Origin: a virus
Length of the DNA stretch: 26,735 nucleotides
Direction: 5' to 3' (one strand)
Virus record (IMG/VR): IMGVR_UViG_3300036046_000030
Location: 1 to 26,735 of that record
Positions 1 to 26,735 of this stretch are shown here, piece by piece (positions within the stretch are counted from its first letter, which is position 1; each line of letters begins with the position of its first letter). Made by a program: the position numbers and the translations under genes. The notes under the pieces are model-generated. The model was not told the origin of the DNA. It saw only the letters and a list, made by a program, of their open reading frames with translations, and did not search any database.

Positions 1-21
1 GGGCAGGATGCTCTTACGCAT
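1..21 (-). CDS. Start of an unidentified leftward gene (partial)
   Basis: Only the first seven codons (MRKSILP) lie in the window; the ATG is at 21-19 on the minus strand. A purine-rich GAAGGAACGAGACT sequence immediately upstream can serve as ribosome binding site, and a promoter of the phage type lies at 75-103 on the same strand. The product cannot be identified from seven residues. Confidence 0.6.
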
Positions 22-74
22 AGTCTCGTTCCTTCTTCAGTTTCAAACTTCACGTCCCGGGCTGGGATGTTCGG

Positions 75-103
75 ACGCTAGCACCGTCAAGAACCCGGCG
101 CAA
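75..103 (-). promoter_or_regulatory. Promoter, TTGCGC-N17-TAGCGT
   Basis: On the minus strand TTGCGC (103-98) is followed after exactly 17 bases by TAGCGT (80-75). It lies between the stop of the 119-844 gene and the ATG at 21, giving a predicted leader of about 50 bases. It fits the promoter type found before most transcription units in the window. It has not been tested experimentally. Confidence 0.55.
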
Positions 104-118
104 GGGGGCGATTGCGAT

Positions 119-844
119 TTATTTGACCCGGTCTTTCATCCAATCACCGAGCGCAGTAGATGAAGTCGTTTTCTTGACACCGTGCTCGGTTTCCAGCACA
201 GCCATCATCTTCTTGCGCAGCTCCAGGACGACCGCCTTGTCCATCGGCTTGCCGGCTTCTTCCCACAGCTGATCCGCCACGCGGAAGATGGTGGGGCGAG
301 CGCTGGGGCCAGGGGTGCGCGGGCCGCGTGGGGCCGCTGTGGGCCGGGGTTTGCTGGGATCAGGGGTAGGGGGAGTGTACGGGGTAGCTGCCCGCTGTGC
401 GCCGCGCTGTGTGCTGTCGTGCCACGCGGGCATCGCTGGGGCGCTCATCGGGAACAGCTCTTGCACCTGGGCGGGTCGCTTGGCCCCGTAGGCGTACTTC
501 AGAATCGTGCGGTCGGTCTCGCTGCGGATGGTGTCGGCGTACTCGCATTGCGCCTCCAGCTCAGCGTGGTCGACCTTCGTCGGGGATACCCCTGCCAGGA
601 TGGTCGCGAGCGCGTGCCGAATGGCGAGGGGATCCCACAGGGCAGCGCTGCCGCCGGTCAGGTTCATGTAGAGCTTCTTCAGCTCCATGTCGGTGAAGTC
701 TTCCAGGAACAGTTCACTGGACGTGTCGGCGACGACCGCCACGTCCACGTCCGCGCACTCGAGGTACACCAGATCGTGAACGATCCCGGGGACCTGATGC
801 GCGTGTAGGACGCGAAGCTGGTCGCGATCGATTGAGACGTACAT
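119..844 (-). CDS. Unknown phage protein with a P/T-rich linker and a helical C-terminal domain
   Basis: A 241-residue protein of unknown function. The ATG at 844 is chosen because AAGGAGCGCCC lies just upstream; an in-frame ATG at 865 lacks this. Residues 1-135 form a folded-looking acidic domain. About 140-185 is a linker rich in P, T, R and A. The C-terminal 55 residues, from IFRVADQLWEEAGKPMDK to ALGDWMKDRVK, are helical and look like a small winged-helix or regulatory domain, which is inference. It has its own promoter (869-897) directly downstream of the helicase stop, so it can be transcribed separately. The P/T/R-rich linker suggests two independently moving domains. No catalytic motif was seen. 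Confidence 0.85.
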   Translation of the reverse strand: MYVSIDRDQLRVLHAHQVPGIVHDLVYLECADVDVAVVADTSSELFLEDFTDMELKKLYMNLTGGSAALWDPLAIRHALATILAGVSPTKVDHAELEAQCEYADTIRSETDRTILKYAYGAKRPAQVQELFPMSAPAMPAWHDSTQRGAQRAATPYTPPTPDPSKPRPTAAPRGPRTPGPSARPTIFRVADQLWEEAGKPMDKAVVLELRKKMMAVLETEHGVKKTTSSTALGDWMKDRVK

Positions 845-868
845 GGGCGCTCCTTGTGCTTCCATTCC

Positions 869-897
869 TGTTTAGACGCATCGCTGAGCGAATGCAA
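869..897 (-). promoter_or_regulatory. Promoter, TTGCAT-N17-TAAACA
   Basis: Minus strand TTGCAT (897-892), 17-base spacer, TAAACA (874-869), about 25 bases before the start codon of the 241-residue protein. A CATTTTAGGC sequence precedes the -35 box, and similar CATTTT tracts sit in the same place at several other promoters here. One of the best matches in the family. Confidence 0.7.
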
Positions 898-899
898 GC

Positions 900-2711
900 C
901 TAAAATGGAATGTCGTCGTCCAGGTCGTACTTGTGGTCACTCTTGTACTGGCCGGGGACATAGGGCTCTTCGACATCCATCTGCGGACGCGACGCGTCAG
1001 CTTCCTTCGTACCGAAGGCGGTGCCGTCAGTACAGTGAGCCATAATCTGAGGGTACCTCTTGTTGATCCACACCCTCAAGTGAGTGACCGGAGGAAGCTG
1101 GGGCGCCATCTTAAGCGCTGCTTCAGTTGACCCAGGATAGTCGAGCGAGGTACGATCTTTCCACCACATCCGAGCCTTTCGACCTGCAAAATCGTTATGC
1201 TCAAAGCAGATATATTCGTCGTACGCTTTAAGGCCGCAGAAGTAACTCACTTTCATCATAGGAGGGCGGCCCTCCTTCTCGTGCTGCGAGAATGTGATGT
1301 GATCCACCTTCAGGATCTCAACGATGGGTATATCGCCTTTGATCAGATCCTGGCTTGCGGACTGCATCTGCAGCTTCGTCAGAAACTGGAACTCGTGCCC
1401 GCAGCCCATGTCCGTCTTGAACGGCTGCCCGCCGCAGTACTTCACGCTCGCGTGATTGTACGTTTCGCACATCTCGCACAGCTTGACAGGCGCCGTGCCG
1501 CCCTTCTGGCCCTTGCGCCGAGGAACGACGGGATCGTTGATAGGTCCGAGGTTCTTCGTGTTGCCGGCATAGTCAAGCACGAGACAGTTCCGCTTGCCGC
1601 CAGCTTCGATTGCCTTCAGACGACCATCAAGTGTAGTGAGGTCATAGCCCCCAGCATACAGGGGCCGAGTACCACGCCCGAGCATCTGGACCCACAAGAC
1701 CGCGGAGGCTGTCGGCCTCAGCACAATGATCATGTCGATCTCGGGGTCGTCGAAACCGGTCGTGAGGACGTTATTGTTGACCACAGCTCGAAGCTCGCCG
1801 CTCTTGAACGCGCGAATGGTCTCGTCACGACCCGCGCGCTTGCTGTGAACCGATCCGCAGGGGATGCCGAGCATCGTCAGCATGTCAGCGATGTGGTCCG
1901 CGTGATCGGTACCCGATGCGAAGATCAGCCACTTGCGACGATCGTGTCCAACCTCCATCGCCTCGCGGAGCGCAGCTTCAGTGATGTGCGCCTTGTCGAC
2001 CGCCGCTTGGAGCTCCTTCTCGATGAACTCCCCGCCGCGCATGTGAACCCCGCTCGTGTCGAGCAGCGTCTGCGTCTTCTTCGGTACCAGTGGGCACAGG
2101 AACCCTTCGGCGATCAAACGGTTGAACGCTTCAAGACCCGTGATGTCGAAGCAGACGTCGGTGAACAGGGAGGGTTCGAACTCGCCCCGCTTGTTCTCAA
2201 CGGGATCGGTGATGTGCCCGTGACCCAGCCGCCACGGGGTAGCGGTGAATCCGATCACCTTCAGGTACGGGTTGATCGACAGCAAGCCGGCGATGAACTG
2301 TCGGTACATGGTCGAATCGGTCGGGCTGACGAGGTGCGCCTCGTCGATGATGATCAAGTCGATGCGCCCAAACTTGGCGTATATCTTCGCCACCGACGCA
2401 ATGCCGGCGAACGTGATGGCTGCGCCGACGTCCTTGCGGTTCAGCCCCGCACTGAACACGCCAGCTGGCGCGAACGGCCACAGCGTCATCAGCTTCTCAT
2501 AGTTCTGCTGAATCAGCTCCTTGACGTGCGTGAGGACCATCACCTTCTGGCCCGGGTACGCCTGGAACACCGACTGGAGGAAGCGCGCAATGACGACGCT
2601 CTTCCCCGTGCCGGTCGGCATGGCCACGACGGGGTTGCCAACACCGCCGTTCTGGAAGTAGGCCCATATCGAACCTACAGCCTCGGTCTGGTACGAACGG
2701 TCCTGGAGCAC
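900..2711 (-). CDS. Superfamily 2 DEAH-box helicase with C-terminal zinc ribbon
   Basis: An ATP-dependent nucleic-acid helicase or translocase of 604 residues, probably acting in phage DNA replication or recombination. Visible motifs are Walker A MPTGTGKS (about 31-38), DEAH (123-126), GFTATP (motif III, 154-159), TTGFD and QMLGRGTRP (motif VI, 342-349). A zinc ribbon follows with Cys at about 412, 415, 426 and 437. The C-terminus is acidic (DLDDDIPF), a feature often used for protein contacts. I chose the GTG at 2711, which overlaps the stop of the upstream nuclease gene in a TAGTG junction; an ATG 40 codons earlier would lie wholly inside the nuclease gene. Coupling to a Cas4-like nuclease suggests that the two act together on DNA ends (inference). 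Confidence 0.92.
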   Translation of the reverse strand: MLQDRSYQTEAVGSIWAYFQNGGVGNPVVAMPTGTGKSVVIARFLQSVFQAYPGQKVMVLTHVKELIQQNYEKLMTLWPFAPAGVFSAGLNRKDVGAAITFAGIASVAKIYAKFGRIDLIIIDEAHLVSPTDSTMYRQFIAGLLSINPYLKVIGFTATPWRLGHGHITDPVENKRGEFEPSLFTDVCFDITGLEAFNRLIAEGFLCPLVPKKTQTLLDTSGVHMRGGEFIEKELQAAVDKAHITEAALREAMEVGHDRRKWLIFASGTDHADHIADMLTMLGIPCGSVHSKRAGRDETIRAFKSGELRAVVNNNVLTTGFDDPEIDMIIVLRPTASAVLWVQMLGRGTRPLYAGGYDLTTLDGRLKAIEAGGKRNCLVLDYAGNTKNLGPINDPVVPRRKGQKGGTAPVKLCEMCETYNHASVKYCGGQPFKTDMGCGHEFQFLTKLQMQSASQDLIKGDIPIVEILKVDHITFSQHEKEGRPPMMKVSYFCGLKAYDEYICFEHNDFAGRKARMWWKDRTSLDYPGSTEAALKMAPQLPPVTHLRVWINKRYPQIMAHCTDGTAFGTKEADASRPQMDVEEPYVPGQYKSDHKYDLDDDIPF

Positions 2712-3673
2712 TACAGGTCTTTCGGCGTGTACTGGTCGCAGCCAGTCAGCTGGAGTTCCTTGCTCAGCACCATGTCGCCGCGCAGACGGCAACGCCATTC
2801 CTTGTTCTTGGCCGGGTAGCTGTGTGGACACGTCCGGCAGTTACGATCGGCCGGAGCGCCCATGTGGCAGACAGGCTTGTGGTCACAGAAGCGGCACTTC
2901 CAGAAGCCGGGCGTCTCGCTGATGCGCTTGGGAGCGTCCGGCAGCCAGACAAGGTTCTCACCACGATCCAGGAACTGGTCAGCGATGGCGGTGTCCAGGT
3001 ACACGAGCTCCATGTAGATGTCGTCGGTGTTCTTGTTGACCGCGACGTAGATGGCGATCGGCAAGCCCATCTTGCGCATGTACTGCTGCATCTGAACGTA
3101 GTGCTCGAACTTGGCGTCGCGAACACCTTTCCCCGTGAAGGGGTAGAGCTGAGGGTCTTCCTGATGCTTGCGCCAGTCGGGCAGCTTGCCAGCTAGCTCA
3201 ACGAACGACGTCTCGCTGTGAGTCTTAAACTCGCCAAGCGCCGCTGTCCCCGCCGGCAGCTCAGGCAGGTCCAGGATAACCCCGTCGCCTGACCCGCCGT
3301 AGTGCCCTTCAGCGTGGCTGATGCGGAACTGATTGCCGTGCTCGTCCTGCTGGAACACCCGGCAACCGATCATGAGGAATAGAGCGATGAACCGTGCTTC
3401 CTCGAGGTGGCCCCGGTTGAACAGGCGCAGGATGCGCCCGCCGAACTTCGACTTCGTGACCCAGCGCCAGTTATACCAGATCGCTCGGGCACACTCCTGA
3501 CCGATCATGGACGCGCCGAGGTGCGACCTGTGGCCATCCTCATCGGTTCGGTAGGCGTCTCCGATATGCGGGATCACCTTGCCAAGCCATCCGCGATAGC
3601 TGGCGCCCTGGTCGGCACGCATGATCTCATCGATCCGCGCCATTGTCTGGTAAGCAAGAGTAACGTGTGGCAT
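2711..3673 (-). CDS. PD-(D/E)XK nuclease, Cas4/RecB-like, probable Fe-S cluster
   Basis: A 320-residue nuclease of the PD-(D/E)XK superfamily. The catalytic core reads GSGDG (Asp130) and GEFK (Glu148, Lys150), followed by VQMQQYM (about 193-199), which fits motif QxxxY. Cys61 in the N-terminal part together with Cys260, Cys263 and Cys269 match the one-plus-three cysteine pattern that binds a 4Fe-4S cluster in Cas4 and AddB nucleases; further cysteines lie at 279, 282, 295 and 312. This type acts as an exonuclease on DNA ends in recombination. The ATG at 3673 has GAGG a few bases upstream. It is preceded by a structured gap and followed by the helicase with a one-base overlap. Confidence 0.88.
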   Translation of the reverse strand: MPHVTLAYQTMARIDEIMRADQGASYRGWLGKVIPHIGDAYRTDEDGHRSHLGASMIGQECARAIWYNWRWVTKSKFGGRILRLFNRGHLEEARFIALFLMIGCRVFQQDEHGNQFRISHAEGHYGGSGDGVILDLPELPAGTAALGEFKTHSETSFVELAGKLPDWRKHQEDPQLYPFTGKGVRDAKFEHYVQMQQYMRKMGLPIAIYVAVNKNTDDIYMELVYLDTAIADQFLDRGENLVWLPDAPKRISETPGFWKCRFCDHKPVCHMGAPADRNCRTCPHSYPAKNKEWRCRLRGDMVLSKELQLTGCDQYTPKDL

Positions 3674-3688
3674 GGATCCTCGATGTCG

Positions 3689-3793
3689 CTAGGTGGCCGG
3701 CGGAGCATGGTCGATTGCTCGACCCGTTCAAGGAGGCACAAGAAAGCGCCCCGCCGGCCGCCTAGAGACACCGGGGAGCTGAAGCTCCCCGGT
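3689..3793 (-). other. Structured intergenic segment with three hairpins
   Basis: The gap between the ssDNA-binding protein and the nuclease holds a 15-base inverted repeat (3689-3703 with 3751-3765, one G-U pair), a smaller hairpin in its loop (GGTCGA 3709-3714 with TCGACC 3719-3724) and a perfect 11-base-pair hairpin (3770-3780 with 3783-3793). None has a T-tract, so a simple intrinsic terminator is unlikely. In the leftward transcript it would be a highly folded leader before the nuclease gene: possibly an RNase III processing site, an attenuator or a small RNA. No promoter of the local type was found in it. Confidence 0.6.
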
Positions 3794-3810
3794 GACCCTC
3801 GGGCTTAGCC

Positions 3811-4647
3811 CTATTGCTGCCAGGGCGGCACCGCCGAATGGGCGGGATGCTGCTCCTGCGGAGCCTGCTGGGGCGGCTGCGCCGCCTGCTGGGGCGGCTG
3901 GGGCTGCTGAGCGGGGGCTTGGGCCCACGGTTGCTGCGCAGCGCCCCCTTGCGGCTGCTGCCACGGCTGCTGGGCCCCCGCGTTGGGGTCCTGCTGCGGC
4001 TGCTGCTGCATCTGCGGCTGCTGCTGCATCTGCGGCTGTTGCTGCATCTGCGGCTGTTGCGGCTGCTGGGCCCAGGGCTGATCACCCTGCGCCGGCTGCT
4101 GGAACTGCTGCGGAGCCTGCATCGGCTGTTGCGGCGCCTGCGGCGCCTGCGGCGCCTGCGGCGCACCGCCGAAGCCTTGCGGCGCCTGAGGCGCACCGCC
4201 GCCGAATCCGCCCTGTTGCGGGGCGCCCCCGCCGGCCATGTCGACCTGCTCGTTGATGTTCTTGTACGAGGTGATGTCGTTCTGGTCCTCGTACTGACCG
4301 GTCGTGTCCTTGCGGACCTTGACCTTCACCTTCAGCGGGATGCCGTGCAGCTGGCCCGAGTCCTGGACGTGCAGAACGCCGACAGCGTGGGCGATGGCGC
4401 TCAGCTGCTTCATGGCGATCTCGACCGTCTGCTGATTCGTGTTCCGCAGATTGAGGCGGGTGAACAGCTTCCGGCCCTGGTACTGGCCGTCCAGGATGTT
4501 GAACCGGATCTGGAGGTAGGCGCCGCCGCCGTCCTTGGTCGGCTTCATTTCCGACTCGTCGATGGAGACGTTGTACCAGCCAGCCGGCACGATCTCGAAG
4601 CCGGTATCCGGCTCGACCTGCGTGGCGTCGAAGTTCAGTTGAACCAT
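3811..4647 (-). CDS. DUF669-type ssDNA-binding protein with a long Q/P-rich tail
   Basis: A 278-residue probable single-stranded-DNA-binding protein. Residues 1-140 match the phage DUF669 pattern: LNFDA start, PAGWYNVSIDESEMKPTKDG, a central beta-rich part and YKNINEQV. The rest is a low-complexity tail of Q, P, A and G with tandem PQMQQQ units, ending in VPPWQQ. In bacterial SSBs a disordered tail ends in an acidic tip that recruits partners; here the acidic tip is missing but a Pro-Pro-Trp end is kept. AAGGAG precedes the ATG at 4647. The gene follows the Sak4-like ATPase by 15 bases, a usual pairing in phage single-strand-annealing modules. Confidence 0.87.
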   Translation of the reverse strand: MVQLNFDATQVEPDTGFEIVPAGWYNVSIDESEMKPTKDGGGAYLQIRFNILDGQYQGRKLFTRLNLRNTNQQTVEIAMKQLSAIAHAVGVLHVQDSGQLHGIPLKVKVKVRKDTTGQYEDQNDITSYKNINEQVDMAGGGAPQQGGFGGGAPQAPQGFGGAPQAPQAPQAPQQPMQAPQQFQQPAQGDQPWAQQPQQPQMQQQPQMQQQPQMQQQPQQDPNAGAQQPWQQPQGGAAQQPWAQAPAQQPQPPQQAAQPPQQAPQEQHPAHSAVPPWQQ

Positions 4648-4662
4648 AGGGTGATTGGCTCC

Positions 4663-5382
4663 TTAAGCCTGTTGGATCTTTGCAAAGATAGCGCCGAGGT
4701 GCGGATATTCGACCGGAGCCAGCGCCCCGCTCCGGTCCTTCGCTTCGAACTGCAGATCGGGTTGAGTCTGCAGAAACCTGTAGGCGTCCCCTTGGGGCGT
4801 CTTGCCGACGCCAAGGCGGAACACCTCGTCGAAGAAGTACGGCAGCGCCGGACCCAGCTTCGACCCGGGCACGGACGGCCCGAACTTGACCACACCGGTC
4901 AACTCGTCCTTCATCGGCTCCATCTTGGCGCTGATGATGACGTTCTTGCCGGGCAGGTCACGGAACGCGCGGACGAGCGTCTGCCCCTTTTCGATCAGCT
5001 CGCCATACGCCTGGCGCGGGTCCTTGACCTGGCGCTTGGCGTTGTTCAGGATCACCTCCATGATTTCGGAGATGCTGTCGAGCCCGACGGTGGCGAACTG
5101 CCGGGCCTCCGCCGACTGCGAGCACCAGCGATGCGCGTCGGTGAGGTCGTCGACGTTGCTCACTTCGATCATGGGCATGTTATAGCAGATGCCCGGCGTG
5201 TTGACCCCGAAGAGCCGTTCGAGGTTCGACTTCTTCAGGGACAGGGCGCCCGACTCGGCGCTGATGAGGATGGGGGCGGGAGCGGTTGCGTTCAGAACCG
5301 TCTTCCCCATGCCGGCCCCGCCATAGACGAGGCACTTGACCCCGCCAGTGGCGGTGGCTTGCTCAGCCGTGGTGAACTTCAT
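4663..5382 (-). CDS. Sak4-like RecA-fold ATPase (recombination)
   Basis: A 239-residue P-loop ATPase. Walker A is GGAGMGKT (21-28) and the likely Walker B aspartate is in TVGLDSISE (near residue 100). Size, motif spacing and the neighbouring DUF669 gene fit the Sak4 group of phage single-strand annealing or recombination proteins (AAA_24 family). It probably loads on ssDNA with the DUF669 protein and promotes annealing during replication or repair. The ATG overlaps the stop of the upstream Toprim gene (TAATG), so the two are translationally coupled. Confidence 0.87.
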   Translation of the reverse strand: MKFTTAEQATATGGVKCLVYGGAGMGKTVLNATAPAPILISAESGALSLKKSNLERLFGVNTPGICYNMPMIEVSNVDDLTDAHRWCSQSAEARQFATVGLDSISEIMEVILNNAKRQVKDPRQAYGELIEKGQTLVRAFRDLPGKNVIISAKMEPMKDELTGVVKFGPSVPGSKLGPALPYFFDEVFRLGVGKTPQGDAYRFLQTQPDLQFEAKDRSGALAPVEYPHLGAIFAKIQQA

Positions 5383-6305
5383 TAGTCTTCGAGCTCCTTA
5401 TACTCGCGACGGATGCGGACCAGTTCGGCACGGCGCCGTTCGATACGGTCCTTCGTCTTGTCCCACTGTTCGAAGTCGATCAGCGGCTCCACCTCCGCGC
5501 GAATCAGCTCGCGCAGGTAGTCGGGTGAAACGGCGTCCAGCTCCCAGCTCTGATCTCCGTACAGCGCGCGATACGACTCGTACCGAGCATCGGTTGTGCG
5601 GGCCGGGTTCGGAGGAGGGTTGAGCTCCCGAACCTGATCCATGTTCAGCGCCATACGACGGAAGTCGATGCTGATGCCCAGCTCGTCGGTACGGGCGAAA
5701 AGGTTCAGCCGTTCCCGAAGGTCGCGCGACATATCGATCCCGCTGGGATCGTGGTCCCCGAAGTGGAGAACAACGATCTCGCGATGGTCGTCCATAATAC
5801 GGTACTTCCCTATGTCGCGCAAGGCTGTCGCGCTGGGATATCCGCGTGCCGGAAGCAGCGGGATGTCCCACGGCTTGAAGAGCTGTTCGAAGACGCCGGC
5901 GAGCGCCTCCTTCTCCACCACACCCAGGACGAACGTGGGCTGCTCGGCCCACAGGTCCTCGTGATACCACGTCGCCGCGCTGTCCAGCATCGACTTGACG
6001 CCGGTCCAGTGCGAACGCTCGATCACCTCTCGGGTGCGGTCTTCGATTGCATCCCAGTCGATGAGTCCAGCGAGGCGCGCGTTCGTCATCAGCTGGACGA
6101 TGTTGTCGTAGTTCTGGACGGTGTTCTCGAACACCTTTTGCTGCGGGCCGTACCGCACCTTCCTCGCGACCAGCTGATAGAACAGCTGGCGGATGGTGAG
6201 CTTGAACCCGCGGGCCGACCAGTCGCTGACGATGCCGTCGCAGATGCTGATCAGGTCCAGGGAGGCGGGACGGAACCGCTGGATGTCACCATACGATTCC
6301 TTCAC
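5382..6305 (-). CDS. Toprim protein resembling topoisomerase VI subunit A/Spo11
   Basis: A 307-residue protein with a clear Toprim domain: VVEKEA (Glu131) and GDHDPSG (Asp184, Asp186) provide the E...DxD metal site, with PARGYPS between. Upstream, FKLTIRQLFYQLV places Tyr43 in a context like the RxxxY active-site tyrosine of the 5Y-CAP domain of Topo VI A and Spo11. The protein is shorter than a typical Topo VI A (about 350-390 residues), and no B subunit (GHKL ATPase) is in the window, so it may be a stand-alone Mini-A-like enzyme. The C-terminus is a charged helix. The GTG at 6305 overlaps the previous stop (GTGA). Toprim is certain by motif; the Spo11 link is inference. Confidence 0.8.
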   Translation of the reverse strand: MKESYGDIQRFRPASLDLISICDGIVSDWSARGFKLTIRQLFYQLVARKVRYGPQQKVFENTVQNYDNIVQLMTNARLAGLIDWDAIEDRTREVIERSHWTGVKSMLDSAATWYHEDLWAEQPTFVLGVVEKEALAGVFEQLFKPWDIPLLPARGYPSATALRDIGKYRIMDDHREIVVLHFGDHDPSGIDMSRDLRERLNLFARTDELGISIDFRRMALNMDQVRELNPPPNPARTTDARYESYRALYGDQSWELDAVSPDYLRELIRAEVEPLIDFEQWDKTKDRIERRRAELVRIRREYKELED

Positions 6306-6529
6306 AACGTGACCTCGCTGATGTTCACGCGCGTGCCGCACGACGGGCACTGGGCAGTTCCGGACACAGCCTCGTCCGTACCATCGACCTTCTCGGCGAA
6401 CCGATCGCGCAGTTCCTTGAGCCATCCCGTGACGTCGGGGAAGTAGCTGTCGATCGTGCGGAGCAGTTCCGCGTCGGTCGTGTGGTGAACCGGCGGAATC
6501 GTGGTCGCGGGGGCAGCTTGAAGTCTCAT
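6302..6529 (-). CDS. Small CxxC protein
   Basis: A 75-residue protein with one CPSC pair at about 61-64 near the C-terminus and an acidic helical middle. One CxxC cannot complete a zinc site alone, so it may dimerise around a metal or act as a partner of the Toprim protein encoded next. It overlaps the ligase stop by four bases (ATGA) and the Toprim start by four bases (GTGA), so it is translated as part of the ligase-Toprim-Sak4 run. Function unknown. Confidence 0.75.
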   Translation of the reverse strand: MRLQAAPATTIPPVHHTTDAELLRTIDSYFPDVTGWLKELRDRFAEKVDGTDEAVSGTAQCPSCGTRVNISEVTL

Positions 6530-7470
6530 GACATATCCTCGGGTTGACGGACGGACTGGAAGGTCGGGAACCGGGGCTTGTCCTTGATCCCCTTCGGGAA
6601 GAACTTGGCCTTTCCGATGTGCCCGAGTATCTTGTCAGGGTTGGCGAAGTAGTCGCGCCGCTCATCGTGGGACATGCAGCCAGCGCCGACCCTCACCTGC
6701 TGGCCCTGCTCGAAGAGCACCTTGCCGGCGGTGTCTGTGACCACACTGGTCGTCCGGCCCAGCATCGCGCCCACCATTCCGTTGGCGACCTTGTTCGCTT
6801 GGTGGCTGCTCCGGAAGGTCTGCCCCAGCTCGTTGATCTGCGCCTCGTTCTGGTTCTCCTCACCTTCGATCAGCTCGTCGATGATGAACTCAAAGTCCAC
6901 GAAGCGCTTGATGCGGCCGAGACCTCCTTCGGTTGGCGTGCTGCGCCCCTGCTTATGCGGGTCGTTGATGTTGCGCGTGATCGACCCTTCGAATCCCATC
7001 TCAAGCCATTTGGCGTCGTGCGCGTTCAGCTCATCGAGACTGTGGACGACGACCCACGGGATGACGCGGAGGTGCGGTGCCACAGGGTGACCCTCAGCCA
7101 CCAGACGCGCAACCTCATCGGTGAGTCGCTCCAGGCGCTGGATGTAGGGGAGGTCGCGGGTATCGACCGTGACGTAGTCGAACAGCCACCACAGGACGAA
7201 CGGCTCGCCTTTGATAGTGCCTGTGGCGCTGGACGTCAGGCGGCACAGGTCAGGGTGAGTCTCTTCCCACGCTGCCAGCTCACCGTCGAAGCCTACGCAC
7301 GCGCTGACGCTGAACTTCGCCGTGAGGTACAGGTTCTTGAACTTCTTGAGACTGCGCCCGGTGAAGGTGCCCAGCATGTTGAGCGCGCGGACGCCGTCGA
7401 TCTTGGGCTGCGCTATCAGAGGGAAGCGCAGCTTGGACTCGATCACGTCACTGGCGAGCATAGGCTTCAT
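6526..7470 (-). CDS. ATP-dependent DNA ligase, T7-like
   Basis: A 314-residue ligase of the small phage type. The adenylation motif AQPKIDG gives Lys23 as the nucleotide-accepting residue. Other motifs are GRSLKKFKN, GFDGEL (motif III, Glu64), FEGSITR (motif IV) and LGRIKRF (motif V). A short OB-fold-like C-terminal part follows, including GQQVRVGAG. It would seal nicks in lagging-strand and recombination products, with RNase H encoded just upstream. The start may be the ATG at 7470, used here, the ATG at 7461, or a TTG at 7494 overlapping the RNase H stop; none has a strong ribosome binding site. Confidence 0.92.
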   Translation of the reverse strand: MKPMLASDVIESKLRFPLIAQPKIDGVRALNMLGTFTGRSLKKFKNLYLTAKFSVSACVGFDGELAAWEETHPDLCRLTSSATGTIKGEPFVLWWLFDYVTVDTRDLPYIQRLERLTDEVARLVAEGHPVAPHLRVIPWVVVHSLDELNAHDAKWLEMGFEGSITRNINDPHKQGRSTPTEGGLGRIKRFVDFEFIIDELIEGEENQNEAQINELGQTFRSSHQANKVANGMVGAMLGRTTSVVTDTAGKVLFEQGQQVRVGAGCMSHDERRDYFANPDKILGHIGKAKFFPKGIKDKPRFPTFQSVRQPEDMS

Positions 7471-7474
7471 GTGG

Positions 7475-7960
7475 TCATCCAAACGGGTTGTCAATGTGTT
7501 GAGGTTCGCCGCGGAGCTGGGCGCGCATCGCTCGCATCCCCGCCTTGGCCCGCATGTCGCACATACGGTTCGTGATCGAACGCGCGTCCTGGACAGCGGT
7601 GTGCCCTTTGACGTGCTTGAAGCTCAGGCGAATGCGTCGCCCTTCGATCAGCTTCTGCATGGTCTGGAACGCGACCAGTTCCTCACCGCCAACGCTCCGC
7701 TGGCGCTTGAAAGCTCCGATCGCTGCGACGGAGTCGGTCTGCACCAGAAGCTCATCCCCGTCTTGGATAAGACCCTGTTGCAGACCGTCTGCGATAGAAC
7801 GAACGATGGCCATCATCTCGGCGCCGTTCGATCCGTTGCACAGTGCGCGCAACGAACCGCCGCCGGGCACCTTGCCGCGTTCGCACGCGATCCAGTACCC
7901 GTATCCTGCCGCCTTCGTTCGCGGGCACCAGGACGCATCCGAGATGATGGTGACGTTCAC
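7475..7960 (-). CDS. RNase H (type 1 fold)
   Basis: A 161-residue RNase H that removes RNA from RNA-DNA hybrids such as primers. The four acidic residues and the histidine of RNase HI are visible: Asp8 (IISDAS), Glu48 (NGAEMMAI), Asp76 (VQTDS), His120 (VKGHT) and Asp135 (NRMCDMRAKA). The GTG at 7960 comes two bases after the upstream stop, and the long upstream extension of the open frame lies inside the neighbouring gene and is not protein-like. It sits directly before the ligase, a logical pair for Okazaki-fragment processing. Confidence 0.92.
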   Translation of the reverse strand: MNVTIISDASWCPRTKAAGYGYWIACERGKVPGGGSLRALCNGSNGAEMMAIVRSIADGLQQGLIQDGDELLVQTDSVAAIGAFKRQRSVGGEELVAFQTMQKLIEGRRIRLSFKHVKGHTAVQDARSITNRMCDMRAKAGMRAMRAQLRGEPQHIDNPFG

Positions 7961-7962
7961 GA

Positions 7963-8508
7963 TCAGCCCGCTTTCGACTCGTCGGAGGGGGCCGGCGTCG
8001 CGACGCCCTCGATGGGCGCCGCCAGGGCGCTGACCGCGTTGTCGAACAGCTTGCGCGCCTCGCTGTCGGCCGGCAGGTGATTTCGGAAGTCTTCGACGAC
8101 CGTCTCGCGCTGCTTGACCCGTTCGATGTCGCGCATCGTGTCCTTGAACTTGGCCTCGCGGTCCCGGAGCGCGTTGTACTCCGACAGGTCGATCTTCTGC
8201 GCCGCCCACTTGTACTCGTGGTTGGCGTCGATGTCGATCTGCGGACTGTCGTGCGCCTCGATCACGCTGACGATCGTCAGGCCGCTGTTCGGGGACTCGA
8301 CCAGGAGCAGGTCGCCAGGCTCCACCTTCCAGGCCAGCGGCACCTTGTAGATGTACCGCTTCTCCTGCGGCGACGGGGGAACCCAGCCGCCGTCGGGCAT
8401 CCGCAGCGGCTGGCCGGTCAGCCGCTGGATCTGAGCGCTGTTCGAGAACACGACGGCCACCGTGGTGAAGGTTGTGTCGAGCAGCGAGAAAAGGTGCTTC
8501 TGTTTCAT
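7963..8508 (-). CDS. Unknown phage protein, beta-rich core and coiled C-terminal half
   Basis: A 181-residue protein. AAAGGAGCACTCAG directly before the ATG at 8508 fixes the start. Residues about 50-110 (KVPLAWKVEPGDLLLVES to YKWAAQKID) look like a small SH3-like or OB-like beta barrel, often a nucleic-acid or protein contact. The remainder is helical and charged, ending in an A/P/S-rich tail. Its position before RNase H in the replication operon suggests a role in DNA metabolism, but I do not recognise the family with certainty. Confidence 0.83.
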   Translation of the reverse strand: MKQKHLFSLLDTTFTTVAVVFSNSAQIQRLTGQPLRMPDGGWVPPSPQEKRYIYKVPLAWKVEPGDLLLVESPNSGLTIVSVIEAHDSPQIDIDANHEYKWAAQKIDLSEYNALRDREAKFKDTMRDIERVKQRETVVEDFRNHLPADSEARKLFDNAVSALAAPIEGVATPAPSDESKAG

Positions 8509-8566
8509 CTGAGTGCTCCTTTCGGGAGGTTGCGATGGAAAAGGGTAGGCGTTGAAGGTTGATGGG

Positions 8567-8998
8567 TTACGCGGCGGGTCGGGCGGGCTTTTTGATCTCA
8601 AGCTGCGGGCTGCCGTCCTTGATGATCAGCGCCCGGTCGAACAGCTTCTGCTCCTCGGCCGTCAGCTTGTTGTACTCGGACTTGGCCAGCTCGGGCTTCC
8701 AGCGGACCAGCTTGCGCAGCGGCAGCTTGGGCAGGTTGGAACCCTCGGCCTTGATGGCCGCCTCCAGCGCCGCCAGCTCGCCTTCGTCGACCTTCCGCTC
8801 CACCACACGGGTGGCCTTCAGGTCGTAGCCGTCGCCGAGGTTGAAGGTGTTCGTCCCCTCGACCGCCGCCGGGAAGTAGTGCGCGTAGATGCGCTTGCGG
8901 AGAAGCGACTCGGCGGTCTTCAGTTCCGCCAGGTCCTGCTTCATCTTGTACCAGCGCTCGAGGTCGGCCTGGGTGATCGCGGTGTTCAGTTCGGTCAT
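8567..8998 (-). CDS. Unknown helical phage protein
   Basis: A 143-residue protein with a helical N-terminal part (LERWYKMKQDLAELKTAESLLRKR split over two turns), a motif EGTNTFNLGDGYDLKATR in the middle, and a KP-rich end. The pattern recalls a family of small proteins widespread next to phage replication genes, but I cannot name it. AAAGGAGGCACC before the ATG at 8998 is the strongest ribosome binding site in this operon, and the promoter at 9028-9056 lies just upstream, so this is the first gene of the long leftward unit (to 3811 or beyond). Confidence 0.85.
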   Translation of the reverse strand: MTELNTAITQADLERWYKMKQDLAELKTAESLLRKRIYAHYFPAAVEGTNTFNLGDGYDLKATRVVERKVDEGELAALEAAIKAEGSNLPKLPLRKLVRWKPELAKSEYNKLTAEEQKLFDRALIIKDGSPQLEIKKPARPAA

Positions 8999-9027
8999 AG
9001 GGTGCCTCCTTTGCTGACCTGCACACA

Positions 9028-9056
9028 CCTTTAGACGAATGTGCGCAGGCCGGCAA
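9028..9056 (-). promoter_or_regulatory. Promoter, TTGCCG-N17-TAAAGG
   Basis: Minus strand TTGCCG (9056-9051), 17-base spacer, TAAAGG (9033-9028), about 30 bases before the ATG at 8998. CATTTTCGGC lies at the -35 upstream edge as at other members. It probably drives the RNase H, ligase, Toprim, Sak4 and DUF669 genes. Confidence 0.7.
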
Positions 9057-9067
9057 GCCGAAAATGT

Positions 9068-9916
9068 TCAGGCGTCCTTGCAGTGCGGATCGTCGGGGAA
9101 CTCAGGTGCCAGCTTGATGGCGGGGTCCGCTTCCGTCCGCAGGGGTACAGCATCGGCGCCCAGGACGGCACGCTCGTTCGACAGGTCGCGGTGCTTGTCG
9201 CCCTCGACGCTGAAGCCGGCGTCCCCGTGGCGGCTGCGCAGCTTGGCGATGTTGCGGCGCATCTCGGCGAAGAACGAAGTGCTGGCCCACTTGACCAGAC
9301 GCGCGAGGTACCACAGCACGTCGCCGATCTCCTCCCGCACGTTGACCACATCCGGGCGCTCGTTGTTCAGGTACTTGATGGCGATCTCCGCCATCTCGCC
9401 CGACTCCGTGGCGACGCCGATGATCCCGTGAAGCAGGTCCAAGTCCTCCTTGGACCAGTGGCCGTCCGTCAGTACCAGGCCGGCGACGTTGTCGGGAAGC
9501 GCAGGTAGACCGGGGATCTCACCAGCCGCACGGTTGCGGCCGCGGAACAGTGCCTTCTTGAACAGGTCCAGCTTCTCAGCTGCTTCAGCAAAGGTAACGA
9601 AAGCCCTCCGCAGCTCGTCGCGCGTCACCTGATGCCGCCCGTCCATGTTGGAAGCGGTCAGCTCCGTCTCGGCGACGTAGTCGAACGCCGCTTCCTCCTC
9701 CGCCGCGCGCTGCTCGGGACCGTCCAGATCGAAAATCATGTCGTTGGCGAACAGGACCGCGCGCTGCCCGAAGAGCTGTTCGCGTTCCGCCTCGGTGTGC
9801 GACTGAACAGGGTGCTTGACGCGGTTGCCTTCTCGATCCATATAGGCTTCAGGAAGGATGTAGTTTTGCATCCGCCCTTGCATTCGGCGGAAGTGCTGAA
9901 GGAGCAGCAAGCTCAT
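9068..9916 (-). CDS. MazG-like nucleoside triphosphate pyrophosphohydrolase
   Basis: A 282-residue protein whose C-terminal half has the all-alpha NTP pyrophosphatase pattern: ATESGEMAEIAI (Glu171, Glu174) and NVREEIGDVLWYLARL (Glu196, Asp199), the ExxE...ExxD metal site, then FFAEMRRNIAKLRSRHGD. The N-terminal 150 residues are an extra region absent from minimal MazG proteins. MazG enzymes hydrolyse (d)NTPs to monophosphates; phage versions are thought to adjust nucleotide pools or alarmone levels, the latter disputed. GATGAGGATACC precedes the ATG. It has its own promoter (9951-9979). Confidence 0.88.
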   Translation of the reverse strand: MSLLLLQHFRRMQGRMQNYILPEAYMDREGNRVKHPVQSHTEAEREQLFGQRAVLFANDMIFDLDGPEQRAAEEEAAFDYVAETELTASNMDGRHQVTRDELRRAFVTFAEAAEKLDLFKKALFRGRNRAAGEIPGLPALPDNVAGLVLTDGHWSKEDLDLLHGIIGVATESGEMAEIAIKYLNNERPDVVNVREEIGDVLWYLARLVKWASTSFFAEMRRNIAKLRSRHGDAGFSVEGDKHRDLSNERAVLGADAVPLRTEADPAIKLAPEFPDDPHCKDA

Positions 9917-9950
9917 GGTATCCTCATCAAAGGGTCAAACTGATGTTTGG

Positions 9951-9979
9951 AGCTTAGCGAAGCGCTACAGGGCCGGCAA
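9951..9979 (-). promoter_or_regulatory. Promoter, TTGCCG-N17-TAAGCT
   Basis: Minus strand TTGCCG (9979-9974), 17-base spacer, TAAGCT (9956-9951), about 35 bases before the MazG-like start codon. GGGGCTTGCCGGC at the -35 side is shared with the promoter at 9028-9056. Confidence 0.68.
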
Positions 9980-10000
9980 GCCCCTTAATGCACACCGATG

Positions 10001-12637
10001 TCAGCGCTCCGACTGCGCATCGTAATCCGGGATCTCCAGAATGCGATACCCCTGTCCGTGGAACCCGTACCCCTCGACCAGCTTGTCGGACTTGACGGGC
10101 ATAAGGTGACCGTTGTCGACGCACTGGCGCAGGGTATCGTCGAGCGCCTTGGCCAGGCCGAGCTTGTAGTTATAGAACGCCGCCTGCTGCTGGACACGCA
10201 TCTGGAGGTAGTGACGCGGGACAATGTGGTTAGCGCGCATCCGCTCGTCCACCTTGTACGACTTGGGAATCTCACCCTTCCGGTCACGGAAGTCACGGAT
10301 GATGTGCATGAGCTTCTTCTGACGCGCCAGATCGCCCGTACCGACGTCGCCGGTGTTGAGGCGGTTGCGCATCATTTCGATGTCACGTCGCACAAGCTGG
10401 ATCGCCCAGTTGATATGCTCGGGCTTGATCACAGGGAAGTTGAAGTTATCGCCGACCGCCAGCAGTGCTGCCACCCGAAGGGCCTTCAGCACAGCACGGT
10501 TCCACATCTGGCGCCGTGACTCGTCGTCCGTCTTGCGAATCTGCGCGTTAGCTTCCTGGCTGAACGCGGTGATGATCGCTGCGGCTTCCTCCGTCCGCTT
10601 GACAAGCTGGCTATCATTGGCAGCGATCAAGCGGTGCGCCTGTGCTGCCATGTGGACGAGGTAGTCGCGCAGCGCATCGTCGGGCGTGCTAACGATAGCG
10701 TGGTTCTCGTCAGGTCTGTCCCCGTCGTACCCGACGATCAGGAAACGCGACAGGAACCCGTCCTCCATCATGCTCTCAGTGAGCGACTCGTAGAAGGTGC
10801 CGGGTGTCGTCTCACCGATCATGCTGTACGCTACACCGGCGACCGATGCGACGTTGTTTTCAGCGCTCGAGTAGCTGATGCCCCCTGCGATACTGGTCGG
10901 ACCTGACTTCTGGTACAGGTTCGTCATCTGCGTGCGCAGGGTCTGAAGCGGTCCGTCGCGCCCGTCCTCGGTTGCGATCCGTTTAAGGCGACGTCCCCAC
11001 TCACCGCTCACGTTCACGAACGACTGCGCAGCTAGGCAAGCCTTCACCAGTGCGGGTCCTGATGCGTACTCATTGAAGTCTACGAAGTTCGTGAAAGGTC
11101 CGTACGATTGGAGGCAAGCGTTGACCACGGTGCTGATGCCGTCGTGCATCGCCTCCTTACCGATGGCCGACCGTGCCACAAGGATGATATACAGGTTCAA
11201 GCCTGACTTCGGAATGTGCCAGGCCTTGCCGCAGATCCCTGCCATCAGGCCAAGCGCTGCGACGACCGACACCTCCTTGATGGGAAGCCAGCTGTTCGAG
11301 TACATGAAGCGCGCAAGCGCGCCCACGAACCCAGGCGGCCATGGCAGACCCTTTTCCCCTGCCGCTTGCACCTCAGCGCTTACGGGCGCCATCTGTGCTA
11401 GCTCAGCGTCTAGCTGGGGCATGGGTTCAGCGGGGTTCCCCTGCCCTTCCACCTGTAGCGGTGTGATGACGCGCGGCTGTTGGACGCCAAACGGCGTCTG
11501 GATCATTGCCTCAGCTGGCGCACCGCCCTGGATGCGTTCGATCTCCGCTCGCGCACCCCGCTCAGCGTCTTCAGCAGCGCGCAGAATCGCGCTGAACTCG
11601 ACGTTCGTTTCCCGCTCTTGACGCTCGCGGATGGTCTTGAGCGTGTAGTTGAGGTAACGATCGTTCTTGGTCGCTTTCTCACGCTTCCCTAGCGCGCTAT
11701 CGCGGAACATGCGTCGGCACTGCGCATTGGACAGGCTGTAGAAGCACAGCATGGACATGAGCGACAGGTCAGCTTCCGACTGCGAAGGGTACCCCTGCTC
11801 GGCCCACTTCCCATGCCACAGCGCGAGGAACTTGTCTGAGTTCGCAGCGGTGGCGGCGACCTGGAAGACGTACCAGTCGTCAGCCTCAGGCGGTATCTCT
11901 TCAAGGATAACCTCTTTCGCCATGGGCCGCATTTGCGAGACCATGTTGCGCAGCATGATCTCGCGGTCCATGACCGGCTTATCCTTCCACACATCGCCTG
12001 TGCAGATGATAAACCGCTCCTGGCTGTACACCTCAATCCCACCGCGACGGAAGCCCCGCCCGATCTTGCCGAGGATCCAGATGTGCAGACCCTTACCGCT
12101 GCGCGAGCGCTCGGTGTAGCTGTCGTAATGATGGACGATGTTCGTGTAGAGCTGGAAGTCGTCCGGCGTCGTCCACACTTCGGGCTTGCCGGGATGCGTG
12201 CTGGCATCCTTGACGTCCAGGTCGATACAGCTGACAGGGTCCGATTCGGTGATGCAGAACCCGATGTCAAATCCCTTCTTGACGATGCGCACACCGTCCT
12301 TGATGTGTGTGGTCACCGTGTCCCGATTGTCCCATGCCGCCTGACACGCTTGCGTGAACGTCATCCACTCGCTCGGGCGGGTGACAGCGACATTCCGCAG
12401 CTTGCCGTTCGGGCCAAGCGCCATCGGCGCTTTGTCAGCACCGGCGACGGCCCACTGTGGCAGTTCGCGCAGCACCTCAGGCAACCGCGTCCACTTTGAC
12501 GGGTCTCCACTATAGGCGTTGATCGAGGTCTCCACTACAGCGGGGAGACCGGTCACCACTACACCGCCCGGCACCGATGTATCCACTACACCGGTCACCA
12601 CTACAGGCTGACCCTCGTATCCACTATCGCCCCTCAT
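10001..12637 (-). CDS. PrimPol-helicase fusion (NrS-1-like primase/polymerase with DUF3987-type ATPase)
   Basis: An 878-residue replication protein. The N-terminal PrimPol domain shows CIDLDVKD (Asp139, Asp141), SRSGKGLHIW (His185) and VYSQERFIICTGD, the three catalytic regions of archaeo-eukaryotic primase-polymerases. The segment from SEADLSLMSML to about 340 fits the helical domain after PrimPol in NrS-1-type enzymes. A linker (350-430) leads to an ATPase-like domain with ILVARSAIGKE (about 486-495), a Walker A variant in which Glu replaces Ser/Thr, and GETTPGTFYESL. It likely unwinds and primes, and may also polymerise, phage DNA. The first 36 residues (VVVTG and VVDTS units) are encoded by the CCACTAYA repeats. 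The ATG overlaps the HTH gene stop (ATGA). Confidence 0.88.
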   Translation of the reverse strand: MRGDSGYEGQPVVVTGVVDTSVPGGVVVTGLPAVVETSINAYSGDPSKWTRLPEVLRELPQWAVAGADKAPMALGPNGKLRNVAVTRPSEWMTFTQACQAAWDNRDTVTTHIKDGVRIVKKGFDIGFCITESDPVSCIDLDVKDASTHPGKPEVWTTPDDFQLYTNIVHHYDSYTERSRSGKGLHIWILGKIGRGFRRGGIEVYSQERFIICTGDVWKDKPVMDREIMLRNMVSQMRPMAKEVILEEIPPEADDWYVFQVAATAANSDKFLALWHGKWAEQGYPSQSEADLSLMSMLCFYSLSNAQCRRMFRDSALGKREKATKNDRYLNYTLKTIRERQERETNVEFSAILRAAEDAERGARAEIERIQGGAPAEAMIQTPFGVQQPRVITPLQVEGQGNPAEPMPQLDAELAQMAPVSAEVQAAGEKGLPWPPGFVGALARFMYSNSWLPIKEVSVVAALGLMAGICGKAWHIPKSGLNLYIILVARSAIGKEAMHDGISTVVNACLQSYGPFTNFVDFNEYASGPALVKACLAAQSFVNVSGEWGRRLKRIATEDGRDGPLQTLRTQMTNLYQKSGPTSIAGGISYSSAENNVASVAGVAYSMIGETTPGTFYESLTESMMEDGFLSRFLIVGYDGDRPDENHAIVSTPDDALRDYLVHMAAQAHRLIAANDSQLVKRTEEAAAIITAFSQEANAQIRKTDDESRRQMWNRAVLKALRVAALLAVGDNFNFPVIKPEHINWAIQLVRRDIEMMRNRLNTGDVGTGDLARQKKLMHIIRDFRDRKGEIPKSYKVDERMRANHIVPRHYLQMRVQQQAAFYNYKLGLAKALDDTLRQCVDNGHLMPVKSDKLVEGYGFHGQGYRILEIPDYDAQSER
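12507..12628 (+). repeat. Iteron-like cluster CCACTAYA x6 inside the PrimPol gene
   Basis: The 8-base motif CCACTACA, or CCACTATA/CCACTATC, starts at 12507, 12532, 12556, 12583, 12598 and 12621, all in the same orientation and usually preceded by TC, TCA or TAT. The spacing is irregular (15-27 bases). The cluster covers codons 4-44 of the PrimPol-helicase gene. The same motif forms a second cluster at 15668-15773. It suggests binding sites for an initiator or repressor. Confidence 0.85.
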
Positions 12638-12876
12638 GCCCGGGCCGCCCGCCAGGCGTCAAGCTCGGTCTGCCACTCGCTGAGGATCGGTTCGACCACC
12701 TTGCGGGGCCACAGAAGAAGATACGGTTGTCCGCCGGGTCGAGGTATCACGATCGCCTCGGGCAGCTTGCCGCGCTGTCGCGCGGTCACGATGGTGGCGC
12801 GATTGATGTCAAGTCGCTGGCACACCTCGACGGACGTAATGTACGTCTCGTCGAACACCTCTTGCTCTGATTTCAC
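12634..12876 (-). CDS. Small HTH DNA-binding protein (excisionase/MerR-like)
   Basis: An 80-residue protein with a helix-turn-helix: YITSVEVCQRLDINRATIVT (about 11-30), then a turn-and-strand wing ending in PYLLLWPRKVVEPIL. This fold is used by excisionases, MerR-like and phage Cox-like regulators. I use the GTG at 12876, with GGGG upstream; the open frame extends to an ATG at 12993, but that stretch crosses the promoter. It is the first gene of the unit with the PrimPol-helicase, lies beside the CCACTAYA repeats, and is a candidate to bind them or the dyads at the divergent promoters (inference). Confidence 0.82.
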   Translation of the reverse strand: MKSEQEVFDETYITSVEVCQRLDINRATIVTARQRGKLPEAIVIPRPGGQPYLLLWPRKVVEPILSEWQTELDAWRAARA

Positions 12877-12908
12877 GCGCACCCCGCTTGCACTGGTAAG
12901 CAGCAGCG

Positions 12909-12937
12909 ACCCTAGCGGCTCGCAAGCGTTATCGCAA
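12909..12937 (-). promoter_or_regulatory. Promoter, TTGCGA-N17-TAGGGT
   Basis: Minus strand TTGCGA (12937-12932), 17-base spacer, TAGGGT (12914-12909), before the HTH and PrimPol-helicase genes. Both hexamers are identical to those of the promoter at 24271-24299, although the spacers differ. It is back to back with the rightward promoter at 13035-13063. Confidence 0.65.
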
Positions 12938-13002
12938 CATGCGTTTAAGCGCCATTTTTCGCCGCGAAATCGGGCGCATATATAAAGCCTCACCTGCTCG
13001 AC

Positions 13003-13031
13003 GCAAAAAAGTTCGACTCCGACGCATTTTT
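13003..13031 (+). promoter_or_regulatory. Dyad element upstream of a rightward promoter (copy 1)
   Basis: A 29-base element running from GCAAAAAAGTTCGA to GACGCATTTTT. It ends three bases before the -35 box at 13035. Related elements occur at 13719-13746 and 16265-16294 in the same position. The ends A-tract and T-tract and the central TCGA are roughly inverted, as expected for a dimeric activator or an UP-like element. Confidence 0.65.
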
Positions 13032-13034
13032 CAT

Positions 13035-13063
13035 TTGCCGGCGTTTAGTGCCTATCCTACACC
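13035..13063 (+). promoter_or_regulatory. Promoter, TTGCCG-N17-TACACC
   Basis: TTGCCG (13035-13040), 17 bases, TACACC (13058-13063). The -10 box is weak, which fits a need for the upstream dyad element at 13003-13031. It precedes the SAP-domain gene by about 45 bases. Confidence 0.55.
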
Positions 13064-13107
13064 TTGGACATGGACGCAACGGTGCGTCTGGCACAAGGAA
13101 GCACACA

Positions 13108-13620
13108 ATGACCACGCAAACGAACTTTGCCGACATGGGTAAGTCGGAACTCCGCGCCGCCTGCAAGGCCGCCGGGATGACGGGCTACTCCAAGCTGAGC
13201 GTCGGCGACATGCGCGCTGAGCTGCAGAAGGCGGCCGACACCATCTACGGTTTCGAAGCCCACGGCCTCGCGCACTGCCCGCACTGCGACGTCCACCTGA
13301 GCAACGGCGTCGGGGACGGCGAAAAGACGGTGTACGGCTGCCTGGGGTGCGGTGAGGACTTCGGCCCCACCAAGTCGAAGCAGGCCGACCGCCACTCCGG
13401 CACGGGTCTGAAGATCGAAAAGGACCGTCCCGAGCGCAACGGCATCAAGCGCCCGTCGGTCGGCGGCAAGTGCCGCGCGATCTGGGACTTCCTGGACGGT
13501 GTGGTGGCCAAGGGCGAGCAGCCCACCGCCAAGCTGGTCCGCGCCCAGGCCGAGACCGCCGGCTGGAACGCCAACAACGCGGTCATCGAGTTCTACCAGT
13601 GGAGGAAGTTCAACGCCTGA
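13108..13620 (+). CDS. SAP domain/zinc ribbon DNA-binding protein
   Basis: A 170-residue protein in three parts. Residues about 8-42 (MGKSELRAACKAAGMTGYSK then LSVGDMRAEL) are a SAP-like helix-extended-helix DNA-binding motif. Residues about 55-85 hold CPHC and CLGC pairs, a four-cysteine zinc ribbon. The C-terminal 50 residues (GGKCRAIWDFLDG to FYQWRKFNA) are a helical module resembling one seen at the C-terminus of other phage proteins. AAGGAAG lies before the ATG at 13108. It is the first rightward gene next to the PrimPol promoter, so it may be an abundant DNA-binding or host-control protein (inference). Confidence 0.85.
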   Translation: MTTQTNFADMGKSELRAACKAAGMTGYSKLSVGDMRAELQKAADTIYGFEAHGLAHCPHCDVHLSNGVGDGEKTVYGCLGCGEDFGPTKSKQADRHSGTGLKIEKDRPERNGIKRPSVGGKCRAIWDFLDGVVAKGEQPTAKLVRAQAETAGWNANNAVIEFYQWRKFNA

Positions 13621-13646
13621 GGTCAACAACCAGAAACGCACCGGGG

Positions 13647-13671
13647 GCCGGCAGGGGAACACCTTGCCGGC
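13647..13671 (+). terminator. Hairpin after the SAP gene (weak terminator candidate)
   Basis: GCCGGCA (13647-13653) pairs perfectly with TGCCGGC (13665-13671) about 27 bases after the stop codon, with an 11-base loop. The sequence after it (TTCCGCG) has no real T-tract, so termination would be weak or need a factor. Confidence 0.4.
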
Positions 13672-13718
13672 TTCCGCGTGACTGAATCTGTAGCAGTGCC
13701 TGTTACAGTATCGAGAGT

Positions 13719-13746
13719 GCAAATAGTTCGAGACAGGTGCATTTTT
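13719..13746 (+). promoter_or_regulatory. Dyad element upstream of a rightward promoter (copy 2)
   Basis: Starts GCAAATAGTTCGAG and ends GTGCATTTTT, four bases before the -35 box at 13751. It shares TAGTTCGAG and the TGCRTTTTT end with the copy at 16265-16294. Confidence 0.65.
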
Positions 13747-13750
13747 GATG

Positions 13751-13779
13751 TTGCATCCAGTTTCGAACTGTCGGAGTAT
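13751..13779 (+). promoter_or_regulatory. Promoter, TTGCAT-N17-GAGTAT
   Basis: TTGCAT (13751-13756), 17 bases, GAGTAT (13774-13779), 25 bases before the ATG at 13804. The GAGTAT -10 box is the same as at 16322-16327. Confidence 0.62.
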
Positions 13780-13803
13780 GGGCGCATCACAAGGAGCTAC
13801 CCC

Positions 13804-14031
13804 ATGATCAGCCAAGCACAGCGCATCGCGGACCTCACCGCCACCATCGCCAATCACCGCAAGGTCGGCAACACCGAGATGGCCGACCGTATGCAAGCCA
13901 AGCTGGATATGTACAGCGAGATGACCGAGCGCGAGTACGTCGAGCACGAGATCGCCGTTATGTCCAAGTCGAACTTCTTCCAGGTGCGTCGCGCTGCCGA
14001 TCGCCTGGCCCGCGAACTCCTGGGAGCCTGA
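13804..14031 (+). CDS. Unknown small helical protein
   Basis: A 75-residue, almost wholly helical, charged protein. ACAAGGAGCTACCCC gives a strong ribosome binding site for the ATG at 13804; the longer open frame upstream runs through the promoter and is rejected. Heptad-like spacing in ISQAQRIADLTATIANHRKV suggests a coiled coil. It is followed two bases later by the next small gene. Function unknown. Confidence 0.8.
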   Translation: MISQAQRIADLTATIANHRKVGNTEMADRMQAKLDMYSEMTEREYVEHEIAVMSKSNFFQVRRAADRLARELLGA

Positions 14032-14033
14032 GC

Positions 14034-14168
14034 ATGTCCACCCTGCGACGCTGCATCATCCACGCCGCCATGGAAGCTGGCGACAACGAGTTCGCCGCCT
14101 GGCTCCTGAGCCGCCCGCGGGTCAGCTACACGACCCTCACCCTCTACGCCATCCACTACGGGATCTGA
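14034..14168 (+). CDS. Unknown 44-residue protein
   Basis: Starts with the ATG at 14034, two bases after the previous stop, and reads MSTLRRCIIHAAMEAGDNEF and on to YAIHYGI. GGGAGCCTGAGC before it gives a ribosome binding site inside the end of the previous gene. No homology is claimed; support comes from spacing in the run of small genes. Confidence 0.6.
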   Translation: MSTLRRCIIHAAMEAGDNEFAAWLLSRPRVSYTTLTLYAIHYGI

Positions 14169-14171
14169 CCC

Positions 14172-14330
14172 ATGCTGCAAGGCCTCCTGACCCTGTGTAC
14201 CCGGTTCGGGTTCGACTACACCGACGAGCTTGAGACCGCGTACGAACTGGCGTGCATCACCGCCGACCAAGTCGATCGCGACCCGCATGAGTGCTTGGCG
14301 AAGCTTCAAGCAGCGATGGAGGACTGCTGA
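14172..14330 (+). CDS. Unknown 52-residue acidic protein
   Basis: ATG at 14172, three bases after the previous stop. The product is acidic and helical (FDYTDELETAYELACITADQ) with four cysteines. There is no strong Shine-Dalgarno sequence, so translation probably depends on the gene before it. Function unknown. Confidence 0.6.
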   Translation: MLQGLLTLCTRFGFDYTDELETAYELACITADQVDRDPHECLAKLQAAMEDC

Positions 14331-14332
14331 CT

Positions 14333-14560
14333 ATGCGTACCCTATTCGACAACCGCCGGAACTGGTTCACCGTGATGGTGACCGCCGCCACGGTGCTGTA
14401 TCTGACGTCGTGTGCTGCGCTTCTCGGCAAGCTGGCGTTCCAACACGAGCCGACCGAAGCGCCGGCACTGGTCGGATACGGCTGCGAGGGTGCTGACGGA
14501 CCCCTGTATGCGGTCGAGGAGGACCACTTCCCGCGCTGCGAACGAATCGAAGTGCGGTGA
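14333..14560 (+). CDS. Small membrane protein or lipoprotein
   Basis: A 75-residue protein with a short basic start (MRTLFDNRRNW) and a hydrophobic segment at about 12-34 (FTVMVTAATVLYLTSCAALL). LTSC resembles a lipobox, so it may be a lipoprotein, but a plain single membrane helix is equally possible. The remaining 40 residues would face the periplasm and hold two more cysteines. GGAGGACTGCT lies before the ATG. Last gene of this rightward unit. Confidence 0.7.
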   Translation: MRTLFDNRRNWFTVMVTAATVLYLTSCAALLGKLAFQHEPTEAPALVGYGCEGADGPLYAVEEDHFPRCERIEVR

Positions 14561-14586
14561 TGCGCATCGTCTGGCGACCCGTGTGG

Positions 14587-15300
14587 TCACCTAGCGTCGC
14601 GCAGCACCCGCTCAGCTTCAGCAATCTGCAAGGCCCAGTGCTCGCGCTGGGCCTTGCGCACGTCTGCGCGGCGCAGCATTTCCTGATGCGCTTCCTTGAC
14701 CCATGCGTCGATCTGCTCCAGCTCCGCGTTCCGAGCGGCCTTGAGCGCAGCTAGGTTCTCGGTAGCCGCCCGCACAGCGGCAGTGCCAGCCGGTTCGCGC
14801 ACAGGTACCCCGTCACCCGTCCCTGCGGCTACAGCCGCCCCGCTGTCGCCCGTAGCGGGTACCTCACCCGCCTGGGCCTTCTTGCGCTCCCTGTGACGGT
14901 TGACGCGCTCCTTGTTGAGCCGCTTCTGACGTGCTTCCCAGGACTCGTTCGGGTTGACCACACAGCGGTTCGCTGCGACCAGTGCATCGGCACAGCGCGC
15001 ACCTGCTTCAGCTAGCAGGTCGCACAAGCGCTTGGGCTGCTGACCGTGGAGGTAGCCAGCTTGCATGGCGAGGTCCGGCAGCGTGGGGCAGGGGTGAGCG
15101 GGTAGGTCACGCGGCCACCAGTCACAGGCGCGCCAGTAGTCGAGGAGCATGTTGTCGTCGACGAACCAGTTTAGGTCCGGCAGGTGCAGAAGGTTGTTCT
15201 GGACTGCACTGGCGTTGATCAGTGCGGTGTACTGCTGCATCTCAGCAGGTGTGACGGTAGGGTCGAGCAGACGCTCGCGTAGCGCGTGGATTTGTGACAT
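14587..15300 (-). CDS. Unknown basic and coiled-coil protein beside the repeat region
   Basis: A 237-residue protein transcribed leftward between rightward units. The N-terminal half is a folded domain rich in W, L and C. The middle has a very basic stretch, EARQKRLNKERVNRHRERKK, then an A/G/V-rich linker, and the C-terminal 60 residues are a charged helix likely to form a coiled coil. The basic stretch suggests nucleic-acid binding. The gene starts next to the CCATTACA/CCACTAYA repeats, so it could be a repressor or initiator that binds them; this is inference from position. ATG at 15300 chosen because the promoter at 15339-15367 lies before it and an earlier ATG at 15378 precedes that promoter. 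The ribosome binding site is weak. Confidence 0.78.
   Translation of the reverse strand: MSQIHALRERLLDPTVTPAEMQQYTALINASAVQNNLLHLPDLNWFVDDNMLLDYWRACDWWPRDLPAHPCPTLPDLAMQAGYLHGQQPKRLCDLLAEAGARCADALVAANRCVVNPNESWEARQKRLNKERVNRHRERKKAQAGEVPATGDSGAAVAAGTGDGVPVREPAGTAAVRAATENLAALKAARNAELEQIDAWVKEAHQEMLRRADVRKAQREHWALQIAEAERVLRDAR
14628..14657. other. Perfect 11-bp inverted repeat within the 237-residue gene
   Basis: GCAAGGCCCAG (14628-14638) and CTGGGCCTTGC (14647-14657) are exact inverted copies with an eight-base loop. They lie about 70 bases beyond the end of the convergent rightward unit, inside the 3' part of the leftward gene. No T-tract follows on either strand, so it could be a factor-aided stop for the rightward transcript or chance in a high-GC gene. 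Confidence 0.4.
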
Positions 15301-15338
15301 GACGATACCTGTAACGGAGGGAAGGGTAGGCGGCGCGT

Positions 15339-15367
15339 TACATACGGCTTTAATGAAAAGATCACAA
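15339..15367 (-). promoter_or_regulatory. Promoter, TTGTGA-N17-TATGTA
   Basis: Minus strand TTGTGA (15367-15362), 17 bases, TATGTA (15344-15339), about 40 bases before the ATG at 15300. CCATTACA motifs flank its upstream side (15386-15393 and 15417-15440), so they could act as operators. The -35 box departs from the TTGC of other promoters. Confidence 0.5.
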
Positions 15368-15385
15368 GTGCTATACAAGGGCGTT

Positions 15386-15629
15386 CCATTACAACCCGCG
15401 GCCGGCCTCTATTCGATGTAATGGTGTAATGGTGTAATGGTCACCTCCCTATAACGGTAATAATGTATTTGCATAGTATAGTATTTCAGGGTACCCCTTC
15501 TGTATTCGTCAGTAGTTCCATTACGAACTACTTGCCTACCACTGTTTCGGGCCAGTTCCATTACACTATAGGTCTGACAGGGCTGTGATAGTTACATATC
15601 GAGCATCGGTTCCGAAGTATCGGTAATGG
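15386..15629. repeat. CCATTACA motif group, including three perfect tandem copies
   Basis: CCATTACA occurs on the plus strand at 15386-15393 and 15558-15565, with CCATTACG at 15518-15525. The inverted form TGTAATGG occurs three times head to tail without spacing at 15417-15440, and GGTAATGG at 15622-15629. It differs by one base from CCACTACA, so it is probably read by the same or a related protein. Confidence 0.8.
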
Positions 15630-15667
15630 TGATCGCTCAACTTATTCGACACGGCTGCGGCGTGTGT

Positions 15668-15773
15668 CCACTACAGCGGTGTCCACTATACTGGCGTCAC
15701 CACTATAGGCAGGTCTCCACTACACCGGTGTTCAGAATAGGCGTGTGTCCACTACAGGTGACGCTCCACTACA
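15668..15773 (+). repeat. Iteron cluster CCACTAYA x6, mostly 15-17 base spacing
   Basis: CCACTACA or CCACTATA begins at 15668, 15683, 15700, 15717, 15749 and 15766. Steps are 15, 17, 17, 32 and 17 bases; the 32-base gap contains a degenerate copy near 15731 (TTCAGAATA). The regular step is close to one and a half helical turns. Flanks are variable, so the octamer is the conserved core. Same orientation as the cluster at 12507-12628. Confidence 0.85.
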
Positions 15774-16173
15774 GGGAGGTCGGCGGCCTGGCGGCTCACT
15801 GTGGTCACCCTCGATCGGTGCTCGGCCTGGTAGCCGATGGCCGCCTGGGGAGAGTCGTCGAGCGGCGACGTCGCTGAACTACGACGCATCCGATCCTGAG
15901 CCGACCCATCGACCTAGCACGGGGAGCCGCCTGGGTCAAGCCGGCTAGCAGCTTCGAGTCTCGGCCGGCCTATTCAGTAACTGGAACTGTTACTGTTGCC
16001 ATTCAGCCTGGTAGGCGCGCCTACAGCAAGTCGACCTAACTGTAAAGCGAAAACAGACCTGGACGAGTCGAAAAGGTGTGGAAAACCGACACATCGACAT
16101 AAAGGCCGATTTAAGCCGGCTACAGCCGGATCGAGGGCGGTGCGGTGTACTGGTATAGAAAAATGAATGTTGC

Positions 16174-16214
16174 CGAAAATCGGATTTTCGACGGTTGTCC
16201 CCTTGCACAACCGT
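16174..16214. promoter_or_regulatory. Two adjacent dyads, operator candidates
   Basis: CGAAAATC (16174-16181) and GATTTTCG (16183-16190) form a near-perfect palindrome around one G. Immediately after, ACGGTTGT (16191-16198) and ACAACCGT (16207-16214) form an exact inverted repeat with an eight-base gap. The second dyad covers the -35 box of the promoter at 16203-16231, where a bound repressor would block RNA polymerase. Confidence 0.6.
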
Positions 16215-16231
16215 TTCAGATGCTATAGGCG
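16203..16231 (+). promoter_or_regulatory. Promoter, TTGCAC-N17-TAGGCG
   Basis: TTGCAC (16203-16208), 17 bases, TAGGCG (16226-16231), overlapped by the inverted repeat at 16191-16214. It would be the distal of two promoters for the gene at 16361. Confidence 0.45.
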
Positions 16232-16264
16232 GGCGCCGAAGCATTGCTCCCCGAAAAGCCGGCT

Positions 16265-16294
16265 GCAAAAATAGTTCGAGCTCGATGCGTTTTT
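16265..16294 (+). promoter_or_regulatory. Dyad element upstream of a rightward promoter (copy 3)
   Basis: A 30-base element: GCAAAAATAGTTCGAG followed by CTCGATGCGTTTTT. The centre TCGAGCTCGA is a perfect palindrome, and the two halves match at about 10 of 14 positions when inverted. It ends four bases before the -35 box at 16299, the same arrangement as at 13719 and 13003. Confidence 0.68.
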
Positions 16295-16298
16295 GGGG

Positions 16299-16327
16299 TT
16301 TACATCGGCTCCCCCATATCCGAGTAT
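16299..16327 (+). promoter_or_regulatory. Promoter, TTTACA-N17-GAGTAT
   Basis: TTTACA (16299-16304), 17 bases, GAGTAT (16322-16327), followed 33 bases later by the ATG at 16361. It shares the upstream dyad and the -10 box with the promoter at 13751-13779. Confidence 0.6.
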
Positions 16328-16360
16328 GTATATGCGCAATGCAGCGCCGGAGGACGACCC

Positions 16361-16585
16361 ATGGCCCAGCTGACCCACCCCGCCTTCTACGTGGCCGAGA
16401 TTCACGCGGACCACGACTTCAATAAGCAGGTGGCTCGCAACGCATGGAGCACCCTGCAAGCCGCTCGCGATTGGGCGGATGGGTGGATCGCTGACCAGCT
16501 GATGCACGACAAGCGTGCGGACCCCACCTTCGACGGATACAGCTACAGCTACGTCGTCGTTGAGTTCGTCGTCCAGGACATCTGA
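16361..16585 (+). CDS. Unknown 74-residue protein
   Basis: Starts at the ATG at 16361 with GGAGGACGACCC before it. The N-terminal two thirds are helical (VARNAWSTLQAARDWADGWI) and the C-terminal end is a beta-like YSYSYVVVEFVVQDI. No known motif. It is the first gene after the gene-free region and has the most elaborate promoter region in the window (two promoters, a dyad element and an operator candidate), which points to tight control, possibly very early or regulatory expression. Confidence 0.8.
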   Translation: MAQLTHPAFYVAEIHADHDFNKQVARNAWSTLQAARDWADGWIADQLMHDKRADPTFDGYSYSYVVVEFVVQDI

Positions 16586-16617
16586 CCCCTTCACCCCTAC
16601 CCTACGGAGCTACCCCT

Positions 16618-17022
16618 ATGTGCGCCATCTTTGACCAGCTCACCCGCGCCCTGTCCCAGCAAGGGTCGACGCTCGACCTCGGGTGCGACCCCGGCGACCG
16701 CACCGTGCGAGCCCGGGTCATGGACGCCGAGTGCAATGAACTGTTCGCTGCCGAGGTGACCTTCAGAGTCGCCCGGTGGCTTACCCGTGACGCCGTCCGC
16801 ATCATGTGGAACGAGGACGACGCCAACCTCGAGGAGTGGGACGACGTGCTGCTCCGCGCAATCGAGTCGGGCGTCGCTACCCTGAAGCAGCCCGAGCGGC
16901 CCGTGCTCAGGCACGCGCACCCCGCGATCACCCTTCAGCAGGCTATCGACCTGCTGAAGTGCCACACGGGCAAGCGCCGCGTCACGGTGTCGATCGACGG
17001 TATCGACTGGTCGGTAGCGTAA
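16618..17022 (+). CDS. Unknown 134-residue protein
   Basis: ATG at 16618 with GGAGCTACCCCT before it. The protein is mixed alpha/beta and acidic (WNEDDANLEEWDDVLL) with a basic C-terminal part (HTGKRRVTVSIDGIDWSVA). No catalytic motif was recognised. It follows the 74-residue gene by 32 bases and is ended by a hairpin with T-tract at 17045-17083, so the two form one unit. Confidence 0.8.
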   Translation: MCAIFDQLTRALSQQGSTLDLGCDPGDRTVRARVMDAECNELFAAEVTFRVARWLTRDAVRIMWNEDDANLEEWDDVLLRAIESGVATLKQPERPVLRHAHPAITLQQAIDLLKCHTGKRRVTVSIDGIDWSVA

Positions 17023-17044
17023 CGCAACTCACATCGAACTGATC

Positions 17045-17083
17045 GGAGGCGGCCCTTATATCGAGGGTCGACCTCCTCTTTTC
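17045..17083 (+). terminator. Intrinsic terminator candidate
   Basis: GGAGG (17045-17049) pairs with CCTCC (17072-17076); inside, CCCT near 17053 can pair with AGGG near 17064. TCTTTT follows at once (17077-17082). This is the only hairpin in the window with a clear T-tract, 22 bases after the stop of the 134-residue gene. Confidence 0.65.
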
Positions 17084-17236
17084 GTATCGATCGGCCGGCA
17101 TCCGCGCAAAAATCCAGCACTCACTTCAAATCACTCGTTCTAAAATACACACAGTCCGTAGCCGGAATCTAACATCTGTTGTCTTCACCGCCTCGGTATA
17201 GTCGTCAACACATCGTCATCGCTGTGCATTTTCTAC

Positions 17237-17265
17237 TTGCACGCCACCGCGCGGCCGCGTAGGTA
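17237..17265 (+). promoter_or_regulatory. Promoter of the candidate noncoding RNA, TTGCAC-N17-TAGGTA
   Basis: TTGCAC (17237-17242), 17 bases, TAGGTA (17260-17265), with GTGCATTTTC before the -35 box as at other members. No gene with protein-like sequence begins within the next 500 bases, and the next gene has its own promoter. Transcription would start near 17272. Confidence 0.6.
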
Positions 17266-17271
17266 AGCGGT

Positions 17272-17770
17272 GGGCCCTGCGGCTCCGAGCGCGCATCCAG
17301 TAGGATTGAAAGCGGTGGATCCAGCCGTAAGGGACTTCGGGGCCAGGCCCAGGGAAGACCACCCTAAATCCTGGACGCAACGAGTGAACTAACCGAACGG
17401 GAGCGAAAGCTGAAGTTCAATCAAGCTGAGGGTCGGTCCGCGGAAGGGGTTCGCTCCTATACCGGCACTGCCCCAACGCCACGCGGTCCCCTTGGAGGTG
17501 CTTTCGGGCACTGCAGACGATGGGCACATGAACCGAAGTCGTCTGGCCGCACCATGCGTATCGCAACGGATGCCCTCCCCGGTGGGGCGGGATCACATCG
17601 GCAGTCGTGCGCAGCCGCCCGTCGTTGAGCTTCGGCTCCGGCGGGTGGCACCTTAAGCATCTTCGCACCTGTGTCGGCAGGTGTGGTCATCCCGACAGAT
17701 GGCACTGTGCGCGAGTTCGCTGGCGCATGGCACCGCACCGGCTCCGCGACTGTGTCGGGAGTCGGTGCAT
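17272..17770 (+). ncRNA. Candidate structured noncoding RNA of about 500 bases
   Basis: Between the promoter at 17237-17265 and the next at 17788-17816 there is no convincing reading frame, but there is a run of hairpins. (a) CCAGG/CCTGG (17343-17347, 17370-17374) enclosing AGGG/CCCT. (b) TGAACT/AGTTCA (17385-17390, 17414-17419) enclosing AGC-GAAA-GCT with a GNRA tetraloop. (c) CAGACGA/TCGTCTG (17514-17520, 17539-17545). (d) GCCGCCCG/CGGGTGGC (17614-17621, 17642-17649) enclosing GAGC-TTCG-GCTC with a UUCG tetraloop. (e) CACCTG/CAGGTG (17666-17671, 17678-17683). I could not match it to a known RNA class, and the 3' end is not defined. Confidence 0.5.
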
Positions 17771-17787
17771 TTGCTCTGAACTTTCGC

Positions 17788-17816
17788 TTGCATTCGGCAC
17801 CATTCGTTCCTAAGGT
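17788..17816 (+). promoter_or_regulatory. Promoter of the small-gene block, TTGCAT-N17-TAAGGT
   Basis: TTGCAT (17788-17793), 17 bases, TAAGGT (17811-17816), 30 bases before the ATG at 17847. A GTGCATTTGC tract lies upstream. One of the best members of the family; it drives the first series of overlapping small genes. Confidence 0.7.
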
Positions 17817-17846
17817 CGGTGCATCTACAGCGCAAAGGAGGCACCG

Positions 17847-18011
17847 ATGGCGCGGATACTGGCACTGCTCGAGGGTGAGTGCGTCGAGATCGAGCACCAT
17901 GCCGAGGCCGAGTTCTGGCTTCGCGGCAATCACTACTGCATCGTTGGCGATCCCGAGCGCGGGTCGTTTGACGAATCGGCTTTCGACGAGATCCTGGAGG
18001 TGGAAGGGTGA
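17847..18011 (+). CDS. Unknown 54-residue acidic protein
   Basis: ATG at 17847 with the strong ribosome binding site AAAGGAGGCACCG. The product, MARILALLEGECVEIEHHAE and on to EILEVEG, is strongly acidic. It opens the small-gene block and overlaps the next gene by GTGA. Function unknown. Confidence 0.78.
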   Translation: MARILALLEGECVEIEHHAEAEFWLRGNHYCIVGDPERGSFDESAFDEILEVEG

Positions 18012-18496
18012 CTTACGTCATCAAACCGGTCGTTCCCATCAGCGACAGGGTGGCTTGCCGGGTGCAAGAGCTCCAGATCGCCGGCGAAACGCCGAGCCAC
18101 ATCCTCTTTTCGCCCGAAGGGTACTCGAAAGCTCGCTTGGAAGCCGAGGCGCTGCTGAGATTCGGCGGCGTTGGCGAGTATGCGGTTGGCACTGCGCCGA
18201 TGGAGTACATGGGCATTCCCTACAGCATCGGGCGTCTGCCGCCTAACACCGACGATCCTGACTTCGTGGTCGATACGAAGGAGGCGGAAGCGCGGCGCAG
18301 ACCACCGCCTCCGACCGATCTTCAGCTGGCCAACCGGTTTCTCGAGATGCTCATGAGCGGTCTTGACGACTGGCTGCCGTATGCTGAGCGTGAGCTGTCG
18401 CGCGACAAGGCGATGGCCACGACGGTCGCCGAGATTCGCATCGGTGATCGGAACTATCGCGTCACTGTCGAAACCCTCGAAAGGGAACCCATCTGA
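18008..18496 (+). CDS. Unknown 162-residue protein
   Basis: Begins with the GTG at 18008 that overlaps the previous stop. Mixed alpha/beta protein with a charged central segment TKEAEARRRPPPPTDLQ and a C-terminal strand pair (AEIRIGDRNYRVTVETLE). No known motif. The stop overlaps the next ATG (TGATG). Confidence 0.8.
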   Translation: MTYVIKPVVPISDRVACRVQELQIAGETPSHILFSPEGYSKARLEAEALLRFGGVGEYAVGTAPMEYMGIPYSIGRLPPNTDDPDFVVDTKEAEARRRPPPPTDLQLANRFLEMLMSGLDDWLPYAERELSRDKAMATTVAEIRIGDRNYRVTVETLEREPI

Positions 18497-18870
18497 TGTT
18501 TGACAGACAACAGATCATTCGAATCTTGCAAAGAGGGTTTGTCGCCGAACGAAGCCGCATTCACGGCGGCGGATTCTATGTCGTGGCGCTTGATGGGACA
18601 CGGGACGGCATATTCTACACCGACCCCGATGATGCTGAAGAGCATCTCGCAGGGCTACGGGCGGATGCAATCCTGAACTTGGGAAGAATCAGTCCGTCTG
18701 AGGACCTGCTTACCAACGATGAAGCCGCCAACATCCTCGGAATCCGTCCGAATACACTCGAAATCTGGCGGCATAAGGGGAAGGGTCCCAAGTACATCAA
18801 ACTTGGGACAGGGAAAAGCTCGCCCATTCGCTATCGCCGCACTGACATTCAGGTTTGGATGAATCAATGA
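18496..18870 (+). CDS. Protein with C-terminal excisionase-like HTH
   Basis: A 124-residue DNA-binding protein. Residues 1-65 are an unknown domain (FYVVALDGTRDGIFYTDPDD). From about 71 on, LLTNDEAANILGIRPNTLEI, WRHKGKGPKYIKLG and IRYRRTDIQVWM form the typical HTH_17/excisionase winged helix. Such proteins act as repressors or recombination directionality factors; no integrase is seen in the window, so a regulatory role is more likely. ATG overlaps the preceding stop, and its own stop overlaps the next ATG (ATGA). Confidence 0.85.
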   Translation: MFDRQQIIRILQRGFVAERSRIHGGGFYVVALDGTRDGIFYTDPDDAEEHLAGLRADAILNLGRISPSEDLLTNDEAANILGIRPNTLEIWRHKGKGPKYIKLGTGKSSPIRYRRTDIQVWMNQ

Positions 18871-19049
18871 AGAAGTTCACTGTCCACACGACCTACGGGC
18901 GCAAGCTGTCAACGTGGGGCGTCGACCAGGACGCGGCTGAACGCCGTGTTGCTGCCGACCTCGCTCGTGACAGTCCGGGCGAAGAGGTCTATTTCAGCAG
19001 CCAGATTCCTGGCGAACCCGTGCCGAAACCGCGCCGGCGCATGTTCTGA
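18867..19049 (+). CDS. Unknown 60-residue basic protein
   Basis: ATG at 18867 overlaps the HTH gene stop by four bases. The protein has a helical middle (QDAAERRVAADLARDSPGEE) and a basic proline-rich end (PVPKPRRRMF). Its pattern of a short strand, a helix and a strand resembles other small proteins in this block such as that at 21850. Function unknown. Confidence 0.72.
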   Translation: MKKFTVHTTYGRKLSTWGVDQDAAERRVAADLARDSPGEEVYFSSQIPGEPVPKPRRRMF

Positions 19050-19369
19050 TGAAGCGTCCTTGGCGATCACGCTTGCCGGCAGGGCCGCATCCTGGGTACT
19101 GCGACCTGAAGGTCGTCGTGAAGGTGCGGGACGACGTGCATCCGATCTGGATCACGCGGCGCAAGGTCGGCGGCCAGCGCGCTAGCCCAGCGGTCAAGTA
19201 CACGCTTGCGTGTGCTCGCGAGTCGCTGTACTACTGGACTGAAGTCCGCCCTGACCTTGGGCCGGGCGATGACATCGTGAAGGCGATGCGGGGAGCCATC
19301 GCAGCCGTGGAGGGGCGCAATGATCGTGAGCGAGGAGCGGATGGACGCGACCATGAAAGTGAGGACTGA
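19049..19369 (+). CDS. Unknown 106-residue basic protein
   Basis: ATG at 19049 in a TGATG overlap. It is basic at the start (MKRPWRSRLPAGPHPG) with strand-rich VVVKVRDDVHPIWITRRKV and a charged tail. The 3' end overlaps the next frame by about 50 bases, more than elsewhere in the block, so the exact stop or the start of the neighbour deserves care. No motif recognised. Confidence 0.68.
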   Translation: MKRPWRSRLPAGPHPGYCDLKVVVKVRDDVHPIWITRRKVGGQRASPAVKYTLACARESLYYWTEVRPDLGPGDDIVKAMRGAIAAVEGRNDRERGADGRDHESED

Positions 19370-19490
19370 GCTGCTTCGGCTTGCCGAGTCCCAGCTCGAG
19401 TCGGACGGTGTCCGCTACAGGTGCATGATGGAAGACATCACCGTTCGCTTCTGGACGATGGAGCGGGTCTGTCAGGCCTGGGGCCTGTGA
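19320..19490 (+). CDS. Unknown 56-residue protein
   Basis: ATG at 19320 with GGAGGGGCGCA before it; an in-frame ATG at 19341 with GAGGAGCGG is an alternative. The product is helical and ends MERVCQAWGL. It overlaps the end of the previous gene by 50 bases and the next start by GTGA. Support comes from the ribosome binding site and the overlap pattern, not homology. Confidence 0.55.
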   Translation: MIVSEERMDATMKVRTELLRLAESQLESDGVRYRCMMEDITVRFWTMERVCQAWGL

Positions 19491-19741
19491 CCCGTTCGCC
19501 CGAGGACGAGGAGCACGCGCGCAAGGTGCGCCTGGCGTGTGAACACGTCTGGACCACATACCCTCTGATGCGGGCCAACGGCCTTGTGCCCTGGGTCGAC
19601 GGGAAGGACCACGAATACGGCGGATACATGCTGCCGCTGGAGACACAAGATGCGCCGCCTCAACCCGCCCAGGAGCCCTCTACAGCGGAGGCTTGCTCCT
19701 CTATACCGGCATTCCTCAGGAGACTCGCGGAAGATGATTGA
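19487..19741 (+). CDS. Unknown 84-residue protein
   Basis: Begins with GTG at 19487 in a GTGA overlap. N-terminal helix SPEDEEHARKVRLACEHVWT, middle VPWVDGKDHEYGGYMLPLET, and a P/S-rich segment before the helical C-terminus AFLRRLAEDD. No recognised motif. It overlaps the next gene by eight bases. Confidence 0.7.
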   Translation: MTRSPEDEEHARKVRLACEHVWTTYPLMRANGLVPWVDGKDHEYGGYMLPLETQDAPPQPAQEPSTAEACSSIPAFLRRLAEDD

Positions 19742-20081
19742 TCAACAGTACGATGACGACTGCCTCGTTTGCTGCCTGAGCCATGTGCTCGGCATCCCGT
19801 ACAGCGACATCCCGAACTTCGTACGGAAGTACGAAGCCGGGTGGCGGCAGGAGATGGATCTCTGGCTTGAAGGCTTCCACTCGATCGAGTGCATCGCTTT
19901 CGACGGCTGGTACCCGAGGAAGGGCGTGTACATGGTCGACGGGTTCACCGAGCGCGGCACTCCTCACATTGTCGTGTACAGCGGCCGCGACATGGTGATG
20001 GATCCGCACCGAAGCCGCGCGGGGCTGAGCGAGATTCGCCGCACCTATTGGCTGATGCCGCTGAGCCCGCACGTGGCCTAA
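19734..20081 (+). CDS. Papain-like cysteine peptidase-fold protein
   Basis: A 115-residue protein whose layout fits small papain-like/C39-like folds in phages: DDDCLVCCLSHVLGIPYSDI (nucleophile Cys near residue 10 at the start of a helix, after Gln4), GTPHIVVYSGRD (His in a strand) and VMDPHRS (Asp), giving a Cys-His-Asp triad. The loop SIECIAFDGWYPRKGVYM lies between. It could process a protein or bind a partner as an inactive fold; the substrate is unknown. ATG at 19734 lies in the 3' end of the previous gene and the unit ends here. Confidence 0.78.
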   Translation: MIDQQYDDDCLVCCLSHVLGIPYSDIPNFVRKYEAGWRQEMDLWLEGFHSIECIAFDGWYPRKGVYMVDGFTERGTPHIVVYSGRDMVMDPHRSRAGLSEIRRTYWLMPLSPHVA

Positions 20082-20104
20082 TGTGGTCATTGTGAACTAA
20101 TCGC

Positions 20105-20133
20105 TTGCAATCAGTTCCGAACCGTGCGATAAA
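20105..20133 (+). promoter_or_regulatory. Promoter, TTGCAA-N17-GATAAA
   Basis: TTGCAA (20105-20110), 17 bases, GATAAA (20128-20133), about 35 bases before the ATG at 20169, in the gap after the papain-fold gene. Confidence 0.65.
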
Positions 20134-20168
20134 GGTCGTGCGGCGCAGTGCCGCGCAAGGAGAGCACA

Positions 20169-20477
20169 ATGAAGAAGCAGAACCGCGTCTGGATCCAGGC
20201 GGAACTCCCGGAGAACCCCGTTGACGATCGCTACTATCGCGAAGCGGACGAACGGGCCGCGCAGATGACGAACCTGCTCCGGCGCCTGGGGATGCAGAAG
20301 ACCCGAATCGAGTTCAACCGGAAGTACTTCAAGTACTCGTCGGTCGACACCGAATCGGGCACCTTCAAGATCCTCGAGGATCACGGGGACTGGTTCAACC
20401 TCGAGTACTTCGGTCGCGAGATCGAGGAGGTTCGCCCGCTGACCGACGCCGACGCCTTCAACAGCATGACGGTCTGA
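20169..20477 (+). CDS. Unknown 102-residue charged protein
   Basis: ATG at 20169 after AAGGAGAGCACA. It has a charged helical N-terminal half (YYREADERAAQMTNLLRRLG) and a beta-rich, aromatic C-terminal half (EFNRKYFKYSSVD, GDWFNLEYFGREIEEV). No motif recognised. It stands alone between a promoter and the hairpin at 20498-20523. Confidence 0.8.
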   Translation: MKKQNRVWIQAELPENPVDDRYYREADERAAQMTNLLRRLGMQKTRIEFNRKYFKYSSVDTESGTFKILEDHGDWFNLEYFGREIEEVRPLTDADAFNSMTV

Positions 20478-20494
20478 TCCGACCAACAAGACGC

Positions 20495-20523
20495 TTGCCC
20501 CTGCGGCCGAAAGGTCGTAGGGG
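20495..20523 (+). promoter_or_regulatory. Hairpin coinciding with promoter TTGCCC-N17-TAGGGG
   Basis: TTGCCC (20495-20500) and TAGGGG (20518-20523) are 17 bases apart. The same bases form an 11-base-pair hairpin, 20498-20508 with 20513-20523, with a GAAA tetraloop and two G-U pairs. It may end the previous transcript, start the next, or both. No T-tract follows. Confidence 0.5.
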
Positions 20524-20552
20524 TAAGTTCTAGAGCAAACAAGGAGGCACCC

Positions 20553-20927
20553 TTGCTCGACTACGGAAAGATTCTCGACGAGGCTCACAAGGCCGCTGCG
20601 AAGGCCCAGCTCGGGATGACCGAGCAGCCTATGAACTGCGGCTTCGCCTGGGTCAAGGTTTCCGGCAACAGTGGTCTGGCGAACTACTGCCGCAAGCAGA
20701 TGAAGCAGCGCCAGGAACTGCACGACAAGAAGCAGATCGGACCTCGCACGTTGGCTGAGGGTGCGCAGCACTTCGGTTCGCGCAGCGAGACTGGCGGCTG
20801 GCGTTGGTCGTACGTCGGGCTCTTCACCGGCCAGGACATGGACATCAAGGCAGCCGGCTGCCGCGCGTTCCAAGACGTGCTGGCCAACTACGGCATCGCC
20901 GCGACCGTCGAAACGAGGCTGGACTGA
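20553..20927 (+). CDS. Unknown 124-residue protein with TTG start
   Basis: The start is TTG at 20553, set by a perfect AAGGAGG six to seven bases before it; there is no ATG nearby. The product has an N-terminal helix (KILDEAHKAAAKAQ), the patch MNCGFAWVKVSGNSGLANYC and a C-terminal GYR-like mixed region (AGCRAFQDVLANYGIAATVE). The pattern of C, G and W resembles a phage family of unknown function, but I cannot name it. Confidence 0.82.
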   Translation: MLDYGKILDEAHKAAAKAQLGMTEQPMNCGFAWVKVSGNSGLANYCRKQMKQRQELHDKKQIGPRTLAEGAQHFGSRSETGGWRWSYVGLFTGQDMDIKAAGCRAFQDVLANYGIAATVETRLD

Positions 20928-21178
20928 TGGCCGACGTTCCGGTTCGCTCTTTCTGTGTCACGATTCAATGGCCCGGGAAAGAGCCTATGCTGCTCGGCGG
21001 AGGCAAGTCCTTCTATGTCGAAGGTGCGAATCCGCCCCAGCATGTGGTCGACAAAGTGGCGCGCGATGCAGTCCACTCGTGGATCTCGCACTGTCTGCCC
21101 GACGGTACACCGCTTCCCCGCATTGAGGCGGTCATGTGGGGCTCGCTGATCTTCGTTCCCGAGGAGGATTGGAAGTGA
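20927..21178 (+). CDS. Unknown 83-residue protein
   Basis: ATG at 20927 in a TGATG overlap. Compact mixed fold: strand VRSFCVTIQWPG, a helix PQHVVDKVARDAVHSWI, and a final strand SLIFVPEEDW. Stop overlaps the next GTG (GTGA). Unknown function. Confidence 0.74.
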   Translation: MADVPVRSFCVTIQWPGKEPMLLGGGKSFYVEGANPPQHVVDKVARDAVHSWISHCLPDGTPLPRIEAVMWGSLIFVPEEDWK

Positions 21179-21333
21179 GCGCCCGATACATCGTCGAAAC
21201 TGACAAGGGTGTTCGGGTCGCTCCTGACGAAGGGCAGAAGCTGCTCGGGCACCCTGCGGCGCTCAAGATCCAGAAGCGCCTCAAGCAGGAGAGCGGGTCC
21301 GAACTCGGATACCGCATCAAACGGGTCAGTTGA
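21175..21333 (+). CDS. Unknown 52-residue protein
   Basis: GTG start at 21175 in a GTGA overlap. Basic, short helix AALKIQKRLKQESG. Stop overlaps the next ATG (TGATG). Support comes only from overlap pattern and coding-like composition. Confidence 0.6.
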   Translation: MSARYIVETDKGVRVAPDEGQKLLGHPAALKIQKRLKQESGSELGYRIKRVS

Positions 21334-21515
21334 TGAAGTCGCCCATCCCTCCGGCCAACGACCCTGACGAGTTCACTCACAACGAACTGGTCTGGATCGC
21401 TGCGGCCACGGGTCTTGAGATCAAAGGCCACTCGAACATCCGTCCTGTCGGTGGACTCAACGGGCAAGGTCTGTTAGAGCTACAGGCGAAGCTCAAGCGG
21501 AGACTCGGACTGTGA
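21333..21515 (+). CDS. Unknown 60-residue protein
   Basis: ATG at 21333 in a TGATG overlap. The sequence SPIPPANDPDEFTHNELVWI is followed by a helix ending LQAKLKRRLGL. It ends in GTGA with the next gene. Unknown function. Confidence 0.65.
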   Translation: MKSPIPPANDPDEFTHNELVWIAAATGLEIKGHSNIRPVGGLNGQGLLELQAKLKRRLGL

Positions 21516-21841
21516 TCGTGACCCTGTACCACGTCGAGCGCGTATCGCAGACCGAATGGGCGGCCACATGGGTCGTCCAGTCTGAGGGCAACGACGATCG
21601 TGTCCTACTCTTCAACGGCGACTCGACCTCCATCATGTGGGGCCACCATGGACCGGTGACTCACCGCGAGCCGGTACGTCCTGACGTCGCGCAGCGCATG
21701 GCCCATCTGATCCACCTGGGCATCAGCCCGACCGATAGCGGCGATCCTGAGATGTTCCCTCAGGGCGTTCGTGTGGTCAACGACCAGGAGTTCGCTAGTT
21801 TCATTGGCGCTCCACTCATCAACAACATCGGCAACGCATAG
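21512..21841 (+). CDS. Unknown 109-residue protein
   Basis: GTG start at 21512 (GTGA overlap). Beta-rich beginning (IVTLYHVERVSQTEWAATWV), a GNDDRVLLFNGDS turn region, and a helix VAQRMAHLIHLG. No motif recognised. Confidence 0.72.
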   Translation: MIVTLYHVERVSQTEWAATWVVQSEGNDDRVLLFNGDSTSIMWGHHGPVTHREPVRPDVAQRMAHLIHLGISPTDSGDPEMFPQGVRVVNDQEFASFIGAPLINNIGNA

Positions 21842-21849
21842 GAGATACG

Positions 21850-22014
21850 ATGCTGAATCCCTTCCGTCACTGGACCGCTCAGGCGCACTGCACCGGTGAG
21901 CGCGTCAGATTCTACGTCTTCGGCGGTCGCGAGGCGGCCAAGCGCAAAGCGAAGCGCATCATGCGCCAGAAGGGGTGGACGGGTTTTCGCCTTCTCCATT
22001 CGGTTCGCTGGTGA
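21850..22014 (+). CDS. Unknown 54-residue basic protein
   Basis: ATG at 21850 with GGAGATACG before it. Very basic helix REAAKRKAKRIMRQKG between strands; possibly nucleic-acid binding. Stop overlaps the following GTG. Family not recognised. Confidence 0.7.
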   Translation: MLNPFRHWTAQAHCTGERVRFYVFGGREAAKRKAKRIMRQKGWTGFRLLHSVRW

Positions 22015-22196
22015 AGCGCCTCCCGCCAATCAAGCAGGTGATGGATCGCCTGACGTGGCACCGCCGCAGGGTTAGCGAGCTTGACGTTCAGCTTGCTGGC
22101 CTAGCGGGGCGCCGCATGACCCCTGTCCGCCGCTCGCTGAAAGAGAAGCGGTCGGGCCACCTGAAGACTATCAAGCTCCTTGAGAAGCTGCTGTGA
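22011..22196 (+). CDS. Unknown 61-residue basic protein
   Basis: GTG at 22011 in a GTGA overlap. Almost all helix and very basic (WHRRRVSELDVQLAGLAGRR, RSLKEKRSGHLKTI), which suggests a coiled coil or nucleic-acid contact. Stop overlaps the next GTG. Confidence 0.68.
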   Translation: MKRLPPIKQVMDRLTWHRRRVSELDVQLAGLAGRRMTPVRRSLKEKRSGHLKTIKLLEKLL

Positions 22197-22750
22197 AGCA
22201 CACTCAGCTGTCACGGGTGGCCACGCGGGAGGCGCAGAAGGTGCTGGAAGCAGCGTGCCCTGGCCTCGCGCAAGCGTTCCAGGTGACCCAGGACGTGATT
22301 CGTGCTTACCTCGCAGTCGCTGTGCCAATCGAAGCGATGCGGCGCGAAGATCAGCGCGTGTCTGAAATCTCAAAGCGGATCGCAGCTATGTCGGTCGGCG
22401 AGATTGAGCGGTTCCAAGGTGGAACGCCACAGTCGATTCGTATGCGGTTCAAGACTGCCCGTCAGCTTCTTGGCGAACCCGAAGCGACGTGGCGGTCCTG
22501 GGTTGAAGGCGCTGACGTATGTGTTCAGCGAATGCCCGACAACGCTCCGCGCACCTACCCTGTCTCGCCAATCACCCGCGAGATCGCTAGCATCCCGCTT
22601 GGATCGGCTAAGCATCTAAAATCAACTTCGACTTGCCGCGGTTTGAGCGCGAACTATAAGGTTGGGGCGCGTAAGCTGCTCAGCGAGCCAAAAGCCGACT
22701 GGCGATTCAAAACGACCGAAAAAGGTGTTTTGTGTCGACGCATCGCTTGA
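22193..22750 (+). CDS. Protein with two copies of an ARxLLxEPxAxWR module
   Basis: A 185-residue basic protein starting with GTG at 22193 (GTGA overlap). Two parallel segments are visible: FKTARQLLGEPEATWRSW...ADVCVQRM (about 84-114) and YKVGARKLLSEPKADWRFK...GVLCRRI (about 154-184). Each holds AR-(Q/K)LL-(G/S)EP-x-A-x-WR and ends in V-(L/C)C-x-R, so the gene likely arose by internal duplication. The basic surface and small repeated units suggest nucleic-acid binding. The rest is helical. Unknown family. Confidence 0.77.
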   Translation: MKHTQLSRVATREAQKVLEAACPGLAQAFQVTQDVIRAYLAVAVPIEAMRREDQRVSEISKRIAAMSVGEIERFQGGTPQSIRMRFKTARQLLGEPEATWRSWVEGADVCVQRMPDNAPRTYPVSPITREIASIPLGSAKHLKSTSTCRGLSANYKVGARKLLSEPKADWRFKTTEKGVLCRRIA

Positions 22751-22774
22751 CTCGAACGCAGATGTGTCTATTAT
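22747..22774 (+). promoter_or_regulatory. Promoter, TTGACT-N16-TATTAT
   Basis: TTGACT (22747-22752), 16 bases, TATTAT (22769-22774), about 22 bases before the ATG at 22797. Closest to the general sigma-70 consensus of all promoters in the window and the only one with TTGA. Confidence 0.7.
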
Positions 22775-22796
22775 GGACGCATCACAGGAGGGAAGC

Positions 22797-23099
22797 ATGG
22801 CTTACTCACAAGACGGCGAGTTCGAGTACGAATACGAATCGGGTGAGCACACCTGCACCGTGCGCGTCGAGTTCACTGCGACGTGGGAAGGTCCGGATCG
22901 CAGCGTCGGTATCAACGGTCCCTACGTTGATGAGATCAACGCCGACAAGATCTACATCGACGACGTTGAGGTGGTGTGGGATTCCATCCTCAAAGAATGG
23001 GTCCTCGCGGTCTTCCCTTGCGTGGACGATCCTGCCGACTTCCTCCAGAAGCTCAACAAGGAGCTGGACGACTACGCCGAAACCGCCGAAGCGCCTTGA
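22797..23099 (+). CDS. Unknown 100-residue acidic protein
   Basis: ATG at 22797 after CAGGAGGGAAGC. Very acidic (FEYEYESGEHTCTVRVEFTA, LNKELDDYAETAEAP), beta-rich then helical. Small acidic phage proteins often act as DNA mimics or inhibitors of host enzymes, but nothing in the sequence proves this. It has the strongest promoter in the window, so it may be made in quantity. Confidence 0.8.
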   Translation: MAYSQDGEFEYEYESGEHTCTVRVEFTATWEGPDRSVGINGPYVDEINADKIYIDDVEVVWDSILKEWVLAVFPCVDDPADFLQKLNKELDDYAETAEAP

Positions 23100-23145
23100 C
23101 GGTTGCGCCCGGCTCTCTTTCATGCAAACCTGTCAGGAGAACATC

Positions 23146-23523
23146 ATGCGTTCAGTAGCTTACGGAGGCGGCATGGCCCGCGAACGGCTGCCCGCCAAGG
23201 CACCCTATCAGACGTCGGCGTACGGCGGGAGCACCCGCGAGGTCGACGGTCGCCAGCGGGATCCCATCCGGGACAAGGTCGGCGGGCATGTCATCCACGA
23301 ACGGAACCTGTTCGGAGTCGAAGCTCGGTCGGACGCGGAAGTGCGTGGCGGTTTCGAGTGGACTGGTCGCGGTCTGCCGCTCCGCATCCCGACCGTGGTG
23401 AAGGTCTGGCTCCGCCGTCAGCTCCGCAAGCTGTGGGGCATCCTGCCCCTTGCCGACTGGCTGAGCCTTGCAGCGGTCGGCGGCTTCCTGGTTCTGGTTT
23501 GGATGGTGCTCTGGAATGGATGA
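23146..23523 (+). CDS. Unknown membrane-anchored protein
   Basis: A 125-residue protein with ATG at 23146 after CAGGAGAACATC. Residues 1-80 are polar and glycine-rich; a basic VVKVWLRRQLRKLW then leads to one C-terminal hydrophobic helix (about 99-123, LADWLSLAAVGGFLVLVWMV). The basic flank suggests that the N-terminal part stays in the cytoplasm. Function unknown. Overlaps the next gene by eight bases. Confidence 0.78.
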   Translation: MRSVAYGGGMARERLPAKAPYQTSAYGGSTREVDGRQRDPIRDKVGGHVIHERNLFGVEARSDAEVRGGFEWTGRGLPLRIPTVVKVWLRRQLRKLWGILPLADWLSLAAVGGFLVLVWMVLWNG

Positions 23524-23815
23524 GCTTGCCGAACGTCGCCGCCAGAAGCAGCTCGCTGAGCGACGTGAGCTGCTGAAGCGAGCAGACAGGTGGACTCCGC
23601 GCGAGGCGCTTGAGGCTGCTCTCCTGGACATGGATCTTGGCGAAGTCAAAGACGTGGAAGCGATCACGGTTGTGATGGCCACGCATGTCAAGGACGGCGA
23701 CGAGTCGTGTACCACGACGAACACCTACGTCGGCACGAACGGCGCCACCGGTCCGAAAGAGACCTTTTGGATCATCGGCAACATGATGAAGGCTATTTAT
23801 CAGAGGTTTGAATGA
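23516..23815 (+). CDS. Unknown 99-residue protein
   Basis: ATG at 23516 inside the end of the membrane-protein gene. Highly charged N-terminal helix (ELAERRRQKQLAERRELLKR) and a C-terminal part with EAITVVMATHVKDGDESCTT and WIIGNMMKAIYQRF. Conserved-looking but not recognised. ATGA overlap with the next gene. Confidence 0.75.
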   Translation: MDELAERRRQKQLAERRELLKRADRWTPREALEAALLDMDLGEVKDVEAITVVMATHVKDGDESCTTTNTYVGTNGATGPKETFWIIGNMMKAIYQRFE

Positions 23816-24267
23816 CCTTCGCTCCTCACCTTACGCCAGTTGAGATGCTCAAGCGGGGCGTCTTCGGCGGGAACTATTTCGCAGACGCTACACATCCCGA
23901 AGACTTCCTGGGTCTGACGCCTGACGTCCGGTATCATGCCCAGCTCAACCGCAAGCCGTTCGACAAGCGGGCCAACGATTACGGCGTGCGCGCAGGCGAG
24001 ACGTATGAAGCCTGGCTGGCCAACGGCTGGATCTTCCCTGAGGATCCGCTGGGATGGTTCCACTGGTACTGCCGATATCATGCGGGGCGACGTCACCCGC
24101 GTGACGCGCATCAGATTCGTCGCTGGCAGCGGTACGGCGAGCGATGGGGTCGGTTCGCGCGGACTCAGCTGATTACGAAGGGCGATGCGAGCCCTGTGGT
24201 CAAGCAGGGGCTTCTTCAGTGGGCGTACGACCCCATGCGCGTCCTTCACGACCGCCCCGGCATTTAG
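23812..24267 (+). CDS. W/Y-rich phage protein of unknown function
   Basis: A 151-residue protein with ATG at 23812 (ATGA overlap). The pattern LTPVEMLKRGVFGGNYF, then GWI, DPLGWFHWYCRYHAGRRHPR, QIRRWQRYGERW and QGLLQWAYDPMRV resembles a family I recall from phages and large eukaryotic viruses without an assigned function. Basic and aromatic, so nucleic-acid binding is possible. It ends this overlapping series. Confidence 0.82.
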   Translation: MTFAPHLTPVEMLKRGVFGGNYFADATHPEDFLGLTPDVRYHAQLNRKPFDKRANDYGVRAGETYEAWLANGWIFPEDPLGWFHWYCRYHAGRRHPRDAHQIRRWQRYGERWGRFARTQLITKGDASPVVKQGLLQWAYDPMRVLHDRPGI

Positions 24268-24270
24268 CCG

Positions 24271-24299
24271 TTGCGATATGGCGCGTGAGCCACTAGGGT
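24271..24299 (+). promoter_or_regulatory. Promoter, TTGCGA-N17-TAGGGT
   Basis: TTGCGA (24271-24276), 17 bases, TAGGGT (24294-24299), 25 bases before the ATG at 24325. Same hexamers as the leftward promoter at 12909-12937, which also controls a replication gene. Confidence 0.65.
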
Positions 24300-24324
24300 C
24301 CAGCATCCGTTTACAGGGGACGTC

Positions 24325-24798
24325 ATGACAATCAACATCCGCCAGAAGGGCGCCGAGGGCGAGCGCGAGATCGTCAAGATCTTGACCGCCATCACCGTGG
24401 ACGTGATGCGCAGCCTCAACAGCCCCGAGGAGGAGGTCGAGAAGGCGCTGAAGATGATTCAGCGCAATCAAAACCAGTCCGCGGTTGGCGGAAACGATCT
24501 GTCGAACACGTTCGGCTTGTCCATCGAGGTGAAGCGCCAGGAGGCGCTGTCCCCCGGAACGTGGTGGGCGCAGTGCGTCGCTGCCGCAGAACGGAACAAA
24601 GAGCTGCCGGTGCTGATGTATCGGCAGAACCGCAAGCCGTGGCGCATCCGCACGTTCGCGTGGCTCACGGTCCCCACCGACAGCGGCGGCTGGGGCTATC
24701 AACAATCCATCGTCGAGTTCGGAATGGACGAGTTCAAGGCCTGGTTCACCGCCTGGGTCCGCGGACGCATCCTTCAGGGCTATGAGCTGAAGAGCTAA
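24325..24798 (+). CDS. Holliday-junction-resolvase-like PD-(D/E)XK nuclease
   Basis: A 157-residue nuclease of the Hjc-like type. KGAEGEREI (Glu13 or Glu15), GGNDLS (Asp58), SIEVKRQE (Glu68, Lys70) and WWAQCVAAAERN (Gln83) give the E-D-ExK-Q series, and VLMYRQNRKPW is the usual strand after it. It would cut branched recombination intermediates made by the Sak4/DUF669 system. Between the first helix and the Asp lies an insert of about 25 charged residues. Own promoter at 24271-24299. AAGG after the stop serves the next gene. Confidence 0.85.
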   Translation: MTINIRQKGAEGEREIVKILTAITVDVMRSLNSPEEEVEKALKMIQRNQNQSAVGGNDLSNTFGLSIEVKRQEALSPGTWWAQCVAAAERNKELPVLMYRQNRKPWRIRTFAWLTVPTDSGGWGYQQSIVEFGMDEFKAWFTAWVRGRILQGYELKS

Positions 24799-24808
24799 GG
24801 AGACTGAA

Positions 24809-25006
24809 ATGGTTCGTAACGCGGGTGAACTGATCGACTGCATCAAAAGCGCAGTTCTCAACTTCGGAGCGGGTCCCGAGACCCGCGTCATCGTAAGGCT
24901 TGGCGAGTTCGGCGCCGAGCACGTCCTGGAGCATGTGAAGGTCCGCGGCGGCCGTCACGGTCCTGAAGTCATTCTGCAAGCGGCCGCTCGGCCGAACGAT
25001 CAATGA
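24809..25006 (+). CDS. Unknown 65-residue protein
   Basis: ATG at 24809 after AAGGAGACTGAA. Helix ELIDCIKSAVLNFG, then strands TRVIVRLGEFGAEHVLEHVK, short basic end. Unknown function; overlaps the next start by ATGA. Confidence 0.74.
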   Translation: MVRNAGELIDCIKSAVLNFGAGPETRVIVRLGEFGAEHVLEHVKVRGGRHGPEVILQAAARPNDQ

Positions 25007-25221
25007 GCATCGAAGCTGATCTGCACGAAGCCAATCGGCTGAACGAGGAAGCGCTGCTCCTGTCGAAGGAGGCGTTCTTCCATCTCGGCAAGTGGCAGGA
25101 AGCGGTCGAACAGTCAAAAGGCCGTGAAGTAATCGCCAACGAGCGCTTGCTGTACGAGACGAAGCAAGCGCTCTGGATGGACGCCCAGGAACGCATCGGC
25201 ACGCTGCTCCGCGGCAAATAA
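25003..25221 (+). CDS. Unknown 72-residue helical protein
   Basis: ATG at 25003 in an ATGA overlap. Entirely helical and charged (ADLHEANRLNEEALLLSKEA, KQALWMDAQERIG), likely a coiled coil or helical bundle. Last gene before the helicase promoter. Function unknown. Confidence 0.75.
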   Translation: MSIEADLHEANRLNEEALLLSKEAFFHLGKWQEAVEQSKGREVIANERLLYETKQALWMDAQERIGTLLRGK

Positions 25222-25244
25222 ATCGGCTTGCCGGCATTTTCCGC

Positions 25245-25273
25245 TTGCATCAGTTCGAATGCCTTCCTAGAAG
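25245..25273 (+). promoter_or_regulatory. Promoter of the UvrD-family helicase, TTGCAT-N17-TAGAAG
   Basis: TTGCAT (25245-25250), 17 bases, TAGAAG (25268-25273), with GGCATTTTCCGC before the -35 box. It lies 26 bases upstream of the ATG at 25300. Confidence 0.7.
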
Positions 25274-25299
25274 GTATGTACCGAACAAGGAGCAATCAC

Positions 25300-26735
25300 A
25301 TGGCCACCCTGAACTTCGACGCTTCCAAGGTTAAGCCCCACGAGGGTTACGCCGACAACATCAACGAGCAAGCGCGTGACACCTCGCGCCGCTGGTCGCC
25401 GTACCAGGAAGCGATCTTCGCGCACGTCGCCGACCCCAAGGCTGGCAACGCGGTCGTAGAAGCGGTCGCCGGATCCGGCAAGTCGACGACCATCGTCGAA
25501 GCGATGAAGTGCGCCAAAGGCGAGACGGTGTTCCTGGCCTTCAACAAAGCGATCGCTGAGGAGCTGAAGAAGCGCGGCGTCAACGCGCGCACCTTCCACT
25601 CGCTGGTCTTCGGCCCTGTCATGCGCGCCAAGCGCCAGCAGAACCCGGAGATGAACAAGCTGCGCATCCTGTGTCAGGAGAACATGACCGGGGACGACTT
25701 CAAGATCTACGGCGCGTTCGCGCAGAAGCTGGTCGGTCTAGCTCGCGGCGTTGGCATCGGGTGCTTGATCCCCGACACCGAGATGGCGTGGATCGACATC
25801 TGCGAGCACCACGACATCGAGCCCGAGAGTGAGCGCGCTGAGTTCGGTCGCGCCATCGAGCTGGCTCGCCAGCTGCTGGACTGGTCGTGCGCCGACATGC
25901 GCGTCGATTTCGACGACATGCTGTACTTCGCGGTCAAGGACGGCATCGTGCTTCCCAAGTTCGACTTCGTGTTCGTGGACGAGGCCCAGGACACGAACCC
26001 GATCCAGCGCGCCATCCTTCGGAAGATCATGCACGCTCAGAGCCGCCTGGTGGCGGTGGGCGACCCTGCGCAAGCCATCTACGGCTTCCGCGGCGCCGAC
26101 AGCGAGTCGCTGAACATGATCGCGGAGGAGTTCAACTGCAAGACCCTCCCGCTGAGCATCACCTACCGCTGCCCGACCAGTGTGGTCAAGTACGCTCAAC
26201 AGTGGGTCAGCCACATCCAGGCTGCCGACAACGCTCCCGAAGGTCTGGTTGAGGCGCTGGGGACGAAGTGGGAGCCGTCGTTCTTCCAACCCGGCGATCT
26301 GGTCGTGTCCCGCAAGACGGCGCCGCTGATCACCACAGCGTTCCGCTTCATCCGCGCCAATGTGCCGGTCACCGTCATGGGCCGCGAGATCGGACAGGGT
26401 CTGAAGAACCTGATCCGCAAGATGAACGCGCGGGACATCGATCAGCTGAGCGACAAGCTGGAGGACTACCGTGCTCGCGAAGTCCAGAAGGCTCTGGCCA
26501 AGATGGACGAAGCCAAGGTCGAAGCGATCCAGGACCGGGTCGACTGCCTCCAGTTCATGATCGACGGTCTGAAGGAAGGTCGCCGGACCATCCCTGACCT
26601 CGAGCAGGGCATCGACTACCTGTTTGCCGACAAGGGCCAGGCGGTCATCTTCGCCACCATCCACAAGTCCAAGGGCTTGGAAGCGGACCGCGTGTTCTGG
26701 CTGGGTCGCGACGAGTGCCCCGCCATGTGGGCGCG
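25300..26735 (+). CDS. UvrD/Rep-family (SF1A) DNA helicase, 3' part beyond the window
   Basis: The first 478 codons of a superfamily 1 helicase. Motifs in order: Q-motif region YQEAIF (about 35), Walker A VAGSGKST (56-63), FNKAIAEEL (Ia), VDEAQD (226-231), GDPAQAIYGFRGAD (motif III, 254-267), ITYRCP (motif IV, about 288) and TIHKSKGLEADRVF (motif V). It unwinds DNA 3' to 5' in replication or repair. AAGGAGCAATCAC fixes the ATG at 25300. The first 16 residues, LNFDASKVKPHEG included, repeat the start of the DUF669 protein (LNFDATQVEPDTG). Confidence 0.9.
   Translation, partial: MATLNFDASKVKPHEGYADNINEQARDTSRRWSPYQEAIFAHVADPKAGNAVVEAVAGSGKSTTIVEAMKCAKGETVFLAFNKAIAEELKKRGVNARTFHSLVFGPVMRAKRQQNPEMNKLRILCQENMTGDDFKIYGAFAQKLVGLARGVGIGCLIPDTEMAWIDICEHHDIEPESERAEFGRAIELARQLLDWSCADMRVDFDDMLYFAVKDGIVLPKFDFVFVDEAQDTNPIQRAILRKIMHAQSRLVAVGDPAQAIYGFRGADSESLNMIAEEFNCKTLPLSITYRCPTSVVKYAQQWVSHIQAADNAPEGLVEALGTKWEPSFFQPGDLVVSRKTAPLITTAFRFIRANVPVTVMGREIGQGLKNLIRKMNARDIDQLSDKLEDYRAREVQKALAKMDEAKVEAIQDRVDCLQFMIDGLKEGRRTIPDLEQGIDYLFADKGQAVIFATIHKSKGLEADRVFWLGRDECPAMWA

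Follow-up and report, generated by a model that had tools for sequence, protein, structure and literature searches.

A gene-free region between two divergent gene arms

What does the longest gene-free stretch of this viral DNA do: does it start replication, as a preliminary description of its repeats at 15301-15780 proposed, or does it control the two gene arms that diverge from it? The window, i.e. the whole stretch of DNA that was analyzed, comprises 26,735 nt of an IMG/VR virus record (IMGVR_UViG_3300036046_000030). Its longest stretch without a credible gene, correctly singled out before, is bounded by the gene start at 15300 and the next gene, at 16361 (~1 kb). ORFs inside 15301-16360 were short and probably spurious, and this gap separates two oppositely transcribed gene blocks. 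The interval first described is real, but covers no more than the left half of what is conserved. Comparison with relatives resolved two distinct site families in the gap, family A beside gene 14587-15300 and family B towards the other arm. The features of the region and of the genes around it were as follows.

10001-12637, minus strand: PrimPol/helicase gene (phrog_3022) with NrS-1-type HBD and DUF3987 domains
12507-12605, plus strand: family B again, a second cluster with five CCACTAYA antisense to PrimPol, at the 5' end of that gene
12634-12876, minus strand: gene for a small winged-HTH protein (HTH_17), which overlaps the start of PrimPol (ATGA) and probably begins with GTG at 12876
14587-15300, minus strand: gene beside the A sites, for a helical, coiled-coil protein with a basic motif
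15384-15440, no strand assigned: family A left group, CCATTACA (+) at 15386 and three TGTAATGG, around the block CGGCCGGCCTCTAYYCGAT, which is conserved in the relative L148
15417-15440: contiguous TGTAATGG triplet at 15417, 15425 and 15433, part of the left group
15410-15529, no strand assigned: AT-rich core
15515-15565, plus strand: family A right group, CCATTACG at 15515 and CCATTACA at 15558
15668-15773, plus strand: family B array, six CCACTAYA (TRTAGTGG on the minus strand) in a single orientation
15970-16360, no strand assigned: right half of the non-coding region, with conserved blocks CAGTAAC..GTT, AGCCGGCTACAGC, GTACTGGTA and TTGCACAAC
16077-16085, minus strand: DnaA-box match TTTTCCACA, the only match to TTWTNCACA in the window, conserved in L148

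Family A has the consensus TGTAATGG/SCATTACA and occurs on both strands. Five exact copies of CCATTACA were found (15386 and 15558 on the plus strand; 15417, 15425 and 15433 on the minus strand) compared with 0.21 expected, which bears out the related sites on both strands reported before. The AT-rich stretch was likewise recovered, with a GC content of 35-40% compared with ~61% in the surroundings.

The six intergenic CCACTAYA copies noted previously were confirmed; they start at 15668, 15683, 15700, 15717, 15749 and 15766, all on the plus strand. Their steps, given earlier as 15-17 bases, are 15, 17, 17, 32 and 17, so that four agree and one step of 32 had been overlooked. The window contained 11 CCACTAYA in total, all on the plus strand, compared with a mean of 0.48 and a maximum of 3 in 100 dinucleotide-preserving shuffles. 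A motif-agnostic test, which left out the low-complexity segment 3701-4400 with its 7-copy family, found six octamer copies per 110 bp here and at most three in 12 shuffles. On the basis of the shuffles, chance was rejected as the source of the arrays. The extended B motif, CCCCyTRTAGTGGNGACC, occurs in one orientation and is a descriptive consensus over the B records named below, refined across several scans after its first sighting.

The octamer also recurs in the PrimPol gene, as had been stated, in five copies of which four share the codon phase, at a distance of 3.06 kb edge to edge instead of 2.9 kb. Homology of PrimPol to its relatives starts mostly near residue 47, placing the five octamers in an N-terminal extension missing from most relatives, and where the PrimPol start of a relative was read, nothing equivalent to the cluster was present. 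The extension (12499-12634, minus strand) consists largely of the octamer repeats, coding for VVxT-like repeats. An RNA element was considered as an explanation of the arrays and dropped, given that the intergenic arrays neither matched Rfam nor folded unusually as RNA; for the cluster inside PrimPol the folding z was -1.9.

Conservation of the region in related phages

The nearest isolates were Sphingomonas phage MMDA13, at 62% protein identity, and Nipunavirus NP1 with its relatives, at ~58%. The gap of L148 repeats the layout of the window: CCATTACA on both strands beside a homologue (45% identity) of the 14587-15300 protein, then an AT-rich segment at the same place, and then a B array of four TGTAGTGG copies in a single orientation (1988-2094). 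Family A was retained in L148 and in the MMDA13 group. It adjoins the homologue of gene 14587-15300 in MMDA13, L014, L015 and L005, where the sites are TGTAATGC-like and the L005 sequence covers only 331 bases upstream of that gene. It was not seen in the gap of NP1, though NP1 has an HTH relative. At the far end of the gap, a GTTAAC tandem repeat takes the place of family B in MMDA13, L014 and L015. Judged from the sequences, conservation reaches further for family A, and the second array differs between lineages. The 1186-bp gap of MMDA13 and its 12-bp direct repeat have been described previously (PMC7472734).

The right half of the region is shared as well; 15780-16400 aligned to L148 with a mean column identity of 75%, a value based on two sequences only. 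The single DnaA-box match compares with 0.32 expected in the window and is by itself within chance. Single-stranded DNA hairpins were predicted at 16155-16225 (z -3.4) and were not found in the aligned L148 segment. Because both arrays recur in relatives, and one of them also in unrelated phages, the gap is probably genuine control DNA.

Genes flanking the region

The HTH_17 assignment of the 12634-12876 product fell below the Pfam cut-off. Its structure model had a pLDDT of 95.9, and its fold matches were headed by the RdfS excisionase and BldC, with mycobacteriophage Xis lower and MarR-type proteins intermixed; these matches were weak (best E 0.08, none below 0.001). A second HTH_17 protein, above the Pfam cut-off, is encoded in the rightward arm (18496-18870, plus strand). 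The protein encoded by 14587-15300 carries the basic motif RLNKERVNRHR (family consensus RLNRERVARHR); its model (pLDDT 84) had no PDB match, and a search of viral contigs with its L148 homologue returned L148 itself only.

In relatives, the HTH gene lies immediately before PrimPol and, in several of them, the homologue of 14587-15300 lies before the HTH gene. A plus-strand gene block (13108-14560) stands between these two genes in the window; in several relatives the two are adjacent and the homologue of 13108 is located in the other arm.

Family B sites in phages with unrelated primases

Pattern scans of viral contigs identified irregular B arrays in L148, L045 (G003), L143 (G001), L326 (G009) and L327 (G010), and by our count the family occurs in four lineages, a small number; besides that of the window these are L045, G001/G009 and G010/Carli, the latter two with unrelated primases where one was found. 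Most matches of the scans in viral and bacterial contigs were coding-type tandem repeats, e.g. YSG repeats, and were set aside by their sequence and by a spacing in multiples of three. Other matches were inverted TGTAGTGGCA clusters on both strands inside open frames (L036, 7949-8102; L078 likewise has clusters) and tandem TGTAGTGGGGACGG and TGTAGTGGCAACGGCT in a Lachnospiraceae MAG (L216) and a Streptomyces contig (L268), which look unrelated. BLAST of the region returned nothing in phage records and, in plasmids, only short matches with E about 0.1. A 24-bp near match to the G001 array, with an E of 2 that may be chance, lies inside a hypothetical gene of Sphingobium plasmid pTK2 (L338, 2501-2524), near genes for a MucR-family regulator and an HU-family protein.

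The primases of these phages differ. L045 encodes a phrog_3022 primase 28% identical to that of the window, with four octamers directly after its PrimPol stop codon. G009 encodes a DnaG-type primase with a CHC2 zinc finger and Toprim; a PF09250 primase was not found in G009 or G001, and no primase was identified in G001. The PF09250 PrimPol of G010 shares 45% identity with its counterpart in Sphingomonas phage Carli and showed no significant similarity to the primases of the window or L045. Carli, which infects Sphingomonas, carries TGTAGCGGAGACA twice, a B-like variant, together with GTTAAC sites in its divergent gap; the match to Carli first had an E of 0.5, and a later value of 7e-14 is circular, as the query contained Carli's own sequence.

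An all-against-all comparison of ORFs of at least 55 aa found no protein family common to all six records, among which the window and L148 are fragments, so that a shared gene could be missing from it. At E up to 0.1, HTH_17 was detected in the window, G001, G009 and MMDA13 and was not detected in G002, G003, G010 and Carli, all four with B or B-like arrays. The HTH protein of the window is thus unlikely to be a common B factor.

What, then, reads family B? Promoters of T7-type RNA polymerases have the core CACTATAGGG, which CCACTAYAGGGG on the CCACTAYA strand partly resembles. That the arrays are such promoters is nevertheless highly improbable: units 15-17 bp apart are shorter than one T7-type promoter, and a single-subunit RNA polymerase was found neither in the Carli annotation, where most genes are hypothetical, nor among the window genes examined. 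The explanation was rejected on these two grounds.

A host regulator is another candidate reader; the phage would rely on it for the timing of its program, a role already suggested for CtrA in alphaproteobacterial phages. The recurrence of B in phages that share no detected protein would suit it, as would the Sphingomonas host of Carli, the Carli gap, in which GTTAAC and B-like repeats occur together, and the MMDA13 repeats at the equivalent place, which overlap three predicted CtrA sites (PMC9437464). The window itself contained no CtrA-type site (TTAA-N7-TTAA or GTTAAC). Against a host reader, no host regulator with the B consensus was identified, and a scan of 385 alphaproteobacterial genomes found no double B site, although single sites could still serve a host regulon. 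On balance we consider this explanation rather unlikely. We are similarly doubtful that the TRTAGTGGNGACC arrays form a phage-specific cis element of unrelated lineages with different replication machineries, with one common reader that times the early program or replication. A single common reader of family B, should there be one, would implicate a regulator, probably a host protein, exploited by unrelated phages, and the array would be a concrete bait for finding it.

Evidence for and against a replication origin

A tentative explanation, and a possible one, is that the gap is the replication origin of the phage. The arrays would then be iterons and the AT-rich core would be unwound; PrimPol, together with its operon partners, would initiate there, and the cluster in the PrimPol gene would be the second site of a two-part origin, which, as suggested before, may loop. 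As in iteron origins, several short repeats of one orientation lie in non-coding DNA near the putative initiator gene, and an AT-rich element lies between the repeats, with the window's only DnaA-box match, conserved in L148, in the same gap. Iteron spacing is regular, near two helical turns, whereas the steps of the array are irregular, here and in the other B records.

The cumulative GC skew, proposed before as a check, spoke on both sides. In MMDA13 its minimum (47,659) lies just outside the equivalent gap (47,760-48,945), but the minimum of the window itself is at 17,248 and that of Carli is not at its array. GC skew follows gene direction, also in NP1, and does not discriminate. An origin here is possible in view of the DnaA-box match and of the MMDA13 minimum by the equivalent gap.

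The B array directly after the PrimPol stop codon in L045 resembles SaPI origins, which lie downstream of rep (PMC7581432). In addition, NrS-1 PrimPol prefers GTGA/GTGG templates (PMC8718748), and TRTAGTGG contains GTGG; the NrS-1 site TTTGGTTA, however, had no match in the window. B arrays also accompany an unrelated PrimPol in G010, with a variant in Carli, and a DnaG-type primase in G009. This weakens the idea of an iteron for PrimPol and speaks against PrimPol as the binder. With a different repeat in the MMDA13 group as well, the proposal that the octamer is an origin iteron of this PrimPol system was not supported. The broader proposal of an origin kept part of its ground, through the conserved non-coding region with two arrays near replication genes, its AT-rich core, the DnaA box and the MMDA13 skew minimum. 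That the repeats serve only as repressor operators is at least as likely as that they are origin iterons. Should the region be an origin, PrimPol phages of the Nipunavirus/MMDA13 group would gain a mapped origin candidate; our literature library returned nothing on Nipunavirus and replication origin.

A bipartite control region as the preferred reading

We hold with moderate confidence that 15301-16360 is a control region from which the two arms diverge, with two arrays of putative protein-binding sites. Both site families are enriched and the two-part layout is the same in L148. Against this reading, a search of the region for sigma-70-like promoters found none, so that there was no direct sign of a regulated target; the fold matches of the HTH model are weak, NP1 has an HTH relative but no family A seen in its gap, and the AT-rich core, DnaA box and MMDA13 skew minimum are compatible with an origin too. 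The regulatory and origin readings are compatible and both can be true; perhaps a conserved bipartite regulatory region overlaps an origin.

From the positions of the arrays and their gene neighborhood we infer the following course. Family A (TGTAATGG/CCATTACA), around the AT-rich core, would probably be bound by a phage protein. The best candidate is the product of the small gene immediately ahead of PrimPol, a BldC/Xis-like winged-HTH protein, since proteins of this fold bind direct repeats in a head-to-tail manner. Family B (TRTAGTGGNGACC) would be read by a different factor, encoded by the phage or the host. Occupancy of the sites may time early transcription of both arms, and through the additional B cluster at its 5' end the primase gene may come under the same B factor.

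Comparison with known systems

In satellite phage P4, ori and crr are two separated clusters of one repeat near the primase-helicase gene, a layout that the two CCACTAYA clusters of the window resemble. P4 alpha belongs to the primases of the bacterial Toprim type (PMC4234260). The iteron origins of SaPI and SCCmec also have short repeats near a helicase/primase gene, and the SCCmec repeat TACCACTTAAT likewise contains CCACT; its binding by the element's own helicase has been shown (PMC7581432), whereas the motif described here is known from sequence and occurs with unrelated primases too. The NrS-1 recognition site (PMC7102993, PMC8718748) is related through the HBD domain and the GTGG core within TRTAGTGG, but NrS-1 has two sites where the window has an array.

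Head-to-tail binding to direct repeats has been published for BldC (PMC5859096), and RdfS builds head-to-tail filaments (PMC11963761). The predicted small winged-HTH fold of the 12634-12876 product is shared with BldC, RdfS and Xis, although the A consensus is unlike theirs and the E-values of the fold matches are weak; by analogy, the contiguous triplet of TGTAATGG would suit head-to-tail binding. MMDA13 differs in its own tandem repeat, CGTTAACC, which overlaps predicted CtrA sites, but shares with the window a long, AT-richer non-coding gap where the arms diverge, SCATTACA-type sites next to the homologous gene and a tandem repeat at the far end.

Follow-up and report, generated by a model that had tools for sequence, protein, structure and literature searches.

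Few phages are known in which the host polymerase is controlled by RNA alone. The put RNAs of HK022 are ~70 nt long and consist of two stem-loops (PMC9378689). ROOL and GOLLD have no known protein partner (PMC12286853). The RNA family described here resembles HK022 put in its setting: a phage RNA lying between the promoter of a presumed early block and a terminator with genes behind it, and not bound to a particular gene. It differs in its pseudoknot core and its length (~230–560 nt), and the size and two stem-loops of put are not matched. The position fits; the promoters are only predicted, terminators are not in excess and antitermination by the family RNA is hypothetical. Like ROOL and GOLLD, the RNA is large, structured and phage-encoded, but it is smaller, has a different core and no Rfam match, and comes without tRNA genes (neither tRNA nor tmRNA was found by ARAGORN in the loci scanned). 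With preQ1 riboswitches it shares an H-type pseudoknot in a possible leader, in phages making 7-deazaguanines. Its knot is larger, again without Rfam match, and the downstream genes lie outside that pathway.

The DNA analysed, called the window throughout, is the whole stretch of 26,735 nt from IMG/VR record IMGVR_UViG_3300036046_000030. The record comprises 26.7 kb without a second contig and represents a genome fragment from a Queuovirinae-like phage. Its primase/helicase (10001–12637, minus strand) shares 62% identity with its counterpart in Sphingomonas phage MMDA13 and 54–58% with those of Nipunavirus phages. Genes run mainly leftward to the left of ~15.4 kb and mainly rightward to the right of ~16.2 kb. 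A gene-free stretch (17022–17847) follows two small rightward ORFs and a terminator at 17045–17082. A protein search with the upstream gene (16618–17022) found no relatives, and DNA similarity searches with the window gave nothing useful. Separately, a 124-aa ORF at 18496–18870 (plus strand) had an excisionase/HTH-like match (phrog_66, E 1.6e-6), and strong folding was seen at two other stretches of the window, 13601–13800 (plus strand, z −4.6) and 15101–15300 (minus strand, z −3.9).

An original prediction, made from the sequence alone, had claimed a noncoding RNA of ~500 bases and no known class at 17237–17770, with a phage-type promoter, strong hairpins and no gene. The absence of a gene held: two tested ORFs overlapping this segment had no PHROG match. 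At the same place in deposited relatives, either nothing is annotated or there are small ORFs that disagree between records. The elements of the RNA unit outside its core were as follows.

17045–17082, plus strand: terminator of the upstream gene and boundary of the RNA unit (hairpin and T run, −23.1 kcal/mol, z −4.1)
17237–17265, plus strand: candidate promoter TTGCAC-17-TAGGTA, weak by consensus, aligning with TTGCGA-17-TATAAG of MMDA13
~17272–17770, plus strand: RNA gene, approximate extent, from promoter, terminal hairpin and the homologous unit in relatives
17275–17333, plus strand: 5' domain closed by P1, with P1 formed by CCCUGCGGCU (17275–17284) with AGCCGU (17323–17328) and AGGG (17330–17333)
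17402–17411, plus strand: GAAA-capped hairpin AGC-GAAA-GCU, read from sequence, 3 bp only and weak alone
17615–17648, plus strand: UUCG-capped hairpin, from folding
17666–17683, plus strand: hairpin CACCUG-UGUCGG-CAGGUG, from folding, at a place corresponding to a group A hairpin
17735–17775, plus strand: terminal hairpin (17735–17768) and T-containing tail, a probable terminator (−27.8 kcal/mol, z −6.1; scan match)

The predicted stems, including the UUCG- and GAAA-capped ones, were thus present. P1 was read from sequence and a constrained fold was compatible with it; in relatives, the 3' strand of P1 precedes the core. The whole 525 nt folded only modestly better than shuffled sequences (z −2.0). 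The folding signal was concentrated at 17601–17800, with z −4.6 on the plus strand and −1.8 on the minus strand.

The promoter claim held in part. By direct count, 17237–17265 matches the consensus at 5 of 12 positions and was not reported by a 9/12 scan. The site at the same place in MMDA13 is better. The candidate gains credibility from its alignment with this site and from a Nipunavirus counterpart (TTGTGC-17-TATAGT). The claim that the next gene has its own promoter also held only partly: the candidate TTGCAT-17-TAAGGT (17788–17816) is weak too (6/12), and in several relatives the RNA ends directly before a start codon. Since sites with an 8/12 match are present in a quarter of random 165-nt windows, promoters were not counted as independent evidence.

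The first lead was a weak blast match of the window (E 0.11), from which MMDA13 and related viral contigs were reached. MMDA13 has a 1186-bp gene-free region at the same place. In print, this gap is merely a non-coding region containing a 12-bp repeat (PMC7472734); the repeats overlap predicted CtrA sites (PMC9437464). GTTAACC repeats adjoin the RNA in the gap (L002, ~9850–10020). Segments of viral contigs L009/L018 and L017 were 74–80% identical to that of MMDA13. L009/L018 also has, at ~3325–3272 on the minus strand, a second, weak match to the beginning of this segment (promoter and first bases of the MMDA13 RNA). The RNAalifold consensus of group A (MMDA13, L009 and L017) had 161 pairs, 37 of them changed on both sides. 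A profile of these three sequences gave weak matches on the expected strand in other relatives, including Pseudomonas phage NP1. The NP1 match falls inside a stretch without annotated gene that is common to 19 phage records.

In the core shared by the members, GAC is followed by an H-type pseudoknot that helices S1 and S2 form, with ACCAnAUAAU in its loop, and CGnAA comes next. The members come from Queuovirinae-like phages whose hosts are Pseudomonas, Xanthomonas, Variovorax, Acinetobacter and Sphingomonas. The RNA lies in a gene-free stretch upstream of the primase/helicase and on the opposite strand, and the window conforms to this. Nipunavirus RNAs are 228–369 nt long, with a near-invariant core and a middle domain that is exchangeable or missing. 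In the deposited genomes (L003, L040–L049), inconsistent small ORFs are annotated over this domain. The RNA of Variovorax phage VPv62 (L046) lacks it and, at 228 nt, is the shortest measured member. The core of Acinetobacter phage HD01 is also the same, but with wholly different S2 letters (GAUAGUU/AACUAUC). A terminal hairpin was found in several lineages but not all; the window has one.

Support for the core came from an essentially ungapped alignment of 11 sequences that was not fitted to the structure. In S1 and S2 together, 91.7% of cells were paired, compared with 64.9±3.0% in shuffled and 30–42% in slid controls. Covariation was 0.729, compared with 0.203 (shuffled) and at most 0.21 (slid), and in S2 all seven family pairs were changed on both sides. 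Without the window, 17 sequences gave 89.3% paired cells versus 60.0% and a covariation of 0.731 versus 0.181. Paired cells count sequences and not events; the slid controls answer the objection of relatedness.

Model searches recovered members that had not been used to build the model. Built from 10 sequences that excluded the window, one model detected unseen members at E-values of 4.6e-12, 1.2e-10, 6.4e-10 and 3.3e-8, and an 11-sequence model added L155 and L099. The members found in this way are L016, L022, L030, L050, L031, L155 and L099, with L135 found weakly. Wherever a model-found member had the primase in its locus, the RNA lay upstream of it and on the opposite strand. The core model R1 had no match in Seurat (a Queuovirinae phage), Iggy or PSTCR4. 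Most matches from pattern scans of public contigs were due to chance, and L081–L084 were unconvincing with R1. L144/L160, whose core-like site is correctly placed but weak (E ~0.7–1), were not included in the family.

No match was found in Rfam 15, including the ROOL, GOLLD, 6S, RNase P, tmRNA and preQ1 models. DNA searches with the MMDA13 and NP1 segments matched only themselves or Nipunavirus-like phages. The literature searched, which did not cover most subscription journals, held no description of the family. We consider it very likely that this structured, pseudoknot-cored RNA family is new and previously unrecognised. That it works as RNA, at transcript level, we also regard as very likely, although this is inferred and no expression data exist. 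The original prediction had named covariation in relatives and an Rfam comparison (ROOL, GOLLD, 6S, RNase P) as checks. Both were run: strong compensatory change at the syntenic place and the Rfam null result support its ~500-base noncoding RNA of no known class.

The window copy is the most divergent member. Its core was placed as follows.

17331–17393, plus strand: core, with S1, S2 and the knot loop, then ACGCAA and UGAACUAAC
17335–17357, plus strand: helix S1, CUUC/GAAG (17335–17338 with 17354–17357) and GGG/CCC (17339–17341 with 17348–17350)
17343–17374, plus strand: pseudoknot helix S2, CCAGG (17343–17347) with CCUGG (17370–17374), in the alignment columns of all members
17358–17369, plus strand: knot loop L3, ACCACCCUAAAU, corresponding to ACCAnAUAAU of the relatives
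17375–17393, plus strand: ACGCAA and UGAACUAAC after the core, with the spacing of MMDA13 and L009

In the register of the family, all four outer S1 pairs and five consecutive S2 pairs of seven could form. The outer S1 pairs covary across the family, with CUUC/GAAG in the window versus CUCC/GGAG, CACC/GGUG, CUG/CAG, CAG/CUG, CUA/UAG and CAU/AUG elsewhere.

Covariance models R2 and R3, both built without the window, missed this copy. The case for its membership is therefore made by profile, descriptor, position and pairing. Built from groups A and B alone and extended to UGAACUAAC, the profile ranked 17331 top in the window with 8.0 bits; the runner-up on either strand had −1.1. This score was reached at ~6 unrelated positions in 3.8 million. 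The descriptor, which required GAC, the outer S1 pairs, at least five consecutive S2 pairs and the invariant letters in exact register, had 17331 as its sole site in the window and ~2 independent unrelated sites in 3.85 Mb. It was written after the window core was known and is not a blind test. As profile, descriptor, UGAACUAAC spacing, position and strand agree, the window RNA is very likely a divergent family member.

Our main reading, with a probability of roughly 0.5, is that the window carries an RNA gene of a new family that exerts cis-acting control, as nascent RNA, over transcription into the early operon. This function is inferred. The RNA sits at or near the head of a gene block diverging from the replication genes; that the downstream genes are early is inferred from their position and was not measured. 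The nascent RNA would fold the knot as the host RNA polymerase leaves the promoter. Whether polymerase then reads through the next terminator and reaches the early genes would depend on the folded knot, which would work like a put-type antiterminator or an attenuating leader. Action in cis rather than in trans is itself an inference, and taken alone we would put it slightly below an even chance.

The layout downstream of the RNA varies. A terminator lies ~26 nt before the next start codon in NP1, a T-tailed hairpin ~25 nt before it in HD01, and an ORF begins just after the RNA in L097, L155 and L135. The downstream gene differs between the close relatives JG054 and NP1 while the RNA is retained, a pattern consistent with an element independent of the gene. 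Predicted terminators were not in excess in the early blocks of NP1 and the window, so that antitermination is less needed. MMDA13, and perhaps the window too, has another promoter region between the RNA and the next gene, which suits a stand-alone RNA better.

A stand-alone, trans-acting RNA is the strongest rival, nearly as likely as action in cis and somewhat less than an even chance. It would be transcribed early as a separate unit, bounded by a promoter and a terminator of its own, and would bind RNA polymerase, ribosome, a nuclease or mRNAs as its target in host or phage, broadly resembling the large ornate phage RNAs. In its favour, several lineages have the unit flanked by a promoter-like site and a strong terminal hairpin, and the next gene of MMDA13 is ~300 nt further on, with separate promoters. 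Moreover, the RNA is large and structured, its peripheral domains are exchangeable and its neighbouring genes are not conserved. Against it, the RNA directly abuts the start codon in Nipunavirus, HD01 and several metagenomic members. Nor does any protein encoded near the primase track the RNA: the best cluster in a co-occurrence search for a cognate protein there was present in 5 of 16 RNA-positive loci, and none was general.

A second rival accepts the family as real and takes the stretch in the window for a structured but unrelated gap in the same position. The failure of R2 and R3 and the marginal blast similarity (E 0.11) speak for it. We find it unlikely, as profile and descriptor both choose 17331, S1 and S2 pair in register, UGAACUAAC stands at family spacing, and the position and strand are those of the family.

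A ligand-sensing leader (riboswitch), for instance for 7-deazaguanine precursors used in DNA modification, would fit an H-type pseudoknot followed by a terminator before genes, and NP1, MMDA13 and HD01 encode 7-deazaguanine synthesis genes. It is very improbable: the preQ1 families of Rfam gave no match, the downstream genes are unrelated to this pathway, and Seurat, of the Queuovirinae, has no core-model match. A DNA-level element merely resembling RNA (a replication origin or packaging site) would suit the location by a divergent intergenic region and the dense structure, but is also very unlikely given the G-U pairs among the compensated pairs, the folding signal limited to one strand, the strand-specific promoter and terminator and an orientation relative to the operon that is always the same.

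What is new is the RNA family and not any demonstrated mechanism. Annotation had treated the RNA as empty space or as spurious small genes in sequenced phages, including the P. aeruginosa phages NP1, PaMx25, JG012 and JG054. The family sits in the presumed early (takeover) region of a widespread phage group. An extension of the main reading, no more than possible, is a class of pseudoknot RNAs that would command host transcription of phage early genes without a protein; its scope might, equally tentatively, take in phages of alpha-, beta- and gammaproteobacteria. Isolated members make the function directly testable, namely NP1 or PaMx25 in laboratory P. aeruginosa and MMDA13 in Sphingomonas.

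A long-range helix between GACCACA in the knot loop and UGUGGUC in the 3' domain was initially convincing in HD01, MMDA13 and the window. It was dropped because TGTGGTYA is repeated genome-wide and the loop reads GACGACA in L099, L153 and L110. Across these phage genomes TGTGGTYA is ~7–20 times above expectation. The window holds 17 copies of TGTGGT(C/T)A versus ~1.1 expected, and MMDA13 and NP1 hold 21 each, dispersed on both strands. Sites in the window include 932+, 1785−, 2878+, 7470+, 12308+, 15800+, 17682+, 20082+ and 26181+. Seurat (15), Iggy (18) and PSTCR4 (16) carry mostly TGTGGTTA. The loci concerned, besides the window, are L002, L003, L004, L007, L009, L014, L078, L079 and L080. 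The octamer might, speculatively, be a site of replication, recombination, nicking or packaging. Its spacing was more even than random (gap CV 0.41–0.72, mean 1.1–1.6 kb), and it was the top-ranked 8-mer in several of these loci.
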